Of a stretch of DNA of 64,000 nt, positions 1 through 64,000 are shown one piece after another. The notes beneath the pieces were generated by a model. It saw only the letters and a list, made by a program, of their open reading frames with translations. It did not search any database and was not told the DNA's origin. The DNA is from an uncultured Lachnospiraceae bacterium (GTDB taxonomy: Bacteria; Bacillota; Clostridia; Lachnospirales; Lachnospiraceae). The position numbers were made by a program, and so were the translations under genes. Within the stretch, counting starts at the first letter, position 1; every line of letters begins with the position of its first letter. The DNA is taken from NCBI GenBank assembly GCA_902779575.1, contig CACZBW010000006.1, forward strand, positions 227,294 to 291,293. The letters are read 5' to 3'.

Positions 1-1397
1 AGCCTCCCGATCACGATCAGCCTGTCCGTACAGCCTGCCGCATAGGCGCCTACCTCCCTGTGCAGTGCAATCTCATCTTTCCCGAGTTCTCCCATATCGC
101 CAAGAATCGCGACACGGCGCGTATCACATCCGGCGAGTACCTTCAGGGAGGACTTCATGGAAACCGGATTCGCGTTGTAGCAGTCGTCAATCACGGTCAT
201 GGCCGGCGTATGCAGAATCCGGAAACGCCCGGATATTGTCTGCATGGCCGCGATCCCCTCACGGATCTGTTCAAAGGACAGTCCGTAAGTCAGTCCCACC
301 GCCGTTGCCGCCGCGGCGTTGGAAATATTGTGAATCCCGGGAACCGGAACCTTCAGTTCAAAGCTTCCCTCCGGGGTATCCATCCTGCAGAGCGATCCGT
401 CAAAGCCGAGCGGCCGGATATCCGAAGCGCAGACGCAGCGGCCTCTGAGTTCCTCAGGCGGGTAGGTTACTTTGCTGCCGGCGGACAGGTCCTCCGTGCC
501 CTCCTCCTCAGAGGAGACGCCGAAAAAGAGGAGGCTGCGTCCTTTCACATCATGGACAGTCCGCAGTTTATCATCATTTCCGTTAAGCAGAATATGCCCG
601 TTCTCCCTGACATGGTCAAAGATCTCCGTCTTGGCGCGAAGGACGCCGTCCCGGTTCTCGAGATATTCCAGATGGCAGGTCCCGATGTTGGTGATCACAG
701 CCGTATCGGGCCGCGCGATCTTCGCCAGCCTGTGCATGTCCCCGAAATGGGAAATCCCCATCTCCAGAACCGCGATCTCATCCTCCTCCGTCAGCCGGAA
801 GACGGTCAGGGGCAGGCCAAGGTCATTATTGAAATTTCCTTCTGTCTTAAGCGTGCGCAGTTTCCGGCTGAGGACGGAGGCAATCATCTCTTTTGTGCTG
901 GTCTTGCCGACACTGCCGGTCACGCCTGTGACGGGAATGCCCAGAATGTCCAGGTAGAGGGCTGCCGCCGCTCCGAGGGCGGTCTGCGTATCCCGGACGA
1001 GAATCCAGGGCCTGAAAAGGCTCTTCGCGCTTTCCTCTCCGCATCCGCTAAAATGCTTCCGCGCCTCCGGAGTAAAAAGATCGTCCCCGGCAAGCTCCCT
1101 CTCCGAAAACACACAGAGTGCGCCGCGGTCATAGACGGAGGCAATGAATCTGTGGCCGTCCGCCCTGGCGCCGACGATGGCCGCGAAGAGACTTCCCTCC
1201 TCCGCTTTCCTGCTGTCTGTCGTTACAGACTGTATTTCCCGGCCGCGAAAATCGCAGAAAGCGCTGCGCACAGCCTCGTCTGCCCCGGCAGGGCTTCCTT
1301 CTTCATATACCTGATAACTGCCGTCCGCCTTCAGAACGGACAGGTACAGAGTCCCCGCCGCCGCTTCAGCGATCTTCCCCAAAGTCATCCCTTTCAT
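1..1397 (-). CDS. murF: UDP-N-acetylmuramoyl-tripeptide--D-alanyl-D-alanine ligase, C-terminus cut by window edge
   Basis: MurF adds D-Ala-D-Ala to UDP-MurNAc-tripeptide in the cytoplasm, the last step of the peptidoglycan stem peptide. About 465 codons are visible and the frame runs off base 1. The Mur-ligase N-terminal TTDSR motif is at residues 59-63, the ATP loop GVTGSVGKTSTKEM near 157-170, and the glycine-rich LGDMGELG segment late in the protein. The N-terminal domain before TTDSR is longer than usual, where the family has about 35-40 residues. The ATG at 1397 is chosen because GGAG lies 6-7 nt upstream. It follows ddl in the same direction, so substrate maker and user are adjacent. 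Confidence 0.93.
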   Translation of the reverse strand, partial: MKGMTLGKIAEAAAGTLYLSVLKADGSYQVYEEGSPAGADEAVRSAFCDFRGREIQSVTTDSRKAEEGSLFAAIVGARADGHRFIASVYDRGALCVFSERELAGDDLFTPEARKHFSGCGEESAKSLFRPWILVRDTQTALGAAAALYLDILGIPVTGVTGSVGKTSTKEMIASVLSRKLRTLKTEGNFNNDLGLPLTVFRLTEEDEIAVLEMGISHFGDMHRLAKIARPDTAVITNIGTCHLEYLENRDGVLRAKTEIFDHVRENGHILLNGNDDKLRTVHDVKGRSLLFFGVSSEEEGTEDLSAGSKVTYPPEELRGRCVCASDIRPLGFDGSLCRMDTPEGSFELKVPVPGIHNISNAAAATAVGLTYGLSFEQIREGIAAMQTISGRFRILHTPAMTVIDDCYNANPVSMKSSLKVLAGCDTRRVAILGDMGELGKDEIALHREVGAYAAGCTDRLIVIGR

Positions 1398-1532
1398 GCC
1401 AATCTCCGTTCCGCCGCCATTCCGCATGCGGCATAAACAGCCTTGAGAGACTATTTTTCATCATCCCCTGAAAGCAGCCCTCCGCTGCTTTTCTCCCTGA
1501 CTTCTCCTGCACTGACGGATTTGAATCTGTCC

Positions 1533-2564
1533 TTACGAACGGTCGCGGACTGAAACCTCGATCAGTTTCTCGCAAAGAGCCGGAAAATCAATGCCGAGCG
1601 CCGCCGCTTCCTGCGGCAGGAGGCTGGTCGGCGTCATGCCGGGAAGAGTATTGGCTTCCAGGCAGTATACATTTTCGTCCTCATCCATCATCACGTCGAT
1701 CCGGCCGTAGCTGGAAAGACGCAGCGCGTGATATGCCCTCAGGCAGGCCTGCTGCATCTTTTCCGTCACATGCGCCGGAATATCCGCCGGACAGGTCTCA
1801 ATCGTGGAGCCGGCTTTATATTTGTTGACATAATCATAAAATCCGCTGAGCGGAGCGATCTCGATCACCGGATAGACAATTCCGTCCACGATGCCGACAG
1901 AAAACTCCCGTCCCCTGATATACTGCTCGACAATCAGCACATCTTCATAGCTGAAAGCCGTTTCCAGGGCTTTTTTGTATCCTTCCTCCGTGCGGGCTAT
2001 GCTGACCCCGACGCTGGAACCTCCGCAGGCAGGCTTGACCACACAGGGCAGACCCACCTTGTTTTCAGCAGGGGGCAGGATCTCATCCCCGCGCTGAATC
2101 ACGATCCCCTTCGGAGTCGGGACGCCGTTCTCGCGGAAAAGCTGCTTGGTCAGATCCTTGTCCATGGCCAGGGCGCTGCCCAGGCAGCTGCTCCCTGTAT
2201 AAGGGATCCCCATAAGTTCAAAGGTCGCCTGAATCTTGCCGTCTTCCCCGTTGGATCCGTGAAGCGCCATGAATACGGCGTCCGCCTGCTGACAGAGCAT
2301 AAGGACATTGGGTCCGAAAAAACTTCTCCTTTTCTTCAGTTCCTCCAGCTGCCCGTCAAAGCTGCGCGCATAAGCCGCCGCGGCATCCACGTCATATTCA
2401 TCCGGGAAGGCGTTCTCCTCTGTGATCCGCCCGTCCCCGCAGAAAACATCCAGCAGAACGGCCCTGTGGCCCCTGCCTCTGAGCGCCTTGCACACCTGGG
2501 TTCCCGATACGATGGAAATCTCCCGCTCTGTGCTGATTCCTCCGGCCAATACTACAATATTCAT
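1533..2564 (-). CDS. ddl: D-alanine--D-alanine ligase
   Basis: Joins two D-alanines using ATP, supplying the dipeptide for MurF. The protein has 343 residues, the usual Ddl length. It starts MNIVVLAGGISTEREIS, the classic N-terminal loop of the ATP-grasp ligases. Further on are EGFVxxx-like ATP-grasp segments (VVKPACGGSSVGVS near 180) and a C-terminal CLEANTLPGMT, which carries the metal- and substrate-binding Glu/Asn. GGGGAGG lies 8-9 nt before the ATG. It sits 135 bp upstream of murF and is probably cotranscribed with it. A small hairpin at 1471-1491 in the gap has no T-tract and is not a convincing terminator. Confidence 0.95.
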   Translation of the reverse strand: MNIVVLAGGISTEREISIVSGTQVCKALRGRGHRAVLLDVFCGDGRITEENAFPDEYDVDAAAAYARSFDGQLEELKKRRSFFGPNVLMLCQQADAVFMALHGSNGEDGKIQATFELMGIPYTGSSCLGSALAMDKDLTKQLFRENGVPTPKGIVIQRGDEILPPAENKVGLPCVVKPACGGSSVGVSIARTEEGYKKALETAFSYEDVLIVEQYIRGREFSVGIVDGIVYPVIEIAPLSGFYDYVNKYKAGSTIETCPADIPAHVTEKMQQACLRAYHALRLSSYGRIDVMMDEDENVYCLEANTLPGMTPTSLLPQEAAALGIDFPALCEKLIEVSVRDRS

Positions 2565-2659
2565 CCCTGTGATCCTCCCCTTTTATCTATCCGGCCCTTT
2601 TCCGGTCCTGTCCGGACCCTCTGCCATCCCTTATCAGTATGCAGAAGCTCCGGAAATTG

Positions 2660-4792
2660 TCAATTTTTATTTTTCGAAACACTGCTTCCTTCCCCGGCCG
2701 TCGCACTTTTCAGCACGAGGGCGGAGACAGCGGGCAGCGTAAGCGTCAGAAATCCTCCGCGCACCGGAAAGCGCTCCCTTTCCTCTGTAAAACCGGTTAA
2801 ATCCGAGCAGAAAATCCGCTCCATCTCACAGTTCACCGGCACGCCTGCCTCCCAGACCGGAATCCGGACAGCAGTCTCATGCTGCGCATTGTTGAAGGCG
2901 GTTATGATCTGTTCATTTTCATCAAATCTTCCGTAAAAAAGACAGTTCTCTTCCCCGCCCAGCATGCGGAGGGAACCGGTCCGGAGCACCGGATGCTTCC
3001 TGTGCATGCGGATCGCCTGCCGGTGGAATTCCAGCATCTCCCGGTCTTCCTTCCCCCAGGGATAGGTTCTGCGGTTGTCCGGGTCCGTGAAGCCGCATAC
3101 GCCTGCCTCGTCCCCGTAATAGACCGCGGGCGCTCCGGGCCAGGTCATCTGCATGATCACCGCTTCCCGCATGACAGGCCGGCTGACGCCGTCCGAAGCG
3201 GCGTCGTAGTCAAACTGTCCGACACGCGCCGCGATATGGTTGGTCCTGGTCAGGAAACGGCTGTGATCATGGTTGGAAAGCTCATTCATGGCCGTCAGCA
3301 GGGACGGCTCCATAAAGCTGGCCATGTGATAGCGCACGGCGTCACGGAAATTGGGATAATTCCCGATCTGCTCCGGAATAAATACGTCAGAATGCTTTTC
3401 CATCCCCGTAAAAAACCAGGTCAGGGGTTCCATGAACGCGTCATAATTCATGACGCTGTCCCATTCGTCTCCCTTGAGCCAGCTCTCACAGTTTCCGTAA
3501 TGCTCTGCCAGGATCAGCGCGTCCGGGTTCGCCTCTTTGACCACAGTCCGGAAACGCTTCCAGAAGCTGTGGTTGAATTCGGGGGAAAAGCCGAGGTCCG
3601 CGGCAACGTCAAGGCGCCATCCGTCGGCATTGTAAGGAGGACTGACCCATTTTTCCCCGATCTGGAGAATGTATTCCGTAAGCTCCTCCGAGTTCTCATA
3701 ATTCAGCTTGGGCAGCGTATCCACTCCCCACCATCCCTCATAGGAGTCATTGTCCGGCCAGGCATTCTCGTCCTTAAAGGAGAAATAAGGTCTCCAGGGG
3801 CTGTCAGGGTCCAGATAGGCGCCCTCCGGGCCTTTCCGGCTCTCCTTATAGATCCCTTCCCGGTCCATCCAGCGGTTGAAGGAACCGCAGTGATTGAAGA
3901 CCCCGTCCAGGATCAGCCGCATTCCGCGGGCGTGGATCTCGCCGCACAGGAGCCGGAAGAGGTCATTGCTTGCTTCCAGGTTCCTCTCGTCCGTGACGCG
4001 GCGGATATAGCGCTCCGAATCCGTATTCTCCTGATCCCCATCCTTAAGGACCTGTCCGCCGTCAGCGACAATCCTGCCCAGGTGAGGATCGATAAAGCCG
4101 TAATCCTGCGTATCATATTTGTGATTGGAAGGAGACAGAAACAGAGGATTAAAATAGATTACCTCGATCCCCAGTTCCTGCAGATAATCCAGCTTTTTCC
4201 GGACTCCCTCCAGATCCCCGCCGTAAAAATTCCCGACGTCAAAGGGTTCCGGAAGCCTGTCCCAGTCTGCGACCCGGTGCGTATGCCCGCCTCCGTAGCT
4301 GTATTCATGGTCAAGCACATCATTGCCGGGATCCCCGTTGCAGAAGCGGTCCGTAAAGATCTGGTACATGACGGCGCCTTTTGCCCAGTCAGGCGTCGAA
4401 AAACCCGGGCAGATCCGGAAAAGAAAATGTTCATCCGGCTGCTCCGAAACGCCTCCTTTTGTATAGCAGACCTGCCGGTCACGGCCGTGCACCTCAAAAT
4501 AATAGGCCAGCGGCTCATCCGACAGGCGGAGCTTAACCGCGAAATAATCAAAAACGCCTTCCGACCGCTCCGGCGTCATAGGAAGCTTCTCCCTGTTTAC
4601 CGGGCAAAGATAAACTGCCTCCGCGTTCGCCGCGGCTGTACGGAAGCGAATCGTAACTTCCTCCCCTATCTCCGGCTCCATGGGACAGACGAAAGTTTTT
4701 GTCCCGTCAGAAAAAAGGGCGTCTGTATTCAGAATGCCGGCCGCATCCGCCGGAAAGGTTCTCTCTTCTCTGTCGTCAGCAGAATTCTGCAT
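2660..4792 (-). CDS. GH13 alpha-glycosidase (neopullulanase/cyclomaltodextrinase type)
   Basis: A 710-residue cytoplasmic-type enzyme without a signal peptide, likely hydrolysing maltodextrins, cyclodextrins or pullulan fragments. An N-terminal beta-sandwich (about residues 25-125, CBM34-like) precedes a TIM barrel that begins WAKGAVMYQIFTDRF. The GH13 regions are visible: DGVFNHCG, GWRLDVAADL (nucleophile Asp near 395), LILAEHYG (acid/base Glu near 425) and LSNHDHSR (transition-state Asp near 506). It ends in a short beta domain. Exact substrate preference cannot be read from sequence. It stands alone between ddl and ftsH, with its own upstream region. Confidence 0.9.
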   Translation of the reverse strand: MQNSADDREERTFPADAAGILNTDALFSDGTKTFVCPMEPEIGEEVTIRFRTAAANAEAVYLCPVNREKLPMTPERSEGVFDYFAVKLRLSDEPLAYYFEVHGRDRQVCYTKGGVSEQPDEHFLFRICPGFSTPDWAKGAVMYQIFTDRFCNGDPGNDVLDHEYSYGGGHTHRVADWDRLPEPFDVGNFYGGDLEGVRKKLDYLQELGIEVIYFNPLFLSPSNHKYDTQDYGFIDPHLGRIVADGGQVLKDGDQENTDSERYIRRVTDERNLEASNDLFRLLCGEIHARGMRLILDGVFNHCGSFNRWMDREGIYKESRKGPEGAYLDPDSPWRPYFSFKDENAWPDNDSYEGWWGVDTLPKLNYENSEELTEYILQIGEKWVSPPYNADGWRLDVAADLGFSPEFNHSFWKRFRTVVKEANPDALILAEHYGNCESWLKGDEWDSVMNYDAFMEPLTWFFTGMEKHSDVFIPEQIGNYPNFRDAVRYHMASFMEPSLLTAMNELSNHDHSRFLTRTNHIAARVGQFDYDAASDGVSRPVMREAVIMQMTWPGAPAVYYGDEAGVCGFTDPDNRRTYPWGKEDREMLEFHRQAIRMHRKHPVLRTGSLRMLGGEENCLFYGRFDENEQIITAFNNAQHETAVRIPVWEAGVPVNCEMERIFCSDLTGFTEERERFPVRGGFLTLTLPAVSALVLKSATAGEGSSVSKNKN

Positions 4793-5349
4793 GCTGTAAT
4801 CTCTCTTCCTGAAACGCAGAGATGCGCTGTCCTGCAGGCTCTTCCAGGCTGAAAAGCCGGATCATCAGCATTTCTCTGTTTTGATTTCTGAGTTCCGCCG
4901 GACGGCGCCGGCCATACGTCTGCCGGGAGAAAGGCAGCGCCGCAAAAGCGACTGCTGCCCCGGTCAAGGAATGCTGCCCCGGTTCCTGCCGCGCCGTTTC
5001 TTCCGGGTGTGAAAAAAGGACAGCGCGCAAACGCTGCCCTTTTCTCTTGGAGAAGGTATTCTCTTATGGGGTGTAGCAAAAACTATATAATGTATTGGGG
5101 TTTTACGAATTAATTTTATCACACCCCCTGCAAGAAGTGTGCCCAAACATGCACAAATATATCCAGCAAAATTGTGCAAGTTGTACAGACAAGTTGCTTT
5201 TCAGCATCCAGCGCAATGTTTACAAGACAATTTGCCCGCTCAATTTATATATTCGCAAATTTATACTTTGTATTTCGCTTTTTCTGACGCTCTCCGGGAA
5301 AGTGTGACCGGGTCATTTCCAGTCAGCAAATCCTTCCCGCCAGCGTCTC
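4793..5349. other. Intergenic region between ftsH and the GH13 gene
   Basis: This 557 bp gap holds an intrinsic terminator at 5013-5044 and an AT-rich stretch at about 5080-5270 that is a plausible place for the GH13 promoter. I see TATATA-like hexamers there but no convincing paired -35 box. A 71-codon minus-strand frame (5179 to 4964) runs through the terminator and is not believed. No RNA gene is recognised. Confidence 0.6.
5013..5044 (-). terminator. Intrinsic terminator downstream of ftsH
   Basis: The arms AAAAGGGCAGCG and CGCTGTCCTTTTTT flank a short loop and give a GC-rich stem followed on the minus strand by six T. It lies about 300 bp after the ftsH stop and before the GH13 gene. 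The stem is nearly symmetric, with a shorter T-run on the other strand. Confidence 0.75.
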
Positions 5350-7155
5350 TCAGAACAGAGCCTCGAACTCTTCCCGGGTTATTTTTTCCTTTTCCAGCAA
5401 AAGCTCCGCGGACCTGTCCAGGACATCCCTGTGCGAAGAAATCAGATCCTTCGCCTGGCTGTAGGCACTGTCGATGATCTGCTTCACTTCTTCGTCGATG
5501 ACGGAGGCGATCCGTTCCCCGTACTGTCTGGTATGCGCCAGCTCCTTCCCGATGAAGATCTCATCTTCGCTCTGTTCATAATTGATCGGGCCCAGGCGTT
5601 CGGAGAAGCCGTACTTTGTGACCATGGCCCTGGCAATACCGGAAGCCTCCTTGATATCCTGGGACGCGCCCGTCGTGATATCCCCGATCACAAGTTCCTC
5701 CGCAACCCGCCCGCCGAGACTGACGACGATGTTCTGGAACATCTTGTTCTTTGTATCGAACATCTCGTCTCTCTCCGGCAGAGGCATGGTATAGCCTGCC
5801 GCCCCGCGGCCCGTGGGGATAATCGAGATCGTGTGGACCGGCCCGACATCCGGAAGCAGATGGAAGAGAATGGCGTGTCCGGACTCATGGTAAGCCGTAA
5901 TCCGCTTTTCTTTCTCCGAAATAACCCTGCTGTGCTTCTCCGGCCCGATGCCGATATGAATGAAGGCCTGGTTAATATCGCTCTGCTTCAGGTAAGTCCT
6001 TTTATTCTTAGCGGCAAGGATCGCCGCTTCGTTCATGAGATTCTCCAGATCCGCCCCCGTGAATCCCGCTGTCGTGCGCGCGACGATCTGAAGATCCACG
6101 TCATCTGAAAGAGGTTTATTCTTCGAATGAACCTTCAGGATCTCCTCCCGGCCTTTCACGTCCGGACGGCCTACCGCCACCTGGCGGTCAAAACGTCCCG
6201 CTCTGAGGATCGCCGGATCCAGAATATCCACGCGGTTCGTCGCAGCCATTACGATGATGCCTTCATTCTCCGAAAAACCGTCCATCTCCACAAGAAGCTG
6301 GTTCAGCGTCTGTTCCCGCTCGTCATGTCCCCCGCCCATGCCGGTTCCTCTCCGGCGGCCGACCGCGTCGATCTCGTCTATGAACACGATGCAGGGCTGG
6401 TTTTTCTTCGCCTCCTCGAAGAGGTCCCTCACACGGGAGGCGCCGACGCCCACGAACATCTCCACAAAATCCGAGCCGGAAATGGAGAAGAAGGGAACTC
6501 CCGCTTCCCCCGCTACCGCCCTCGCCAGAAGCGTCTTGCCGGTTCCGGGCGGGCCCACCAGGATAATGCCTTTCGGTATGCGGGCGCCCACTTTCAGGAA
6601 CTGTTCCGGCTCGGACAGGAACTGGACAATCTCCGCCAGCTCTTCCTTTTCCTCATCAAGTCCCGCCACGTCGTCAAATGTGACCTTCCGCGCGTCCGGC
6701 GTAAACATCCTGGCGCGGCTCTTTCCGAAATTCATCATCACGGAACCGCTTCCGCCGCCCTGCTGCCGGTTGAGAAACATGATCAGGAACAGGAACATGA
6801 CCGACATCAGAATCACCGGCAGAATGGAAGTAAAGAGGATTCCGCTCCTGGATACATTCTCCACATCGACCGTTACGTCATAAGCGCTCAGCAGCTCCTG
6901 CGCCGCATTGACGTCGGAGACATTCACCGTAAGTACTTCATCTTCTGTGGTTGTCACCTGCAGGGTACCGGTCGGGACTTCCTCATTCTGGATCACGTCC
7001 ACTCTGGATACTTCTCCTTTTTCCAGCATATGGACAAGCCTCGCCTGCGTGATGTCGCTTCTGCCGTTGAAGCTGTCGCGCAGCGCGAAAATCAGAAAGA
7101 TGCAGATCATTCCGAGCAGAAGGTAAAAACCCGTTCCTCTCGAAGTCTTATTCAA
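5350..7155 (-). CDS. ftsH: ATP-dependent zinc metalloprotease FtsH
   Basis: Membrane-anchored AAA+ protease that degrades misfolded membrane proteins and regulatory substrates. Two membrane segments (about residues 10-25 and 105-128) flank an extracytoplasmic loop. The AAA module follows, with GPPGTGKT near 204, CIVFIDEID and the second region of homology. The zinc site HESGH is near 424. The start is a TTG at 7155, with AAAGGAG placed 9 nt upstream. A TTG three codons earlier touches the ribosome site and is unlikely. The predicted product has 601 residues, near the family norm. It ends the hup-to-ftsH block and follows hpt by 65 bp. Confidence 0.95.
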
Positions 7156-7220
7156 ACTGTGCAACTCCTTTCCCGCGAAAACCGGCCTGAGCCGGTAATC
7201 ATATATGTTTCCGCACGGGA

Positions 7221-7751
7221 TTACTCTTCAGAGAGGGCAAGCACCCCGATATAGGGAAGATTCCGGTATCTCTGATCATAATCAAGGCCGTAACCGATCA
7301 CGAATTCATCCGGGATCTGGAATCCCTGGTAATCCACGTCCACCTCACATTCCCTGCGGTCCGGCTTGTCAAGCAGCGTACAGAGACGGATGCTTGCCGG
7401 CCTGCGGTTTGAAAGGTTTTTAAGCAGATAGCTCAGCGTGCGGCCGGAGTCAATAATATCCTCCACCACGATCACCTCGCGCCCTTCCAGCGGCTCGTCC
7501 AGGTCCTTGATCAGTTTGACGATGCCGGAAGATTTCGTTCCGCTGCCGTAGCTTGACACAGACATAAAGTCCATAGTCACCGGAATGGTCAGACGTTTTG
7601 CAAGTTCACAGACAAAAAACACGCTGCCCTTGAGAATCCCTACGAGATGGACCACCTTTCCCTCATAATCCCTGCTGATCTCATCGGCAAGCTGCTGAAT
7701 GCGTTCCTCCACCTTATCCTGGGGAATCAGAATTCTGGTTGTCTCTTTCAT
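7221..7751 (-). CDS. hpt: Hypoxanthine phosphoribosyltransferase
   Basis: Salvages hypoxanthine and guanine to IMP and GMP using PRPP. The 176-residue protein is the normal bacterial length. It has the PRPP-binding signature [14 protein letters not shown] near residues 95-108, the flexible-loop SSYGSGT and the C-terminal [17 protein letters not shown] that closes on the purine. It lies between tilS and ftsH, an arrangement conserved across Firmicutes where the three are cotranscribed. Confidence 0.96.
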
Positions 7752-7820
7752 CTTCCTCTCTCCTTCTGGAAAGTCTGTCTTCCGTGTCCTGCCCGCTCCG
7801 GGTACGGAAGGATGCTTCCT

Positions 7821-9296
7821 TCATCCCCCGTCCGGCAGCCGCGCTTCATCTTCCTTCACTACCTTTATATAAGGATCCCCGCACTTCACCCGGGCGCCTT
7901 CACTGATTCTTCCGCCGACAACCCAGAGGATATGGCTTCCCTGCGCAAGCAGGGGAATGCGGTCTCTGATTTCCCTCGGGATCTTGCAGCCGATGAAATA
8001 ATCTTTCAGTTTCTGTCTCCCGCCGGAAGCGTTCACGATCAGGTAGTCTCCGCTTCTTCTTGTGCGCATGCACAGATACGCACCCATTGTATCATACGAG
8101 AGCCATTTCGTGTATCTTTTTTGTTCAATCACGGCGGGACTTCCGGGAGCATTTCCGCCCGGAAACAAGCTTCCGAAAGCGCAGCGGTAAGGGCTTCCGC
8201 CGAAGGAAAAAGTCCCTTCTTCCCGGAGCGGAACTTCCATCCATTCTTCTCGGGCAGCTTCTGCAGCGAAGCCCGGAGGAATAAAGCGGAGAATTCCGTC
8301 CTCCCGGACCGCCCGGCCCCCTCCGGGAAGGCTGGCGGCTTTTCCGCAGCTCATGGATGCAAGGGCCAGCAGTTCCTCCACATGAACTCTGCCGACGTCT
8401 TTCAGGCTGCCTCCCGGCATCACGCCCCGGATACACTCCCGCAGGACTCTCCGCCGGATCAGCGGGTCTTCCCGGAAAAAGCGGTCAAGGAGCAGAATCT
8501 TCGTCCCGCCTTCCGGCCCGCTTCTGATCATTTCCCCCGCAGCCTTCGCTGTCTGTCGGGCAAGGTAGTCCTCTGTCTCCCGCAGCTGCTCCGCCGCCAG
8601 GGAAATGTGCTCCGCGGTCCTGCTGTTCAGGGCTTCCAGCTCCGGAAGAACGGAAAGGCGGATTCTGTTCCGGGTAATCTCCAGGTCTTCATTGGTCCTG
8701 TCTGTACAGAAAGGAATGCCCTTCTCCATCAGAAATGATTCAATTTCCCTGCGCCTTGTCCCGATCAGGGGCCGGATCAGGAAAATCTCCCTGCCTTCCC
8801 CGCCTTTCTTTCCGAGACTGCGGACCGGACGGATCCCGCCCAGCCCTCTCAGGCTGCTCCCCCTGGTCAGGTTCCAGAGAACCGTCTCCGCCTGATCATT
8901 CAGGTTATGCGCGACCGCTATCTTATTTGCCCCCGTCTTTAAGGCGGTTTCCAGGAAAATGCGGTATCTCTCCTCCCGTGCCGTCTCCTCCGTTCCCTGT
9001 CCCAGCGCTTTCGCAAGGTCGGGGACCCGGATATGTTCGACGGAAAGCGGAATCTCCAGCCGGGCGCACAGCTCCCGGACAAAAACGCAGTCTGACTCAG
9101 ACTCCGCGCCCCTGATCCCGTGTTCCACATGGACCGCCTCCAGCAGAAAATCCCTCCGGGGCGCCAGTTCCCTGAGCAGATAAAGAAGACATACTGAATC
9201 CGCTCCGCCGGAAACCCCGGCAAGAATATGATCCCCGGCCTGCAGCATCCCGTATCTGTCCGCCAGCTCTTCTGTCCGCCGCAGCAGAAAATCCAT
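7821..9296 (-). CDS. tilS: tRNA(Ile)-lysidine synthase
   Basis: Converts C34 of the CAU-anticodon tRNA-Ile to lysidine, so that it reads AUA. The N-type ATP pyrophosphatase loop SGGADS is near residues 28-33, and the TilS catalytic HNLNDQAET element is near 132. The C-terminal tRNA-binding domain (about 380-491) includes the KLKDYFIGCKIPREIRDRIPL-type segment. The length, 491 residues, is normal. It lies between divIC and hpt as in Bacillus. The spoIIE gene often found just upstream in spore formers is not here. Confidence 0.95.
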   Translation of the reverse strand: MDFLLRRTEELADRYGMLQAGDHILAGVSGGADSVCLLYLLRELAPRRDFLLEAVHVEHGIRGAESESDCVFVRELCARLEIPLSVEHIRVPDLAKALGQGTEETAREERYRIFLETALKTGANKIAVAHNLNDQAETVLWNLTRGSSLRGLGGIRPVRSLGKKGGEGREIFLIRPLIGTRRREIESFLMEKGIPFCTDRTNEDLEITRNRIRLSVLPELEALNSRTAEHISLAAEQLRETEDYLARQTAKAAGEMIRSGPEGGTKILLLDRFFREDPLIRRRVLRECIRGVMPGGSLKDVGRVHVEELLALASMSCGKAASLPGGGRAVREDGILRFIPPGFAAEAAREEWMEVPLREEGTFSFGGSPYRCAFGSLFPGGNAPGSPAVIEQKRYTKWLSYDTMGAYLCMRTRRSGDYLIVNASGGRQKLKDYFIGCKIPREIRDRIPLLAQGSHILWVVGGRISEGARVKCGDPYIKVVKEDEARLPDGG

Positions 9297-9438
9297 CGCC
9301 TGCCCCCTTTCCCGTTTCCGGCATCACCTGTCTCTCTGCCAGTACCCCGAACCGGAATCACAGGCAGTACGCGATGAAGAATAAAAAGCTCTGCAGAACT
9401 ACGTTCCGCAGAGCAATCTCTTCTCTGTATCCGGTCCA

Positions 9439-9747
9439 TCAGCTGCCGGCCGAGCGGAATATGACCTCATCCGGATAGACGAAGCCGAACTTCTCCCGGG
9501 CAGTCTTTTCCACATACTCATCCGACCTTGTGTAGGCGCGGAAATCCTCGATCTGTTCTGATCTTCCTTCTTCTTCCACAATCAGCTCGCTCAGCTGGCT
9601 GATCTGGTCGGCGAGCGCGGCATTCTTCAAAGTAAGCCTGCGACTCTGATAGACCATGACAACAAGAAGAATCATAACAACCAGCATGATCAGGACCATG
9701 CCGCGCTGGTTGCTCCTGGCAACCGGCCTCTTACCCTGTCCGGACAT
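9439..9747 (-). CDS. divIC: FtsB/DivIC-family septum formation initiator
   Basis: A 102-residue bitopic division protein that would act with FtsL and DivIB at the septum. A basic N-terminus (to about residue 16) is followed by one membrane segment (about 17-35) and a coiled coil (38-70). The family ending is REKFGFVYPDEVIF. The gene has its own promoter at 9832-9860 directly behind rqcP. In spore-forming relatives yabP and yabQ usually lie between rqcP and this gene; here only 150 bp separate them. Confidence 0.88.
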   Translation of the reverse strand: MSGQGKRPVARSNQRGMVLIMLVVMILLVVMVYQSRRLTLKNAALADQISQLSELIVEEEGRSEQIEDFRAYTRSDEYVEKTAREKFGFVYPDEVIFRSAGS

Positions 9748-9831
9748 AGTTTTTTACCCCTTTTATCCCCTGACTGACTCTGTCCGACTGCTCCCCAGCT
9801 GCGAACAGAATCTTAAGAAAAATCAAAGATT

Positions 9832-9860
9832 ATTCTAAACTGCGCAGGACAATTATGCAA
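9832..9860 (-). promoter_or_regulatory. Sigma-A promoter for divIC
   Basis: On the minus strand TTGCAT (9855-9860) and TAGAAT (9832-9837) are separated by 17 nt. It lies 85-110 bp before the divIC start, in the gap after rqcP. Confidence 0.65.
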
Positions 9861-9897
9861 GAACCTTCTCCTCATTTTCCGGAAAAGTTACAAAAAT

Positions 9898-10137
9898 TTA
9901 AAGATATCGAAACATCTCCTGCGCCTCTTCCTTGCGGACAGTCTCCTGTATGCTGAGTACTTCCGCTTTGACGCTCCGGTTTCCGAAAGCGATCTCAATC
10001 ACGTCTCCCTCTTTCACCGGCGCGGAAGCCCTGGCAATCTTCCCGTTCAGCAGTACCCGTCCCGCGTCGCAGGCCTCATTCGCGACCGTTCTGCGCTTTA
10101 CCAGCCGGGACACTTTCAGATATTTATCCAGTCTCAT
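9898..10137 (-). CDS. rqcP: S4-domain RNA-binding protein RqcP (Hsp15/YabO family)
   Basis: A small S4 RNA-binding protein. In Bacillus the homologue RqcP stabilises P-site tRNA on obstructed 50S subunits during alanine tailing. The S4 fold is recognised from MRLDKYLKVSRLVKRRTVAN, ACDAGRVLLNG and VKEGDVIEI. The ATG at 10137 is preferred over one nine codons upstream because GGGGGG lies 7 nt before it and homologues begin MRLDKYLK. That gives 79 residues, the family length. It lies 90 bp behind hup, across a terminator-like hairpin. Confidence 0.9.
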   Translation of the reverse strand: MRLDKYLKVSRLVKRRTVANEACDAGRVLLNGKIARASAPVKEGDVIEIAFGNRSVKAEVLSIQETVRKEEAQEMFRYL

Positions 10138-10170
10138 ATGCTTTCCCCCCAAAAAGTTTCCCAAAAAGAA

Positions 10171-10193
10171 ACCGGGGATGAACCATCCCCGGT
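10171..10193 (-). terminator. Terminator/attenuator between hup and rqcP
   Basis: A perfect 10 bp stem ACCGGGGATG/CATCCCCGGT with a 3-nt loop is followed on the minus strand by TTTCTTTTT. Because rqcP begins just after it, it probably lowers readthrough from the strong hup promoter rather than fully separating the genes. Confidence 0.85.
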
Positions 10194-10227
10194 CTCATAT
10201 CATTCTTTTCTTACAGGAACGCCCGTC

Positions 10228-10500
10228 TCAGTTCAGGCTGTCCTTCAGTGCCTTGCCAGCTTTGAACTTCGGAGACTTGGACGCTTTGATCGTCATGGTC
10301 TCACCTGTCTGCGGATTCCTGCCCTCACGTGCTGCTCTCTCAGAAACTTCGAATGTTCCGAAACCAACAACCTGGATCTTCTCACCCTTCTTCAGTTCTT
10401 CGCCAACTACCTCAGTAAAAGCCTTAAGAGCCTTCTCTGCATCCTTTTTGCTCAGTTCAGCCTTCTCGGCGATTGCCGCAACAAGTTCAGTTTTATTCAT
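10228..10500 (-). CDS. hup: HU-type DNA-binding protein
   Basis: A histone-like nucleoid protein of 90 residues that bends DNA as a dimer. The whole chain matches HU: MNKTELVAAIAEKAELSKKD at the N-terminus, the core VGFGTFEVSERAAREGRNPQTGE with the arm that enters the minor groove, and the C-terminal helix. It has a strong sigma-A promoter and its own terminator, consistent with high expression. Its position before rqcP is typical of Clostridia. Confidence 0.97.
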   Translation of the reverse strand: MNKTELVAAIAEKAELSKKDAEKALKAFTEVVGEELKKGEKIQVVGFGTFEVSERAAREGRNPQTGETMTIKASKSPKFKAGKALKDSLN

Positions 10501-10566
10501 GAGATTACTCCTTCTCTGATCAGTGTATTTTCCCCGTCCGTCCCCATAGGACCGGCACTGATAATA

Positions 10567-10595
10567 CTTATATAACCGATACCTCTGTTTGTCAA
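10567..10595 (-). promoter_or_regulatory. Strong sigma-A promoter for hup
   Basis: On the minus strand a perfect TTGACA (10590-10595), a 17 nt spacer and TATAAG (10567-10572). The ribosome site and ATG of hup follow about 65 nt later. Confidence 0.85.
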
Positions 10596-10664
10596 GCGTT
10601 TTGCCCTGTTTCCCCGCAATTCAACGCAGGCTTCCGGCTTTCCCCCATCGCTTTTTTCCGCAGC

Positions 10665-11930
10665 TCAGAGCACAGTATCCGCATATACTTTTTCTATCTT
10701 TCCGTAGCCGGCGCTCTCAAGCATATCCACCTGGAATTTCGCGTTTTTGCGCAGCGGCTGAACCGTCACGATCATCCCGGCTTCCCTGAGCCGGGTCGCT
10801 TTCTCAAAGACTTCCTTCACCCTGCCGCCCGCGCTCTTCATGTCGACCAGATAGGCAGCCTTTTCCGCCTCCTGCGGCATCTTCCAGTTCAGGTCACGCA
10901 GAATGGTTACGATTCGCTCGAATCCGATCGAGAAACCGCAGGCCGGAGCGTCCTGGCCGCAGAAACGCCCGACCATCCTGTCATATCTTCCGCCTCCGGC
11001 AATGGAGAAGGAATAGTTGTCAATCGTGATTTCAAAGATGGTGCCGGTATAGTAGCTCATGCCCCTGACCAGGGTCGGGTCAAACTTCAGGGTCACGGAA
11101 GCGTCCAGCATGCCGCTCACCGCCTCCATGATCGACGACAGATCATCCGACATCCCCTGCGCGGCGTCCGTCCCGCAGGTTAACAGGATGAACTCCTTCA
11201 TATCAGTTCCTTCCTCCAGCAGACGGAAGAAGGAAACGTACTTCTCCACGGATTCCGCCGCGAATCCTTCCTCAAGCAGATTCTCTTTCACGCCGTCAAG
11301 GCCGATCTTATCCATCTTGTCCAGGATTATGAAAATCTCGTCATACTGATCCTCGTTAAATCCGGCATTTGCCGCCATCGCCTTCAGGACCCTGCGGTCG
11401 TTCAGATGGATGGTGAACGCGGAGATTCCCACTTCAGCAAAGATGGTCGTCAGAGCTTTGCTCGTCGCCGCGATCAGCTCAATCTCCGCCATAATGGAGC
11501 CGTCTCCTATGATATCGATGTCGCACTGGGTAAACTGGCGGAAGCGTCCCTTCTGCGGGCGGTCGGCACGGAACACATTGCCGATCTGAAGCGCCTTGAA
11601 GGGAGACGGAAGATCATTGCGGTGGCAGGCGTAATACCTGCACAGCGGAACGGTCAAATCATAGCGCAGGGCACTGTCCGCCAGTTCCCCGCTCTTCAGC
11701 CCTCTCTCCAGCTCCGCGCCCCTCTTCAGAACCTTGAAGATCAGCTTCTCATTCTCGCCGCCCTGCCGTCCGGTCAGGTTTTCAATGTGTTCCATGACCG
11801 GCGTCTCTATCTCATCAAATCCAAACCTGGCGTAAGTATCCCGGATCAGTCCGAGCACATGCTGCCGAAGAACCATATCCGCAGGAAGAAAGTCCTGCAT
11901 TCCCTTTACGGGTGTCTGAATAAATTTCAT
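10665..11930 (-). CDS. hisS: Histidyl-tRNA synthetase
   Basis: Class II aminoacyl-tRNA synthetase that charges tRNA-His. The chain begins MKFIQTPVKGMQDFLPADM. Motif 2 (FRADRPQKGRFRQFTQCDID), the histidine signature LVRGMSYYTGTIFEI and motif 3 (CGFSIGFERI) are all present, followed by the C-terminal anticodon domain. The ATG at 11930 is chosen because GGAGG lies 5 nt upstream and homologues start there; this gives 421 residues. I see no T-box leader upstream. It is followed by the hup promoter. Confidence 0.95.
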   Translation of the reverse strand: MKFIQTPVKGMQDFLPADMVLRQHVLGLIRDTYARFGFDEIETPVMEHIENLTGRQGGENEKLIFKVLKRGAELERGLKSGELADSALRYDLTVPLCRYYACHRNDLPSPFKALQIGNVFRADRPQKGRFRQFTQCDIDIIGDGSIMAEIELIAATSKALTTIFAEVGISAFTIHLNDRRVLKAMAANAGFNEDQYDEIFIILDKMDKIGLDGVKENLLEEGFAAESVEKYVSFFRLLEEGTDMKEFILLTCGTDAAQGMSDDLSSIMEAVSGMLDASVTLKFDPTLVRGMSYYTGTIFEITIDNYSFSIAGGGRYDRMVGRFCGQDAPACGFSIGFERIVTILRDLNWKMPQEAEKAAYLVDMKSAGGRVKEVFEKATRLREAGMIVTVQPLRKNAKFQVDMLESAGYGKIEKVYADTVL

Positions 11931-12208
11931 CGCATCCTCCACGACGGCCGTCGGCGCCCCTTTCAAAAGTTATCCGGAAAGCGCACGGACAGTCATCCAT
12001 TCTGAGCGGCACCGGGCCGCTGACATTCACAGCCTTCCGTACAGCAGGCAGCAGACTGTAAACAGTAACTCCGGACTACAAAAACTCGTCTCACCTGAGC
12101 AAGTATACCCTTTTCGCGCCGCCGGGGCAACCTTTTCTCTGCCGGAACAGGCAGCCCGGCCTGAAGAAGCCGGGGCACTGCGGCAGGTTTCCGTTTACCG
12201 GCCGGAAA

Positions 12209-12223
12209 ACAGGTCCGGCCTGT
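12209..12223 (-). terminator. Weak hairpin after cca
   Basis: ACAGG-CCGGA-CCTGT followed by TTTTC on the minus strand, 5 bp past the cca stop. The stem is short, so this is only a possible terminator. The rest of the 298 bp gap to the hisS start shows nothing else recognisable. Confidence 0.4.
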
Positions 12224-12228
12224 AAAAA

Positions 12229-13572
12229 TCAGGCGCGCAGGCTCCTGCTGCGCTCCAGAAGATACTCCTTCCTGTTTCTGGCAGGATCTTCCAGCACTTC
12301 ATCCAGCAGAGCCTGAAGAACGCTCCCCAGTTCAGGACCTTTTTTCATCCCGTCCGCCAGGAGGTCGTCACCGCTCACAGCCAGCTGTTTTAACGACAGA
12401 CAGTCGCCGTCTGCCAGAATTTCCTCATAGAGTTCCTTCACCCTGTCCATATAGGCAAGCTTTTCCTTCTGTACTTCCGGATTCTGCCCCCGGATATCCG
12501 CGCACTTCACCTCCAGGAACAGCGGAAAAAGATCCTCCCCGATCCGGACCACAGCCCTGCGGACTCCCTCCGGAGTAAGATCCGGATAGAGTGAATGACA
12601 GCGGACAAGCTGCACGACGCTCCGTTCCGAAGCTCTGTCGAACTTCAGCCTTCTCATGATTCTGCCTGCGATCTCCGCTCCCGGAGCCGCATGTCCCCGA
12701 TGATGGTAGATCCCGTTCTCATCGACCGTTTGCACCGAAGGTTTCCCCATATCATGAAAAAGCATGGTCAGCCGCAGGATTCTGTCCGCCCGTATCGCCA
12801 TAAGCGTACGGATCGTGTGCTCCCCGACTGAGAAAATATGATGGGGATTGTTCTGCGGCGCTTCCATAATCAGGTCAAATTCCGGAAGCACCTGCGCCGT
12901 GATCCCGCATTCCCAGGCGAGAGAAATCATTTCAGGATGCGGCGAGACAAGCAGCTTAACCAGTTCCATCTGAATCCGTTCCGCGCTCACAAGCTTCAGG
13001 GAAGGTGCCAGTTCCTCCGCGGCCCTGCGGATCCCGGGATCCAGCTCAAAGCCCAGTTTCGCGCAGAAGCGCACAGCCCGGAAGATCCTGAGTGCGTCCT
13101 CCGTGAAACGTTCCCGCGGCTCCCCTACGCAGCGCACAAGCTTCCTTTCAAGGTCTCCCAGACCGTCGAACAGATCCACCAGACCTTCTTCCTCATTATA
13201 GGCCATGGCGTTAATGGTAAAATCCCTGCGCCTTAAATCCTCCCTCAGGCTCGAGGTGAATTCCACCCTGTCCGGGTGTCTGTGATCTTCATAATTTCCG
13301 TCCAGCCGGTAGGTTGTAACCTCGAAGCTTTCCCCGTCCATCCTGACAGTCACGGTTCCGTGCTCGATTCCCGTATCGATGGTTGCCGGAAAAATCCTTT
13401 TAATTTCTTCAGGCTTCGCGCTGGTCGTGATATCCCAGTCATCCGGAGCGCATCCGAGAATCATGTCCCTCACGCAGCCGCCCACTGCGAAGGCCTCATA
13501 TCCTTCCCGGTGAAGGCAGTCAAGTACCTTCCTGACTTTTACCGGGATTGTTATATTAAACAAATTACGCAT
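12229..13572 (-). CDS. cca: CCA tRNA nucleotidyltransferase with HD domain
   Basis: Adds or repairs the 3' CCA of tRNAs. The nucleotidyltransferase head has VGGCVRD near residue 25, the catalytic DWDIT pair and the RRDFTINAMAYN signature. An HD-type domain (LFHDMGKPS) follows in the middle. Several upstream in-frame ATGs exist; the ATG at 13572 (MRNLFNITIP) fits homologues best, though its AAAGGA site is 15 nt away. That gives 447 residues. It is transcribed divergently from cspA. Confidence 0.9.
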   Translation of the reverse strand: MRNLFNITIPVKVRKVLDCLHREGYEAFAVGGCVRDMILGCAPDDWDITTSAKPEEIKRIFPATIDTGIEHGTVTVRMDGESFEVTTYRLDGNYEDHRHPDRVEFTSSLREDLRRRDFTINAMAYNEEEGLVDLFDGLGDLERKLVRCVGEPRERFTEDALRIFRAVRFCAKLGFELDPGIRRAAEELAPSLKLVSAERIQMELVKLLVSPHPEMISLAWECGITAQVLPEFDLIMEAPQNNPHHIFSVGEHTIRTLMAIRADRILRLTMLFHDMGKPSVQTVDENGIYHHRGHAAPGAEIAGRIMRRLKFDRASERSVVQLVRCHSLYPDLTPEGVRRAVVRIGEDLFPLFLEVKCADIRGQNPEVQKEKLAYMDRVKELYEEILADGDCLSLKQLAVSGDDLLADGMKKGPELGSVLQALLDEVLEDPARNRKEYLLERSRSLRA

Positions 13573-13680
13573 GGCAAAAAACCAATTTCCTTTCGTTTTA
13601 TCAGTAATATTGCACATATTGTGCATGCTCACCATTTGCATCTATCTGTAAATACGAATAGGAGTGTGCTTTTTTTAGTC

Positions 13681-13709
13681 TTGACACTTCAAGTGCCGGG
13701 CGATATAAT
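13681..13709 (+). promoter_or_regulatory. Perfect consensus sigma-A promoter of cspA
   Basis: TTGACA (13681-13686), exactly 17 nt, TATAAT (13704-13709): both boxes are perfect. Transcription should start near 13716. That leaves a 5' leader of about 130 nt before the ATG, the long untranslated leader typical of cold-shock mRNAs. Confidence 0.92.
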
Positions 13710-13845
13710 CGTTTTGCAATTAAGATTGACGGTTTTAAGATACATGGCCCTCGTTGATATATGTTGTTGATTGTCAACAAAGCTTGTGTTTTTTATAACC
13801 CACGATCAATCAATATCTATATATTTCAATGGAGGTAGTACCATA

Positions 13846-14046
13846 ATGAACAAGGGTACAGTTAAGTGGTTCAACGCTGAAAAAGGTTATGGCTTTATCA
13901 CAGGTGAGGACGGAAAGGACGTTTTCGTTCATTTCTCCGCTATTCAGGGCGAAGGCTTCAAAACCCTGGAAGAGGGTCAGGCAGTTTCTTATGATCTGAT
14001 CGAGGGCAATCGCGGAACTCAGGCTGCCAACGTCGTAAAACTGTAA
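13846..14046 (+). CDS. Cold-shock protein (CspA family)
   Basis: A 66-residue single cold-shock domain that binds single-stranded RNA/DNA as a chaperone. RNP1-like [11 protein letters not shown] and RNP2-like VFVHFSAI are both present, and the chain starts [18 protein letters not shown] longer in-frame start at 13771 is rejected: family members begin at this Met, GGAGG is 10 nt upstream of it, and the upstream residues look like untranslated leader. It has a perfect promoter and a perfect terminator, so it is monocistronic and probably highly expressed. It is one of the few plus-strand genes. Confidence 0.96.
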
Positions 14047-14084
14047 TTTTTCAGCTGATATTATAAGCGATTTCTGATAGGAAC

Positions 14085-14112
14085 GCGGTCCGCTCAGGCG
14101 GACCGCTTTTTT
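14085..14112 (+). terminator. Intrinsic terminator of cspA
   Basis: A perfect 9 bp stem GCGGTCCGC/GCGGACCGC with loop TCAG and six T immediately after, about 40 bp past the cspA stop. Confidence 0.95.
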
Positions 14113-14118
14113 CATGCC

Positions 14119-14211
14119 TGCCGCTGCAGACAGGCTGTTCTTTGCCCGGCGTCCGCCTGCTTCCTGCCCGCCGCTGCAGACAGGCTGTTCTTTGCCCGGG
14201 CGTCCGCCTGC
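14119..14211. repeat. Two-copy tandem repeat after the cspA terminator
   Basis: A segment of about 41 bp beginning CCGCTGCAGACAGGCTG and ending GTCCGCCTGC occurs at about 14119-14160 and again at 14171-14211, a 50 bp period. The only difference in the core is one extra G. It is noncoding and lies between the cspA terminator and the end of the TPR gene. Confidence 0.85.
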
Positions 14212-14261
14212 GCCGTCATGAGCTTCAGCGCCGCGGACCGGGATATCGTCTGCGGCAGGGT

Positions 14262-15329
14262 TCAGCGCGTACTCAGGAAAGTGAGTTCCTTCTGCCCCCT
14301 CTGGTCGGTCGGATAGCGTTCCGCATAGGCGCGGCATTTCTCTCTGGCCATGACAAAATCAAGCTTGCGCTCATATGCGACAATCTCATTGAAATATAGT
14401 TCCTGCTTTCCCTGATTTCCTTCCAGCGCCAGACCTTCACCGATATAAACCAGGGCGGAATCCGGATCCCCCGACTGCAGGGCGCACAGGGCAAGCCCGT
14501 TGTAGCTGTCCACGTTCGCGCCTTCGATCGACTGAATCTGATTATAAATTGCCCGGGCGTTGTCATAATCGCCCCTGGCAAGGTAAATCTGCCCCATCAG
14601 GGACAGGGCCGGTACATAGTTTGCCTTCACAGGTTCGATCAGGGCTTTCTGTGCTTCGTCATACTGCTCCAGATAAAAATAGATCTGGCCGATATGGACA
14701 TAGCTGTCCGTGCTGTCAGGCGTAATGCTCAGAGCCGTCTGCAGATACTCATCCCCGATCCCTGAGAGTTTCATCTGTTCATAGACACTGTAAATATTCA
14801 GGTACAGGTCGTAATTTCCCGGATCCAGGCTGACCGCATAATCGAAATTCACCCTTGCCTTGTCAAGTTCCGACCGGCACAGGTAAGCGGCTCCCCGGAA
14901 ATAGTAGGCGTCCACAAGCTTCCCGTCCAGCTCCACAAGCTGATCACAGGTCTGGATCGTGCCGTCGTAATCCTTCAGACGGTACTGTGCGGAGGCTTTA
15001 TACTGAAGCAGATCCAGCACAGTCTCAGGCATCTTGTCGTCCGTGGCGGCCAATGCCTGGTTGAAGGCTTCGATCGCCTCCCCGTAGCGGGCCTGTCCCA
15101 TCAGCGCAATCCCCAGGCCTCTTGAAGCCGATACCGGATCCTCTCCCTGGGAGAGCGCAGCCGAAAATGCCTCCTCCGCTGCCATGTAATCCGAGGAAAG
15201 AAGCGCCGTATATCCCGCTTCCGTATGTGCGACGGAAACCGCACTGCCGCAGCCGGAACAAAGAAAAACGGTCATCAACAGTAAGGCGCCCGCAATGATA
15301 TTGTTTTTGCCCTTTTTATATTTGCTCAT
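14262..15329 (-). CDS. TPR-repeat lipoprotein
   Basis: A 355-residue protein with a basic N-terminus, a hydrophobic segment (about 11-24) and a lipobox-like LCSGC with Cys 27 as the likely lipidated residue. It should therefore sit on the outer face of the membrane. The rest is a run of at least seven tetratricopeptide-like helix pairs with the usual Ala/Tyr/Gly spacing (for example AYFRGAAYLC, YVHIGQIYFY, YNGLALCALQ). These repeats normally bind partner proteins; no catalytic domain is seen. GAGGA precedes the ATG by about 6 nt. The partner and role are unknown. Confidence 0.8.
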   Translation of the reverse strand: MSKYKKGKNNIIAGALLLMTVFLCSGCGSAVSVAHTEAGYTALLSSDYMAAEEAFSAALSQGEDPVSASRGLGIALMGQARYGEAIEAFNQALAATDDKMPETVLDLLQYKASAQYRLKDYDGTIQTCDQLVELDGKLVDAYYFRGAAYLCRSELDKARVNFDYAVSLDPGNYDLYLNIYSVYEQMKLSGIGDEYLQTALSITPDSTDSYVHIGQIYFYLEQYDEAQKALIEPVKANYVPALSLMGQIYLARGDYDNARAIYNQIQSIEGANVDSYNGLALCALQSGDPDSALVYIGEGLALEGNQGKQELYFNEIVAYERKLDFVMAREKCRAYAERYPTDQRGQKELTFLSTR

Positions 15330-15690
15330 AAATGATCCTCGTGCATTTCTTCTGTGCTGCCCTTCATCGCCTTCCGGGAACGCCGTCAGCGTTCCGGCCG
15401 GCCCTGTTTCTCCATTGCAGAGGCGGCATGCTTTTTTATCATAGCATATCCGGCAAAAAAAATGAAATACATTGTTTCATCTGTTGGGCGTGGTCCGTGA
15501 ACAGGAATATCCGGACATCAGGAAAGCGCAGCGTACTGGCGCTGCGCTTTCGAATATCACTTATGTTATGTATCTGTTTACAGTGGGTATAACTATGTGG
15601 ATTATGCGGCTCCATGACCGGCCGTCTTCCTTTTTCGCAGCAGATTCCGTTCCTGCTGACTGTCCGGTGCTGCAGCAAAAGGCCCGTCTG
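15330..15690. other. Gap between ribU and the TPR lipoprotein
   Basis: This 361 bp region contains a strong hairpin at 15523-15549 (see terminator) and otherwise no credible gene or RNA. Confidence 0.6.
15523..15549 (-). terminator. Terminator hairpin after ribU
   Basis: An 11 bp perfect stem AAAGCGCAGCG/CGCTGCGCTTT with a 5-6 nt loop. The T-run is only three bases on either strand. It would end the ribU transcript about 140 bp beyond its stop. Confidence 0.7.
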
Positions 15691-16341
15691 TCACCTTGAG
15701 GTCCCGTGGATCAGCGGGGACAGCGGCTTATAGATCAGCAGGCAGATCACTACGGAAAGCATCTCCTTTACAAAGGTAAAGGGCATATTAAAGATCAGCA
15801 GGCAGCTGAGCAGATCTCCGTCCTTGATCGAAGGACGAATGGCCTGATACATCGCGATGATTGTCTCCCTGGGCATAAAGGCCGTATAGAAGGGATAAAC
15901 AATGAAATAGTTGGTCAGCACGCTGAGAAGGGCGGACAGGACAGCACCTGTCAGAGCTCCGATAATTGCGCTCTTTTTGCTCTTATTGCGCTGGTAGATG
16001 AATCCGGCCGGCGCCACGAAGAAGGCGCTCAGGAGGAAATTGGAAAGCTCCCCGATCCCGCCTGTCGAAGTGCGAACAAGGTGGAGGAGGTTCTTGATCA
16101 GCGCGATCGCGACGCCGTACAGCGGTCCCATGGCGAAGGAACCGATCAGGGCCGGAAGATCCGACAGATCCATCTTGATAAAGGACGGCATGAGGGGAAC
16201 GGAAAAATCGAACTGCATCAGCACGATGGACACCGCCGAAAGCATGGCGGTGACGGCGAGATAGCGGGTTCTCCTCTCTGTCTTTGACAAAGAGCCGGCC
16301 TTATAGCTGTTGTTGTGAATTGCTTTTGAATTGCTGCTCAT
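15691..16341 (-). CDS. ribU: Riboflavin ECF transporter S component
   Basis: The substrate-binding membrane subunit of an energy-coupling-factor riboflavin importer; it needs the EcfA/A'/T module, which is not in this window. The 216-residue chain has about six membrane segments after a Ser/Lys-rich N-terminus. It carries the RibU-type early stretch MPSFIKMDLSDLPALIGSFA, followed by GPLYGVAIALIKNLLH. The assignment is strongly supported by the FMN riboswitch in its leader, which would shut it off when flavin is plentiful. A terminator hairpin follows. Confidence 0.93.
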   Translation of the reverse strand: MSSNSKAIHNNSYKAGSLSKTERRTRYLAVTAMLSAVSIVLMQFDFSVPLMPSFIKMDLSDLPALIGSFAMGPLYGVAIALIKNLLHLVRTSTGGIGELSNFLLSAFFVAPAGFIYQRNKSKKSAIIGALTGAVLSALLSVLTNYFIVYPFYTAFMPRETIIAMYQAIRPSIKDGDLLSCLLIFNMPFTFVKEMLSVVICLLIYKPLSPLIHGTSR

Positions 16342-16431
16342 CTGAAAACACTCCTTTCGTGTTTCAGGAGATGACAGAGGATGGCAGATAACAGAAATTG
16401 GACAGAGACGCTTTCCTCTCCCGGTCCGATT

Positions 16432-16466
16432 AAAAAATCCGAAGCCTTATACATGGTCTCCGGACG
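16432..16466 (-). terminator. Expression-platform terminator of the FMN riboswitch
   Basis: Right after the aptamer the minus strand reads TCCGGAGACC, an 8-nt loop, GGCTTCGGA and then six T (plus-strand A-run 16432-16437). The stem is imperfect but well placed. It implies transcriptional termination when FMN is bound, about 90 nt before the ribU start. Confidence 0.65.
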
Positions 16467-16470
16467 TCTC

Positions 16471-16584
16471 CCATCTTCTTCCATCCGGACTGTAACCGTC
16501 GGTTCCGGAATCTCACCGGATCAGCCGCCGAAGCGGGTCGCAGACTTTAACTGCCGGTGGGGACTTTCACCCCGCCCTGAAGAT
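16471..16584 (-). ncRNA. FMN riboswitch (RFN element)
   Basis: Reading the minus strand, the conserved RFN blocks occur in order: AGGGCGGGGTGAAAGTCCCC, ACCGGCAGT, GATCCGGTGAGATTCCGG, ACCGACGGT, and the closing GTCCGGATGGAAGAAGATGG. These are the six-helix junction sequences of the FMN aptamer. It lies upstream of ribU with its own promoter (16666-16694), fitting flavin feedback on riboflavin uptake. Confidence 0.97.
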
Positions 16585-16665
16585 CAATTTTCTCTTGTAA
16601 CAACAGGGGTTCGCGGCCTGCCGCGAAAAATCGTAACAGGCTGCGCAACACCCTTAGCCGTCAAA

Positions 16666-16694
16666 ATATTAGCATATTTGCCCCGCCCTGGCAA
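16666..16694 (-). promoter_or_regulatory. Promoter of the FMN riboswitch-ribU transcript
   Basis: On the minus strand TTGCCA (16689-16694), 17 nt, TAATAT (16666-16671). The aptamer starts about 75 nt downstream, with a small hairpin TTCGCGG/CCGCGAA (16609-16626) between. Confidence 0.7.
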
Positions 16695-16714
16695 GCACTT
16701 TCTGCTTCTCCTGG

Positions 16715-16736
16715 ATACTAGTCACATCACTAGTAT
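16715..16736. repeat. Perfect inverted repeat at the island edge
   Basis: ATACTAGT, six bases, ACTAGTAT. It lies just upstream of the riboswitch promoter and at the start of the AT-richer island. It could be an operator or a scar; nothing decides between them. Confidence 0.5.
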
Positions 16737-16807
16737 AATTATGGATATTCACCTGTGCCGTATGGCCAAAGATCGAAGCCCTTACGACATCCGTAAACCT
16801 GAATTTA

Positions 16808-17359
16808 TTAAACCAGGAACTGTTCCAACACTATCTCCCGGATGGAGTCTTCTGTTTTTTTACCGGTGTTATTATAGATATGGCCTTGATTCTCCGGCAT
16901 GGCTTCCAATTTCTTTTTCAGAAACAGAGCTCTGTCTATCATATCAACATCTCCTCTGTTCCGAATACGTTTTTCAATTTCATCTGCATCAGCTGTCAAA
17001 ACAATATAATACAGAGAAGAATTGTTCTTCTCCGCCAACTTCCTTACACGGTCAAGTTCATCTTCAATCACATAGTCTATAATAACATCAAGTTTATCCT
17101 GAAGAGCTCTATTCGCTGTGGCAATGATACAGTCCCAGTTAAATCGCAAAATATCTTCCCACAGAACCTGATCTGAAGCCTGTCCATCAACAAAGAAATC
17201 TCCCTTATCTTCCGGCTCCACAAACCCTCTATGAAAATCATCCCCATGGATAACATAAACCGTTTTACATTCTTTTAAAACAAGATATCTTGAAAAGGAA
17301 TCTGCAAAAGTGGTTTTCCCGCAACCACATGCACCGGACACAAAAAAGATTCTCGACAT
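16808..17359 (-). CDS. P-loop nucleotide/small-molecule kinase-like protein
   Basis: A 183-residue P-loop protein. It opens with a hydrophobic strand and GACGCGKTT (Walker A, residues 8-17), followed by VIHGDDFHR near 39. That spacing is seen in small kinases of the AAA_33/zeta-toxin/shikimate-kinase-like group. The substrate is unknown. It is AT-richer than its neighbours, suggesting acquisition. It starts 3 nt after the stop of the preceding DUF4177-like frame (TAAGGATG), so the pair was translationally coupled. The acetyltransferase upstream completes a three-gene cassette. Confidence 0.75.
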   Translation of the reverse strand: MSRIFFVSGACGCGKTTFADSFSRYLVLKECKTVYVIHGDDFHRGFVEPEDKGDFFVDGQASDQVLWEDILRFNWDCIIATANRALQDKLDVIIDYVIEDELDRVRKLAEKNNSSLYYIVLTADADEIEKRIRNRGDVDMIDRALFLKKKLEAMPENQGHIYNNTGKKTEDSIREIVLEQFLV

Positions 17360-17361
17360 CC

Positions 17362-17594
17362 TTAATCACCTCGTAGTTTCTTTGATGTAAACAGGAGTAC
17401 ATCATCATCAAAAGTGCAAATTGTCTCATATCCCGATTCATCATTCAGACTCAGCCAGACGATGTACAACTAACCATTTCCCATCCATCATTGCCAGGCA
17501 GGTTAAGCTGATTTTCAATCTGATTGACCTTAACACTTCCCCCAAAGAAAGCCTGAGGATCATAATTCACCACTTTGTATTCGTACTTTCCCAT
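17362..17594 (-). pseudogene. Frameshifted small DUF4177-like gene
   Basis: From the ATG at 17594 the minus strand encodes MGKYEYKVVNYDP and, later, NDGWEMVSCTSS, then hits TGA. Shifting frame at about 17459 gives WLSLNDESGYETICTFDDDV and LLFTSKKLRGD, ending in TAA right before the kinase start. The order (YKVV, GWEMVS, final aromatic strand) resembles DUF4177 domains of about 75 residues. One base change in length would restore it. It follows the acetyltransferase stop by 1 nt. A programmed shift is possible but I see no slippery heptamer. Confidence 0.65.
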
Positions 17595-17595
17595 A

Positions 17596-18063
17596 CTAAC
17601 CTTCCTTGCAAATATCGATTAATACATATAAGAGTTCAATCTCATCAAGTCCATCGGTAATTACATTTTTTCTGCCTGTTTCTCGAAATCCCATTTTGTG
17701 ATACAGCCGCTTTGCATTGGAATTGTTTTCGAGTATCCATAAAGAGGGGGTGCCTGTACACTGCTCCATTGCGAATTGCAACAGCTTTGTGCCATAGCCC
17801 ATTCTCTGTTTTTGTGGAAGTATATAAAGATCTTCAATAAGATCATCTTTGACTGATACAATACCAATCGGCTCATCATCTTCTATCAGCATAAAAAATC
17901 TACTCCCACAATCTATCTTACTTTGTATATACCCCTGTTGTCTTTCAGGCGTGTGCATTTCGACAAAATCGGGTGCGCAAAAAGAACTATGAGACTCTTT
18001 CCATGAGACCGAATGTATAATCGCGGCTTGAAGCAAGTTCGTTTTGTCTACTGCAACAATCAT
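17596..18063 (-). CDS. GNAT-family N-acetyltransferase
   Basis: A 155-residue acetyl-CoA-dependent acetyltransferase. The acetyl-CoA loop (motif A) is QRMGYGTKLL near residues 85-95. It is preceded by DDLIEDLYILPQ and followed by SLWILENNSNAKRLYHKMGF (motif B), all typical of GNAT enzymes. The acceptor is unknown. It is the first gene of the AT-rich cassette GNAT / DUF4177-like / P-loop kinase. It lies beside a repeat copy (18100-18244), suggesting horizontal origin. Confidence 0.85.
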   Translation of the reverse strand: MIVAVDKTNLLQAAIIHSVSWKESHSSFCAPDFVEMHTPERQQGYIQSKIDCGSRFFMLIEDDEPIGIVSVKDDLIEDLYILPQKQRMGYGTKLLQFAMEQCTGTPSLWILENNSNAKRLYHKMGFRETGRKNVITDGLDEIELLYVLIDICKEG

Positions 18064-18099
18064 GCTTTCCTCCCTAAATCTCTTTTCTTCTTTGGGAAT

Positions 18100-18244
18100 A
18101 ATATATCTGGGACTCGGTCTGACTTCAACATTCTTCTGTTTGATCTCCAGAATGTACTCTCAACGTCCTACACAACAAAATCCCCAGAGGTTTATCGCCT
18201 CCGGGGACTCCCATTGTCTTTAGTAGTCGGAATTACCGACCATT
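18100..18244. repeat. Diverged direct repeat, copy 1 (intact)
   Basis: Shares with 19070-19301 the order: AATAATAT, CGGTCTGACTTCAACATTC, TTCTGTTTGATC, a terminator-like hairpin AATCCCC..GGGGA, then TTGTCTT.AG.AGTCGGAA and ATTAACCG. The copies are in the same orientation and bracket about 0.8 kb of decayed coding DNA. The hairpin here (about 18179-18208) is uninterrupted. Confidence 0.8.
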
Positions 18245-18256
18245 AACCGCTCAGTC

Positions 18257-18600
18257 TTATTTTGTCTTAACTATCTTCACTTTGCTCCATCCGGATTTAT
18301 AACCGTTACCAATATAGCGGACGCGGATGTAATATGTCTTGTTCCTCTCAAGATGCAGGACGGCTTTTATATCATTCCGGCCAACTTTCTCACTCCCGAC
18401 ATTCACGGTGAAATCCGGGCTCGTTGAGAACTGCACCTGAACACGGTCTGTCAGATCAAAAGGTACCGCTTCCGCCGTTCATGTCACAAGAACCTTGCCC
18501 TTCTTCTTGGCTTTGGTCTTGACATTTTTCGGTGTTGCAGACTGAACAGTGTTTACCCTCCGTCAGACCTGTCTCCGTATTGCGGCTAATCCCATGCTTC
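18257..18600 (-). pseudogene. Remnant of a surface protein with FnIII-like repeats
   Basis: The minus strand encodes SATPKNVKTKAKKKGKVLVT, an in-frame TGA (18479-18481) where repeats of this kind have Trp, then RVQVQFSTSPDF, LHLERNKTYYIRVRYIG and GYKSGWSKVKIVKTK before TAA at 18257. This is the last FnIII-like module found at the end of many clostridial secreted proteins. Just upstream another frame reads GLTEGKHCSVC, a piece of a cysteine-containing module that normally precedes it, so the fragment carries both a nonsense change and a frame change. No signal peptide or start remains. Confidence 0.75.
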
Positions 18601-18657
18601 CGCATCAGTTCAATCTGCTTAATACTCCTATCCGGCTGTGAAACTTGAATTTGTTAC

Positions 18658-19019
18658 TCACTCATTTTTTGTAAAAGAAACCGAATCGATCTGAAGGAAC
18701 TTTTTCTGATGCCGTGAAATGGACAGAGCGAGAATGTATTCTTCAGTCGTTCCATCCTCATTTTCGCATTGAAATACCATTTAACGGCACTGTAATCGCT
18801 CGCAAAGACATCTGCTTCCTTTATAATTGACCACGCCTTATTCTCCTTGGCATTGTCCAAATCCAGCAGTAATGTAGCTCCGCTTTCCACTGTGGCTGAG
18901 AAATTTTCGCCATCTGCGATAAATGATGTTGGCTTGTATGGTCTATTGATCACAAACACCGCTGCAATGATTACAATTACCGATATGGCTGTTATAATGG
19001 CTATATTTTTCTTTGACAT
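18658..19019 (-). pseudogene. Small secreted protein gene with a C-terminal frameshift
   Basis: From the ATG at 19019 the frame gives a signal-anchor (MSKKNIAIITAISVIVIIAA), then a soluble part up to AVKWYF. In that frame the end is Arg/Lys-rich nonsense stopping at 18654. Shifting by one base near 18776 gives ENEDGTTEEYILALSIS and FLQIDSVSFTKNE, ending in TGA at 18658. That reading has the alternating hydrophobic pattern of real protein. It probably once encoded a secreted or membrane-anchored protein of about 119 residues. The family is not recognised. Confidence 0.65.
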
Positions 19020-19069
19020 ACACGCTCACCTTCTCTTAAATAATTGATTTCACAAATCCCGATTCTTCT

Positions 19070-19301
19070 CTGAGAATAATATAGCTATGAGCCGGTCTGA
19101 CTTCAACATTCTTCTGTTTGATCCCGGGAATGTGCTCTCAGCGTCTCACATAGCAAAATCCCCGGAGCTTTATTGATATGCTCCCTTCATGATTGACAGT
19201 GATTTTCTTTTTCACTGTCTCTCAAAAAGGGAGCATGCCATTTATCTCCTCCGGGGATTCTCGTTGTCTTCAGCAGTCGGAAATGTCGACAATTAACCGA
19301 T
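19070..19301. repeat. Diverged direct repeat, copy 2 (interrupted)
   Basis: Same order of blocks as 18100-18244: AATAATAT, CGGTCTGACTTCAACATTC, TTCTGTTTGATC, AATCCCCGGAG..CTCCGGGGATT, then TTGTCTTCAGCAGTCGGAA and ATTAACCG. Its hairpin loop is split by a 67 bp insertion at 19174-19240. Together with promoter-like AT-rich DNA it fills the 354 bp between the decayed secreted gene and the GH31 gene; no gene is seen in it. Confidence 0.8.
19174..19240. mobile_element. 67 bp MITE-like nested hairpin with target duplication
   Basis: The segment starts TGATATGCTCCCTT and ends AAGGGAGCATGCCA, imperfect 14 bp terminal inverted repeats (12 of 14 match). It contains a second perfect 8 bp inverted repeat GACAGTGA/TCACTGTC inside. 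It is flanked on both sides by TTTAT (19169-19173 and 19241-19245), and the uninterrupted repeat copy at 18100-18244 has a single TTTAT at that site. This is what a miniature inverted-repeat transposon with a 5 bp target duplication would leave. Confidence 0.6.
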
Positions 19302-19373
19302 CCTTCTTAATTTATCCGGTTTTAAGCATGCGGTAGAAAGCTTGAAACAAAGAGATCAGAAAGAATCTGCTTT

Positions 19374-21335
19374 TCAGATTCTTGTCTCTCCGTCGTCTGT
19401 ATAAAGCTCATACTGACCCGGATCCGAATCATAGCTGATATAAGTCAGGGAAGCATAATCAATCTCTTCGACGCAGGAAGCCGGCTTCGCAAGCGGAAGC
19501 ACATGTCCCCGGAGCAGGAATACAAGCAGTTCATTCAGCTCCGCCTTCACATAGTGGTCGCCTTTTTCAAGCAGTTCCTCATCATAGTCGTCCGCCGCGC
19601 GGAAACGGATCAGCTTCATGTCCTCCGGCAGATACACATATCTGCCCCTGGCATTCTGCGTGTAAACCGGGGCAATCATAATGCTCTCCCCGGCCAGGAT
19701 CTGGTCTTCCGTCCGGACCGCCCGCTCATCCTCCGGATAGGCAAAAGCAAGCGGAACAAAATACATATCATCTCCGAGAGCCGCCTTCATGAACTCTGAA
19801 TAAATATAGGGGATCAGGGCATAGCGGAGTTCTACAAACTTCTTCAGATCCGCGATCCTGTCAAACTGATAAAGCTCCTGCCTTCGCGTGTTCATGGCCG
19901 CGTGATTGCGGAAAAGCGGGGTGAAAATACTCAGCTGCGTCCAGCGCATCACCAGATCTTCCGTCGCGTCACAGTTGAAACCGCCCGTATCGCCTCCGCA
20001 GTAGAGGAAGCCGCACATATTCAGAGCCGGCATCTGCTGGAGATTCAGGAGGATATGGCTCCACCAGGAGCAGTTATCCCCGGTCCAGACGCCTCCGCTG
20101 CGGTGCATTCCGATGTAGGAACTTCTGGAAAACATCAGGATGCGCCTGTCCGGCGAAAGCCGCTCAAAAGCTTCACCGGCCGCACGCGTCATATTATATC
20201 CGTAGATATTGTGAACCCTGTCATGCCGGACCCTCGTCCCGTTCATATTGTGCCAGAAAGACCTGTAATCCTCGGGACTGTTGCCCAGTCCCCAGATCAT
20301 TCCCATCAGCTCGTTGTATTTCGCCAGATCAAGGTTCTTCCCCTTATAGTCTGAAAGCGCCTCAAACACAGCGTTCAGGCGGTCCTGCGAGAAGAAGATC
20401 GCGGGCTCGTTCATATCGTTCCAGAAGCCTTCGATTCCCTTATCAAGAAGCAGCCTGTATTTGTCTCCGAACCATCTCCGGGCGTCTGCGTTCAGGAAAT
20501 CCGGAAAACGGACCCATCCCGGCCATACCGCGGCCACAAAATCCGAGCCGTCCTCTTTCGTGACGAAATAGCCCTTTTCCAGACCTTCCTCGTAGACCTC
20601 ATAGCCTTCCTCGATCTTCACGCCCGCGTCTATAATCGGAATCAGGCGGATATGCCGCTGCTTCATCTCCGAGACAAACGCTTCAAAATCCGGAAACGCC
20701 TCCTCGTTCAGCGTGAAGTCTTTGTAATGATCCATATAGTCGATATCCAGATAGATCATGTCAAGCGGAATCCCGGCTTTCTCATAGCCGTCAGCCACGG
20801 CGCGCACTTCATCCGCATTCATGTAGGACCAGCGGCTCTGGCCGAAACCGAATGCCCATCTGGGAGGAATATAGCTCCGGCCGGTGATCTTTCTGAACTC
20901 GCGGACCAGGCTGCGGGGATTCTCTCCTTCCAGAACATAGATATCCGCATCAAGCTCGGCAAAGCGGATTTTCAGCTCATCGCCATGGCTATATCCTATG
21001 TCAAAGCTGACCCTGCCGGGCGTATCAATATAGAAGCCCTTTACCCTTCCTTCCCCGAAAATAAGAATGAAATTCTGGGAGGCGTACAGGGATCTCCGGT
21101 CCTCCTGATGATGCGGCTCGTCCGTATTATTGCTGATGTATTCCCAGCCCCTTTTATTCATTCCCCGGACCGTTTCGCCAAGTCCGTATACAAGTTCATT
21201 GTCCCCGAGGCCAAGGCTCAGGCTCTTCTCCGCTTCATCCAGGCTGAAATACGGAAGCGGCCCCTCGCCGGCCGGTACCGGGACTACTACAGATTCTGTT
21301 GCAATCGGATGGCCGATCGTATACTTTCTGATCAT
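19374..21335 (-). CDS. GH31 alpha-glucosidase
   Basis: A 653-residue retaining alpha-glycosidase of family GH31. It has no signal peptide, so is probably cytoplasmic. An N-terminal beta-sandwich (to about 150) leads to the barrel beginning YIPPRWAFGFGQSRWSY. The nucleophile motif WNDMNEP is near 317 and the acid/base region is RSSYIGMHR..WTGDN near 420. A C-terminal beta region ends in the usual YELYTDDGE. It most likely acts on alpha-glucosides such as maltose or isomaltose oligomers. AAAGGAG precedes the ATG. It starts 18 bp after the chromate transporter stop, so it is the last gene of the copA operon, an unusual partnership. Confidence 0.92.
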   Translation of the reverse strand: MIRKYTIGHPIATESVVVPVPAGEGPLPYFSLDEAEKSLSLGLGDNELVYGLGETVRGMNKRGWEYISNNTDEPHHQEDRRSLYASQNFILIFGEGRVKGFYIDTPGRVSFDIGYSHGDELKIRFAELDADIYVLEGENPRSLVREFRKITGRSYIPPRWAFGFGQSRWSYMNADEVRAVADGYEKAGIPLDMIYLDIDYMDHYKDFTLNEEAFPDFEAFVSEMKQRHIRLIPIIDAGVKIEEGYEVYEEGLEKGYFVTKEDGSDFVAAVWPGWVRFPDFLNADARRWFGDKYRLLLDKGIEGFWNDMNEPAIFFSQDRLNAVFEALSDYKGKNLDLAKYNELMGMIWGLGNSPEDYRSFWHNMNGTRVRHDRVHNIYGYNMTRAAGEAFERLSPDRRILMFSRSSYIGMHRSGGVWTGDNCSWWSHILLNLQQMPALNMCGFLYCGGDTGGFNCDATEDLVMRWTQLSIFTPLFRNHAAMNTRRQELYQFDRIADLKKFVELRYALIPYIYSEFMKAALGDDMYFVPLAFAYPEDERAVRTEDQILAGESIMIAPVYTQNARGRYVYLPEDMKLIRFRAADDYDEELLEKGDHYVKAELNELLVFLLRGHVLPLAKPASCVEEIDYASLTYISYDSDPGQYELYTDDGETRI

Positions 21336-21353
21336 GGATTCTCCTTTATTTGT

Positions 21354-21929
21354 TCAGACTCCGGCAAAATGAAAGAGGATTCCCGCCGCTGCCGACAAAG
21401 CGATAAAAATCACCGGATGCAGCTTTGGGAAAAACTTCTGCAGAATAAAGATCGCGATTCCCAGGAGGACCGCTTTCCAGAGAAAGAGATCCGTAATCTT
21501 GCGGGTCTCGCTGAACGCGCTAAGATCCAGCAGAGCAACCTTTGCCACATTGATTCCGGCCGCGCTGATCATGGCGATCGAGGCCGGGCGCAGTCCGTAA
21601 AAAGCGCCTTTGACATAAGGGCTGTCCTGGAACTTGTTCAGGAAATGGGCAATGATAAGGATGATAATGACGCTTGGCGCCGCCAGGGACAGGGTCGCCA
21701 GGATCCCGCCGGGAACGCCTCCCGTCGTATATCCCGCATAGGTTGACATATTGATTCCGATCGCGCCGGGGGTAGACTCCGAAACCGCGATCATATCCGC
21801 GATATCGGTATGGCTGAACCATCCGGTTTTGTTCGAAATCTCATAGAGGAAAGGAAGAGTCGCCAGGCCGCCGCCCACAGTGAACAGTCCGGTCTTGAAG
21901 AATTCAAATATCAGCCTGAGGTAGATCAT
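21354..21929 (-). CDS. Chromate transporter family protein, half-size (second of pair)
   Basis: A 191-residue CHR-family membrane protein with about five to six segments. Half-size CHR proteins work as paired, oppositely oriented subunits. The family signature near the N-terminus reads TVGGGLATLPFLYEI, followed by SESTPGAIGINMSTYAGY. Chromate is the family's name-giving substrate; sulfate-like anions are an alternative and the true substrate here is unknown. Its start overlaps the stop of the first half by ATGA, showing translational coupling. Confidence 0.88.
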   Translation of the reverse strand: MIYLRLIFEFFKTGLFTVGGGLATLPFLYEISNKTGWFSHTDIADMIAVSESTPGAIGINMSTYAGYTTGGVPGGILATLSLAAPSVIIILIIAHFLNKFQDSPYVKGAFYGLRPASIAMISAAGINVAKVALLDLSAFSETRKITDLFLWKAVLLGIAIFILQKFFPKLHPVIFIALSAAAGILFHFAGV

Positions 21930-22489
21930 GCCTTCTTCCCTCCTTTCCTGTTATAGAGAATGACTCCCGTAATGCCGGAGAGGATGACCAGCACCGCAGC
22001 CGGAACCGCCAGCGGCAGACGGCTGGAAAAAGCAGTCAGCAGAAAGACGATCAGGTAGAGAAGCAGCGTCTGCCGGTCCACAACCGACTTTTTCCAGAGT
22101 CTCAGCACCGCCTGCACGATCAGCACGCACACGCAGACACGGATCCCAGCAAAGGCGTTCTGCACGACCGGATACTCCGCAAAATTCCGCAGGCTTGCTG
22201 AAATCACAAGGATAAGCGCGATCGGGGCTGTCAGAAAGCCGAGCGTCGCTATGACGCCGCCCAATATGCCGGCCTGTTTGTTTCCGATGAAGGTGGAGAC
22301 ATTCAGCGCGATAATCCCCGGCGTACACTGGCCGATGGCAAAATAATCCATCAGTTCTTCTGTCGTAACCCATCCCCGGTCCTGGGCAAGATCCCTGTCA
22401 AGCAGCGGCAGCATGGCATACCCGCCGCCGAAATTCACCGCCCCGATCCGCAGAAAGGCAATATACAGTTCCAGCAGTTTTTTCAACAT
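21926..22489 (-). CDS. Chromate transporter family protein, half-size (first of pair)
   Basis: A 187-residue CHR-family membrane protein with NFGGGYAMLPLLDRDL near residue 20 and IGQCTPGIIALNVSTFIG near 52, the two conserved CHR patches. It is the partner of the gene at 21354-21929 and overlaps it by 4 bp. It starts 38 bp after the ABC-class ATPase stop. The placement behind a copper efflux ATPase suggests an ion-stress context, but that is inference. Confidence 0.88.
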   Translation of the reverse strand: MLKKLLELYIAFLRIGAVNFGGGYAMLPLLDRDLAQDRGWVTTEELMDYFAIGQCTPGIIALNVSTFIGNKQAGILGGVIATLGFLTAPIALILVISASLRNFAEYPVVQNAFAGIRVCVCVLIVQAVLRLWKKSVVDRQTLLLYLIVFLLTAFSSRLPLAVPAAVLVILSGITGVILYNRKGGKKA

Positions 22490-22527
22490 TCTTCAGATCC
22501 TCCGCCGGTTCTCCGGCATCCGTTTTT

Positions 22528-24285
22528 TCAAAGACGGTTGATGCAGGCGTAGAGTTCCTGCGGGCGGACAGCCGCCAGCCCGGACGGAACATAACGCTCC
22601 GCGCAGACTGCCTCGAAACCGCCCTTCTCCATTTTCTCCAGCAGGGCCGCGAACAGCTTTTTCCCGCTCACCACGGCGCCTGTTTTTCCTCCGTACATTT
22701 CCATGGCCAGGCGCACCAGGCAGGCCAGGGTCTGGGTCTGTTCTCCGTCCACGATCTGTTCCACATACCTTAAATCAAGAGATTCCTGGCCCACGGAGAA
22801 GGCTGTTTTCCCCATTCGTTTCAGCTTCAGCCTCTGCTCCGACAGATGATCGCCCCTGTAAGCCTTATGCATCTGGACCGAGCTCCCCAGCCTGAGCTTC
22901 CTGTCCCGGTCCGGGAGAAGAAAGGGCGCCGGCGGAAACATTTTCGAATCAGCTTCTCTCGCCCGTTTCTGCTTCAGCTGCTCCTCAAACTCTTTTGCGG
23001 TCTGTTTTGCCCGCTGTGTGATGTCCTTCGCCCGGTAGCGGTCCATCTGAAGAACCAGATCCGCTTCCCGGAAATAAGAGCCGCTGCTCCCGATTACAAG
23101 AATTGTGGAAATTCCCGCCTTTTCATACAGATCCCGCACCCTGTCCAGGAAAGGCACAATCGGTTCCTCCTCCCTGGAGATCACGCGCTGCATCAGTTCA
23201 TCGCGGACCATCAGGTTGGTTGCCGAGGTATCCTCATCGATCAGGAACAGCCTGGTCCCCGCTTCGATCCCTTCGATCACTCCGGCCGCCTGGGAAGTGC
23301 TCCCGCTTGCATCCAGAGTCGAGAAAGAATGTGTATCTGTATCTGTCGGAAGATTGCGGATAAAGAGGGAAATGTCGACGTCCGTCACCTTTCTCCCGTC
23401 CTCCGCGCGCAGCTTCATGGCGGTATCGTCTGTGATCACATATTCCCTTCCGTCGCCGGCGATATGGTCGTAGACGCCTCGCTCCAGCGCCTTCAGGAGC
23501 GTGGATTTGCCGTGATAGCCGCCGCCCGCGATCAGGGTAACCCCGCAGGGGATTCCCATCCCGCGCACGAGGCCTGCATGAGGAAGGCTGAGCGTAACCG
23601 CCAGCGTTTCCGGCGTCCGGAAGGGCACCGCCTCTTTCATCGGGCGGTCGGAAACGCCGCTCTCACGGGGAAGCACCGCCCCGTCGGCGACAAAGGCCGC
23701 CAGACCTCTTTCCTTCAGCTGCCTGCGGATCTCCTCCTGGTCCTCGCACAGCTCGATCGCCTTTTTCAGATCAGCCTTGCGGGCGGTCCTGTAAAACAGG
23801 GAATTCTGCACAGCCGCCGGAATCAGGTCAAAGAGGATCTTCTCCAGCTCCCTGGAATTGATTGTACGGCCGTTTGCCGGAAAACCGACCTCGAAGCGCA
23901 CAATGATTTCCTTATCCGTAATCTGGCAGGCCGACCGCTCCAGCAGTTCCTGCCCCGGACGGCTCACGGAAAACAGGCCGCTCTTCCCGGATCCTTTCGC
24001 CTGAAAGCTGGCCTGGGAAGCCTGCCTGCCAAAAGCCCTCAGCAGAAAGTCCTGCAGGGCGGTTCTCTGTCTTTTCTTCCTGTAATAGTCCTCCGGAAAT
24101 GCGGCGCCGTCCAGCGGCACATGGACACTGAGACTGGAGGGAGCAGCGAAGGGATCTCCCTGAACATGCTCAATCACCAGCTCAAAGCCCGGAAAATGCC
24201 AGCTCCCGGCAGCCGACTTATAGGCCGGATAACTCTTATGGTCTATCTCGCGCAGAAGCCTGCGCAGCTCCTCCGAGTTCTTCAT
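22528..24285 (-). CDS. ABC-class predicted ATPase (COG3044 family)
   Basis: A 585-residue soluble ATPase of the uncharacterised 'predicted ATPase of the ABC class' family. The modified Walker [10 protein letters not shown] lies near residue 253. An aspartate-rich Walker B-like [12 protein letters not shown] follows near 355, then [17 protein letters not shown] and a Lys/Arg/Glu-rich helix near 420. The long N-terminal domain (1-240) is also typical. No membrane segments. A distant trypanosome relative (MRB1590) binds RNA; whether that holds in bacteria is unknown. Its ATG overlaps the copA stop (ATGA), so it is translationally coupled to copper efflux. Confidence 0.82.
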
Positions 24286-24491
24286 TCCACAGATATTACC
24301 TTATAATCCTGATCTTCGACGGCCTGCTTCAGAATCTCATTGTCCAGATCTCTGCTCAGCTCAACTACCGCGCTTCCGTTCACGTGGGATACGTCCGCGC
24401 TCACTACGCCGTCCAGTTTTTCAAGAGTTTTCTTCACTCTGGCCTCACAGTGCTCACACATCATGCCTTCGATCTTCATGGTTTTTGTCAT
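24282..24491 (-). CDS. copZ: Nested in-frame CopZ-like copper chaperone start
   Basis: Inside copA, in the same frame, AAGGAGG stands 8 nt before an ATG at 24491. Translation from there gives 69 residues starting [19 protein letters not shown], which is the complete length and start of a free CopZ chaperone (CxxC copper site, beta-alpha-beta fold). It looks like a former separate copZ gene that became fused to copA by loss of the stop, with its ribosome site kept. Whether both fused and free forms are made cannot be told from sequence. Confidence 0.6.
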
Positions 24492-27044
24492 TGCTGTTTC
24501 CTCCTTGTCTTTCCCTGATGCGTTTTTATTCCCGCCGTCCGGCACTCTGGCCCCGGCGGAATCTGTTTCTGCTGCTGTATTTCCGGCACGGCCTTTTCCC
24601 GGAATTATATCCCCATTGCCTGCTGCCGCCTCTCTGCCGCTATCAGTATTTCCCGACGCGCTGCCGGCGCTGTCTGTATCCCGGGCTGCGCTGCCGGCGC
24701 CGTCTGTATCCCTGACCGTGCCTCCCTCTTCCATGCCCCTGACAGAATGCTTCACCGGTCTGTCCCCGCCCGGATCATGGATGCGGAAAAGATTCAGACG
24801 CAGGGCGTTCAGGCATACGGTTACGGACGAGAAGCTCATGGCGATGGCTCCCACGACCGGCTTCATCTCGAAATTCCAGCCGAAGAGGGCCTGATAGAGC
24901 CCGATCGCCAGCGGAATGCAGATCACATTGTAAAAGAATGCCCAGAACAGGTTCTGATGAATATTTCGGACCGTCGCCCGGCTCATCCGGACCGCGGCGG
25001 GCACGTCATCCAGCCGGCTCTTCATCAGCACGACGTCCGCCGCGTCGATCGCCACGTCCGCCCCGGCTCCGATTGCAATCCCGGTATCCGCCCGGGTCAG
25101 CGCCGGTGCGTCGTTGATCCCGTCGCCGACCATGGCCACTTTTCCCATCTTCTGAAGGTCCCGGATCACGGCTTCCTTGCCGTCCGGCAGGACGCCCGCG
25201 ATCACCTGGTCCACGCCGGCGGCTTTCCCGACCGCTTTCGCGGTACGTTCATTGTCGCCGGTCAGCATGACGACCCGGATTCCCATATTCTGCAGCTGCC
25301 GGATCGCCCCGGGGCTTTCCTCCTTCATGGTATCGGCAACCGCTATGATTCCAAGCAGGGTTTCATTTTCTGCAAAGAAGAGCGGCGTCTTTCCCTCCCC
25401 CGACAGACGGTCTGCCTCGGCCTTCATCTCCGCGGCAGAGGAGATCCGCGCCGTCATATAGCTCCCGCTGCCGCCGGTCAGAATCCGCCCTTCCCGCACG
25501 GCTGTCAGACCGTTGCCCGGCAGAGCCCGGAAGTCCGTAACCTGCGCTGTTGTGAGGCCTTTCTGCTCCCCAAAGGACAAAATCGCTTTTGCCAGGGGAT
25601 GCTCGCTCCTTGCCTCCAGATCATAGGCCGCCTGAAGGAGCTCCTCCTCACTGATTCCGGCAGCGGGGCACAGATCCGTGACCTCGGGAAGTCCCTTCGT
25701 GATGGTTCCCGTCTTGTCCAGTGCCACGATCTGAGTCTTTCCGCAGCCCTCCAGCGAAGCGGCAGTTTTGTAGAGAATCCCGTTTCTGGCGCCGACCCCG
25801 TTTCCTACCATGATGGCAACCGGAGTAGCCAGGCCCAGCGCGCAGGGGCAGCTGATCACAAGGACAGATACAGCTCTCGCGAAGGCAAATGTAAATTCCT
25901 TCCCCGCCAGCAGCCATCCGATACAGGTCAGCACGGCAATCCCGATGACCGCCGGGACAAATACGGCAGAGACCTGATCCGCGATCCTGGCGATAGGCGC
26001 CTTCGTCGCGGCCGCGTCCGACACCATCTGAATGATCTGGGACAGGGTAGTATCTTCCCCGACCCGGGTCGCGCGGCAGAGGATGTAACCGGACTGATTG
26101 ACCGTCGCGGCGGAAACGCTGTCGCCCTCCTCCTTGTCCACCGGAATGCTCTCCCCTGTCAGGGCGGATTCATTTACCGCAGTTGTACCTTCCACGATCA
26201 CGCCGTCAACCGGGATATTCTCCCCCGGCCGCACTGCAAAGAGGTCTCCGGTCTGAACCTCGTCGATTCCGACCTCTTCCTCCTTCCCGTCCCTTACCAG
26301 GACGGCAGTTTTGGGCGCCAGCTTCATCAGGCTCTTCAGCGCGTCGGTCGTCCTGCCTTTGGAATAGGCCTCCAGCGTCTTTCCGATCGTGATCAGGGTC
26401 GGGATCATGGCCGCGGACTCAAACCAGATGTGCTTCATAGCCATCTCATGGACGGTCATTGTGTCGCCGTTTCCCATAGCATAAGCCATCACAAAGAGGG
26501 CTGCAAGACTGTATCCGAAAGAAGCCGAGGAGCCCAGGGCCACAAGAGTGTCCATATTCGTGCCCTTATGCAGCAGCACGCCGAAGCCCTGTATAAAGAA
26601 TTTCCGGTTGATGACCAGTACGATCAGGGACAGCAGCATCTGCAGGATCCCCATGCAGACGGGATTCTCCAGGAAGAACGGCACCGGGAAGCCGAACATC
26701 ATATGCCCCATGGAGAAATACATGAGGATCAGCAGAACGATGATCGAGCTTTTCAGTCTCCGGATCATCTTCGGCGTCTCCGTATCCTTCAGCGCTTCCT
26801 CCTGCTCACGCAGTTTTTCGGACGCCGGACGGGCGTTCCTGTTCTCTCCCATTTTTGCGGCCCCGTATCCCGCCTGCTCCACGGCGCGGATAATCTCCTC
26901 GCCGGACGCGCTGCCCTCCACCGTCATGGAATTGGTCAGAAGGCTTACATTGCACTGCGTGACGCCCGGAACACCGCGGACCGCTTTTTCCACATGGGCC
27001 TGGCACGCCGCGCAGCTCATCCCTGTCACATTATACTTTTCCAT
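24282..27044 (-). CDS. copA: Copper-translocating P-type ATPase with C-terminal CopZ-like domain
   Basis: Exports Cu(I). The 920-residue chain has an N-terminal heavy-metal domain ([11 protein letters not shown], residues 8-18), the membrane Cu site [11 protein letters not shown], the phosphorylated Asp in [14 protein letters not shown] and the hinge VGDGINDAP. After about residue 765 comes a low-complexity Asp/Gly/Ala/Ser linker of roughly 85 residues, then a second heavy-metal domain ([11 protein letters not shown]). Most CopA proteins end before such a domain. The linker contains a 30 bp tandem repeat. A ribosome site and ATG inside the gene could release the last 69 residues as free CopZ. 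CsoR lies upstream. Confidence 0.94.
24658..24717. repeat. 30 bp tandem repeat in the copA linker
   Basis: Two adjacent 30 bp units beginning GCGCTGCCGGCGC and containing TCTGTATCCC (plus strand), differing at only a few positions. They encode the repeated D-T-D-x-A-G-S-A pattern of the linker. Confidence 0.8.
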
Positions 27045-27071
27045 TTTGCCGCTCCCTGTCTGTCAATTTCA

Positions 27072-27098
27072 GGAAACGCTGATAGGATCAGTGTTTCC
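27072..27098. repeat. Intercistronic inverted repeat, copy A (short form)
   Basis: GGAAACGCTGAT, 3 nt, ATCAGTGTTTCC: an 11/12 inverted repeat lying 28 nt upstream of the copA start codon, between csoR and copA. The same ends occur at 31511-31565 and 42504-42565, with single ends at 48670-48681 and 53506-53516. Confidence 0.7.
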
Positions 27099-27119
27099 CC
27101 GGAACCTTCCTGCCGTCTT

Positions 27120-27473
27120 CTATTTCATCAGCTTCTGGGTAAGCTTCACCAGTTCTTCAATCGTATCCGTATTCCCGCTGAGGATATCATCCTTCACACA
27201 GGTCCTGATATGGGATTCCAGCAGTTCCCTGTTGAAGCTGTTCAGTGCACTGTTTACTGCCGATACCTGCATCAGGATATCCGGACAGTAGGCGTCCTCA
27301 TCCAGCATCCGCTCTATTCCCCGAACCTGCCCTTCTATCCGCTTCAGCCGGTTGCGGAGGCTTTTGTACTCTTCGTCGCTCCGCTTTTTCTTCTCATGGA
27401 TTCCCTTTAATTGACAGCATCCTGATGCTTCATTCTCCGGAATGCAGCAATTCGTTTCCTTCTCTTCCGCCAT
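27120..27473 (-). CDS. csoR: CsoR-family copper-sensing repressor
   Basis: An all-helical DNA-binding repressor that releases its operator on binding Cu(I). The core has RLKRIEGQVRGIERML, YCPDILMQVSAVNSAL and ESHIRTC, giving the Cys...His-x3-Cys Cu(I) ligand set of CsoR. The Cys-rich N-terminal tail (NCC, GCC) is an extra. The ATG at 27473 is chosen because GGAGG lies 4 nt upstream; a longer frame from 27578 would run through the promoter. It precedes copA, and its operator fills the promoter spacer at 27517-27545. Confidence 0.92.
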   Translation of the reverse strand: MAEEKETNCCIPENEASGCCQLKGIHEKKKRSDEEYKSLRNRLKRIEGQVRGIERMLDEDAYCPDILMQVSAVNSALNSFNRELLESHIRTCVKDDILSGNTDTIEELVKLTQKLMK

Positions 27474-27516
27474 AAATCCTCCGACAGTCCCCTGCTTATC
27501 CGCCTGCTTCTCCGCT

Positions 27517-27545
27517 ACTATATACCCCCATAGGGTATCTGTCAA
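27517..27545 (-). promoter_or_regulatory. csoR-copA promoter with CsoR operator in the spacer
   Basis: On the minus strand TTGACA (27540-27545), exactly 17 nt, TATAGT (27517-27522). The spacer is GATACCCTATGGGGGTA, part of the pseudo-palindrome ATACCCTATGGGGGTAT (27522-27538). This G/C-run palindrome is the form of known CsoR operators. A bound CsoR would block RNA polymerase directly, giving autoregulation. Confidence 0.85.
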
Positions 27546-27625
27546 GCAGAAAAACGGCTGCAGGCAGCTTGTCAGCATGACCGCAGGCAGGGAAGATAAT
27601 TCCCGGAAGATACTTCCCGGAGAAA

Positions 27626-27667
27626 AAGAAAACCGGGAGCAGTATCCGCCCCCGGCTTTCTTTTTCT
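27626..27667 (-). terminator. Intrinsic terminator after xdhD
   Basis: AGAAAGCCGGGGG and CCCGGTTTTCT form the arms, followed by TTTTT on the minus strand, about 90 bp past the xdhD stop. It separates the purine-type oxidoreductase from csoR. Confidence 0.8.
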
Positions 27668-27756
27668 GTCCGGAAGAGAGCTCATAATAAGCTCTCCCGC
27701 CGGGCAGATCCTTCCTGTTCTAAATTCATGGCTCCACGCGGCAGGCCGCGGACTTC

Positions 27757-30636
27757 TCAGATCGTTCCCATATGGCGCAGAATCTTTTCCGGCGTCATGG
27801 GCCAGCTCTCCATCCAGACGCCGACAGCGTCGTGGATCGCGATTCCGATCGCCGGCGCCGCGCCGTTGCAGGCAATCTCGGAGATGGACTTGGCTCCGAA
27901 GGGACCGTCCGCGTCATTGACGTCGATCAGAATCGCCCTGAAATCATCCGGCTGCTCCCAGACCGTGGGAACCCCGTAGTCCGTCATATTCGCGTTGACG
28001 CAGACTCCCTTCTCATCCAGAACCATGTTCTCATAGAGGGTATGCCCGACAGACTTGAGCGCCGCCCCGTACATCTGGCAAAGGGCCAGTTCCGGATTGA
28101 TCGGCGTCCCCGCGTCCTGCAGGGCGTAATATTTCTGTACCCTGATCTGACCGGTCTTTGTATGGACCGCCACCTGGGCGAAATGTGCCCCGTAAGGCAC
28201 GGAAGACGCCGTCGTGATGTAGGAACCGTGCGCCACCAGCATGCCCCGTCCGTCGCCGGCGCACAGAGCGTGGGACATCTGTCCGTAGGTCAGGACCTTT
28301 CCGCTGCGCTTCGAGACCACCTCCCCCGGCAGGCGCAGTTCCAGGTCTTCCTCAGCTTCTCCCATCTGGAGCGCCGCTTCCTCAAGGACCATCTTTTTCA
28401 GCTTTCGGGCTGCGTCCACTGCAGCGTTCCCGCTGAAGAAGGTTCCGGACGAAGCATAGGCGCCGGTGTCAAAAGCGGCGGAATCCGTATCCCCGGAAAG
28501 GACCGTCACGTGTTCCAGGGGCATGCACAGCGTCTCGCTGACAATCTTTGCGCAGACTGTATCCAGCCCGGTTCCGATATCCGCGCAGCCGCTGTTCAGG
28601 ATCACTGTCCCGTCCGTCTCCATCTTGATGATGGCTTCGCTGTGGTCAAGTCCCGGCAGACCGCTGCCCTGCATGATCATGGCAAAGCCTTTCCCGATCT
28701 TCACGTCCGGATCGTCGGAAATCTCCTTCTTTCCCCATTCAATCAGCTCGCAGCCTTTCAGGATCGCCTCCCGCAGTCCGCAGGAGCCGACGGGAACGAC
28801 ATTTCCTTCCCGGCCTTCGCCGAGTCCTTTCAGAATATCCAGGCGGTAACCCGTCTCCACATGGTTCTTCAGGACCATTTCTTTATAGTCGCAGCCCAGC
28901 TTTTCCGCCAGTTCCGCCATGGCCATCATAAGCGCGTAGGTTCCCTTCGGCGTTCCGTAGCCCTGATAGGCTCCGGCCGGAGGCGTGTTGGTATAATAAA
29001 CCTTCAGGTCATAGGCCATGTTCGCGCATTTGAACAGCGGCAGCGTCTTGGAGCAGCTGTTCATGGGAACCGTAAGGCAGTGATTTCCGTAAGGTCCCGT
29101 ATTGGCCCGCACTTCCATGAAAATCCCGGTGATCGTGCCATCCTTTTTGCCGGACATCTTCACCCGCATCCGCATGGGATGCCGGGTCGAATTCGCGATG
29201 AATTCCTCTTCCCTGGTATTGCGGTAATAGACCGGCCGCCCCGTCACAAAAGCTGCATAGGCAGTCAGATCCTCCACCAGGATATCCTGCTTGGAACCGT
29301 AGCCGCCGCCCACGCGGGTTTTGATCACATGGATCTTATTTTCCGGAAGACCTGTGACCCAGCCAACGATCCTGCGGACATGGTAGGGAACCTGGGTGGA
29401 AGCGTAAACCGCCAGCCTGCCGCCCTCCATCCGGGCAAAGCAGACGTGCGGTTCCAGAGGAACCTGCTGCACCTGGCTGGTCTGGTAGGTGCGTTCCACA
29501 ACTGCGTCCGCCTCGGCAAAAGCCTTCTCCACGTCGCCGATCCCGCCGCTGTTTCCGGCCGCCACATTGTGACGGATATCCGCCCCCAGCGGGAACTGGT
29601 AGATCACGCGGCCTTCCCTCTCATCCCCGGCTTTTTTGTTGTATTCTTCCAGATCGGCCGGAGCGCCCGCGCGGTATTCCACAATCCCGTTATGAACCAG
29701 CGGCGCGCCTTCCGCCATGGCTTCCTCCACAGTGAAGACCGGTTTCAGGACCTCATACTCCACATGGATCAGCTTCAGCGCCTCCTCCGCAGCCTCCATC
29801 GTCTCTGCTACTACCGCCGCCACCCGGTCTCCCACATGGCGGACCTTGCGGTTAAAAAGCCTGCGGTCATGGGGCGACGGCTCCGGATTGCCCTGCCCGG
29901 CCTGCATATAATAGATATCCGGGCAGTTTTCCGAGGAAATGATCTTCACCACGCCCGGAACTTTCTCCGCTTCCGACGTGTCGATACTCCGGATATAGGC
30001 GCTTGCGTGGGGTGAGCGGAGAACCTTCATGACGCAGGCGTCAGAAGAAAGAAAATCCTCCACATAAGCCCTTTCTCCCGCCACCAGCTGGGGCGCGTCC
30101 ACTTTTCCCGCCGGTTTTCCGATAAAATGATATTCCGGACGGAAGGAGGGTGCTGTAATGCTTTCATAAGCCCCTCCCCGGATCTTCTCCCGGGCAAGCT
30201 GCACGGCAAGATAATAAGCCTCATATCCCGCGTCCCGGATATAGACTCCGGACAGGGCATCCCGGATCTGTTCCCTGGTGGGATCCGGAACCCGGTCAAG
30301 AAGCCAGGTCAGAAGCAGGGCTGCCGCAGGCGCGTTGTAGGCGCTCTGCACCACGCCGGCGTCCACCATGGCCTGCTGCACTGCCGAGAGTTTCATGGAA
30401 CTTCCCAGCGCATCCGGCGTCACAATCTCGGTCCCGTCCGCTTCGGCGGCGATGCAGAGATTCGAATAGACCGGCTTTCCGTCCATCAGGATGGTATCGC
30501 TTCCGCAGAAGCCTTCGCTGTCATCGCTGTCACGCACGCACACGTGGCCTGCCTGTACCAGGAGTTCCCTCAGTTTCATCGAAGGGTCCGCGTCGAAGGT
30601 CCGCGGTACGGAATTGATTACACAGCTGATCTTCAT
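27757..30636 (-). CDS. xdhD: XdhD-type molybdenum hydroxylase, large subunit with degenerate iron-sulfur domain
   Basis: A 959-residue xanthine dehydrogenase-family protein closely matching Escherichia coli XdhD (YgfN) in length and order. The N-terminal 140 residues correspond to the [2Fe-2S] small subunit but have lost most ligands: only C44 and C61 remain in the first cluster region, and the second region reads SAYNAPA and YIRDAGY where CGFCTPG and CRCTGY are usual. The molybdopterin part follows, with RVGGGYGSKQD and GAYQGYGTPKG, and GPFGAKSISEIACNGAAPA near the end. It probably oxidises a purine or another N-heterocycle. It follows ygfM by 13 bp. Confidence 0.88.
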   Translation of the reverse strand: MKISCVINSVPRTFDADPSMKLRELLVQAGHVCVRDSDDSEGFCGSDTILMDGKPVYSNLCIAAEADGTEIVTPDALGSSMKLSAVQQAMVDAGVVQSAYNAPAAALLLTWLLDRVPDPTREQIRDALSGVYIRDAGYEAYYLAVQLAREKIRGGAYESITAPSFRPEYHFIGKPAGKVDAPQLVAGERAYVEDFLSSDACVMKVLRSPHASAYIRSIDTSEAEKVPGVVKIISSENCPDIYYMQAGQGNPEPSPHDRRLFNRKVRHVGDRVAAVVAETMEAAEEALKLIHVEYEVLKPVFTVEEAMAEGAPLVHNGIVEYRAGAPADLEEYNKKAGDEREGRVIYQFPLGADIRHNVAAGNSGGIGDVEKAFAEADAVVERTYQTSQVQQVPLEPHVCFARMEGGRLAVYASTQVPYHVRRIVGWVTGLPENKIHVIKTRVGGGYGSKQDILVEDLTAYAAFVTGRPVYYRNTREEEFIANSTRHPMRMRVKMSGKKDGTITGIFMEVRANTGPYGNHCLTVPMNSCSKTLPLFKCANMAYDLKVYYTNTPPAGAYQGYGTPKGTYALMMAMAELAEKLGCDYKEMVLKNHVETGYRLDILKGLGEGREGNVVPVGSCGLREAILKGCELIEWGKKEISDDPDVKIGKGFAMIMQGSGLPGLDHSEAIIKMETDGTVILNSGCADIGTGLDTVCAKIVSETLCMPLEHVTVLSGDTDSAAFDTGAYASSGTFFSGNAAVDAARKLKKMVLEEAALQMGEAEEDLELRLPGEVVSKRSGKVLTYGQMSHALCAGDGRGMLVAHGSYITTASSVPYGAHFAQVAVHTKTGQIRVQKYYALQDAGTPINPELALCQMYGAALKSVGHTLYENMVLDEKGVCVNANMTDYGVPTVWEQPDDFRAILIDVNDADGPFGAKSISEIACNGAAPAIGIAIHDAVGVWMESWPMTPEKILRHMGTI

Positions 30637-30649
30637 CTCGTCCCTCCTC

Positions 30650-31480
30650 TCAGTTCACTGAGGCTTCCTGATTCAGCCTCTCATAAAATTCATCCAGCGT
30701 GATCCCCGCCAGATAGCGTTTGTATTCCTCGCTTCCGTACAGATCATCCCGGACGCCGGCTTCCTTCCAGGCGCGGCTCCAGCTGAGAATTCCGGGCGCA
30801 TAGATCCCGCAGCCGGCCACAGCCATCCCGATCCGGTAATCTTCCCCTTTCTTCCCCATGGCAAGCGACAGATAGGCATGGCTCTGGGCTGTATTGGAGA
30901 AATGTTCTGAAAGGACCTTAAGATCGTGGGACAGATCGGCATATACAGCCGTAATCAGCCAGTTTCCAAGCTGCTCCCGCTCTTCCATATAATCTTTCAG
31001 GGCAAGAATCCTTCTGCCGGGCACAGCGCCGTTCCCGTTTTGATCCGGGTCTTCTCCGCCTTCCATGCCCGCAATCTCCAGTTTCGCTCCGGCAGCAAGA
31101 AGCGTCGGGATCAGATAGGAATCGCTTCTCCAGGAAGCGATATTGCCGCCGACGGTAGCCTTGAACCTTCTCGGAAGAGAGGCAAGGTACCGGACCGCCG
31201 TCTTCAGCCAGGCAGGAGCCGCGTCACAGTCCAGAATCTCCTGGAAGCTGCACATGGCGCCGATCCGCAGCCAGCTCCCGGACGGATTCTCCGTCTCCGG
31301 ATCGCCCGTCACGCGGATTCCGTACAGCTCCGGAATCTTTTTCAGGAGAATCAGCGTCTTCGCGTCAACCGGCGACCCCAGTCTTCCGATTTCGGTTCCT
31401 CCCGCATAGAAAGCGGCGTCAGGAGTTTTGCAGCCGACCGCCTCCTCCAGTGTGGAAGCGATGATCACGTTCCGCTCCAT
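30650..31480 (-). CDS. ygfM: FAD-binding subunit of molybdenum hydroxylase (YgfM-like)
   Basis: The flavin subunit that would pass electrons from the molybdenum centre. It is about 276 residues and has the FAD-binding FYAGGTEIGRL (near 25-35) and the second patch KATVGGNIASWRSDSYLIPTL, both hallmarks of the family. The ATG at 31480 lies 9 nt from AGGAGG; a TTG one codon earlier is an alternative. It immediately precedes xdhD, as in the enterobacterial cluster, but the other cluster members (ygfK, ssnA) are not in this window. An intercistronic repeat lies just upstream. Confidence 0.85.
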   Translation of the reverse strand: MERNVIIASTLEEAVGCKTPDAAFYAGGTEIGRLGSPVDAKTLILLKKIPELYGIRVTGDPETENPSGSWLRIGAMCSFQEILDCDAAPAWLKTAVRYLASLPRRFKATVGGNIASWRSDSYLIPTLLAAGAKLEIAGMEGGEDPDQNGNGAVPGRRILALKDYMEEREQLGNWLITAVYADLSHDLKVLSEHFSNTAQSHAYLSLAMGKKGEDYRIGMAVAGCGIYAPGILSWSRAWKEAGVRDDLYGSEEYKRYLAGITLDEFYERLNQEASVN

Positions 31481-31510
31481 CAAGAATCACCTCCTGTCTA
31501 GAGAGAATCA

Positions 31511-31565
31511 GAAAACGCTGATTCTGAGGCTTTCAACATCAAGCGCCTGATGGATCAGCGTCTCC
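31511..31565. repeat. Intercistronic inverted repeat, copy B
   Basis: Begins GAAAACGCTGAT and ends ATCAGCGTCTCC, with about 31 nt between. It lies about 30 nt upstream of the ygfM start. Same family as 27072-27098 and 42504-42565. Confidence 0.65.
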
Positions 31566-31589
31566 CTGAACTTTCATGATAGCCGAAAA

Positions 31590-31620
31590 CAGGCCTTTCC
31601 CTGAACGGGAAACAGGCCTG
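31590..31620 (-). terminator. Terminator after phosphoglucomutase
   Basis: The arms CAGGCCTGTTTCCC and GGGAAAGGCCTG pair with a 2-nt bulge and are followed by TTTTC on the minus strand, about 95 bp past the pgm stop. Confidence 0.75.
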
Positions 31621-31712
31621 CTTTCTGTACCGGCTCCGGAGCCCTGTACGGGATCCGGAGGTAGCTCAGCCCGGACCGGACATACCGGACCGGACCATAT
31701 CATTTTTACCTG

Positions 31713-33395
31713 TCAGGAGAGGTAAGGCTTCACCGCCGCGGCGAGCTTTTCCTTCTCCGCTTCCGCTTCCGCAAGATCTTTGCCCTTTGTCGTGAAATAG
31801 GTCTTGATCTTCGGCTCCGTGCCGGACGGACGGACCACGACGGAAGCGCCGTCCTCAAGCTTGTAGATCAGGACGTTCGCCTTCGGCAGTCCGGTCTCCT
31901 CGGGCTTCTCATAGTCCGTAACGCTGACGACTGCATCGCCTGCGAAGTCGGCCGGCGGATTCTTTCTGAGGCTTTCCATCATCTTCGCCATCTTGTCCAT
32001 ACCGGAAAGGCCCGGGAACTCAAAGCTGTCCACCTTGTTCAGGTAACGGCCGTACTGGGCGTAGAGCTCTTCCAGGTGCTGCTTGATGGAGGAACCGATG
32101 CTTCTGTAGTATGCCGCCATCTCGCAGATCAGCATGGATCCGATGATCGCATCCTTGTCACGCACATAGGGGCCTGCAAGGTATCCGTAGCTCTCTTCAA
32201 AACCGAAAATGAAGCGATCCACCTCGCCATCCGCCTCAAGCTGCGCGATCTGGTCGCCGATCCACTTGAAGCCGGTCAGAGTCTCCCTGAGCTCCACTCC
32301 GTAATGCTCCGCCACCAGATTGGCCAGCGGCGTGGAGACGATGGACTTGACCGCGACCGGTTTCTCCGGCATGGTTCCCTTCTCGATCCTGCCCGCGCAG
32401 ATATAGTCGAGAAGAAGGACGCCCATCTCATTGCCGGAGACCAGCTCGTAGGAACCGTCCGGGCATTTCATGGCGATACCGACACGGTCCGCGTCCGGGT
32501 CGGTCGCAAGCATCAGATCCGCTCCGGTCTCCTTCGCCAGTTCCAGGCCTTTCTCCAGGGCAGCGAAAATCTCCGGATTCGGGTAGGAACAGGTGGTGAA
32601 ATATCCGTTCGGATACTCCTGTTCCGGAACGATCGTGATGTCTTCGATTCCGATATCCTTCAGGACTCTGGTAACCGGTACCAGGCCGGTGCCGTTGAGC
32701 GGGGAATAAACCAGCTTCAGGCCGGCGGTCCTGCACAGGCCCGGGCGCACCTGGCGCGCCTCGATGGCCGCATACAGGGCGTCCTTGCAGTCATCCCCCA
32801 CAAACTGGATCAGGCCCTTCTCCACGCCTTCCGCAAAGGACATGTATTTTGCTCCGGTCAGAATATCCGTCTTCTGAATCGCCGCATAAACCACCGCCGC
32901 GGCGTCATCCGTCATCTGGCAGCCATCCGGGCCGTAAGCCTTGTATCCATTATATTTGGCAGGGTTGTGGGAAGCTGTCACCATGATTCCCGCGTTGCAG
33001 TTGTAATATCTGGTCGCAAAGCTGAGCGCCGGAACCGGCATCAGCTCGTCATAGATCCGGACGTGGATTCCGTTGGCCGCCAGAACGCCGGCCGCATCGC
33101 GGGCAAAATTCCAGCCCTTCAGACGGCTGTCATAACTGATCGCGACTGTCTGCGTTCCGCCTTCTCCCTTGACCCAGTCTGCGATTCCCTGCGTCGCCTG
33201 GCGGACAACCCAGATATTCATCCGGTTGGTCCCGGCGCCGAGGGTGCCGCGCAGCCCTGCGGTTCCGAACTGAAGGGCAGCAGCGAATCTCTCCTTGATC
33301 GCGTCGTCGTCGCCTTCGATGTCCCTCAGCTCCTTCTTCAGGTCAAAGTCAATAAGATCCGCTTCCAGCCATCTCTTATAGTCATCAAGATACAT
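31713..33395 (-). CDS. pgcA: Phosphoglucomutase/phosphomannomutase (PgcA type)
   Basis: Interconverts glucose-1-phosphate and glucose-6-phosphate. The 560-residue, four-domain alpha-D-phosphohexomutase has the phospho-serine loop TASHNPAKYNGYK near 137-149, the metal loop DPDADRVG near 305, the sugar-binding GFEESYGYL and the phosphate-binding RPSGTEPKIK near the end. The N-terminal AALQFGTAGLRG is the subgroup signature. It links the GH13/GH31-derived glucose units with glycolysis or sugar-nucleotide synthesis. Spacing to ygfM (230 bp with a terminator) says it is a separate unit. Confidence 0.94.
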   Translation of the reverse strand: MYLDDYKRWLEADLIDFDLKKELRDIEGDDDAIKERFAAALQFGTAGLRGTLGAGTNRMNIWVVRQATQGIADWVKGEGGTQTVAISYDSRLKGWNFARDAAGVLAANGIHVRIYDELMPVPALSFATRYYNCNAGIMVTASHNPAKYNGYKAYGPDGCQMTDDAAAVVYAAIQKTDILTGAKYMSFAEGVEKGLIQFVGDDCKDALYAAIEARQVRPGLCRTAGLKLVYSPLNGTGLVPVTRVLKDIGIEDITIVPEQEYPNGYFTTCSYPNPEIFAALEKGLELAKETGADLMLATDPDADRVGIAMKCPDGSYELVSGNEMGVLLLDYICAGRIEKGTMPEKPVAVKSIVSTPLANLVAEHYGVELRETLTGFKWIGDQIAQLEADGEVDRFIFGFEESYGYLAGPYVRDKDAIIGSMLICEMAAYYRSIGSSIKQHLEELYAQYGRYLNKVDSFEFPGLSGMDKMAKMMESLRKNPPADFAGDAVVSVTDYEKPEETGLPKANVLIYKLEDGASVVVRPSGTEPKIKTYFTTKGKDLAEAEAEKEKLAAAVKPYLS

Positions 33396-33532
33396 GTCTC
33401 AAACCATCCTTTCCCCCGAAATCAGTCAGCAGAAGCAAAGCTTTCCAAAGCGCACACAGAAAGCCTGTTATACTGAGATTATACCCTAAGACAGGGAAAT
33501 GAGAAAGAGAAAACTGCAGACTTTCTTTTCTG

Positions 33533-34639
33533 TCAGCCCCGCAGCTTTTTCAGCAGCTTTTTTACAAGGGACCTGCCCCGGTTCTGTTCATTTTTCAGGG
33601 CGCTGATCTTCTTCTGTTTCTGTTCCAGCTCGGAATGCATGGCGTCAATCATAATACCGTACACTTCCGCCAGTTCTCCCGTTGTGAAAACCGCCTCCTC
33701 GGAAGGCCTCTCCAGATCCGACTCATCAAAAAGCGGTCCCTCCCGGCGGAGGTACTCCGCGGCAACCGCCGCATTGGAACTGTCATACAGCCTCAGGAAC
33801 TCCTTCCGCTCCTCATTGGGGAAGAAATTCCTGTTTTTCAGTTTCCCCTCTTCCTTCAGCTTTTTCTGGGCAATCTTGAGATAACGGTTGGTATAATTCA
33901 TGCGGTCCCTGAACTCCGGTCTCCGGTTCAGAAGCCGTTTCGCCTCCAGCACGCTGTCAGCCAGGCTCGGATTGATCTGCCCCGTCGGATAAACGTAGGA
34001 ATCATTGATCTGAAGGCCGCACAGGCCCAGAAATTCCGACTGAATCGTCTCCCCGCCGGTCCAGCGGCTGCGGTCATAGGTCCGCACGATAATGTTCTCC
34101 CGGCCGACAACCGCGGCAATCCGCTCCAGCTGCCCGAAGAAATCCAGATGCAGCCGGGCCTCCCCGGTCTTTTCCATATAAGTCCGGAAGCTTCGCTTCT
34201 CCGCGGACTTCACCTTCTGCCCCCAGAAAGAATACAGAAACTGATCCTGCCGGCGCAGATAGACGATCACCTTCAGGCTGATCCCCAGATCCTGAATCCT
34301 GCCGCTGATTTTCTGCCAGAACTCCGTGATCCCCTTCTCGTCCTCATAGGACCAGGTCCAGAGGGACTCATCTGTTAGGATAATTCCTTTATGGTTTTCC
34401 GCAAGTTCGGAGAGGGTCCGGAAATTCTTCTCCCAGGTCTCTCTTTCCTCCTCCGTCTCCATGCATCTGAGCCAGCGTCCGTTCCGGCCTGCGCGGACCT
34501 TGTAGTAGCGCACGCCGAAATCCGGAAAAACATACTGCTCCTTTTCGAGCTGGCGGGTATTTTCCGCGAGAAAATCCTGGATTGCGGAAGAACCTGTCTT
34601 CGGTGTTCCGATATGAAGGTATAGTGTTGTGGGGGCCAT
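33533..34639 (-). CDS. Sulfotransferase-like P-loop protein
   Basis: About 368 residues. It opens LYLHIGTPKTGSSAIQDFL, the 5'-phosphosulfate-binding loop of PAPS-dependent sulfotransferases (TPKTGSS, residues about 9-15). A 3'-phosphate-like region (VIVYLRRQDQFLYSFW) lies in the middle. The C-terminal 50 residues form a Glu/Lys-rich helix ending in a basic tail. Such proteins often modify surface glycans, but no glycan cluster is adjacent and the acceptor is unknown. The ATG at 34639 has GGAG 7 nt upstream; the longer frame adds an unlikely Arg-rich lead. Confidence 0.72.
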   Translation of the reverse strand: MAPTTLYLHIGTPKTGSSAIQDFLAENTRQLEKEQYVFPDFGVRYYKVRAGRNGRWLRCMETEEERETWEKNFRTLSELAENHKGIILTDESLWTWSYEDEKGITEFWQKISGRIQDLGISLKVIVYLRRQDQFLYSFWGQKVKSAEKRSFRTYMEKTGEARLHLDFFGQLERIAAVVGRENIIVRTYDRSRWTGGETIQSEFLGLCGLQINDSYVYPTGQINPSLADSVLEAKRLLNRRPEFRDRMNYTNRYLKIAQKKLKEEGKLKNRNFFPNEERKEFLRLYDSSNAAVAAEYLRREGPLFDESDLERPSEEAVFTTGELAEVYGIMIDAMHSELEQKQKKISALKNEQNRGRSLVKKLLKKLRG

Positions 34640-34717
34640 ATCCCTGCTCCTTTCCATATTCCGCCGTGCGCAGTCCCTGAGCTCAGGCATGGGAAAACGC
34701 TGCCGGATACTATAAAA

Positions 34718-34745
34718 GAAGCCGTGATCATGAAATCACGGCTTC
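34718..34745. terminator. Hairpin between tRNA-Val and the sulfotransferase-like gene
   Basis: Arms GAAGCCGTGAT and ATCACGGCTTC with a 6-nt loop, an 11 bp perfect stem. On the minus strand it is followed by TTTTATAG, so it probably ends the tRNA transcript about 75 bp downstream. Confidence 0.7.
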
Positions 34746-34816
34746 CCAAACTCAAAATGAAATCCAATTCCCTGCTGCAGGTATCCGCCGCCGGCAGGAC
34801 TCTTTCTTTAAAGAAA

Positions 34817-34889
34817 TGGAGACGGCAGGACTTGAACCTGTGACCTACTACACGTCAAGCAGTTGCTCTCCCAGCTGAGCTACGTCTCC
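34817..34889 (-). tRNA. tRNA-Val (GAC)
   Basis: A full cloverleaf folds on the minus strand. The acceptor arms are GGAGACG/CGTCTCC, the D-arm GCTC/GAGC and the anticodon stem ACTGC/GTAGT. The loop TTGACGT has anticodon GAC. The T-arm is ACAGG-TTCAAGT-CCTGC with one A-C mismatch at its base. A73 is present and CCA is not encoded. A T-rich stretch follows. It stands alone, without other tRNA genes. Confidence 0.93.
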
Positions 34890-35008
34890 GTACTGTTTCG
34901 TACCTCGTTACTATGCCACACCTGGGCCAAAAATGCAAGCAAAAGTTTATTTTCGTCGTTTCAACCAAAAATTTAGAAAAATTTTATTTAAATTGCCTTT
35001 TTTACTTC

Positions 35009-35036
35009 TTGAATTCATTTTAAAAAGTTCTATACT
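35009..35036 (+). promoter_or_regulatory. Putative promoter of the small membrane protein gene
   Basis: TTGAAT (35009-35014), 16 nt, TATACT (35031-35036) in AT-rich DNA. It leaves a leader of about 205 nt before the chosen start at 35250. The leader carries an inverted repeat CCTCGT/ACGAGG and could be regulatory. Confidence 0.55.
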
Positions 35037-35249
35037 ATAGCTTAAGGGGAGATGTTACAGAATTGTTACATTAATTTCAAAGATGCCTGCGTGTTCCTAA
35101 TCATGGTACCGATCGTCATGTTCAGCGCCCGCCGAAAGCATATTTCAGCCGGCGGCGAAACAGCTTTAGTGACCTCGTATACAGAGCAGGCTTCAGACTC
35201 CGCCGCGGGTTTGTCTCTCACGACGAGGTTTATCAGCAGGAGTGATAAT

Positions 35250-35579
35250 ATGAGTGAGAAAACCAGAAAAAAATGCAGATGTCTTCTTATGGGTGCCTGT
35301 ATCGCGCTCGGCATCTATTTCGGAGCTTACAGGCTCGGCCTGATTCCGCTGTTTAATCTTCTTTACTGCCGCCAGTACGGCATGCTTACCATGCTGCACG
35401 CCATCGAATGTATCCTGTGCATATCGGCTGCGGTCATAATCACCGCATCCTCGGGACTGCTCGGTCTTGCGATTTCCTGGCTGTTCGGCTTTGACAGCGA
35501 AGTCCGCAGGCATATCAGAAAAAGGCATACCCATATGAACAGCCATGGCCAGGCGCATCCCCATGCGGGAATTGCCTGA
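35250..35579 (+). CDS. Small membrane protein with histidine-rich tail
   Basis: A 109-residue protein with a basic Cys-containing N-terminus (MSEKTRKKCRC) and about three hydrophobic segments (11-30, 47-65, 65-80). The cytoplasmic-looking tail RKRHTHMNSHGQAHPHAG has five histidines. The family is not recognised. The His tail could bind metal, but that is inference. An earlier in-frame ATG at 35052 has its ribosome site abutting the codon, whereas AGGAG is 7 nt before 35250, so the later start is chosen. It is on the plus strand between minus-strand genes. Confidence 0.6.
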   Translation: MSEKTRKKCRCLLMGACIALGIYFGAYRLGLIPLFNLLYCRQYGMLTMLHAIECILCISAAVIITASSGLLGLAISWLFGFDSEVRRHIRKRHTHMNSHGQAHPHAGIA

Positions 35580-35652
35580 AGATCCTGTACAGTCTGAGCG
35601 TATAAAGGTATTTCCGCCTCTTTCGGATTTATGTATGAATAAACCTGTTAAG

Positions 35653-35690
35653 AAGGCCTTTCCGGCCATATTCTGAACCGGGAAGGCCTT
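35653..35690. terminator. Bidirectional terminator between convergent genes
   Basis: The palindromic ends AAGGCCTT (35653-35660 and 35683-35690) with inner CCGG/CCGG form an imperfect stem. Pyrimidine-rich tails follow on both strands. It serves the small membrane protein (plus) and the mannitol-dehydrogenase-family gene (minus). Confidence 0.75.
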
Positions 35691-35743
35691 TTCTGTACTC
35701 TTTTCTGCCTGCCGCAGCGCTCAGCGCCGACGGATGATTCTTC

Positions 35744-37363
35744 TCAGATCTCCTGCGCCAGATACTTCTTCAGGGTCTCCCTGACCGCTCCGGGTCCCCG
35801 GATCTCGTCGGCAAACATCGCCTCAATCTTTTCTCCGAGCCCGGCCTCATACAGGTCTGTCCCGAAAATATGGCGGTTTGACAGGATCGGGGAAAGGATT
35901 CCGTGCACATCACAGTCTCCGCCGATTTTCACTCCCGCAAGCGCCTCCTGCAGTTCCCCGTTCATGGGATCCGGCGAAAGCTCGAAAGGCGTCCCGTCAT
36001 CCTCCACGGCCAGCAGGTATCTGAGCCATCCGGCAATCGCCAGCGGAATTCCGGTCAGGGCTCCCGCCGTCCCGTCTTTCTCCAGATAAGCTTTAATGGT
36101 CTCTCCAAAACGGATCGCCAGCATCTGGGAGGTATCCACCGCGATTCTCTGCGGCGTATCGCCCAGATAGCGGTTGGTGAAGCGGACCGTGAGACATTCC
36201 TGAATAAATGCTTCCGGCGACAGGATACCAGGATCCTGCACGACCGGCATACCTTCCTTCAGACCCACAGTCCGGGCCAGAGCCGCCAGTTCCGGATCCG
36301 TCATCTCGTCGGCAAAATTCGTGAAGCCCAGCACACAGCCATATGGCGCAAGCGCCGTATGGATCGGGTTCAGGCACACGGTCACCTTCATCCGCTCGGA
36401 TTTGTTCACCGTCAGGCGGTCTGTGACATAGACGCCGCCATTCTCAAGGGGCGGCCTGCCGTTCGGGAAACTGTCCTCAACAACCAGATACTGGATCTCC
36501 TCCGCGTTCGCGAAAGGCGCAATATAGGTCTTCTTTGAAGTGATGACCGGATCCATATCCTCAACGCCGTCCCCGCGCAGAAGATCCGCGATCTCCGGCT
36601 CCGGCCGCGGGGTGATCTTGTCGATCATCGTCCACGGAAATGCCAGCTTCCCCTCATCCTTTACATATTCGATAAATTCCGGTTCCACATACCCTTTTTC
36701 CGCCCATTTTTCCGCAGTCTCCAGGACCGAGGAGCGAAGCTTCAGCCCGTTTCTGGAAACATTGTCCATGGAGACAAGAGCGAGAGGATATGCGCCTGCC
36801 CTGTATCTCTCATAGAGCATGGAGGTTACCACGCCCATCGCGCCGGAGGGCGCTGCCGGTCCCTTTTCCAGATCAGAGCGGACATAGCTCAGATATTCTC
36901 CGTCCGCGCCGTGCAGGGCGTAACCCTTCTCCGTAATGGTAAAGGAAACCATCTGCAGGGAGGGGTTTCGGAATACCTCCTTCAGCCGTTCCCAGTCTTT
37001 TGGAAATGCCGCCTGCGCCTTCACTGCTTCCGCAAAAGGAGCCAGAACCTTTTTGACGATCCTCCCGTCCCCGTGCAGGGTCACCGCCAGGACAAGATTG
37101 TCAAAAGGACGGTAGATCCGGTCGACGACATCCATATCGAAGGTCTCCGCACAGATAATCCCGCCGTCCATCTCTCCTTCTTCAAGAAGCCTTTCCGCTA
37201 TGCTTCCGATAAAAATCCGGAAAATGTTGCCGATCCCGAAATGCACCCATTTCGGATTCTTTCTTCCTTCCTCCGCCGTTATCTCCGGCTGGCGGGAAGG
37301 GAGCGCAATCCCTGCTTCTTCCCAGCTTTTCCGGTCCTTCAGGCCTTCCCATGTCAGATTCAT
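35744..37363 (-). CDS. Mannitol dehydrogenase/fructuronate reductase family protein
   Basis: A 539-residue NAD-dependent long-chain polyol dehydrogenase. The N-terminal nucleotide-binding start WVHFGIGNIFRIFIGSIAERL and the catalytic-region KVTVCLNPIHTALAPYG are characteristic. The family includes mannitol 2-dehydrogenase and D-mannonate oxidoreductase (UxuB). No uxuA or mannitol phosphotransferase gene is nearby, so the substrate stays open; a hexuronate role is somewhat favoured in gut Clostridia. The ATG at 37363 has GGGAGG 7 nt upstream, and 33 extra codons upstream are rejected. Confidence 0.85.
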   Translation of the reverse strand: MNLTWEGLKDRKSWEEAGIALPSRQPEITAEEGRKNPKWVHFGIGNIFRIFIGSIAERLLEEGEMDGGIICAETFDMDVVDRIYRPFDNLVLAVTLHGDGRIVKKVLAPFAEAVKAQAAFPKDWERLKEVFRNPSLQMVSFTITEKGYALHGADGEYLSYVRSDLEKGPAAPSGAMGVVTSMLYERYRAGAYPLALVSMDNVSRNGLKLRSSVLETAEKWAEKGYVEPEFIEYVKDEGKLAFPWTMIDKITPRPEPEIADLLRGDGVEDMDPVITSKKTYIAPFANAEEIQYLVVEDSFPNGRPPLENGGVYVTDRLTVNKSERMKVTVCLNPIHTALAPYGCVLGFTNFADEMTDPELAALARTVGLKEGMPVVQDPGILSPEAFIQECLTVRFTNRYLGDTPQRIAVDTSQMLAIRFGETIKAYLEKDGTAGALTGIPLAIAGWLRYLLAVEDDGTPFELSPDPMNGELQEALAGVKIGGDCDVHGILSPILSNRHIFGTDLYEAGLGEKIEAMFADEIRGPGAVRETLKKYLAQEI

Positions 37364-37658
37364 ACCGTGTCCTCCCTGATAACTGGATCTGTTTATGCCT
37401 ATTATATCCGTTCCTCTTTCCTGACGGAAGAACTGCTGTTCATGGCTTTCCTCTCTTGGCAAAGCCTTATCATTTCTGTATAATTATCCTCTGTCCGGCG
37501 GACAGACATTCCGCCTGCCGCAGCTTCCGCGGCCGCTTCAGATAAAGAATGTACAATACGGACAGACATCGCATATACCGCAGTTTCCGCAGCTCCGCCC
37601 GGGTTGTACGGACTTCATTCCTGCGGCAGCCTGCACTGCCCGGAAAGGGAGGCTTTCT

Positions 37659-38588
37659 ATGATTCTGCTCAATCAGATGATCACTCTTTTTCTTTTCATG
37701 ATCATCGGATACATGATCCGGAAGAAAAAGCTGATCGACGCAAACGGCTGCAAAAGCATCTCCTGGCTGGTCATCAATGTCGCCAACCCCTGTATGCTGG
37801 TCAGCAGCGCTCTCTCCTCGGAGAAAGCTCCGTCCGGAAAAATGCTCCTGACAACCCTCTCGCTGGTTGTCTTTGTCTATACGCTCCTGATCCTGTCCTC
37901 ACTGCTGATGCCGGAGCTTTTAAGAGTGCAGAAAAAGGATCGCGGCGTGTACCGGACCATGACGCTCTTTTCCAATATCGGCTATATGGGGTTCCCCCTC
38001 CTGCGCACCAGCTATGGCTCGGACTGCCTGATCTATGCCTCTCTTTTCCTGGTTCCTTTCAATCTCCTGATCTATACCTTCGGGATGAGCCAGTTCCGGA
38101 CGGACCATGACAGCCCGGCTTCCGGAAAGCGAAAGTTCCAGGTGGGAAGCATCATCAATGTGGGAACCATCTCCTGCATTATCTCCCTCTGGGTATCCTT
38201 TGCAAGGCCGGTTTTCCCCATGTTCATAAGCTCCGCTCTGGATTACCTGGGCGCGCTCCCGACCTCCCTCAGCATGATCGTAATCGGGGCGTCACTGACA
38301 GAGATTCCGCTGAAGGAGCTGTTTACGGACAAACGGCTTCTGGCCTTCTCCGCCCTGAAGCTTCTGGTCATCCCGATTGCAGGGCTCATGGCCGTGAAAC
38401 CATTTGTAAGGGAACAGGATCTCCTGGCCGTCGTCATGGTCATGCTGGCAACGCCGGTCGCATCGATGGTTGTCATGATCGCCCAGCAGCACGACGCCGA
38501 CTACAGGACCGCCGCGAAGGGACTCTCCCTCACGACGCTCCTCTCCGTCCTGACGATTCCGCTCGTCTCCCTGATCATGGGAATATAA
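37659..38588 (+). CDS. AEC-family (auxin efflux carrier-like) transporter
   Basis: A 309-residue inner-membrane permease with ten hydrophobic segments. The pattern FLFMIIGYMIRKKKLID at the start, INVANPCMLV near 40 and FSNIGYMGFPLL near 105 mark the AEC family. Bacterial members move organic acids such as malate or malonate; the substrate here is unknown. Its last 14 bp overlap, tail to tail, the end of hydE on the other strand, so the two transcripts are convergent with no room for a terminator between the coding regions. Confidence 0.88.
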   Translation: MILLNQMITLFLFMIIGYMIRKKKLIDANGCKSISWLVINVANPCMLVSSALSSEKAPSGKMLLTTLSLVVFVYTLLILSSLLMPELLRVQKKDRGVYRTMTLFSNIGYMGFPLLRTSYGSDCLIYASLFLVPFNLLIYTFGMSQFRTDHDSPASGKRKFQVGSIINVGTISCIISLWVSFARPVFPMFISSALDYLGALPTSLSMIVIGASLTEIPLKELFTDKRLLAFSALKLLVIPIAGLMAVKPFVREQDLLAVVMVMLATPVASMVVMIAQQHDADYRTAAKGLSLTTLLSVLTIPLVSLIMGI

Positions 38589-39633
38589 GTCCGGAATCTG
38601 CTCCGCGGCTGACCACCGTACGGTATCCGGTCTGTTCAATCCGCCTTTCCAGGCAGCCCCTGCACTCGGCAGCCTCCTCGCCGGTACAGATCTTGCCGTC
38701 ATAAAGCATATATTTTCCGCGGACGCTGACAGGAGACAGATTCGGCATAACCACATTCGCACCCGCCAGAAGGCCTTTTTCTCTTCCCCATGGATCAATG
38801 GTACCCAGCGCCGTCGTTGCGGGAAGCAGCACATAAGGCAGCATCAGCCGGATGATCGCGAGAAGATGCAGGGTATCCTCCAGGCTCCCTCCCTTCCGGT
38901 TGCGGAAGGGCGTATCCTTATGCGGGATAAATGGTCCGATCCCGATCATCTGGGGGCCGAATTCTTTCATGAAAAAAAGGTCCTCAATCAGATGATCCGT
39001 CGTCTGGCCGGGCGACCCCACCATAATCCCGCAGCCGGTCTGATAACCGATCTCCTTCAGGTCCCTCAGGCAGCGCTTTCTGTTTTCACAGGAAAGCTCC
39101 GGAGGATGCAGAAGGGCATAGTGTTCGCCTGAGGCAGTTTCATGGCGGAGCAGATAACGGTCGGCTCCCGCCTCAAAATATCTTAAATAGCTTTCCCTGC
39201 TCTTCTCTCCTATGGAGAGGGTGATCGCGCAGTCAGGCTGCTGCTTCCGGATGGCGGACACAATGTCACAGATCTTCTCATCCGTATACCAGGGATCCTC
39301 CCCGCTCTGCAGGACAATGGTCCTGAAACCCAGATCATATCCTTTTTTCGCGCAGTCCAGGATCTCCTCTTTTGTGAGCCGGTAGCGCTGGCAGGCAGGA
39401 TTGCTCCTCCGCAGGCCGCAGTAATAGCAGTCGTTCCGGCAGTAACTGCTGAACTCGACGAGGCCGCGCAGATAGACCTCTTTCCCGTAAATCTCTTCCC
39501 TCACGGAGCGCGCTTCTTTATAAAGCAGCGCTTCCTCCTCAGGCGACAGGCCCGTAAGCAGTGCCCGGAAATCCTCCCGGTCCAGCATCCGGTCTGCTCT
39601 CAGCTTTTCAATTCTTTCCTGATTTGTTTTCAT
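38575..39633 (-). CDS. hydE: [FeFe] hydrogenase H-cluster radical SAM maturase HydE
   Basis: A radical SAM enzyme that helps build the diiron subcluster of [FeFe] hydrogenase. The cluster motif CRNDCYYCG (Cys 65, 69, 72) is followed by the HydE/BioB-like VLQSGEDPWYTDE, RYLLRHETAS and the C-terminal LSPVSVRGKYMLYDGK. The length, 352 residues, is typical. It is downstream of hydF in one unit with the TM1266 regulator. hydG and the hydrogenase itself are not in the window. Its only ribosome-site candidate, GGAGG 13 nt upstream, comes from a duplicated 23 bp segment of the hydF end. Confidence 0.93.
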   Translation of the reverse strand: MKTNQERIEKLRADRMLDREDFRALLTGLSPEEEALLYKEARSVREEIYGKEVYLRGLVEFSSYCRNDCYYCGLRRSNPACQRYRLTKEEILDCAKKGYDLGFRTIVLQSGEDPWYTDEKICDIVSAIRKQQPDCAITLSIGEKSRESYLRYFEAGADRYLLRHETASGEHYALLHPPELSCENRKRCLRDLKEIGYQTGCGIMVGSPGQTTDHLIEDLFFMKEFGPQMIGIGPFIPHKDTPFRNRKGGSLEDTLHLLAIIRLMLPYVLLPATTALGTIDPWGREKGLLAGANVVMPNLSPVSVRGKYMLYDGKICTGEEAAECRGCLERRIEQTGYRTVVSRGADSGLIFP

Positions 39634-39636
39634 TCT

Positions 39637-39720
39637 TTAAGCCCGGCCTCCGGCAGCACGCTGTTAATCTCTGTCAGCAGCCGGCGCCGTCCCGCTCTTA
39701 AGCCCGGCCTCCGGCAGCAC
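39637..39720. repeat. 23 bp direct repeat at the hydF-hydE junction
   Basis: GTGCTGCCGGAGGCCGGGCT plus TAA (minus strand) occurs at 39698-39720, encoding the HydF end VLPEAGL, and again at 39637-39659 in front of hydE. The offset is 61 bp. In the copy next to hydE one frame would read VLPEAGLKE then TGA overlapping the hydE ATG. Confidence 0.85.
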
Positions 39721-41001
39721 TTTTAGCGCCCGCGGAAGAATCCCGTTTACCTCCGCTATGGTCATGCCGTAATTCGTGATCGGAACGCCCTGCTGCGCCG
39801 CCCTTCTGTTTCTTGCCCCGACCTCCTTCTCATTCAGCATACAGGAACCGCAGTGGACGATCAGGGCATATTTCTGCAGATCCGCCGGGAAAGACAGACC
39901 CGAGGAAGTCTCAAAATTCAGTTCTTTTCCGCTGTACGCCCGGATCCAGGCAGGAAGCTTCACCGTTCCGATATCGCCGCACTGCCTGTGATGGGAACAG
40001 CCCTCAGAAATCAGAACCGTGTCCCCGTCCTTCAGCTCTCTCAGAGCCCGCACGCCCTCCAGCTGTTTCTTCAGAACGCCCTTATAGCGGGCCATCAGGA
40101 TAGAGAAGGAAGTCAGGTAAATATCTTCCGGCACGATGGATGAGACATGCCGGAAGGCCTGGCTGTCCGTAATGACAAGAGCCGGCTTTTCTCCCTTTTC
40201 CCTCAGATCCGAAAGCGTCTGCGCCAGCTCGCTTTCCCTGACGCACAGAGCTCTGCCGCCGTGATCCAGCACATCGCGCAGAACCTGGACCTGCGGGAGG
40301 ATCAGCCTGCCCTTCGGAGCCGCAAAATCGATGGGAATGACCAGAATCACCAGATCCATCGGGCGGAACAGATCTCCCACCAGAACCTTTTCCGGGGCCG
40401 AAGCTTTCCCGGCTTCCGCGATCGCCTCCTTCAGGGCGTCAATATTCTCGCCGGTCAGAGCGCTCACCCGGATCTGCCGGACCACGCCCGAAGCCTCCGG
40501 GAGAGCCGGAAATTCCTTATCCTGCAGAGATTCCTTACCGGCAGGCTCTCCCTTTGCACTGTCCCTCCCGGCTGCACTGCTCTCCCCGGCCGGAATCGCG
40601 GCATCTTCGAGATCGCATTTGTTCCAGGCAAGGACGCAGGGAATCTCCCGCTCCGCAAACAGTTTCAGAAGTTCCCTGTCGCAGGCGGTAAGTCCCGCGC
40701 CTGCTTCTGCCACCAGGACTGCCGTATCGGTCCGGTCCAGGATTTCCTTCGTCCGCTGAACCCGCATCTGTCCGAGGGTTCCTTCATCGTCGAAACCCGG
40801 GGTATCGATGACGACGACCGGTCCCAGCGGAAGCAGCTCCATGGACTTTGAAACCGGATCCGTCGTGGTTCCCCTTACGTCGGAGACAATGGAGACCTGC
40901 TGGCTCGTCACGGCATTTACCACGCTGGACTTGCCCGCATTCCTGCGGCCGAAGAAGGCGATGTGTACGCGCTCGCTGCGCGGAGTGTCATTCATGCTCA
41001 T
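39664..41001 (-). CDS. hydF: [FeFe] hydrogenase H-cluster maturation GTPase HydF
   Basis: The scaffold GTPase on which the diiron subcluster is assembled before transfer to the hydrogenase. The G1 loop GRRNAGKSSVVN is near residues 14-25, then GTTTDPV (G2), DTPGFDD (G3) and NKCD (G4). The C-terminal iron-sulfur region has CSHHRQCGDIG and VHCGSC. Relative to relatives there is a Ser/Ala/Gly/Glu-rich insert near residues 143-170, and the tail beyond VLPEAGLK appears newly formed by a 61 bp rearrangement. It lies between the TM1266 regulator and hydE. Confidence 0.94.
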   Translation of the reverse strand: MSMNDTPRSERVHIAFFGRRNAGKSSVVNAVTSQQVSIVSDVRGTTTDPVSKSMELLPLGPVVVIDTPGFDDEGTLGQMRVQRTKEILDRTDTAVLVAEAGAGLTACDRELLKLFAEREIPCVLAWNKCDLEDAAIPAGESSAAGRDSAKGEPAGKESLQDKEFPALPEASGVVRQIRVSALTGENIDALKEAIAEAGKASAPEKVLVGDLFRPMDLVILVIPIDFAAPKGRLILPQVQVLRDVLDHGGRALCVRESELAQTLSDLREKGEKPALVITDSQAFRHVSSIVPEDIYLTSFSILMARYKGVLKKQLEGVRALRELKDGDTVLISEGCSHHRQCGDIGTVKLPAWIRAYSGKELNFETSSGLSFPADLQKYALIVHCGSCMLNEKEVGARNRRAAQQGVPITNYGMTIAEVNGILPRALKVLPEAGLKSGTAPAADRD

Positions 41002-41183
41002 ATTGCGGGTCTCTCTTTCTCCTGTAAAGAAAGACTGGCGGTCCCGCGGCTCTCACCGCAGAACACGCCGGTCATTTTTTCCAAAACTTCTAAGCATACC
41101 CCTGCGGGCGCACAGATGAAGTCTGACAGCAGAAGCCGCCGTGCGCCCGCATTTCCGCCAGGGCGGAATGGATCCTCTTCAGG

Positions 41184-41441
41184 TCACTCTTTGGAAATCA
41201 CGCTGGAATAGACAACCTTGCTGGAGATCCCTTCCAGATTCCCGATCTTCCCGGAAAGGGCGGAAATGAGATCCTGCGGAGCGTCCATCGCCACGCTGAT
41301 GATATTGATTCCCAGCTTCCGGTAGGGAATTCCCATGCGTCCGATGATATAAGGACCCGCTTCGTGTAGATACTCATTCAGTTTCGCGGTCTGTCCTGTG
41401 TCTGACACGATAATTGATAGAAGCGCTACTCTGGTTTCCAT
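41184..41441 (-). CDS. Iron-only hydrogenase system regulator (TM1266 family)
   Basis: An 85-residue ACT-like protein. The start METRVALLSIIVSDTG and the segment GIPYRKLGINIISVAMDA match the TM1266 family, which is found almost only beside [FeFe]-hydrogenase maturation genes. It is presumed to sense a small ligand and regulate the system, but the mechanism is unproven. GGAGG lies 7 nt before the ATG. It is the first gene of the unit with hydF and hydE. Confidence 0.88.
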   Translation of the reverse strand: METRVALLSIIVSDTGQTAKLNEYLHEAGPYIIGRMGIPYRKLGINIISVAMDAPQDLISALSGKIGNLEGISSKVVYSSVISKE

Positions 41442-41558
41442 GATAAATCCTCCTTTTCGCCTGACATACCGCAGCCTGCAGCCCGAACCTGTCCCGGCAC
41501 CGTGCTGCCCCGGCTCTTTCTGTCCTCCGCGGCATAAATATCTGCGGTGTTTTCGTAG

Positions 41559-41592
41559 AAAAAAAGATCCCTGTGCCCCGGCACAGAGATCT
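41559..41592 (-). terminator. Intrinsic terminator after the phosphotransferase gene
   Basis: The stem AGATCTCTGTGCC/GGCACAGGGATCT has a single mismatch and a 2-nt centre. It is followed on the minus strand by seven T. It separates the adhE/phosphotransferase transcript from the hydrogenase maturation unit. Confidence 0.9.
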
Positions 41593-41713
41593 CATTTTCA
41601 AACATCTTCTGCCGCTATTCCGGTTCGGAAAATACCTTGCCGTCAGAGCTTCCTTTTTCATTATAGCGCGCTTCCCTCTTTCTCACAAGCGGAAAGAAAG
41701 TTTTGCTTATCTG

Positions 41714-42463
41714 TTACATGTACTGCGCTACACTGATCCATTTTTCCAGGAGTTCCTTCTCGCTCTCCTTGTGCTTTGCCAGCTGGACGGCCGCGACAAT
41801 CGGCATCCAGGTCTGTACATACTGGATCGCCATGTCCGCCTTTTTGCAGAAGCACTTCAGATAGGGATCTGCAAGCTCCGGCTGATCCAGTGTGAAGCGG
41901 AGATAGGTGATCGCCGCGTCCGCGCCGGCGTTGCCTGAAGTCGCGTGAGCCCAGTCCAGAACACAGTAGCTGCCGTCTTCACGGATGATTACATTGGAAG
42001 GAACAAAGTCACCGTGGCACAGCTTGGTATGCCGTCTCATTCCGTGGATCCGCTGCAGAAGCTCGTACCTGGTGCTCGCGTCGATCTCGGACATGGAGTT
42101 GATCACTTCCTCCATCTTATAACGGGTATTGCGCAGCTGCGGTACACGGTAATTTCCGACTTCCAGCTGGATATCCACCAGCCTGTTCAGATATTCCTCC
42201 GTCTTTTCCGGCGCTTCTTTCATCAGCTGGTCCAGTGTTTTTCCTTCCACGTACTCCATGGTAAGGGCCCAGCCGCCTTCCGCAGGTCCGACCGAAATAA
42301 TCTTCGGGCTCGGGACGCCGCAGCCTTCCACACAGGCGTGAATATATGCTTCATTAAAGACATTTGCCTTCGGATGGGAGGGAGTAAATTCTTTTACGAT
42401 GGTATGTCCTTCCCTGTATACGATTTTATTTGCTTTCTCCTCAAGGATGATACGATCCGCCAT
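41714..42463 (-). CDS. Aminoglycoside phosphotransferase/choline-kinase family protein
   Basis: A 249-residue small-molecule kinase of the APH fold. The catalytic loop LCHGDFVPSNVI (HxDxxxxN, near 145) and metal-binding VLDWAHATSGNAGAD (near 168) are both present, with a shortened N-lobe. Members phosphorylate choline, ethanolamine, sugars or drugs. Nothing here points to antibiotic resistance specifically. It follows adhE by about 110 bp with an inverted-repeat element in the gap, and a strong terminator follows it. Confidence 0.82.
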   Translation of the reverse strand: MADRIILEEKANKIVYREGHTIVKEFTPSHPKANVFNEAYIHACVEGCGVPSPKIISVGPAEGGWALTMEYVEGKTLDQLMKEAPEKTEEYLNRLVDIQLEVGNYRVPQLRNTRYKMEEVINSMSEIDASTRYELLQRIHGMRRHTKLCHGDFVPSNVIIREDGSYCVLDWAHATSGNAGADAAITYLRFTLDQPELADPYLKCFCKKADMAIQYVQTWMPIVAAVQLAKHKESEKELLEKWISVAQYM

Positions 42464-42503
42464 TCCTGTTTTCCTCCTTATCTGTTGATGTATGAGATAA
42501 TCT

Positions 42504-42565
42504 CAGGGAGACGCTGACCTCTTCTGAATGAGAGCTTCCGCTGCCCCGGGTTCAGCGTTTCCCTG
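42504..42565. repeat. Intercistronic inverted repeat, copy C (longest, best ends)
   Basis: Ends CAGGGAGACGCTGA and TCAGCGTTTCCCTG are inverted repeats with 13 of 14 matches, enclosing 34 nt. The element is 62 bp, lies between adhE and the phosphotransferase gene, and ends about 41 nt before the latter's start. Confidence 0.75.
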
Positions 42566-42575
42566 GTAACAATAT

Positions 42576-45206
42576 TCAGATTTTCGCCGCTTCTTTTGTA
42601 TCTTTGCCGTAGAAGGCCAGAAGATACAGCTGACGGATCTCATCCATCAGAGGATATCTCGGATTGGCGCCCGTGCACTGGTCATTGAAGGCGTTCTCCG
42701 TCATCTCATCCAGCGTGGCGAGGAAGTCTTCCTCTTTGACGCCGAACTCCTGGATCGAAGCCGGGATTCCGATGACCTTTTTGAGCTCTTCCAGCTTGTC
42801 GATCAGAAGATCAAATGTCTCATTGTCATCCTTTCCGACCAGACCGTTATATCTCGCGACATCGCAGTAGCGCTCCAGCGCATGCGGATACTCATACTGC
42901 GGGAAGGTACCCATCTTCACCGGTACCGGATTCGCGTTATAGCGCATCACATAGGTGAGAACAAGGGCGTTCGCGACTCCGTGCGGAATATGGTGGTAAG
43001 CGCCGAGCTTGTGCGCCATACTGTGGTTCAGTCCCAGGAAAGCATTGGCAAATGCTTCTCCGGCGAGGGTGGAAGCCATGGCCATATGCTCTCTGGCTTT
43101 CGGATCCTTCGCGCCGTTCACATAGGCGGACGGAAGGTAATCAAATACCAGCTTGGTTGCCTGCAGGGCAAGGCCGTCTGTCAGATCGGAAGCCATCACG
43201 GATACGTAAGCCTCCAGGGCGTGGGTCATGACGTCGATGCCGGAAGCGCTGGTCAGTCCCTTCGGCTGGTTCATCATGTTGTCCGCATCCACGATTGCCA
43301 TATCCGGCAGCAGCTCATAGTCCGCCAGAGGCCATTTGGTTCCGGTCTCAGCATCCGTGATAATCGCGAACGGAGTAACCTCGGAACCTGTTCCGGAAGA
43401 AGTGGGGATGGCTACGAAATATGCCTTTTTGCCCATCTCCGGGAAGGTGTAGATACGCTTGCGGATGTCCATGAAATCCATGGCCATGTCGTCGAAGTTC
43501 ACATCCGGATGCTCATACATCACCCACATAATCTTGGCTGCATCCATGGCGGAGCCGCCGCCCAGCGCGATGATCACGTCCGGTCCGAAGGAAGCCATCT
43601 GCCTGGTTCCCTCCTGCGCGCACTGCAGAGTCGGGTCCGGTGCCACATCATAGAAGCAGGCATGGCGGATTCCCATCTGGTCCAGCTTGTCCTCGATCGG
43701 CTTCACATAACCGTTCTGATAAAGGAAGGTATCGGTTACGATGAAGCATTTCTTCTTATGCATGATGGTTCCAAGCTCATCGAGGGCTGTCGGCATGCAT
43801 CCTCTCTTGAAGTACACCTTTTCCGGAAGTCTCAGCCACAGCATATTCTCTCTCCTCTCAACCACTGTCTTGATATTCAGAAGATCCATCACGCCTACAT
43901 TATGGGAAATGGAATTGCCGCCCCAGGAACCGCAGCCCAGCGTCAGGGAAGGAAGAAGGCTGAAGTTGTACAGGTCACCTATTCCGCCGTGTGCGGAAGG
44001 TGAGTTGACAACGATACGGCAGGCGTTCATGCGCTCCGCGTGCGCTGCCATCTTCTCCTTCTCGTTCGTATCGATAAACAGGGAAGCGGTATGTCCGGGA
44101 CCTCCGTCTTCAACAAGCTGCTCCGCCATATCAAGGGCTTCCTCAAAGGTCTGTGCCTTATACATGGCAAGAACCGGGGACAGCTTCTCATGGGCAAAAG
44201 GCTCGCTGATATCCGTGCTGGTCACTTCACCGATCAGGATCTTTGTACGCTCCGGCACGTCCACGCCCGCCAGCTTCGCGATATTGAAAGCGGTCTGCCC
44301 GACAATCTTCGCGTTCACGGAACCATTGACGATCACGGTGCTGCCGACCTTCGCGATCTCGTCTCCCTTAAGGAAATAGCAGCCTCTTCTCTCAAACTCC
44401 GCCCGCACCTCGTCATAGACATCGGCAAGAGCCGTCACGGACTGCTCTGACGCGCAGATCATACCGTTGTCAAAAGTCTTGGAATGAATGACGGAGTTGA
44501 CGGCCATCCGCACGTCCGCCGTGCTGTCGATGATAACAGGAGTATTGCCCGCGCCGACGCCCAGAGCCGGTTTGCCGGAGGAATACGCCGCATGCACCAT
44601 GCCGGGACCGCCGGTAGCAAGGATGCAGTCGCTCTCCTTCATGACGATGTTGGTCATTTCCAGGGACGGTTCGTCGATCCAGCCGATAATCTCTTCAGGA
44701 GCTCCCGCCTGAACAGCCGCCTCATAGACAATCCTTGCCGCCTCGATCGTGCTCTTCTTTGCCCTCGGATGGGGGCTGATCACGATGGCGTTCCTGGTCT
44801 TTAAGCAGATCAGCGTCTTAAAGATCGCGGTGGATGTCGGGTTTGTCGTCGGGATGACAGCCGCGATCAGGCCGATCGGCTCAGCGATCTTTTTGATGCC
44901 TGCCGCCGCGTCCTCTTCGATCACGCCGCAGGTCTTAGTGGAGCGATAAGCGTTGTAGATGTACTCCGCGGCATAATGGTTCTTGATCACCTTATCCTCC
45001 ACGACGCCCATCCCGGTCTCTTCCACCGCGAGTTTCGCGAGCGGAATCCTTGCCTTATTGGCTGCCATGGCCGCTGCCCGGAAGATCTCATCCACCTTTT
45101 CCTGGGAGAATGAAGAGAAAAGCTTCTGCGCTTCACGCATCCGCCCCATCTTTGCCCTCAGTTCCTCTGCTGTAGTAACTTTACTGCTTACAGTCTCGTT
45201 ATTCAT
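42576..45206 (-). CDS. adhE: Bifunctional acetaldehyde-CoA/alcohol dehydrogenase
   Basis: Reduces acetyl-CoA to ethanol via acetaldehyde and forms spirosomes. The 876-residue chain has an aldehyde dehydrogenase half (NAD-binding [14 protein letters not shown], catalytic Cys in [10 protein letters not shown] near 253). The second half is an iron-dependent alcohol dehydrogenase ([25 protein letters not shown], and metal histidines in [11 protein letters not shown] and HHIPHG). It reoxidises NADH in fermentation, in line with the hydrogenase genes nearby. The leader (45207-45477) is AT-rich with a TATAAT at 45259-45264, but its -35 candidate TTGACG is 20 nt away. No clear Rex site is seen. Confidence 0.97.
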
Positions 45207-45477
45207 ACTTCAACCAGCCCTTTCCTGAATGGAACGTTATTTTTTTATCAAGCCTGATATTATATTAAGTTTTCCCGCTTATTTCGTCAATGCACAGAAC
45301 CTACAAGCTTTGACAATTCATTATCATATTTGTTGGGAATTCCGTGCAGGCAGCCTTTTCCGGGATGCATTTCCGGCTTATCATCTGCTTCCGGCAGCGG
45401 TCCGCAGCCATTTTCCGGCGCCTTCCGGAGGAAATCCATATGCTTATCTCATGTGCTTCTAAAGCCGGTCCGGAAGC

Positions 45478-46134
45478 TCATTCAGCCGGCGGAAGCTGAA
45501 AACAGCAGCTGGCTCTCCACAGCAGCCAGGCAATCCCCCAGGTAATCGACGCCATCACCAGATAAACCAGAGGTGAGGCGGCCATTCCCCACCTTGTGAA
45601 GCCGTACCAGTCATTGGTATGGATCCCGCTCCCCCTGCCGTTGATCAGAATATTCAAAAGATATGCCGCGCCGTAGATCAGCATCGGAATCACCGCGTAA
45701 AAAGTATGCCTGAGCGAAAGTCCGGCGTCTCCCTCCAGCAGGCAGAACACAGCGGCCGCCAGAAGCGGCGTGACCAGATGCATATACAGATTGGCCCCCT
45801 CGAACATCTTCGCGTATCCGAACATCGGCCCGAGAAATCCCATAACCGTCAGAAAGGTAAGCATCACCGAAGCAGTCGCCGCCAGTTTCAGCGCACCCAC
45901 CCACACAGGGATTTCCCTGTCCGCACGAAACTCAAAAAGGGCTGCGCATAATGCTGCAGCCCCGGCCAGAACGTTGGAATCTACTGTAAAATACTTCAGC
46001 GTGCGGATACGGGAATCTGAGAATAAACTGCCGGAATCGATTCCCGACATCATCCTGATCCAGGAATAAAGCACGATAACCGCAATCACCAGGTTGCCCG
46101 CAGCCGCAATATTTCTTCTCATTTCCTTCCCCAC
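45478..46134 (-). CDS. Pr6Pr-like six-segment membrane protein
   Basis: A 218-residue integral membrane protein with about six hydrophobic segments. Stretches such as LKYFTVDSNVLAGAAALC near 47, LYMHLVTPLLAAAVF near 117 and the late NDWYGF resemble the Pr6Pr/FAR-17a-AIG1-like group. Function is unknown; eukaryotic relatives include lipid hydrolases, and no catalytic residue can be assigned here. It is followed by the adhE leader. Confidence 0.6.
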   Translation of the reverse strand: MGKEMRRNIAAAGNLVIAVIVLYSWIRMMSGIDSGSLFSDSRIRTLKYFTVDSNVLAGAAALCAALFEFRADREIPVWVGALKLAATASVMLTFLTVMGFLGPMFGYAKMFEGANLYMHLVTPLLAAAVFCLLEGDAGLSLRHTFYAVIPMLIYGAAYLLNILINGRGSGIHTNDWYGFTRWGMAASPLVYLVMASITWGIAWLLWRASCCFQLPPAE

Positions 46135-46176
46135 TTTTTCAGAAGCGCACCCGGCGCCGTATGAATCTGCATCTCC

Positions 46177-47061
46177 TCAGAATTTTTTCCCGAGGATTCC
46201 CTCCAGGTTTTTCCATATACCCGCAGCCACTTCCGGCTTATTCATCGAATATACGTGTATATTCGTGATTCCGTTGGCAAACAGATCCATGATCTGGTCC
46301 GTTGCATAGGCAATGCCGGCCTGCCGCATGGCTTCCGGATCCGATCCGAAACGGTCCACGATCGAGCGGAAACGCTGCGGCATAAAGGAACCGGACAGCT
46401 TTATGGCTCTTTCAACCTGATTGGCGTTGGTAATGGGCATAATGCCGGGCAGAACCGGGACTGTAACCCCTGCCTCCCTGAGTTTATACATGAAATTAAA
46501 GAACAGATTATTGTCAAAAACCATCTGGGTCGTCAGGAAATCCGCTCCCGCTTCCACCTTCTCCTTCAGGTGCAGAATATCCTCCTTCTGGTTCGGGCTC
46601 TCGGGATGAACCTCGGGATAGCAGGCCGCGCCTATGCAGAAATCATAGGAGTCCTCTTTCAGTTCCCGGATCAGTTCCACGGCGTGATGGTAGTCCCACC
46701 CGCTGCGGTCTTCCCCCTGCATGGCTTCCGGAATATCCCCCCTCAGGGCCATCACGTTCTGTATACCTGCCTCCCGGATCGCGCCGATCTGCTTTTTTAC
46801 CCCTTCCTTTGTAGAAGAAATGCATGTCAGGTGCGCCATCATCGGGACATGACATTTTTCCTTGATATTCTTCGCGATATCGATCGTATAATTGCTCGTT
46901 CCGCCGCCCGCGCCGTAAGTCACGCTCATGAAGGAGGGCTTTAAGAGCGCGATCTTTTCCGTCGCCGCACGTACATTTTCCAGGGAAGTTTCCTTCTTCG
47001 GCGGAAATACTTCAAAGGACAGCGTCATCTCTTCTCTGTTCAGAATATCAATTATCTTCAT
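46177..47061 (-). CDS. metF: Methylenetetrahydrofolate reductase
   Basis: Makes 5-methyl-tetrahydrofolate for methionine synthesis or one-carbon metabolism. The chain, 294 residues, begins MKIIDILNREEMTLSFEVFPPK with the FAD/folate barrel signature. It continues with SVTYGAGGGTSNYT, NVMALRGDIP and DFLTTQMVFDNNLFFNF. The ATG at 47061 has AAGGAG 7 nt upstream; 28 extra codons upstream are rejected. The metY operon lies a few kb upstream on the same strand, so methionine-related genes cluster loosely. Confidence 0.95.
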   Translation of the reverse strand: MKIIDILNREEMTLSFEVFPPKKETSLENVRAATEKIALLKPSFMSVTYGAGGGTSNYTIDIAKNIKEKCHVPMMAHLTCISSTKEGVKKQIGAIREAGIQNVMALRGDIPEAMQGEDRSGWDYHHAVELIRELKEDSYDFCIGAACYPEVHPESPNQKEDILHLKEKVEAGADFLTTQMVFDNNLFFNFMYKLREAGVTVPVLPGIMPITNANQVERAIKLSGSFMPQRFRSIVDRFGSDPEAMRQAGIAYATDQIMDLFANGITNIHVYSMNKPEVAAGIWKNLEGILGKKF

Positions 47062-47174
47062 TGTGAAACTCCTTGTCTGCTGCGGTATCCCGTGACACCG
47101 CCCTGTTCCCGTTTCATCCCCGGATCCGGCCTGCGCTCTTTTCACTGTCCGCAGCTTTCCCGCCGGGACCGGCT

Positions 47175-47681
47175 TTATCCTTCAATCGTAGCCGCGATGC
47201 GCCTGACATCTTTTTTCGAAAACGGAAATGCGCCGGCTTCCTTCGCTGTTCCGAGCATATCGATCACAGCCATATACTCGCCGCCCCTGCACGGGACAAA
47301 AGCGATATATCCATAGACATAACTCTTGTCATAGCCGGAAAAGAAAATATACCAGGCTTTTCTTCCATCGCCGCAGCCGACCTTCTTCAGCCCCTGTACA
47401 ATCTCATATCCTTCCTGTTCGAAGGACTTGAGAAGCCTGGAGATCTCCTTCTTAAAAGCAGTCTCGGGAAGCTTTCCCGCAGGCATATAGATCAGGCCTT
47501 CTCTTGAACGGGCGTCCTTAAACTTACATTCCAGGCCGTCCTTCGTCTCTTCAACACTGCTGAAGCGGGCCGGAGGCGTGATTCCCGTTCCGGAAAGGGT
47601 ATGCGTCCATGCAAATGCGTCGCACGCGATGGTCATCGCAAGCAAAATCGTGAGCAGCAGGGCGGATATTTTTCTCTTCAT
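47175..47681 (-). CDS. Hypothetical secreted protein
   Basis: A 168-residue protein with a clear signal peptide (MKRKISALLLTILLAMTIAC, likely cleaved after AFA near 24) and a compact mature part of about 145 residues. The mature part has AWYIFFSGYDKSYVYGYIAF and a C-terminal helix. Cys residues at about 52, 102 and 130 could pair. I do not recognise the family. It stands alone between metF and the ABC operon, and a weak terminator lies upstream of it at 47830-47866. Confidence 0.65.
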   Translation of the reverse strand: MKRKISALLLTILLAMTIACDAFAWTHTLSGTGITPPARFSSVEETKDGLECKFKDARSREGLIYMPAGKLPETAFKKEISRLLKSFEQEGYEIVQGLKKVGCGDGRKAWYIFFSGYDKSYVYGYIAFVPCRGGEYMAVIDMLGTAKEAGAFPFSKKDVRRIAATIEG

Positions 47682-47829
47682 AATGCTTCTCTCCTTTTCA
47701 TGTCTACGCCATTTATCTGATACAGACTTATGAAATCAGATCTGCCGCGCGCGCCGTCGCCGCACTCTTCAGGCAGTCTGCATATATTATAACAGAACAC
47801 CCTGCAATCGAACAGGAAGATTTTACCAT

Positions 47830-47866
47830 AAAAAAGACAGCTCCGCCGTTTTTTGCAGAAGCTGCC
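47830..47866 (-). terminator. Possible terminator after the amino-acid ABC operon
   Basis: The minus strand has a short CAGCT/AGCTG stem followed by TCTTTTTT, about 15 bp past the ATPase stop. The run of T and position fit, but the stem is weak. Confidence 0.45.
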
Positions 47867-47877
47867 GTTTCTCCTTT

Positions 47878-48624
47878 TCAGCGCTCATAATCAAAGGTAT
47901 GCAGAAAAGCCCGTGCTCTCGCTGTCTGAGGGCGCTGGAAGAAGCTTTTCGGATCCGCGCTCTCCTCCATGATCTTTCCCTGCTCCAGAAAAAAGACCCT
48001 GTCCGCAATGGCTTTCGCGAAGGACATCTCATGCGTCACGATCAGCATCGTACTCCCGCTGCGGGCGAGGGACAGGACCACGTCCAGCACTTCCCGGACC
48101 ATCTCGGGATCGAGCGCCGCCGTAATCTCATCCAGAAGAAGCAGCTCCGGATGCATGCACAGAGCCCTTACAATCGCGACCCGCTGTTTCTGGCCTCCGG
48201 AGAGCTGTCTGGGATAGTCGTTTTTTCTGTCTGCCAGGCCAACTCTCTCCAGAAGCTCCATGGCCTCCCTTTCCGCTTCGGCCTTCCCGCGCTTCTGTAC
48301 CTTCCGGGGCGCCAGCGTGATGTTATCCAGGATCGTTTTATGGGGAAAGAGGTCATAGCTCTGGAATACCATGCCGATCTTCTGCCTCATCTGAGGAATA
48401 TTGCCGGCGCCTTTCCGAACGCTCTCCCCATTCAGCAGAACCTGTCCGCCCTGAATGTCCTCCAGGGCATTGATGCAGCGAAGAAGGGTGCTTTTCCCGC
48501 AGCCGGAAGGTCCGATCACGACGATGACCTCCCCTTTCCTGACCGTAAAGGACAGATCATCCAGAACAGTATGACCGCCATAAGATTTATACAGATGCTC
48601 AACTGTCAGCAGCGCCTTTTCCAT
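47878..48624 (-). CDS. Polar amino acid ABC transporter ATP-binding protein
   Basis: A 248-residue ATPase of the GlnQ/TcyC class that drives amino acid import. Walker A GPSGCGKSTLLRC is near 37, the Q-loop MVFQSYDLFPHKT, the signature LSGGQKQRVAIVRAL and Walker B LLLDEITAALD. It is the last gene of the metY-binding protein-permease-permease-ATPase unit. A single-ended copy of the intercistronic repeat (ATCAGTGTTTCC, 48670-48681) lies 46 nt upstream of its start. Confidence 0.95.
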   Translation of the reverse strand: MEKALLTVEHLYKSYGGHTVLDDLSFTVRKGEVIVVIGPSGCGKSTLLRCINALEDIQGGQVLLNGESVRKGAGNIPQMRQKIGMVFQSYDLFPHKTILDNITLAPRKVQKRGKAEAEREAMELLERVGLADRKNDYPRQLSGGQKQRVAIVRALCMHPELLLLDEITAALDPEMVREVLDVVLSLARSGSTMLIVTHEMSFAKAIADRVFFLEQGKIMEESADPKSFFQRPQTARARAFLHTFDYER

Positions 48625-48699
48625 GCTTTTATGTCCGCCTTTTCTATATAATAAAAAAATGCTGCTATAATCAGTGTTTCCTTAGTCCATAGTGCCTTC

Positions 48700-49380
48700 T
48701 CAGTCCCCGGCCCAGCGTTTTTCAAGCCGTGCGGCGAGCCGGCTCACCGGCCAGCAGATCAGAAAATAGAGAAGAAATACTGTCCCGAATACACCGAAAG
48801 CCGCGTTCGGCGAACTCTTCCTGTTCGCTTCTATGATCTGCTGCGCGACTTTCAGGACTTCCACAATTCCGATCATCATGACCAGGCTGGTCGTCTTGAT
48901 CATCCTTGTAATCAGGTTGATGGAAAGAGGCAGCATGCGCCGGATGGTCTGAGGAAGAATCACATACAGATAGAGCGTTTTTTCATCCATGCCCAGGGCC
49001 CGGGCGCTCTCATACTGGATGACCGGAATACTGATCAGTGCCCCCCGCACCAGGTCCCCCATCTCGGCGGTTCCCCAGAAGCTGAAAACAATAATCGCCG
49101 CCGCCTCCGCCTCCAGATTCCAGCCGAACACCCTGGTGGTCCCGAAATAAACCACAAAAAGCAGAACCATCTGCGGCATGATCCGGACCGTCTCCAGCCA
49201 CAGGCGGAAAAAAAACTGCAGCAGCCTGTTTTTAGAGGTCATCAGCATTCCCATCCCTGTACCGAGAACAATGCTGATGCTTACGGAGATCAGGCTCAGC
49301 CGGACCGCCACCCACAGTCCTCCGAGCAGTCTCTGAAAATTGATCCCTTTAAACAGAACGTCAATTCCCAAACTCTGCAT
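48700..49380 (-). CDS. Amino acid ABC transporter permease (second)
   Basis: A 226-residue membrane permease of the HisMQ/TcyL type. Its coupling-loop region reads YESARALGMDEKTLYLYVILPQTIR. The ATG at 49380 is supported by GAGGAGG 7 nt upstream, overlapping the end of the first permease by 20 bp. It forms a heterodimer with that permease. Substrate is inferred from the operon (sulfur amino acid), not from the protein. Confidence 0.92.
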   Translation of the reverse strand: MQSLGIDVLFKGINFQRLLGGLWVAVRLSLISVSISIVLGTGMGMLMTSKNRLLQFFFRLWLETVRIMPQMVLLFVVYFGTTRVFGWNLEAEAAAIIVFSFWGTAEMGDLVRGALISIPVIQYESARALGMDEKTLYLYVILPQTIRRMLPLSINLITRMIKTTSLVMMIGIVEVLKVAQQIIEANRKSSPNAAFGVFGTVFLLYFLICWPVSRLAARLEKRWAGD

Positions 49381-50020
49381 AGCGGAGCCTCCTCTCAATG
49401 ATGCTCCCCGCCACAGAAACCGGCAGAAGCATAATCAGGTAAAAAATCACCAGCAGAGTCAGGCATTCCAGTGTTTTCGCGTACATCCCGATCAGGTCCT
49501 TGGCCGTAAACATCAGGTCCATCAGGCTGATTGTCGAAAAGACGCTGGTTTCCTTCAGAAGAAAAATAATATTTGCCAGGATTCCGGGAATGCTGGACGC
49601 AACCGCCTGGGGAAGGACCACATAGCGGAAGATCTGAAAGCGGGTCATGCCCAGGCTTGCGGCGCTCTCCGTCTGAATCCGCGCGATGCTGTCCAGGCCG
49701 CTGCGGAAGGTCTCCGTCATGTACGCGCCCCCGATCAGCCCAAGCCCGACCCAGCCGCAGACCTCCGCGGAAATCCGGATTCCGATCCTGGGGAGGGCAA
49801 AATACAGAAAAAACAGCTGCACCAGAAGCGGGGTGTTGCGGAACAGTTCCACATAGACGGCCACAATTCTCCTGATGAAGGGGAGCTTCAGCTGCAGAAC
49901 CGCCGCGCAGACAAGGCCCAGAACAAGCGCCAGCAGAACCCCCTGCCAGCCGATCCGCATTGTCAGAAACAATGCGTCCCTGTACAGGGGCAGATAAGAT
50001 TTCATTACCTCCGGATCCAT
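49361..50020 (-). CDS. Amino acid ABC transporter permease (first)
   Basis: A 219-residue permease with about five membrane segments. It has the conserved FRNTPLLVQLFFLYFALP and the ATPase-contact loop ASLGMTRFQIFRYVVLPQA. The ATG at 50020 (MDPEVMKSYLPLY) is chosen because GAGAGG is about 6 nt upstream and a hairpin (50053-50077) precedes it; a start at 50095 would put that hairpin inside the gene. It overlaps the second permease by 20 bp, showing coupling. Confidence 0.92.
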   Translation of the reverse strand: MDPEVMKSYLPLYRDALFLTMRIGWQGVLLALVLGLVCAAVLQLKLPFIRRIVAVYVELFRNTPLLVQLFFLYFALPRIGIRISAEVCGWVGLGLIGGAYMTETFRSGLDSIARIQTESAASLGMTRFQIFRYVVLPQAVASSIPGILANIIFLLKETSVFSTISLMDLMFTAKDLIGMYAKTLECLTLLVIFYLIMLLPVSVAGSIIERRLRYAEFGN

Positions 50021-50052
50021 GATCAGCCTCTCCCTCTTGTCTGTCCACGGAA

Positions 50053-50077
50053 GACAGCCGGATAATCTCCGGCTGTC
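50053..50077 (-). promoter_or_regulatory. Intercistronic hairpin after the binding-protein gene
   Basis: A perfect 10 bp stem GACAGCCGGA/TCCGGCTGTC with a 5-nt loop and no T-run, between the binding protein and its permeases. Such hairpins commonly protect the upstream message, raising binding-protein output over permease output. Confidence 0.6.
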
Positions 50078-50188
50078 AATCCAGTCCTTCTTCACTTCTT
50101 TCTGTGCTGCCGGACAATTCCCACCCGGTTGCTGCCCTGCAGGTTACTATGCTTAAGATTCTCCGTCTGATAATTATTCAGGCTTCTT

Positions 50189-51073
50189 TCAGGCTTCCGT
50201 TTCCGCCTCTTCTTCTCCCGCGATCACGCCTCCTTCGACAACCAGCGTGTCTTCGTAGTCCGCGCCGTAGGTGGAAAGGAGAGTTTCTTCATAATCCTGA
50301 TGGAAAAAGGCTTCCTCTCCAAGCGCTTTGATCTCCTCGTTCAGCCAATTCAGAAGGCTTTCATTTCCTTTTGTGACCGCCGGGGCGATGGTATCGGCGC
50401 TGCCGAGAGACGGGATTCCAACCACAAAGCCTTCGTTTTCGATGGCAAAGGCGATTACCTCCGTGTTGTCATTTGCCCAGGCATCCGCGTTTCCGTTCTC
50501 AAGTGCCGTTTTGGCTTCCGCGTACGCATCGTATTTCTGCAGCCTGATCTCAGGATTATTCTTCTCCAGATAAGTCTCGGCCGTAGTTCCGGAGATTACA
50601 ATCACCTGCTGGTCTTCGCCGATCTCATCCAGGCTTTCAATCACGGCGTCCTCCGGGGAGACAACGCCCAGAGCCACATTCATATACGGCAGGGCAAAGT
50701 CGACTTCCTCAGCCCGCTCCTCGGTTACCGTAAAATTGGCAAGGATGATATCCACTTTTCCGGTCTGGAGATATTCGATCCGGTTGGCAGCCTCCGTGGA
50801 AACATATTCGATCTCCACCCCGAGATCTTCCCCGATCCGTCTTGCGAAATAAACGTCATATCCCTGATATTCCCCGTATTCATCCACATATCCGAAGGGA
50901 CTCTTGTCCGAGAACACGCCGATTCGGACGCTTCCGCTCTCCTGAATCTCCTCCACTGTACGATATACGGCATTCTCGTCCGCAAGCGCCGGGATGGTCC
51001 CTGTAAGAAGCGCTGCAGCTCCGATCAACGCCGCGGCGGATTTTGCGATCCTGTTTTTTCTGATTCCTGACAT
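50189..51073 (-). CDS. Amino acid ABC transporter substrate-binding protein
   Basis: A 294-residue extracellular solute-binding protein of family 3. It has a signal peptide (cleavage likely after PALA near 31) and no lipobox Cys. The ligand-binding order is seen in VRIGVFSDKSPFGYVDEYGEYQG, the YDVYFARRIGEDLG helix, DIILANFTVTEERAEEVDFA and the hinge VISGTTAETYLE. An acidic Glu-rich tail ends the chain. It lies directly behind metY (30 bp), so cystine, methionine or a related sulfur compound is the likely ligand; this is inference from context. Confidence 0.92.
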   Translation of the reverse strand: MSGIRKNRIAKSAAALIGAAALLTGTIPALADENAVYRTVEEIQESGSVRIGVFSDKSPFGYVDEYGEYQGYDVYFARRIGEDLGVEIEYVSTEAANRIEYLQTGKVDIILANFTVTEERAEEVDFALPYMNVALGVVSPEDAVIESLDEIGEDQQVIVISGTTAETYLEKNNPEIRLQKYDAYAEAKTALENGNADAWANDNTEVIAFAIENEGFVVGIPSLGSADTIAPAVTKGNESLLNWLNEEIKALGEEAFFHQDYEETLLSTYGADYEDTLVVEGGVIAGEEEAETEA

Positions 51074-51103
51074 AATTCTTACCTCCCTGATGAAGCGGTC
51101 CGG

Positions 51104-52402
51104 TTATGAGAGAGCGGACACTGCCTGAAAGCCCTGTTCCAGATCCCAGAGGATATCGTCGATATGCTCTGTTCCGATGGAAAGGCGAATGGTATTCTGG
51201 TAAATTCCCGCAGCGGCAAGCTGCTCCGGGGTCATCTCCGCGTGCGTGGTATCATACGGATGAATCACGAGACTCTTTACATCCGCAACATTGGCCAGCA
51301 GGGAAAAGATCTTCAGCGCGTCTATGAAAGCGTAGGCTTCCTTCTGCCCGCCCCGGATATTGAAAGTAAAGATCGAGGCGCCGCCATTCGGGAAATATTT
51401 CTCGTACAGGGCGTGATCCGGATGATCAGGGAGCGAAGGATGATTGACCTTCTCCACCAGTGGATGTCCCGCCAGGTACTCCACTACTTTCTTTGTATTC
51501 TCCGCGTGTCGGTCCAGGCGGAGGGAAAGCGTCTCCAGGCCCTGAAGAAGGAGCCAGGCGTTGAACGGCGAGATTGCGGCGCCGGTATCCCTGAGGAGAA
51601 TCGCGCGGATGTAGGTCACATATGCAGCCGGCCCGGCCGCCTGGACGAAGGAAACTCCGTGATAGCTCGGATTCGGTTCCGTAAACTGCGGATATTTGCC
51701 CGAAGCGGCCCAGTCAAACTTTCCGCTGTCCACAATAATGCCGCCGAGGGTCGTGCCGTGGCCGCCAATGAATTTAGTGGCGGAATGAACCACGATATCC
51801 GCGCCGTGCTCAATCGGCCGGATCATATACGGTGTTCCGAACGTATTGTCAATCACAAGCGGAATCTTATGCGCATGGGCAATTGCGGCGATGGTGTCAA
51901 TATCCGGGATATCCGAATTCGGATTGCCCAGGGTCTCGATAAACACGGCTTTTGTCTTTTCATTGATCGCGCTTTCGATCTCGTCCGGATTCTGCGCGTC
52001 CACGAAAGCCGTACTGATTCCGTAAGCCGGAAGGGTGTGGTCCAGGAGGTTATAGCTGCCTCCGTATATGGTCTTCTGCGCTACGACATTGTCCCCCGCT
52101 CCTGCCAGGGCAAGGATGGAATAAGTGACCGCCGCCGCGCCCGCCGAAACGGCCAGAGCTCCGACGCCGCCTTCCAGAGCCGCTACTCTCTCCTCAAGAA
52201 CGCCCTGGGTGGAATTGGTCAGCCTGCCGTAGATATTGCCGGCATCCCGCAGATTAAAACGGTCCGCCGCATGCTGCGCGCTGTGGAAGACATAGGATGT
52301 CGTCTGATAGATCGGCACCGCCCTGGAATCCGTAACCGGATCCGCCTGTTCCTGACCGACGTGAAGCTGCAGCGTTTCGAATTTGTACTTGTGATCACTC
52401 AT
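51104..52402 (-). CDS. metY: O-acetylhomoserine sulfhydrylase (MetY)
   Basis: A PLP enzyme that makes homocysteine from O-acetylhomoserine and sulfide (or methionine with methanethiol). The 432-residue chain has the subgroup start FETLQLHVGQEQADPVTDSRAVPIYQ in the Cys/Met metabolism PLP family. The PLP lysine is in HSATKFIGGHG near 208, and EHIDDILWDLEQGF is at the C-terminus. It is the first full gene of the sulfur amino acid operon and is preceded by a promoter, a Met/Cys-rich leader frame and a terminator (52545-52814). No SAM or T-box riboswitch was seen. Confidence 0.95.
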   Translation of the reverse strand: MSDHKYKFETLQLHVGQEQADPVTDSRAVPIYQTTSYVFHSAQHAADRFNLRDAGNIYGRLTNSTQGVLEERVAALEGGVGALAVSAGAAAVTYSILALAGAGDNVVAQKTIYGGSYNLLDHTLPAYGISTAFVDAQNPDEIESAINEKTKAVFIETLGNPNSDIPDIDTIAAIAHAHKIPLVIDNTFGTPYMIRPIEHGADIVVHSATKFIGGHGTTLGGIIVDSGKFDWAASGKYPQFTEPNPSYHGVSFVQAAGPAAYVTYIRAILLRDTGAAISPFNAWLLLQGLETLSLRLDRHAENTKKVVEYLAGHPLVEKVNHPSLPDHPDHALYEKYFPNGGASIFTFNIRGGQKEAYAFIDALKIFSLLANVADVKSLVIHPYDTTHAEMTPEQLAAAGIYQNTIRLSIGTEHIDDILWDLEQGFQAVSALS

Positions 52403-52544
52403 GATATTCTCCCTTCCATTCCTTCCGGATCTCTTCGGCGCTTATTCCGCCCCTGTTTTTTCATCGTCTGTTTCCCTCAGCAGAACAGTTTCCGCGATTC
52501 TCTCAGGCATCCTGCAGCCAGGCTGCCCGATGCCGGCAGTCATC

Positions 52545-52572
52545 AAAAAAGGGAGGCACCTCTGTGCCCCCC
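52545..52572 (-). terminator. Leader terminator (attenuator) upstream of metY
   Basis: On the minus strand GGGGGGCAC, loop AGAG, GTGCCTCCC, then six T: a 9 bp stem with one G-U pair. It lies after the leader frame and 140 nt before the metY start, so transcription of the whole operon must pass it. Its 3' arm GGTGCCTCCC can pair with GGTGGGCACC inside the leader frame (52678-52687). Confidence 0.88.
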
Positions 52573-52617
52573 TGCGGACTGTTCCTGACATATCCTTTCA
52601 CAGCTGTAAATTACAGC

Positions 52618-52728
52618 TTATGCCGGACGACGGAGAAGCACTTTTTTCTGCATACGGAAAACAGACATCATACACATGGTGCCCACCATCTCACACATAT
52701 TCATGACCGTATTCCTTACAGACTTCAT
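52618..52728 (-). CDS. Methionine/cysteine-rich leader peptide, 36 residues
   Basis: A short frame starting at 52728 with AAAGGAGGAG 5-6 nt upstream, one of the strongest ribosome sites in the window. It begins MKSVRNTVMNMCEMVGTMCM and contains eight Met and two Cys in 36 residues, clustered at residues 9-26, then a basic end. A 17-nt palindrome AGCTGTAATTTACAGCT (52602-52618) overlaps its stop codon, and the intrinsic terminator follows. It sits between a consensus promoter and metY. The composition and layout are those of an attenuation leader peptide sensing charged tRNA-Met or tRNA-Cys. It could instead be a functional small protein. Confidence 0.7.
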   Translation of the reverse strand: MKSVRNTVMNMCEMVGTMCMMSVFRMQKKVLLRRPA

Positions 52729-52785
52729 AATGACTCCTCCTTTCCCTTTCATCCATTTCTTATTTTTCCTACCTGTTTGATAGGT

Positions 52786-52814
52786 AATATACACCGGCTG
52801 ATCCGCATTGTCAA
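52786..52814 (-). promoter_or_regulatory. Promoter of the metY-ABC operon
   Basis: On the minus strand TTGACA (52809-52814), 17 nt, TATATT (52786-52791). Just downstream, TACCTATCAAACAGGTA (52769-52785) is an inverted repeat over the start site that could be an operator for a cysteine-type repressor. The leader frame follows about 50 nt after the expected start. Confidence 0.8.
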
Positions 52815-52858
52815 CTGTTTTTTACAGAAATATCATTTCATTCTTTTCTGACAAACTT

Positions 52859-52893
52859 ACTGCCCGGACAGAACAGTTTTCTGCCCGGGCAGT
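52859..52893 (-). terminator. Hairpin after the histidine phosphatase gene
   Basis: Arms ACTGCCCGG and CCGGGCAGT with a 17-nt loop, just past the phosphatase stop. The T-run is poor, so termination efficiency is uncertain. Confidence 0.55.
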
Positions 52894-52905
52894 CCGGAAG
52901 CTGTT

Positions 52906-53478
52906 TTACTTTTTCCCCAGATATCTGTGTCCGCCGCTGTCTGATTCAAAGACGCGGATCTCACAATTGTGCGGTTTCGGGCGCCAGCATATCCCGTTCT
53001 TCCGGTCCGCCAGATATCCGCAGAGTGCCCGCATGATGCCGCCGTGGCAGGCCACCAGGACTTTCCCGCAGCCTTTCTTCTCCAGCTCCTTCAGAAAATC
53101 CGAACTCCGGCGAACCAGGGACTCCACGCTTTCCACCCCTGCCGGGGCCGGGAAGATCTCGGGAAAGGCCCAGTAGAGGGTCATGGCCGGACCCAGCATC
53201 CAGTACTTCCTGCGCTCATATCTGCCGAAATCCGCCTCGATAATCCGCGGATCCGTTATGACAGCTTCTTTCTCCACACCCCCGATGATGGAAGCGGTCA
53301 GAACTGCCCTCTGCAGAGGACTTGCGTAAACCGCGTCGAAACGGATTTCCCCGATCCGTTCTCTGGCTTCCTGTGCCTGGAGAATCCCGGTTTCATTCAG
53401 CGGTTCATCCGTTAGCCCCTGCATCAGGTGGGCCTTGTTCAGCTTGGTCTGCCCGTGCCGCGTTATCCATATTTCCAT
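52906..53478 (-). CDS. Histidine phosphatase family protein
   Basis: A 190-residue phosphatase/phosphoglycerate-mutase-like enzyme. The catalytic RHGQT is at residues 7-11, followed by LTDEPLNETG, VYASPLQRAVLTA and the second catalytic His in VACHGGIMRAL. Likely a broad phosphatase; the substrate is unknown. The ATG at 53478 is chosen because RHG normally lies within the first ten residues and GGGGA is 6-7 nt upstream. A longer frame would add 56 unrelated residues. A single-ended intercistronic repeat (53506-53516) lies 28 nt upstream. Confidence 0.88.
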   Translation of the reverse strand: MEIWITRHGQTKLNKAHLMQGLTDEPLNETGILQAQEARERIGEIRFDAVYASPLQRAVLTASIIGGVEKEAVITDPRIIEADFGRYERRKYWMLGPAMTLYWAFPEIFPAPAGVESVESLVRRSSDFLKELEKKGCGKVLVACHGGIMRALCGYLADRKNGICWRPKPHNCEIRVFESDSGGHRYLGKK

Positions 53479-53542
53479 TTCATTTCCCCTGTACTCTCTA
53501 TCACAGAAACACTGATTCATTCTTTTTTCAGTCTCAGGGCAC

Positions 53543-54193
53543 TCACGAAGCTCCCGAAAAAGGATCTCCGGCTGCCGGAGCTGTCTTATTCTCCGCTTCT
53601 TTTCTTTGAGCCAGCAGCCAGCCCATAATATGGATTGCCTGCTCAAATTTCCCTTCCGCGATCAGCTCTTCGATTTCCCCGGCCGTATATTTCCGGACAT
53701 TCAGAAACTCCATATCGTCGAGCTTCTGGCCGGAAACCCGCCTGCAGCCGCCGGCTGTAAAAAGATAGGCGTAGTTGTCCGCGAGCGTGGCGTTGGAAGG
53801 AACCGCGAGCAGAAAATGCCAGTCGTCGGAGACATATCCGGTTTCCTCCTGAAGTTCCCGCTTTGCCGCCTTCAGGGCTGCTTCCACATTCTTTCCCGCC
53901 GCATTCCCGTTTCCTGTCCGGTCCGTTTTCTCCACACAGCCTGCGGGAAACTCCGTTGTCACTTTCCGGATCCCCTGACGGAACTGCCTGACGCACAGAT
54001 AATTTCCTTCGGGGTCGGAAGCCACGATGACCACATAATCCCTCCGGCTGTAGCTGTAATATGGCTCATACACGCTCCCGTCCGGAAAGCGGTAGGATGT
54101 CTTCCGGAAATCAATCCACTCATCCTGCACGATATGTTCTGTCTTAAGTTCCTCCCATTCGAGAGGGTCCTTTTTCCTGTTTTCTTCCGTCAT
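53543..54193 (-). CDS. NUDIX hydrolase (ADP-ribose pyrophosphatase-like)
   Basis: A 216-residue NUDIX enzyme that probably hydrolyses ADP-ribose or related nucleotide sugars. EFPAGCVEK is followed by AAKRELQEETGY, the REUxEExGU core of the Nudix box. The first half of the box is stretched by an unusual ~14-residue insert (DRTGNGNAAGKNVE). The N-terminal EHIVQDEWIDFRKTSYRFPDG is typical of the ADP-ribose group. The start at 54193 has no strong competitor. It lies in a row with the histidine phosphatase, both house-cleaning enzymes. Confidence 0.85.
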   Translation of the reverse strand: MTEENRKKDPLEWEELKTEHIVQDEWIDFRKTSYRFPDGSVYEPYYSYSRRDYVVIVASDPEGNYLCVRQFRQGIRKVTTEFPAGCVEKTDRTGNGNAAGKNVEAALKAAKRELQEETGYVSDDWHFLLAVPSNATLADNYAYLFTAGGCRRVSGQKLDDMEFLNVRKYTAGEIEELIAEGKFEQAIHIMGWLLAQRKEAENKTAPAAGDPFSGAS

Positions 54194-54223
54194 TTTACGA
54201 TTCCTCTGCGCATCAGCGCCGTC

Positions 54224-54799
54224 TCACCCCATTTTTTTATAGATCGTCATCTTCACTTCCCGTCCGCGGATACTCACCTTTACTTCATCCGCTATATGGG
54301 TGACAACGGATTTTTCCAGTTCATCCCAGTCCCGGACCGCGCCCTCGCGATTCGCTTCCACGCCGGCCTGAAGGTCTGCCCGGTATGCGTTCATGGACCA
54401 GGAGAGGTCGCTGCTCATGCCTTCCGCGGAAAGATCCATGGGAACCGGCATGCTGTCCAGCGGATCAAAGAAAGCCCGGATTCTGCCCATAATTCCCCTG
54501 GCCGCCTCATTCTTCCCGCTGGTGGAAGCGGCAAGAAGTTTCTCCCGTTTGTCAAAGTCCACATAAGTCACGACCTTAAGGCAGATGCGGAAATCATTTC
54601 CGTCACTCTCAATCCAGAAGCTGCCCTCTGCCTGACCTGTAATGGCACGCATCATTCCGAGGGTTTCTTCCGTCAGAAGTCTTAAGTGAAGCGCGTCCCG
54701 GTGCTCCAGTTCCCTGTACTGCGCCGCTTTATCCGCCTGCAGCAGAGCTTCGTCCATCCTGCCGCCGTCATTCGAAATCACAATTACGTCTGTTTTCAT
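54224..54799 (-). CDS. Conserved-looking hypothetical protein
   Basis: A 191-residue soluble protein starting MKTDVIVISNDGGRMDEALL. It is rich in charged helices and has a central EGSFWIESDGNDFRICLKV strand pair and the stretch REKLLAASTSGKNEAARG. No signal peptide or membrane segment. Some features (helix with LTEETLGMMRAIT, then strands) recall the histidine-kinase-like fold of anti-sigma proteins, but the ATP-binding boxes are not visible, so I do not assign a function. The ATG at 54799 is preceded by GGAGGCGGAAGGA. It is directly upstream of the NUDIX gene. Confidence 0.6.
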   Translation of the reverse strand: MKTDVIVISNDGGRMDEALLQADKAAQYRELEHRDALHLRLLTEETLGMMRAITGQAEGSFWIESDGNDFRICLKVVTYVDFDKREKLLAASTSGKNEAARGIMGRIRAFFDPLDSMPVPMDLSAEGMSSDLSWSMNAYRADLQAGVEANREGAVRDWDELEKSVVTHIADEVKVSIRGREVKMTIYKKMG

Positions 54800-54960
54800 T
54801 CCTTCCGCCTCCAAACAAAGGATGAAGAGGATCACCAGGACCCTCCATCCGGAAATAGATCTTTTTCTGTACTTCTACACGATACCACATTTGCGGAAAC
54901 TGCTCCACTGCCTTTTTAGCCCGCCTTTATACAGCGCGCCGGTTCTGCCGGCAGGCATGG

Positions 54961-54989
54961 AAAAAGCCGGAACCTTTTCAGGTCCCGGC
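54961..54989 (-). terminator. Intrinsic terminator after the ECF operon
   Basis: On the minus strand GCCGGGACCT, loop GAAA, AGGTTCCGGC, then TTTTT: a 10 bp stem with one G-T pair, about 30 bp past the DUF4097 stop. Confidence 0.92.
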
Positions 54990-55019
54990 GAATCCATTCC
55001 GCCCCCGTAAAACGCGCAT

Positions 55020-55922
55020 TTACTGCCCGATGCTCTGTTTTTCAAGAATGTTCACATTTCCGGCGGAGATATCAATATCCAGTTTTGCCTTGCCTTCCCC
55101 GAAGATATATGTTTTTCCCTGCTTCTGGAAAGGAATGTCACTGTTCAGGCTGCCGGCGGAGATATCGGCTTTCATTTTGAAATTCGCGTCGGAAGGCAGT
55201 TTCAGCTCCAGGCTCCCCGCGCTGATATCGATCTCTCCGGAATCAAAGGACGTCAGCTCTCCTTTTACAGACCCGGCAGAGACATCAATGTCCATGCTGC
55301 CGATCCCGGCAGCGCTGAACTCCACGCCGCCTGCGGAACTGTCTATTTCAAGTTTTTCGATCTCGCCGGCTTCCAGACTGATATCGCCGGCGGAAAAATC
55401 AAGATCCATCGTCTTTACCGGATCCTCCGTGCGGATCACGGCGTCTCCGGCAGAGCAGTCCATCTCCAGATACTCTGCACTGACTGCGGTATTCACATCT
55501 CCCGCGGAGGAGTCAATCTCAAGCTTCTCCAGTCTGCTGTCTTCCGGCAGGGTTACGGTAAGATGCTTGTTCAGACTCTTCCCGAAATGGAAAAAGCTTT
55601 TCACGGAAGAATACTTAATGTAAAGCGTCGACCCGCTCAGATACCAGCAGAGCCTTTCCTCCTCGGGAATCTCTTTTTCTGAACTTTCCTCAATCAGAAG
55701 AGAGCTGCCTTCCCCGCAGATTACATCAATATCCCCTGCCGACCAGTCGATGCAGACAGCGCTGACCGCATCCTCTATCACGGCGTTTCCCTTCTCCCAG
55801 CTGCGGACGTCCGGAAGGCCCTTGATATCCTTCCATGCCGCGGATACCGGACGCGCAAGGCTGACCGCGCCGATCGAAAGAGCAATCATTCCAAAAACTG
55901 CCGCTGTAAGATTCTTCTTCAT
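55020..55922 (-). CDS. DUF4097 beta-repeat exported protein
   Basis: A 300-residue protein with a signal peptide (first ~30 residues). It is built of repeated strands of the type LEIDSSAGDVN, MDLDFSAGDIS, MDIDVSAGSVKG and IDISAGSLELK, at least eight turns of the D-x-S-A-G pattern. This is the DUF4097 right-handed beta-helix-like fold, often paired with anti-sigma or PspC-type envelope stress systems. It likely acts outside the membrane. Its ATG overlaps the anti-sigma stop (AATGA), and GGAGG lies upstream. It is the third gene of the ECF operon, so probably under its control. Confidence 0.85.
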   Translation of the reverse strand: MKKNLTAAVFGMIALSIGAVSLARPVSAAWKDIKGLPDVRSWEKGNAVIEDAVSAVCIDWSAGDIDVICGEGSSLLIEESSEKEIPEEERLCWYLSGSTLYIKYSSVKSFFHFGKSLNKHLTVTLPEDSRLEKLEIDSSAGDVNTAVSAEYLEMDCSAGDAVIRTEDPVKTMDLDFSAGDISLEAGEIEKLEIDSSAGGVEFSAAGIGSMDIDVSAGSVKGELTSFDSGEIDISAGSLELKLPSDANFKMKADISAGSLNSDIPFQKQGKTYIFGEGKAKLDIDISAGNVNILEKQSIGQ

Positions 55923-56887
55923 TTTTTCTTCCTCCCTGTAAAAGATGAGCAGATAAATATGATTCCCAGAACACACCCTGAAAGCAGGATGGTCCATTTC
56001 ACATTGCCGTCAATTGTTTTATGATTCCAGGATCCCGGTGAAAATACCGGCCAGGCCTGCCTGTATCCGGTGAGCGCCAGCATGAGCTTGTCCGCCGCAA
56101 ACAGAAAGCCTCCTGAAAGGATCAGGCAGACGCCTGCCCTGAATCTGCTGTTATAAGGCAGATAGCGGATAATGGCAAACAGAAGCCAGAAAAAGATCAG
56201 AAGCGGCGCCGAGACCGCCAGTGCGGTCGGTCCGTAAGCCGGATCCTTCACATATATGCCTATGCAGATCATCATGAGCAGATACAGCACGGTCACCGCC
56301 GCCATATAGATCAGTCCTTTCCGCTCTCCTACATACGCCTGCAGCGCCCTGCTGCGGAGCGCAAACGGCAGAAAGAGTACGCTTAATCCGAAGAGTACGG
56401 CGGACGAGGCGACAAAAAACCAGTTTCCGCGGGTATAGATACAGCAGACGGCGAGCAGCAGAATCAGGCTGCCAGTTCCAAGTCCGAGTGTCCAGAGCCC
56501 TTTCTGATCCGGTACCAGCAGCGGCGTGACCGTCAGCGACGCCGTAAACAGCAGCGCAGCCAGGACGATGAAAAACCAGCTCAGACTCCTGCCGACTGCA
56601 AGATTGACAATTAGGCAGATCAGCACCGGAACCGAAAAGATAACGGAAAGAATCATCCCTACCAGAGCGGACCTTCGTTTGAAATAGCTTCTCTGATGAC
56701 CGATCACATCGGTTCTCTCCTGTTCCAGCTGTTTTTCCAGACCGGAATCCTGCATCTGCTTAAGAAGCTTCGTGCAGTCCGGGCAGCCGGACAGATGTTC
56801 GCGGATCATTTCCCTGCTTGTTTCGCTGCATACATCATCGATGTACAGCGGAAGGAGATCCTGTACGATCTCACAGTTCTTATTCAT
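55919..56887 (-). CDS. Zinc-finger anti-sigma factor-like membrane protein
   Basis: A 322-residue protein. The N-terminus has C5, C20 and the ZAS-type H31-x3-C35-x2-C38 cluster (EHLSGCPDCTK), the sigma-binding zinc domain of anti-sigma factors. After a coiled segment come about eight hydrophobic segments (from residue ~75 to the end), more than the single helix of classical anti-sigmas, so it may itself sense the envelope. The start at 56887 overlaps the sigma gene end by 8 bp and has GGGAG upstream. The gene order sigma, anti-sigma, DUF4097 supports the role. Confidence 0.82.
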   Translation of the reverse strand: MNKNCEIVQDLLPLYIDDVCSETSREMIREHLSGCPDCTKLLKQMQDSGLEKQLEQERTDVIGHQRSYFKRRSALVGMILSVIFSVPVLICLIVNLAVGRSLSWFFIVLAALLFTASLTVTPLLVPDQKGLWTLGLGTGSLILLLAVCCIYTRGNWFFVASSAVLFGLSVLFLPFALRSRALQAYVGERKGLIYMAAVTVLYLLMMICIGIYVKDPAYGPTALAVSAPLLIFFWLLFAIIRYLPYNSRFRAGVCLILSGGFLFAADKLMLALTGYRQAWPVFSPGSWNHKTIDGNVKWTILLSGCVLGIIFICSSFTGRKKK

Positions 56888-57371
56888 TCTTTTCTCCCAT
56901 CCTTTCCAGAATTTTCGCTTTTGACCTGTGGAAGGTGACTCTTGCCCAGCTCTCTGTCTTTCCGAAGATCCGGCCGATTTCCCGGAAAGACAGTTCGCCG
57001 AATACCCGCATTTCAAACACTTCCCGATAAGGCTCCTCCATCCTGTGCAGTATCGTATGAATCTGCAGGGACATCTCCCTGTCCGATACCGCGGATTCCA
57101 GGCTTTTCCCGGAATCCATCTCTTCAGGCATTTCTCTGAAGCGCTTCTTCCTGCGGCTCTCGTCGACGAAAAGGTTCCTGGCGATGGCGCACAGCCAGGT
57201 AAATTCCCCCGATTCGCCCCGGAAAGCCGTTCTTTCAGACAGCAGAGCCCGGTAAAATGTTTCCTGCGTGATCTCTTCCGCGAGACTGCTGTTCCCGGCA
57301 AGGGTCATGATGAAGGAATATACGCGCATATAATATGTTTCATACATCTTTTCACACAGGATCTTGTCCAC
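56880..57371 (-). CDS. ECF-type RNA polymerase sigma factor
   Basis: A 163-residue sigma-70 of the extracytoplasmic-function class. Region 2 spans YMRVYSFIMTLAGNSSLAEE to WLCAIARNLFVDESRRKKR. Region 4 is the helix-turn-helix MEEPYREVFEMRVFGELSFREIG..TESWARVTFHRSKAKIL. The start is GTG at 57371, with GGCGG-like purines upstream. An ECF-type promoter (57406-57434) lies 35 nt before the start, so it probably drives its own operon. The anti-sigma gene overlaps its end. Confidence 0.92.
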   Translation of the reverse strand: MDKILCEKMYETYYMRVYSFIMTLAGNSSLAEEITQETFYRALLSERTAFRGESGEFTWLCAIARNLFVDESRRKKRFREMPEEMDSGKSLESAVSDREMSLQIHTILHRMEEPYREVFEMRVFGELSFREIGRIFGKTESWARVTFHRSKAKILERMGEKNE

Positions 57372-57405
57372 TTTTTTGTCACCGCCTTTCTTTCAGATCC
57401 ACAGG

Positions 57406-57434
57406 TTAGACGCAGGGAAAACGATTTCGTTACA
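57406..57434 (-). promoter_or_regulatory. ECF-type autoregulatory promoter
   Basis: On the minus strand TGTAACG (57428-57434), 15 nt, CGTCTAA (57406-57412). This is unlike the sigma-A boxes elsewhere but matches the AAC/CGTC pattern of ECF promoters. It lies immediately upstream of the sigma gene. Confidence 0.75.
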
Positions 57435-57453
57435 GAAAAAATAAAAAAATTTC

Positions 57454-57494
57454 AAAAAAAGACAGCGCGCAGCAAAAGCTGCAGATCCGCTGTC
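57454..57494 (-). terminator. Intrinsic terminator after the GH125 gene
   Basis: Outer arms GACAGCG/CGCTGTC enclose an inner CAGC-TTTT-GCTG hairpin, followed by TTTTTTT on the minus strand, 55 bp past the GH125 stop and just before the ECF promoter. Confidence 0.9.
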
Positions 57495-57548
57495 CTCCCG
57501 GAAATGTGCACAGCTGCCGTTCATGGTTCCGCCAGGACGGAATTGATT

Positions 57549-58835
57549 CTACAGTTCCACCCGCACCCCGCATAAATCCAGCAGAAACTCACAGAAGAGG
57601 GAATTCGCCCAGGAGAACCAGGGTCTGGTGTATCTTTCAGGGTTATCCATATCGATGCCCTCGTGCATCATGCCCGTTCCGGCGTCGCTTCCAAGGAGCA
57701 TGTCCAGAATTTCTTTCTTCTCGGATGGATCCTGTGCGGTAAGGCCCTGCATGCAGAGCGCCATCGGCCAGACGACATAGCAGCCGGGCGTGTGCGGGCT
57801 TCCGATCCCCTTCAGTACCTTCCCGGAATAGTAATAGGGATTCCGGTCAGAGAGCATCCATTTTCTTGTGCTCAGGTAAGCCGGGTCCGTCTTCTCACAC
57901 CAGCCGATATAAGGCAGGGAAATCAGGCTCGGCAGCCCGGCGTCGTCCATCACATTGTACTGACCGAAGCCGTCCACTTCATAGGCAAAGATTTTCTCCT
58001 CAAGCCCCGGCAGGCAGGCGTATTTCCGGATCGCCGCGTCCACTTCATCCGCAAGCGCGCCGGCTTCCTTCGCAAGTCCGCCGTCCCGGTACAGCTCTTC
58101 GGCAATCCGGGCGATATTCCGGAGAATGACGCAGGCAAGCATATTCGAAGGAATCAGGTAGCCGTAGGCGCAGGCATCGTCGCTCGGGCGGAAAGCCGAC
58201 CAGATCAGGCCGGTATTCCCCTTTACCAGGGCCCCTTTCCCGCCTCTGGACAGTGTGTCGGTATAGACACAGTTCTCCCTCTCAAATGTATAGGGAGAAT
58301 TGTTCTCGTGGTCCTGCTCCGTCCGGAAAAGCTTCAGAATCAGCCTCACCGCATCCAGCCAGCGCTGGTTGAACTGCCTGCTGCAGCCGGTATTCTTCCA
58401 GATCAGATATGACAGCTGAACCGGAAAACACAGGGAATCAAGTTCATACTTTCGCTCCCACAGATACGGCTTCATGTCCGTCCTGTCCATGCAGAAAAAG
58501 GAACGGCCGTCGTCATTGAATGCGTTGGCATAAGGGTCATAAAGAATGCACTCCATCTGCCTGTCCACAAGCTTTACCAGGATCTCCAGAATCTTCGGGT
58601 CACTGCGGGCAAACAGAATAAAGGGCCTGAGCTGGCAGGCGGAATCCCTCAGCCACATGGCCGGAATATCACCCGTAATCACAAACACAGATCCGTCCGG
58701 CCTGATCCGGATCGTTTTCTCAAGGGTATCGCGCATGCAGTTTGTAAACATATCCGCCAGCCTGCTGTATTCCGGAAATGATCTTCGGATCAGTTCCGCG
58801 GCGTCCTGCAGGCTGAAGTTCTTTCCCTTTTCCAT
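57549..58835 (-). CDS. GH125 exo-alpha-1,6-mannosidase
   Basis: A 428-residue inverting glycosidase of family GH125, which removes terminal alpha-1,6-linked mannose, for example from host or yeast N-glycans. The (alpha/alpha)6 barrel signature VFVITGDIPAMWLRDSACQ is near 52-70, LIWSAFRPSDDACAYGYLIPSNM near 213 and MDDAGLPSLISLPYIGW near 300. No signal peptide, so it acts inside on imported glycans. It precedes the ECF operon and follows the M13 peptidase by 23 bp. No mannose transporter is in the window. Confidence 0.92.
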   Translation of the reverse strand: MEKGKNFSLQDAAELIRRSFPEYSRLADMFTNCMRDTLEKTIRIRPDGSVFVITGDIPAMWLRDSACQLRPFILFARSDPKILEILVKLVDRQMECILYDPYANAFNDDGRSFFCMDRTDMKPYLWERKYELDSLCFPVQLSYLIWKNTGCSRQFNQRWLDAVRLILKLFRTEQDHENNSPYTFERENCVYTDTLSRGGKGALVKGNTGLIWSAFRPSDDACAYGYLIPSNMLACVILRNIARIAEELYRDGGLAKEAGALADEVDAAIRKYACLPGLEEKIFAYEVDGFGQYNVMDDAGLPSLISLPYIGWCEKTDPAYLSTRKWMLSDRNPYYYSGKVLKGIGSPHTPGCYVVWPMALCMQGLTAQDPSEKKEILDMLLGSDAGTGMMHEGIDMDNPERYTRPWFSWANSLFCEFLLDLCGVRVEL

Positions 58836-58857
58836 CCGCTTTCCTCCGCTTTTTCTT

Positions 58858-61368
58858 TCATTCCCCGGCAGGTCCTCTCTCCCAGATCGAAATCCGGTCC
58901 TCCGGCGCCAGATACATCAGGTCTCCTTCTTTCACTCCGTAAGTATCAAGAAATTCATCAAACTGCTGCACCGTCACGTTGATTCGCAGGTGGCTGAGCG
59001 GATGTGAATCATAGAGATCTCCTGCCTCCCAGTTCAGGGTCGACTGCTTCACCCACAGCTGCGCATGTGAGCGGAAAAAGCGGTCGTAATCAAAATCCGG
59101 ATCCTTCTTCGCTATCTCAAGGCAGATGGCAAGACCGCCGATATCCGCCGCAGCCTCCCCCCACTCGATCTCTCCGGGACAGGAGGCGTTCGGAAACGGA
59201 TGGATTCTGTCGAAATAATCCGCTATCTTCCGGGCCCGTTCCATGAACGTGTCATAATCCTCCTCCGGCAGCCAGCCGCTTATAGAATCGTCGGATACCG
59301 GCAGATTGCCGTTCATATCATACCGGATCCCGGTTGGATCAAAACCATGGGTCAGTTCATGACCGATTATCTCCCCGAGTTTCGCCAGTTTTTCCTCTGA
59401 GGGCATATCCGCACGGTAAGTAGAATCCGTCACATAGCCGGCAAAGACAAAAAACTGATTAAAGGTTCCGTAGTAGAATGCATTCGTCTGGCTGCTCGCG
59501 ATCTCCCTGCGCAGGTCATACCGCCACTCGCTCTTCTCCCTGGCCCTGCCGGCAAAAGAAAGATTATGTTTCAGAGTACTGACGGTAAGCCTGGCAAAAG
59601 CATCCAGGAAGGAGCCTTCGGGATCAACTTCCAGATAGGAGGTATCGATCAGCTCATCAGGGGCGAGGATGCAGAAGCTCATATTATCCAGTTTGGCCTG
59701 CGCTGCCCGCTTCCCTTCCCCGGAGAGCCAGTCCTGTCCGAGCAGGATCTCCCGGAAGGTATCCCTGATTTCCTTCGTAAGTTCTGTCAGTTCAGCACGG
59801 ACATCCGGATCCACAAAATAGGTCATATAGGCGTTTTCTTCCGCGACGCCCATCAGCTCCCTGGGGCTGAGCACCTCCCCCGCGTATCCCTCGTTCAGCT
59901 GTTCTGTGAACGCTTCCTCCGAAAGCTCTCCGTTCTCTTCATATCCATTACAGATCTTCATCGCTTCAAGATCCAGGTATGCGCACGCATCCCGGGCAGT
60001 ATGCGCGATCAGATAAGATCTGAGCATGGACAGGTTCTCTTCCGTGTAAAGTTCATCCAGTTTGCGCAGGTAAGCGGGATAAACAATACTGACCCTCCCG
60101 CTGTTCACTCCGCAGGCTTCAAGGAGCTGTCCCAGCGGAAAATTACTGCAAAACTTTACTGCCTCATCAAAAGGCAGAATCAGGTCCGGCTCCTCTTCTT
60201 CACCTTCCTGCGGCCATGCGCAGGGAAGGAGCTGATCCTCCATCCCGCGGCATTCCCTCAGGATCCTCTGAACTTCTTCATCCGGATATCCCGCCCTGCG
60301 CAGGACATGTCCGGCCTGGGACTCAAAATCCGATCTTGTCTCTTCGATCTCTTCCTCGGGCAGCCTCTGAAAATCCCGCGGCAGGATGGAAAAAGAATCC
60401 TCCCGGATCTGGACGATCCAGTCGGCTGTATCTTTCAGATCAAGCGTGACAGAGAGATCCGCCATTCTGCAGAAGGGATTCTCTTCCGGATCTGTCAGAT
60501 ACCCGGTCAGTTCAGGCAGGGAGCTGATCCCGCGGAAGCTGTCCAGGTACTTCCGGACGGGTTCAACCCCTTCCGCGTTCCGCTTCTCCCAGTCTGTGGC
60601 CAGATCCAGATAAGCCCGGACCCGCCGGATATCCTCCCCCTGATAGGTTTCCCGGTCCTCGAGCATTCTTCTTTTGCTGCGGGAAACAGTTTCCTCCAGA
60701 TCCGCCGTCGGACTGCTGATTTCTCCCTGGGAATGGACACGGGTTTCTTTCAGCCAGTCATAATTGGCCGAGAGGTAGAAATCGTTCTCCTCACCCGGAT
60801 TCCCCGTCTGCTGCGCCACCCCGACTACCGTTCCGTCAGGCCACTGTCCGGAATCAACCCACAGCAGCTCATCCCAGTGATTCTCCGGATCCTTCATGAA
60901 CGCTTCCAGACCGCTCCCGGTCAGAACCTCCGCCCTGACAGCGCTCTTAGTGTTCTCCTCATAGCGATAAAGCAGCAGCGGCCTGCCCGTCTCATCTTCC
61001 TGCCGGATCAGCAGAAGCGTGGATTCCTCCCCGTCCGGGCTGCACAGGGTATAGCTCAGGCCGTCCCGGAAGGCACATTCCCGGACCCCCGTCAGATACA
61101 GGATTTCCTCAGGATTGTAATCATATCCTCCGTCCACTGACTGCTCCGCGTCATCGATTTCCGTCCCGGCCGCGGCTGCTCCCGCAGCACCTGCGGCTTC
61201 CGCCTCTGTCTCAATTTCCTCAAAGCCGGCGTTCTCCGCCTCTGTTCCTGCTGCCGCAATCCTGCTGATTTCGACTTCGGTGCCGGGGATCTCCTCCGCC
61301 CCCGCCGGCAGAGAATAAGCGAAAACAGCGGATACAAGAAGCAGGTAAGCAAACCTTCTTTTATTCAC
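58858..61368 (-). CDS. M13-family (neprilysin-like) metallopeptidase, exported
   Basis: An 836-residue zinc endopeptidase. A signal peptide (to about PAGA, residue 24) is followed by an Ala/Glu-rich spacer (25-75) and a lead domain. The peptidase_M13 N- and C-parts come after. The zinc site HELTH lies in IIGHELTHGFDPTG near 676, with the third ligand in WGEAAADIGGLA near 735. The substrate-binding NAFYYGTFNQFFVFAG is also present. It probably acts on extracellular peptides. It lies 23 bp upstream of GH125, both suited to host glycoprotein use. Confidence 0.92.
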   Translation of the reverse strand: MNKRRFAYLLLVSAVFAYSLPAGAEEIPGTEVEISRIAAAGTEAENAGFEEIETEAEAAGAAGAAAAGTEIDDAEQSVDGGYDYNPEEILYLTGVRECAFRDGLSYTLCSPDGEESTLLLIRQEDETGRPLLLYRYEENTKSAVRAEVLTGSGLEAFMKDPENHWDELLWVDSGQWPDGTVVGVAQQTGNPGEENDFYLSANYDWLKETRVHSQGEISSPTADLEETVSRSKRRMLEDRETYQGEDIRRVRAYLDLATDWEKRNAEGVEPVRKYLDSFRGISSLPELTGYLTDPEENPFCRMADLSVTLDLKDTADWIVQIREDSFSILPRDFQRLPEEEIEETRSDFESQAGHVLRRAGYPDEEVQRILRECRGMEDQLLPCAWPQEGEEEEPDLILPFDEAVKFCSNFPLGQLLEACGVNSGRVSIVYPAYLRKLDELYTEENLSMLRSYLIAHTARDACAYLDLEAMKICNGYEENGELSEEAFTEQLNEGYAGEVLSPRELMGVAEENAYMTYFVDPDVRAELTELTKEIRDTFREILLGQDWLSGEGKRAAQAKLDNMSFCILAPDELIDTSYLEVDPEGSFLDAFARLTVSTLKHNLSFAGRAREKSEWRYDLRREIASSQTNAFYYGTFNQFFVFAGYVTDSTYRADMPSEEKLAKLGEIIGHELTHGFDPTGIRYDMNGNLPVSDDSISGWLPEEDYDTFMERARKIADYFDRIHPFPNASCPGEIEWGEAAADIGGLAICLEIAKKDPDFDYDRFFRSHAQLWVKQSTLNWEAGDLYDSHPLSHLRINVTVQQFDEFLDTYGVKEGDLMYLAPEDRISIWERGPAGE

Positions 61369-61386
61369 AGTCCACTCTCCTTCTGT

Positions 61387-62313
61387 TTAAGGATCCATTC
61401 TTCTGAGCACATTTGCAAGCAGAGCGCCTGAAATGTTATGCCAGACGGAAAACAGGGCGCCCGGAACCGTTGCCATCGCCAGATCCGGAAACGCGCTTCC
61501 GGCAAGAGACGAGGCAAGTCCGGAGTTCTGCATCCCGATCTCTATGGCCAGTGCCTTCTTTTTTGCCACCGGAAGCTTCAGCGTCAGTCCCAGCAGAAAT
61601 CCGGCTGCATATCCGAGTATATTATGCAGGATAACTACAATAAAAACGACAGCTCCTGTCTGAAAAATCCGTTCGGAATTATGGGATACAACAGCAGCAA
61701 CGATCAGGGTGATCGCCGTCACCGAGACAAGCGGCAGCAGCTCCGATACCCGTTCCTTATGTTCCCCCGCGATCCTGTTTATAATTAAGCCAAGCAGGAT
61801 GGGAACAATAACCACCCTGATAATCGAAAAAAACATCCCTGCGGCATCTACTCTGACGGTTGTCCGGAGGAGCAGATATGTAATTGCCGGCGTGAGGACA
61901 GGAGACAGCAGGGTATTGACGCTCGTCATCCCCACAGAAAGCGGCACATCTCCCCCGCTCAGGTAAGTCATCACATTGCTCGCTGTCCCCCCCGGGCATG
62001 TTCCGACAAGAATCACGCCGGCCAGGAGACCTTCTTCCAGGCCAAAAACCCTGCCCAGCCCGAAAGCCAGCAGAGGCATAATGGTAAACTGCGCAAGGCA
62101 GCCGGTCACAATATTCTTCGGCTGTTTGAATACAATTACAAAATCCTCAGGTCTGAGCGTCAGGCCCATGCCGAACATTACGAGCATCAGAAGGTAATTA
62201 ATCCACGAAGTCCGGATCCAGAGGCAGCTTCCGGGGACAAACAGCGCAAGGGCTGCCACCGCCAGCACGATGACAGCCATATACTTTCCGACAAATTCAC
62301 TGATTCTCTTCAT
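61387..62313 (-). CDS. Bile acid:sodium symporter (BASS) family transporter
   Basis: A 308-residue membrane protein with nine or ten segments. Typical BASS patches are MFGMGLTLRPEDF near 45, LVGTCPGGTASNVMTYLSGGDV near 103 and AIEIGMQNSGLASSLA near 258. Members carry bile acids, pantothenate or other organic acids with sodium; substrate unknown. It starts 3 bp after the hydrolase stop, so the two are coupled. The M13 peptidase follows by 18 bp, making a four-gene row with GH125. Confidence 0.9.
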   Translation of the reverse strand: MKRISEFVGKYMAVIVLAVAALALFVPGSCLWIRTSWINYLLMLVMFGMGLTLRPEDFVIVFKQPKNIVTGCLAQFTIMPLLAFGLGRVFGLEEGLLAGVILVGTCPGGTASNVMTYLSGGDVPLSVGMTSVNTLLSPVLTPAITYLLLRTTVRVDAAGMFFSIIRVVIVPILLGLIINRIAGEHKERVSELLPLVSVTAITLIVAAVVSHNSERIFQTGAVVFIVVILHNILGYAAGFLLGLTLKLPVAKKKALAIEIGMQNSGLASSLAGSAFPDLAMATVPGALFSVWHNISGALLANVLRRMDP

Positions 62314-62316
62314 TAT

Positions 62317-63273
62317 TCAGATTCCCAGTCCCTCTCTCCAGTCCGGGCATTTCTCCGGCAGCGGCAGCGCGAATCTCTTTTTGATCCAGGTCCCGGCAAG
62401 GTCCATCCACACGGCCACATCCGGCCGGATCTGTTCCTGAGCCTGGGCGGAATCCTGGTCCGCCGTCGACAGGCCATGCTGCCCGTTTTCAAAAATGTGG
62501 GTCTCGCAGGGAACTCCCGCCTCTTCCAGAGCCAGTGCCATGGCCAGAGTCTGGTTCACAGGCACCGTATCATCATCCCGGGTCGCCCAGAGGAACATAG
62601 GCGGGGTATTCTTCGATACATAATTGATCGGGCTGCCCTTCTTCAGAGTCTCCTCTGAAGCATCCGGGTCACCGAAGGCAGCCAGGTTGAAGCCGCGGTT
62701 CATCTCCAGGCGCCCCGCATCCCCGATTTTTTCCAGGGTTCTCTGCATCAGCACATAATCATAGACGCCGTAGCCCAGCACCGCTGCCGCCGGACGGATC
62801 TCCTCCGGCTTTGCCCCGATGGCCCCGTACAGCTCCGGATCGTTCCAGTGTATAGCGAATTCCGCGCAGTTGTTTGCTCCCGCGGAGCCGCCGTTTAAGA
62901 TGATCCTGTCCATATCGACCTTCCACTCCTCCGCATGGGCCCGGATCAGCATCATGGCCATGCCGATCTCACGCATGGATCCGGGGAATACGCTTTTTTC
63001 ATAGGCAGGAGATTTGCCAGGAACCGGAAATTTGATTCCGCTGTTGGAATACACCGAGTACCGCAGTACAAAAGCGTGATAGCCCATGGAGGCAAAACGG
63101 ATCGCCGCCGGTTCCGCTTCCCGGTCCGAATTGAACATATAGGCGCCGCCCGGGCAGATCAGAAAGGCCGGCCTCTTCTTCCCGTTCATCATTTCCGGTG
63201 AATCATCCAGAATATAGGCAGTCAGGGTTACCTTCGGGTCATCATCATAGAGATAAAACTGTTCCAGCTTCAT
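62317..63273 (-). CDS. Alpha/beta hydrolase, esterase-like
   Basis: A 318-residue serine hydrolase of the esterase/lipase-like alpha/beta fold. The oxyanion region is FLICPGGAYMF near 40, the nucleophile elbow NGGSAGANN near 127, the acid residue in LWATRDDDTVPV near 228, and the His in FENGQHGLS near 261. No signal peptide. Proteins of this shape are often carbohydrate or xylan acetylesterases; bile-salt or other esters are possible given the coupled BASS transporter. It is the first gene of the row and probably has its promoter in 63274-63390. Confidence 0.88.
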   Translation of the reverse strand: MKLEQFYLYDDDPKVTLTAYILDDSPEMMNGKKRPAFLICPGGAYMFNSDREAEPAAIRFASMGYHAFVLRYSVYSNSGIKFPVPGKSPAYEKSVFPGSMREIGMAMMLIRAHAEEWKVDMDRIILNGGSAGANNCAEFAIHWNDPELYGAIGAKPEEIRPAAAVLGYGVYDYVLMQRTLEKIGDAGRLEMNRGFNLAAFGDPDASEETLKKGSPINYVSKNTPPMFLWATRDDDTVPVNQTLAMALALEEAGVPCETHIFENGQHGLSTADQDSAQAQEQIRPDVAVWMDLAGTWIKKRFALPLPEKCPDWREGLGI

Positions 63274-63391
63274 TGTTCCGCACTCCTTTTCTTATCAGTC
63301 ATACAACAGCTGCTCTGTCCGCTGCCTGCGGACTTACGGCTGCCCAAAAAACCCCGGGCAGTCACAATGTCATTAACTTAAGGCTAGCTTT

Positions 63392-63698
63392 CTGTAGTGA
63401 GAATAATAGCCTAAAATAATTGCTAAATATATGCTTCTATGCTATACTCTGTAGTGAGAAAAGAGGTTGGCATAAGGCATGTTTATCAAAATACTTACAA
63501 AAACATATAAAGGTGAGAAACGGTACTATGCTAGTCTCGTTGAAAACAAACGGATCAATGGCAAGGTGGTTCAAACGGTAAAAGCGAATCTTGGGCCGGT
63601 TACGGAAGAACAGATTCCTTACCTCAAAGCTGCCTATGCCGCAAAAAAGCCTCGTCTTGTTTATGACGATGATTGACGCGGAGGTACTGTAGTGAGAA
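63392..63698. repeat. Three copies of a 12 bp motif near transposase remnants
   Basis: CTGTAGTGAGAA occurs at 63392-63403, 63449-63460 and 63687-63698, all in the same orientation. The last overlaps the GTG start of a transposase fragment. They may be remnants of insertion-sequence ends. Confidence 0.6.
63479..63676 (+). pseudogene. N-terminal fragment of an IS1634-like transposase
   Basis: A 65-residue frame starting MFIKILTKTYKGEKRYYASL, with VENKRINGKVVQTVKANLG. This is the standard start of IS1634-type (IS4 superfamily) transposases, which are normally about 500-600 residues. It stops after LVYDDD with no DDE catalytic region. Another transposase fragment follows 16 bp later. Interpreted as a decayed insertion sequence at the right end of the window. 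Confidence 0.65.
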
Positions 63699-63965
63699 AA
63701 TCCGGCTCCCGCATCAAATGCGATGTTGATAGAATTCATTCCGACTCTTTCATAGAGGTTTGCAGGAATGGTAATCCAAACGTTTTTGTTCGCAACCGCA
63801 AGATGCCGCTGGATGATCTCGCTTTCTCCATGATCAACAGGAAGGGGCTTACCCTTAAGCTGGAGCTTCGTGGATATATGAATATTTCTCACCCTGGAAC
63901 ACTACAATGGGCCCGCTGTCAAGACCAAGAAGGAAGAAATTTATCGTGAACAGTTACTGATATAA
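63692..63965 (+). pseudogene. Internally deleted IS4-type transposase remnant
   Basis: A GTG start with GGAGG 7 nt upstream gives DSFIEVCRNGNPNVF, then RNRKMPLDDLAFSMINRKG and LKLELRGYMNISHPGT. These match the N-terminal region of clostridial IS4-family transposases. After HPGT the frame becomes unrelated; one base over, EHYNGPAVKTKKEEIYREQ reads on to a TAA at 63965 and looks like a later part of such a protein. An internal deletion with a frame change is the simplest reading. The window ends 35 bp later. Confidence 0.6.
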
Positions 63966-64000
63966 ATAAGCAAATGGAATGATCAGTAGTCGTACCCATT

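Follow-up and report, generated by a model that had tools for sequence, protein, structure and literature searches.

A methionine- and cysteine-codon-rich leader before metY in Lachnospiraceae: a probable translation-coupled attenuator with relatives before other sulfur genes

How is the transcription of a sulfur amino acid operon controlled in an uncultured bacterium of the Lachnospiraceae? In the window, by which we mean the whole stretch of 64,000 nucleotides that was analysed (contig CACZBW010000006.1 of assembly GCA_902779575.1), the question is raised by a short Met- and Cys-rich reading frame and a terminator that stand before metY and a set of four ABC transporter genes. The original prediction, made from the letters alone, was that these elements form a translation-coupled attenuator responding to methionine and cysteine. 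We consider it probable that the window leader is indeed a translation-coupled, trp/his-type transcription attenuator tuned to these two amino acids: frame and terminator recur in four species and are mirrored by a broader family of leaders, but the particular pairing that had been proposed did not stand up. This reading appears well supported by the anatomy, conservation and complementarity of the leader and by its sister classes; from these we infer translation of the frame, stalling of the ribosome, the sign of the response and the amino acids sensed. The parts of the leader and the metY operon, all of them on the minus strand, are given here from the promoter downwards (G001 denotes the genome of the nearest relative):

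52786..52814, minus strand: sigma-70-type promoter TTGACA-17-TATATT, matching the consensus at 11 of 12 positions and conserved in G001
52768..52784, minus strand: operator-like dyad CCTATCAAACAGGTAGG, directly 3' of the -10 box, with the genus consensus CCTAYYARACNRRTAGG
52734..52740, minus strand: Shine-Dalgarno GGAGGAG of the leader frame, which can also pair with segment 2
52618..52728, minus strand: leader reading frame MKSVRNTVMNMCEMVGTMCMMSVFRMQKKVLLRRPA, 36 codons, identical to that of G001 at 33 of 36 residues
52651..52704, minus strand: Met/Cys codon cluster, codons 9-26, with seven Met and two Cys, from the sequence and used in the masking computation
52678..52687, minus strand: segment GGUGGGCACC of the original prediction, which may pair with segment 2 in the window and G001
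52632..52641, minus strand: segment 2, GUGCUUCUCC, the putative antiterminator strand, able to pair with the terminator 5' arm
52564..52572, minus strand: segment 3, the terminator 5' arm GGGGGGCAC, from the sequence
52551..52559, minus strand: segment 4, the terminator 3' arm GTGCCTCCC, from the sequence
52545..52550, minus strand: T run of the terminator, six T, from the sequence
51104..52402, minus strand: metY, O-acetylhomoserine/O-acetylserine sulfhydrylase (TIGR01326, 621.6 bits against a cut-off of 495.1, E 5e-187)
50189..51073, minus strand: ABC transporter binding protein (SBP_bac_3, family match)
49361..50095, minus strand: ABC transporter permease (family match)
48700..49398, minus strand: ABC transporter permease (family match)
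47878..48624, minus strand: ABC transporter ATPase (family match)

The promoter seen in the original prediction, which is the top-scoring promoter-like site of the region, is confirmed at 52814..52786, as is the stem terminator with its six T, GGGGGGCAC-AGAG-GTGCCTCCC-TTTTTT, at 52572..52545. The original reading of the downstream genes as metY and a four-gene amino acid ABC transporter is likewise confirmed, by the TIGR01326 match and by family matches that identify, 3' of metY, one binding protein, a pair of permeases and one ATPase, all of the polar amino acid type. The binding protein is 74% identical over 246 amino acids to one from another species (locus L308), which itself stands behind a leader of its own belonging to the class A described below. 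A 17-nt palindrome that had been noticed over the leader stop is present in the window but is not kept in G001. The RNA of 52402-52785, which had been singled out for folding, is more stable than each of 100 dinucleotide shuffles (z -4.1), and that of 52540-52785 is more stable than each of 200 shuffles (z -4.4), both stretches including the terminator. An Rfam search over window positions 48000-62000 with E values up to 5 returned no riboswitch or T-box at the leader, the sole match being an unrelated chance match at 50834-50890. The spacer between the terminator and metY (52402-52545) contains about 120 bases that are absent from G001, with an inverted repeat GGCATC...GATGCC.

The leader frame runs from an ATG at 52728 to a stop ending at 52618, and the strong ribosome site that had been described for it is present at 52740-52734. 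It contains eight Met codons, including the start, and two Cys codons, all nine of the non-start Met and Cys codons falling within codons 9-26. Nine such codons among 35 correspond to a binomial P of 7e-6 to 4e-5 against an assumed Met+Cys background of 4-5%. This enrichment agrees with the family-based identity of the downstream genes, metY and an amino acid transporter.

When relatives were searched for such frames, as had been suggested at the outset, the window-type Met/Cys frame and terminator were recovered before metY in three other species, namely G001, G271 (locus L140) and G104 (L141), with MetY identities of 90% for G271 and 85% for G104. A Shine-Dalgarno and a putative leader frame are present in all four species, as is a terminator between the frame and metY, that of G271 having only four T. 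The leader of G001 has the same residue as that of the window at 33 of 36 positions (92%), and none of the 18 degenerate codons within codons 10-33 has changed, for which P is 0.0026 at the silent rate of metY (115 of 408 degenerate codons changed between the two). Identity to the leaders of G271 and G104 is only 36%, the invariant residues being mostly within the Met/Cys run. Moreover, AAGTGCTTCTCC is common to the window and L141, but in different reading frames; with its tail thus in another frame in G104, the peptide appears hardly constrained outside the Met/Cys run. These comparisons bear on the idea that the frame encodes a small functional protein, rich in Met and Cys and involved in metal or redox binding, with the terminator as a plain attenuating or processing site. 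The close agreement with G001 and the good Shine-Dalgarno would suit such a protein, but the low identity to the remaining two leaders, the finding that the peptide matches no Pfam or NCBIfam family, and the presence of metY behind the leader in four of four cases make it a very improbable explanation.

The distribution of the window-type leader was followed in the genus and the family. Nineteen genomes of the genus were sampled, 12 of which have this metY: two of these carry the window-type leader (the window's genome and G001), one carries a class A Cys/Met leader (G016), and in the other nine a search upstream of metY found none. The family sample comprised 396 genomes, 299 of them with metY, and upstreams were read for a part of these. 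A profile of the window-type leader gave three real matches in 397 family genomes (the window, G271 and G104), and a protein search with the window leader against 61 genomes gave two real matches and twelve at chance level. In the genera of G271 and G104, five additional metY loci showed no further window-type leader. With four species only, the exact device of the window is therefore rare. Seven further, weak matches to the profile were rejected, as no sulfur gene could be read behind any of them.

To act as an attenuator, the leader would need mutually exclusive RNA pairings. We examined the whole frame against each terminator arm in the four window-type sequences, with the arms set by hand. 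In all four species the segment of the frame that pairs best with the 5' arm falls in codons 29-36, around GUGCUUCUCC in the window and G001, AUGCCCCUCCG in G271 and CAAGUGCUUCUC in G104, with energies of -14.9 (window), -15.8 (G001), -11.9 (G271) and -14.0 (G104) kcal/mol. In none of the four is this pairing stronger than in shuffles (p 0.08-0.55), the values in the same order being 0.55, 0.29, 0.45 and 0.10 for dinucleotide shuffles and 0.28, 0.20, 0.34 and 0.08 for codon shuffles. An automatic scan for terminators and duplexes, which chose the arm differently from the hand-set one at both loci, also gave no pairing signal for the window (L001, z +1.7) or G001 (L002, z +1.1). Judged from sequence, the appearance of AAGTGCTTCTCC in two reading frames and the unchanged codons 10-33 still speak for a pairing of codons 29-36 with the 5' arm, and segment 2 is likely the exact antiterminator strand of the window.

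The original prediction had placed the decisive pairing elsewhere, between GGUGGGCACC within the Met/Cys codons and the terminator 3' arm. In the window this pairing is good (-15.9 kcal/mol, p 0.016 and 0.026 with two kinds of shuffle), but it is not conserved: it is weak in G001 (-11.2 kcal/mol, p 0.25 and 0.48), and the best partners of the 3' arm in G271 (-7.4 kcal/mol, p 0.95) and G104 (-11.8 kcal/mol, p 0.12 and 0.18) are other segments. GGUGGGCACC can pair with segment 2 instead, at -13.7 kcal/mol in the window and G001. A further competitor is the leader's Shine-Dalgarno, which of all the upstream RNA pairs best with segment 2 in each of the four species (-13.9 to -15.2 kcal/mol; -14.2 in the window), some pairing of segment 2 with any Shine-Dalgarno being expected because it is pyrimidine-rich.

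The effect of ribosome position was computed by masking, with the leading edge of the ribosome at A-site +12 and the RNA upstream of it left out. Under this omission, and before the 3' arm exists, the probability of the 2:3 pairing in the window is 0.4 for a stall at M9, 1.0 at codons 10-25, 0.8 at M26, 0.1 at Q27 and 0 at later codons, i.e. the switch falls between codons 26 and 27 and the Met/Cys cluster ends at codon 26. With the upstream RNA likewise omitted, 2:3 forms for stalls at codons 10-26 and is lost from codon 27 in both the window and G001, and is lost near 27-28 in G271 and near 30-31 in G104. In the complete transcript the terminator pairing 3:4 wins at every stall position in the four species (P(3:4) 0.9-1.0); as the terminator is always the more stable once its 3' arm is made, antitermination would have to be kinetic. 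Attenuator switches are usually kinetic. If the Shine-Dalgarno is allowed to pair across the stalled ribosome, its pairing with segment 2 beats 2:3 over a range of stall positions in three species (window, codons 14-26; G001, codons 5-27; G271, codons 14-18), and 2:3 mostly stays ahead in G104; the model is hence weakest on whether the Shine-Dalgarno is occupied or free. G104 also differs from the other three species in that its stop follows segment 2 by ten codons, too far for a terminating ribosome to cover that segment, and a ribosome at this stop allows 2:3 to form (0.47).

We propose that a ribosome would follow RNA polymerase through the leader and, if Met-tRNA or Cys-tRNA were scarce, would stall in codons 9-26. 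Such a stall would leave segment 2 (codons 30-33) free to pair with segment 3, and metY and the transporter would be transcribed. If methionine and cysteine were both plentiful, the ribosome would reach the stop, 11 bases past segment 2 in the window, and would cover segment 2, giving the 3:4 terminator. If there were no translation, segment 2 would pair with the leader's own Shine-Dalgarno, and the terminator would again form. A regulator at the dyad beside the -10 box could provide a second layer of control.

The dyad itself recurs before metY. A consensus built on the metY promoters of the genus, CCTAYYARACNRRTAGG, matches at eight places in the 19 genus genomes, all eight before metY, and CCTA-N9-TAGG occurs over or beside the metY promoter in 92 of 220 metY upstreams, against a mean of 0.85 and a maximum of 3 in mononucleotide shuffles. 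A promoter dyad is visible in eight of the nine leaderless metY-bearing genomes of the genus; inspection by eye did not reveal it in G271. A DNA-binding regulator at the dyad might then be the sole control, with the leader as a relic, and the presence of the dyad before metY in leaderless relatives and in so many upstreams is in line with this. On the other hand, the lack of silent changes in codons 10-33, the terminator between frame and metY in all four species, and the failure to see the dyad in G271 point the other way, and we hold exclusive control by such a regulator to be improbable. Used as a regulon marker in the window's genome, TACCTRTNNNAYAGGTA has one exact site, and its 15 sites with two mismatches compare with 55 for the reversed control, so that no regulon emerges from that search.

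As for riboswitches, an Rfam search of 29 related metY loci at the gathering score found neither a riboswitch nor a T-box at the leaders; one Clostridiales-1 RNA was found at the edge of L019, away from the leader. SAM-I riboswitches were found in 13 of the 19 genus genomes, that is in 13 of 17 besides the window's genome (G000) and G001. They were not found in G000, where 117 of 224 candidates were scored, in G001, where 117 of 161 were scored and which is 83% complete, or in G002, G009, G015 and G017. A leader in the place of a SAM-I riboswitch would fit a change of control, as observed in two related genomes only; G002 is without both riboswitch and leader.

Leader-peptide attenuators of the trp/his/leu type are known from Proteobacteria. 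The window leader resembles them in its short frame led by a Shine-Dalgarno, its codons for the amino acids that would be regulated, its terminator before the operon and its proposed mutually exclusive pairings, and is unlike them in that the codons are for Met and Cys, the host is a member of the Lachnospiraceae, and the leader's own Shine-Dalgarno may pair with the antiterminator strand. A Leu-rich attenuator has reportedly been described in Staphylococcus aureus. For the sulfur amino acid genes of clostridia, the control usually described is by riboswitches, T-boxes or repressors; SAM-I, T-box and CymR-type control of sulfur genes is said to have been treated as a topic in Clostridium perfringens. 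Such control concerns the same pathway as the window leader, at which neither a riboswitch nor a T-box was matched. In bacilli, leader peptides with His codons precede copies of hisS (PMC2965389, in excerpt). The His and Leu leaders of Firmicutes share leader-peptide attenuation with the window, the amino acids and genes being different. In Rhodobacterales, uORFC-8-2 before cysS carries tandem Cys codons and a terminator and has been predicted to act as a ribosome-mediated attenuator (PMC8632094, in excerpt); like the window leader it is a predicted Cys-codon attenuator with a terminator, but it comes from another phylum, precedes another gene and has Cys only. The cysteine leader peptides of Actinobacteria have runs of Cys codons before sulfur genes, as in the window, but with the Cys codons near the stop and a terminator hairpin that is not conserved (PMC1262725, in excerpt). 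By its title, Canestrari et al. 2020, as cited in PMC13236596 (in excerpt), deals with leaderless frames in mycobacteria. Leader-peptide attenuation is thus already known, also in Firmicutes, and other phyla have predicted or known Cys attenuators; searches of open-licence papers turned up no Met/Cys leader attenuator in Clostridia.

Leaders of related content recur before metY in the family at large. The upstreams were taken from 221 loci, with L164 dropped (its metY start was not found by script), 220 of them long enough and 217 distinct; L191 (too short) and three upstreams whose last 100 bases equal those of another were dropped before counting. Defining a leader as an ATG frame of 15-60 codons led by a Shine-Dalgarno, with at least five Met or Cys codons amounting to at least 15%, we found Met/Cys-rich leaders before 45 of the 217 distinct metY genes, against none of 217 on the opposite strand, none of 134 in the next stretch upstream, and a mean of 0.15 (maximum 2) in 20 rounds of dinucleotide shuffles. 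Because the finder needs a Shine-Dalgarno and an ATG, the leader counts are lower bounds. Most of the 45, together with frames with fewer Met and Cys codons, fall into classes.

The leaders of class A mostly share the motif ...M-C-C-R-M-x-x-S-R-A... In 35 loci between L012 and L232, the S-R-A codons and the preceding base (mostly CTCCCGGGCA) lie opposite the 5' arm of the terminator (mostly TGCCCGGGAG). Because the arm was located by CCGGGAG or two variants, the terminator side is predetermined at positions 0-6, and covariation is tested by positions 7-9 alone; the regular expression for the class further demands Arg in the frame, and L122 and L184, which have no terminator core, were left out. 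Covariation between frame and terminator, which the original prediction had proposed as a check, is found in this sister class: at positions 7-9, 93 of 105 pairs are Watson-Crick, compared with 76.6 +/- 2.5 for swapped partners (0 of 2000, kinship being ignored), and substitutions occur in step (G-C and A-T; C-G and T-A; A-T, T-A and G-C). Pairing fails in four loci at position 9 and in two at position 6. The automatic finder placed a terminator behind 28 of the 33 class A loci scanned. When seven class A leaders were modelled, the probability of 2:3 before the 3' arm remained at 0.9-1.0 as far as the codon preceding R-M, then fell to 0.7-0.8 at R and to 0.5 at M, reaching 0 one codon later. 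Without any ribosome, however, class A RNA forms 2:3 as well, with probabilities of 0.90-1.00 before the 3' arm is made and of 0.00-0.99 for the complete transcript, which leaves the return of termination after passage of the ribosome unexplained for this class. The class A core of CGA-ATG and a TCCCGGGCA-like strand does not recur in the window leader, which has CGT-ATG and another segment 2.

A second, class B-like set comprises 34 loci that share a conserved peptide ending in (F/Y/C)-R-x-x-R-M, and four of these loci count as class A too; duplicates are kept in this count (the peptides of L107 and L241, and those of L116 and L124, are identical). Its fullest form, F-x-x-L-V-R-x-N-F-R-x-G-R-M, stands before metY in L065, L107, L118, L128, L133, L205, L235 and others, the R-M often being followed by Cys codons or the stop. 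A terminator was seen behind five of the 25 class B-like loci scanned, and the class B peptide is possibly an arrest peptide. In class C (L110, L116, L124 and L139), a first frame rich in Met, Cys and Trp is followed by a class B frame ending at or just after R-M, with a terminator after the first frame in three of the four loci. Pairing of the frame with the 5' arm beyond that of shuffles was not found in L110, L116 and L124 of class C, nor in L016, L192 and L211.

Across these classes, CGA encodes the Arg before Met in all 35 class A loci and in 32 of the 34 that are class B-like, and a demand on the peptide alone would not fix the codon. The recurrent Arg-Met step nevertheless brings up a different kind of sensor, in which the leader peptide in the exit tunnel would bind a sulfur metabolite (e.g. 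Met, Cys or SAM) and thereby stall the ribosome. The constancy of CGA-ATG and the conservation of the class B peptide, although a terminator was found behind so few of its loci, are favourable to such a nascent-chain sensor; the window-type leader, however, has CGT-ATG, and its tail is in another frame in G104, so that for the window we regard this as unlikely and retain attenuation through Met and Cys codons as the preferred reading.

Class A leaders are also found before genes other than metY. With a profile of 20 class A leaders (profile A1) and a limit of E 0.05, 41 of the 299 family genomes gave a match, the window's genome not being among them. At E up to 1e-3 there are 33 matches, of which 17 lie before metY, in part the source sequences of the profile, and 16 elsewhere; in 13 of these 16 the script found the leader frame again, the exceptions being L313, L319 and L335. 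A looser class A DNA pattern with two mismatches was dropped, being swamped by chance matches. The functions behind the leaders are named from families or by reading. They include a second Cys/Met PLP enzyme (L306, Pfam), a cystathionine-type lyase (L312 by NCBIfam; L313, L330 and L331 by reading), and a cysteine-synthase-type PALP enzyme as the first gene in L332 and the second in L330. Transport is represented by a window-type binding protein in L308, already mentioned, and by reading in L311 and L318, by permease and ATPase genes in L319 (by reading), and by MetQ in L314. In L303 the leader precedes a glycyl radical enzyme of the (2S)-3-sulfopropanediol-dehydratase type, a family call that covers the N-terminal 300 residues only and falls below the whole-protein cut-off, and in L334 a LysR-type regulator followed by a nitrogenase-component-1-type protein. 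Going by these two loci, sulfur scavenging may come under a class A leader too.

Tentatively, then, and with more doubt than for the window leader itself, one might envisage that the Lachnospiraceae run a dispersed sulfur regulon by translation-coupled attenuators, in which Met and Cys codons lie at a fixed distance before the RNA strand that decides termination, CGA-AUG acts as a built-in pause or arrest, and the window leader, from a lineage in which no SAM-I riboswitch was found, is a separate version. Its genes would comprise metY, cystathionine-type lyases, cysteine synthase, cystine-type and methionine transporters, the sulfopropanediol dehydratase and the nitrogenase-like operon. If true, ribosome-sensed Met/Cys attenuation over many genes would represent another RNA logic in a large gut family and would bear on the control of sulfur scavenging in the gut, both in transport and in the use of sulfonates. 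The leaders offer a concrete set for ribosome profiling and reporter tests, and the CGA-AUG core poses the testable question of whether it is a codon pause, an arrest peptide or an RNA element. Among the remaining class A loci, L307 (where a DUF2292 gene comes first) and L333 have glutathione-transferase-like genes by reading, with no family match in the library used, and in L335 the leader precedes a peptidase-like frame followed by a PLP enzyme, again by reading.
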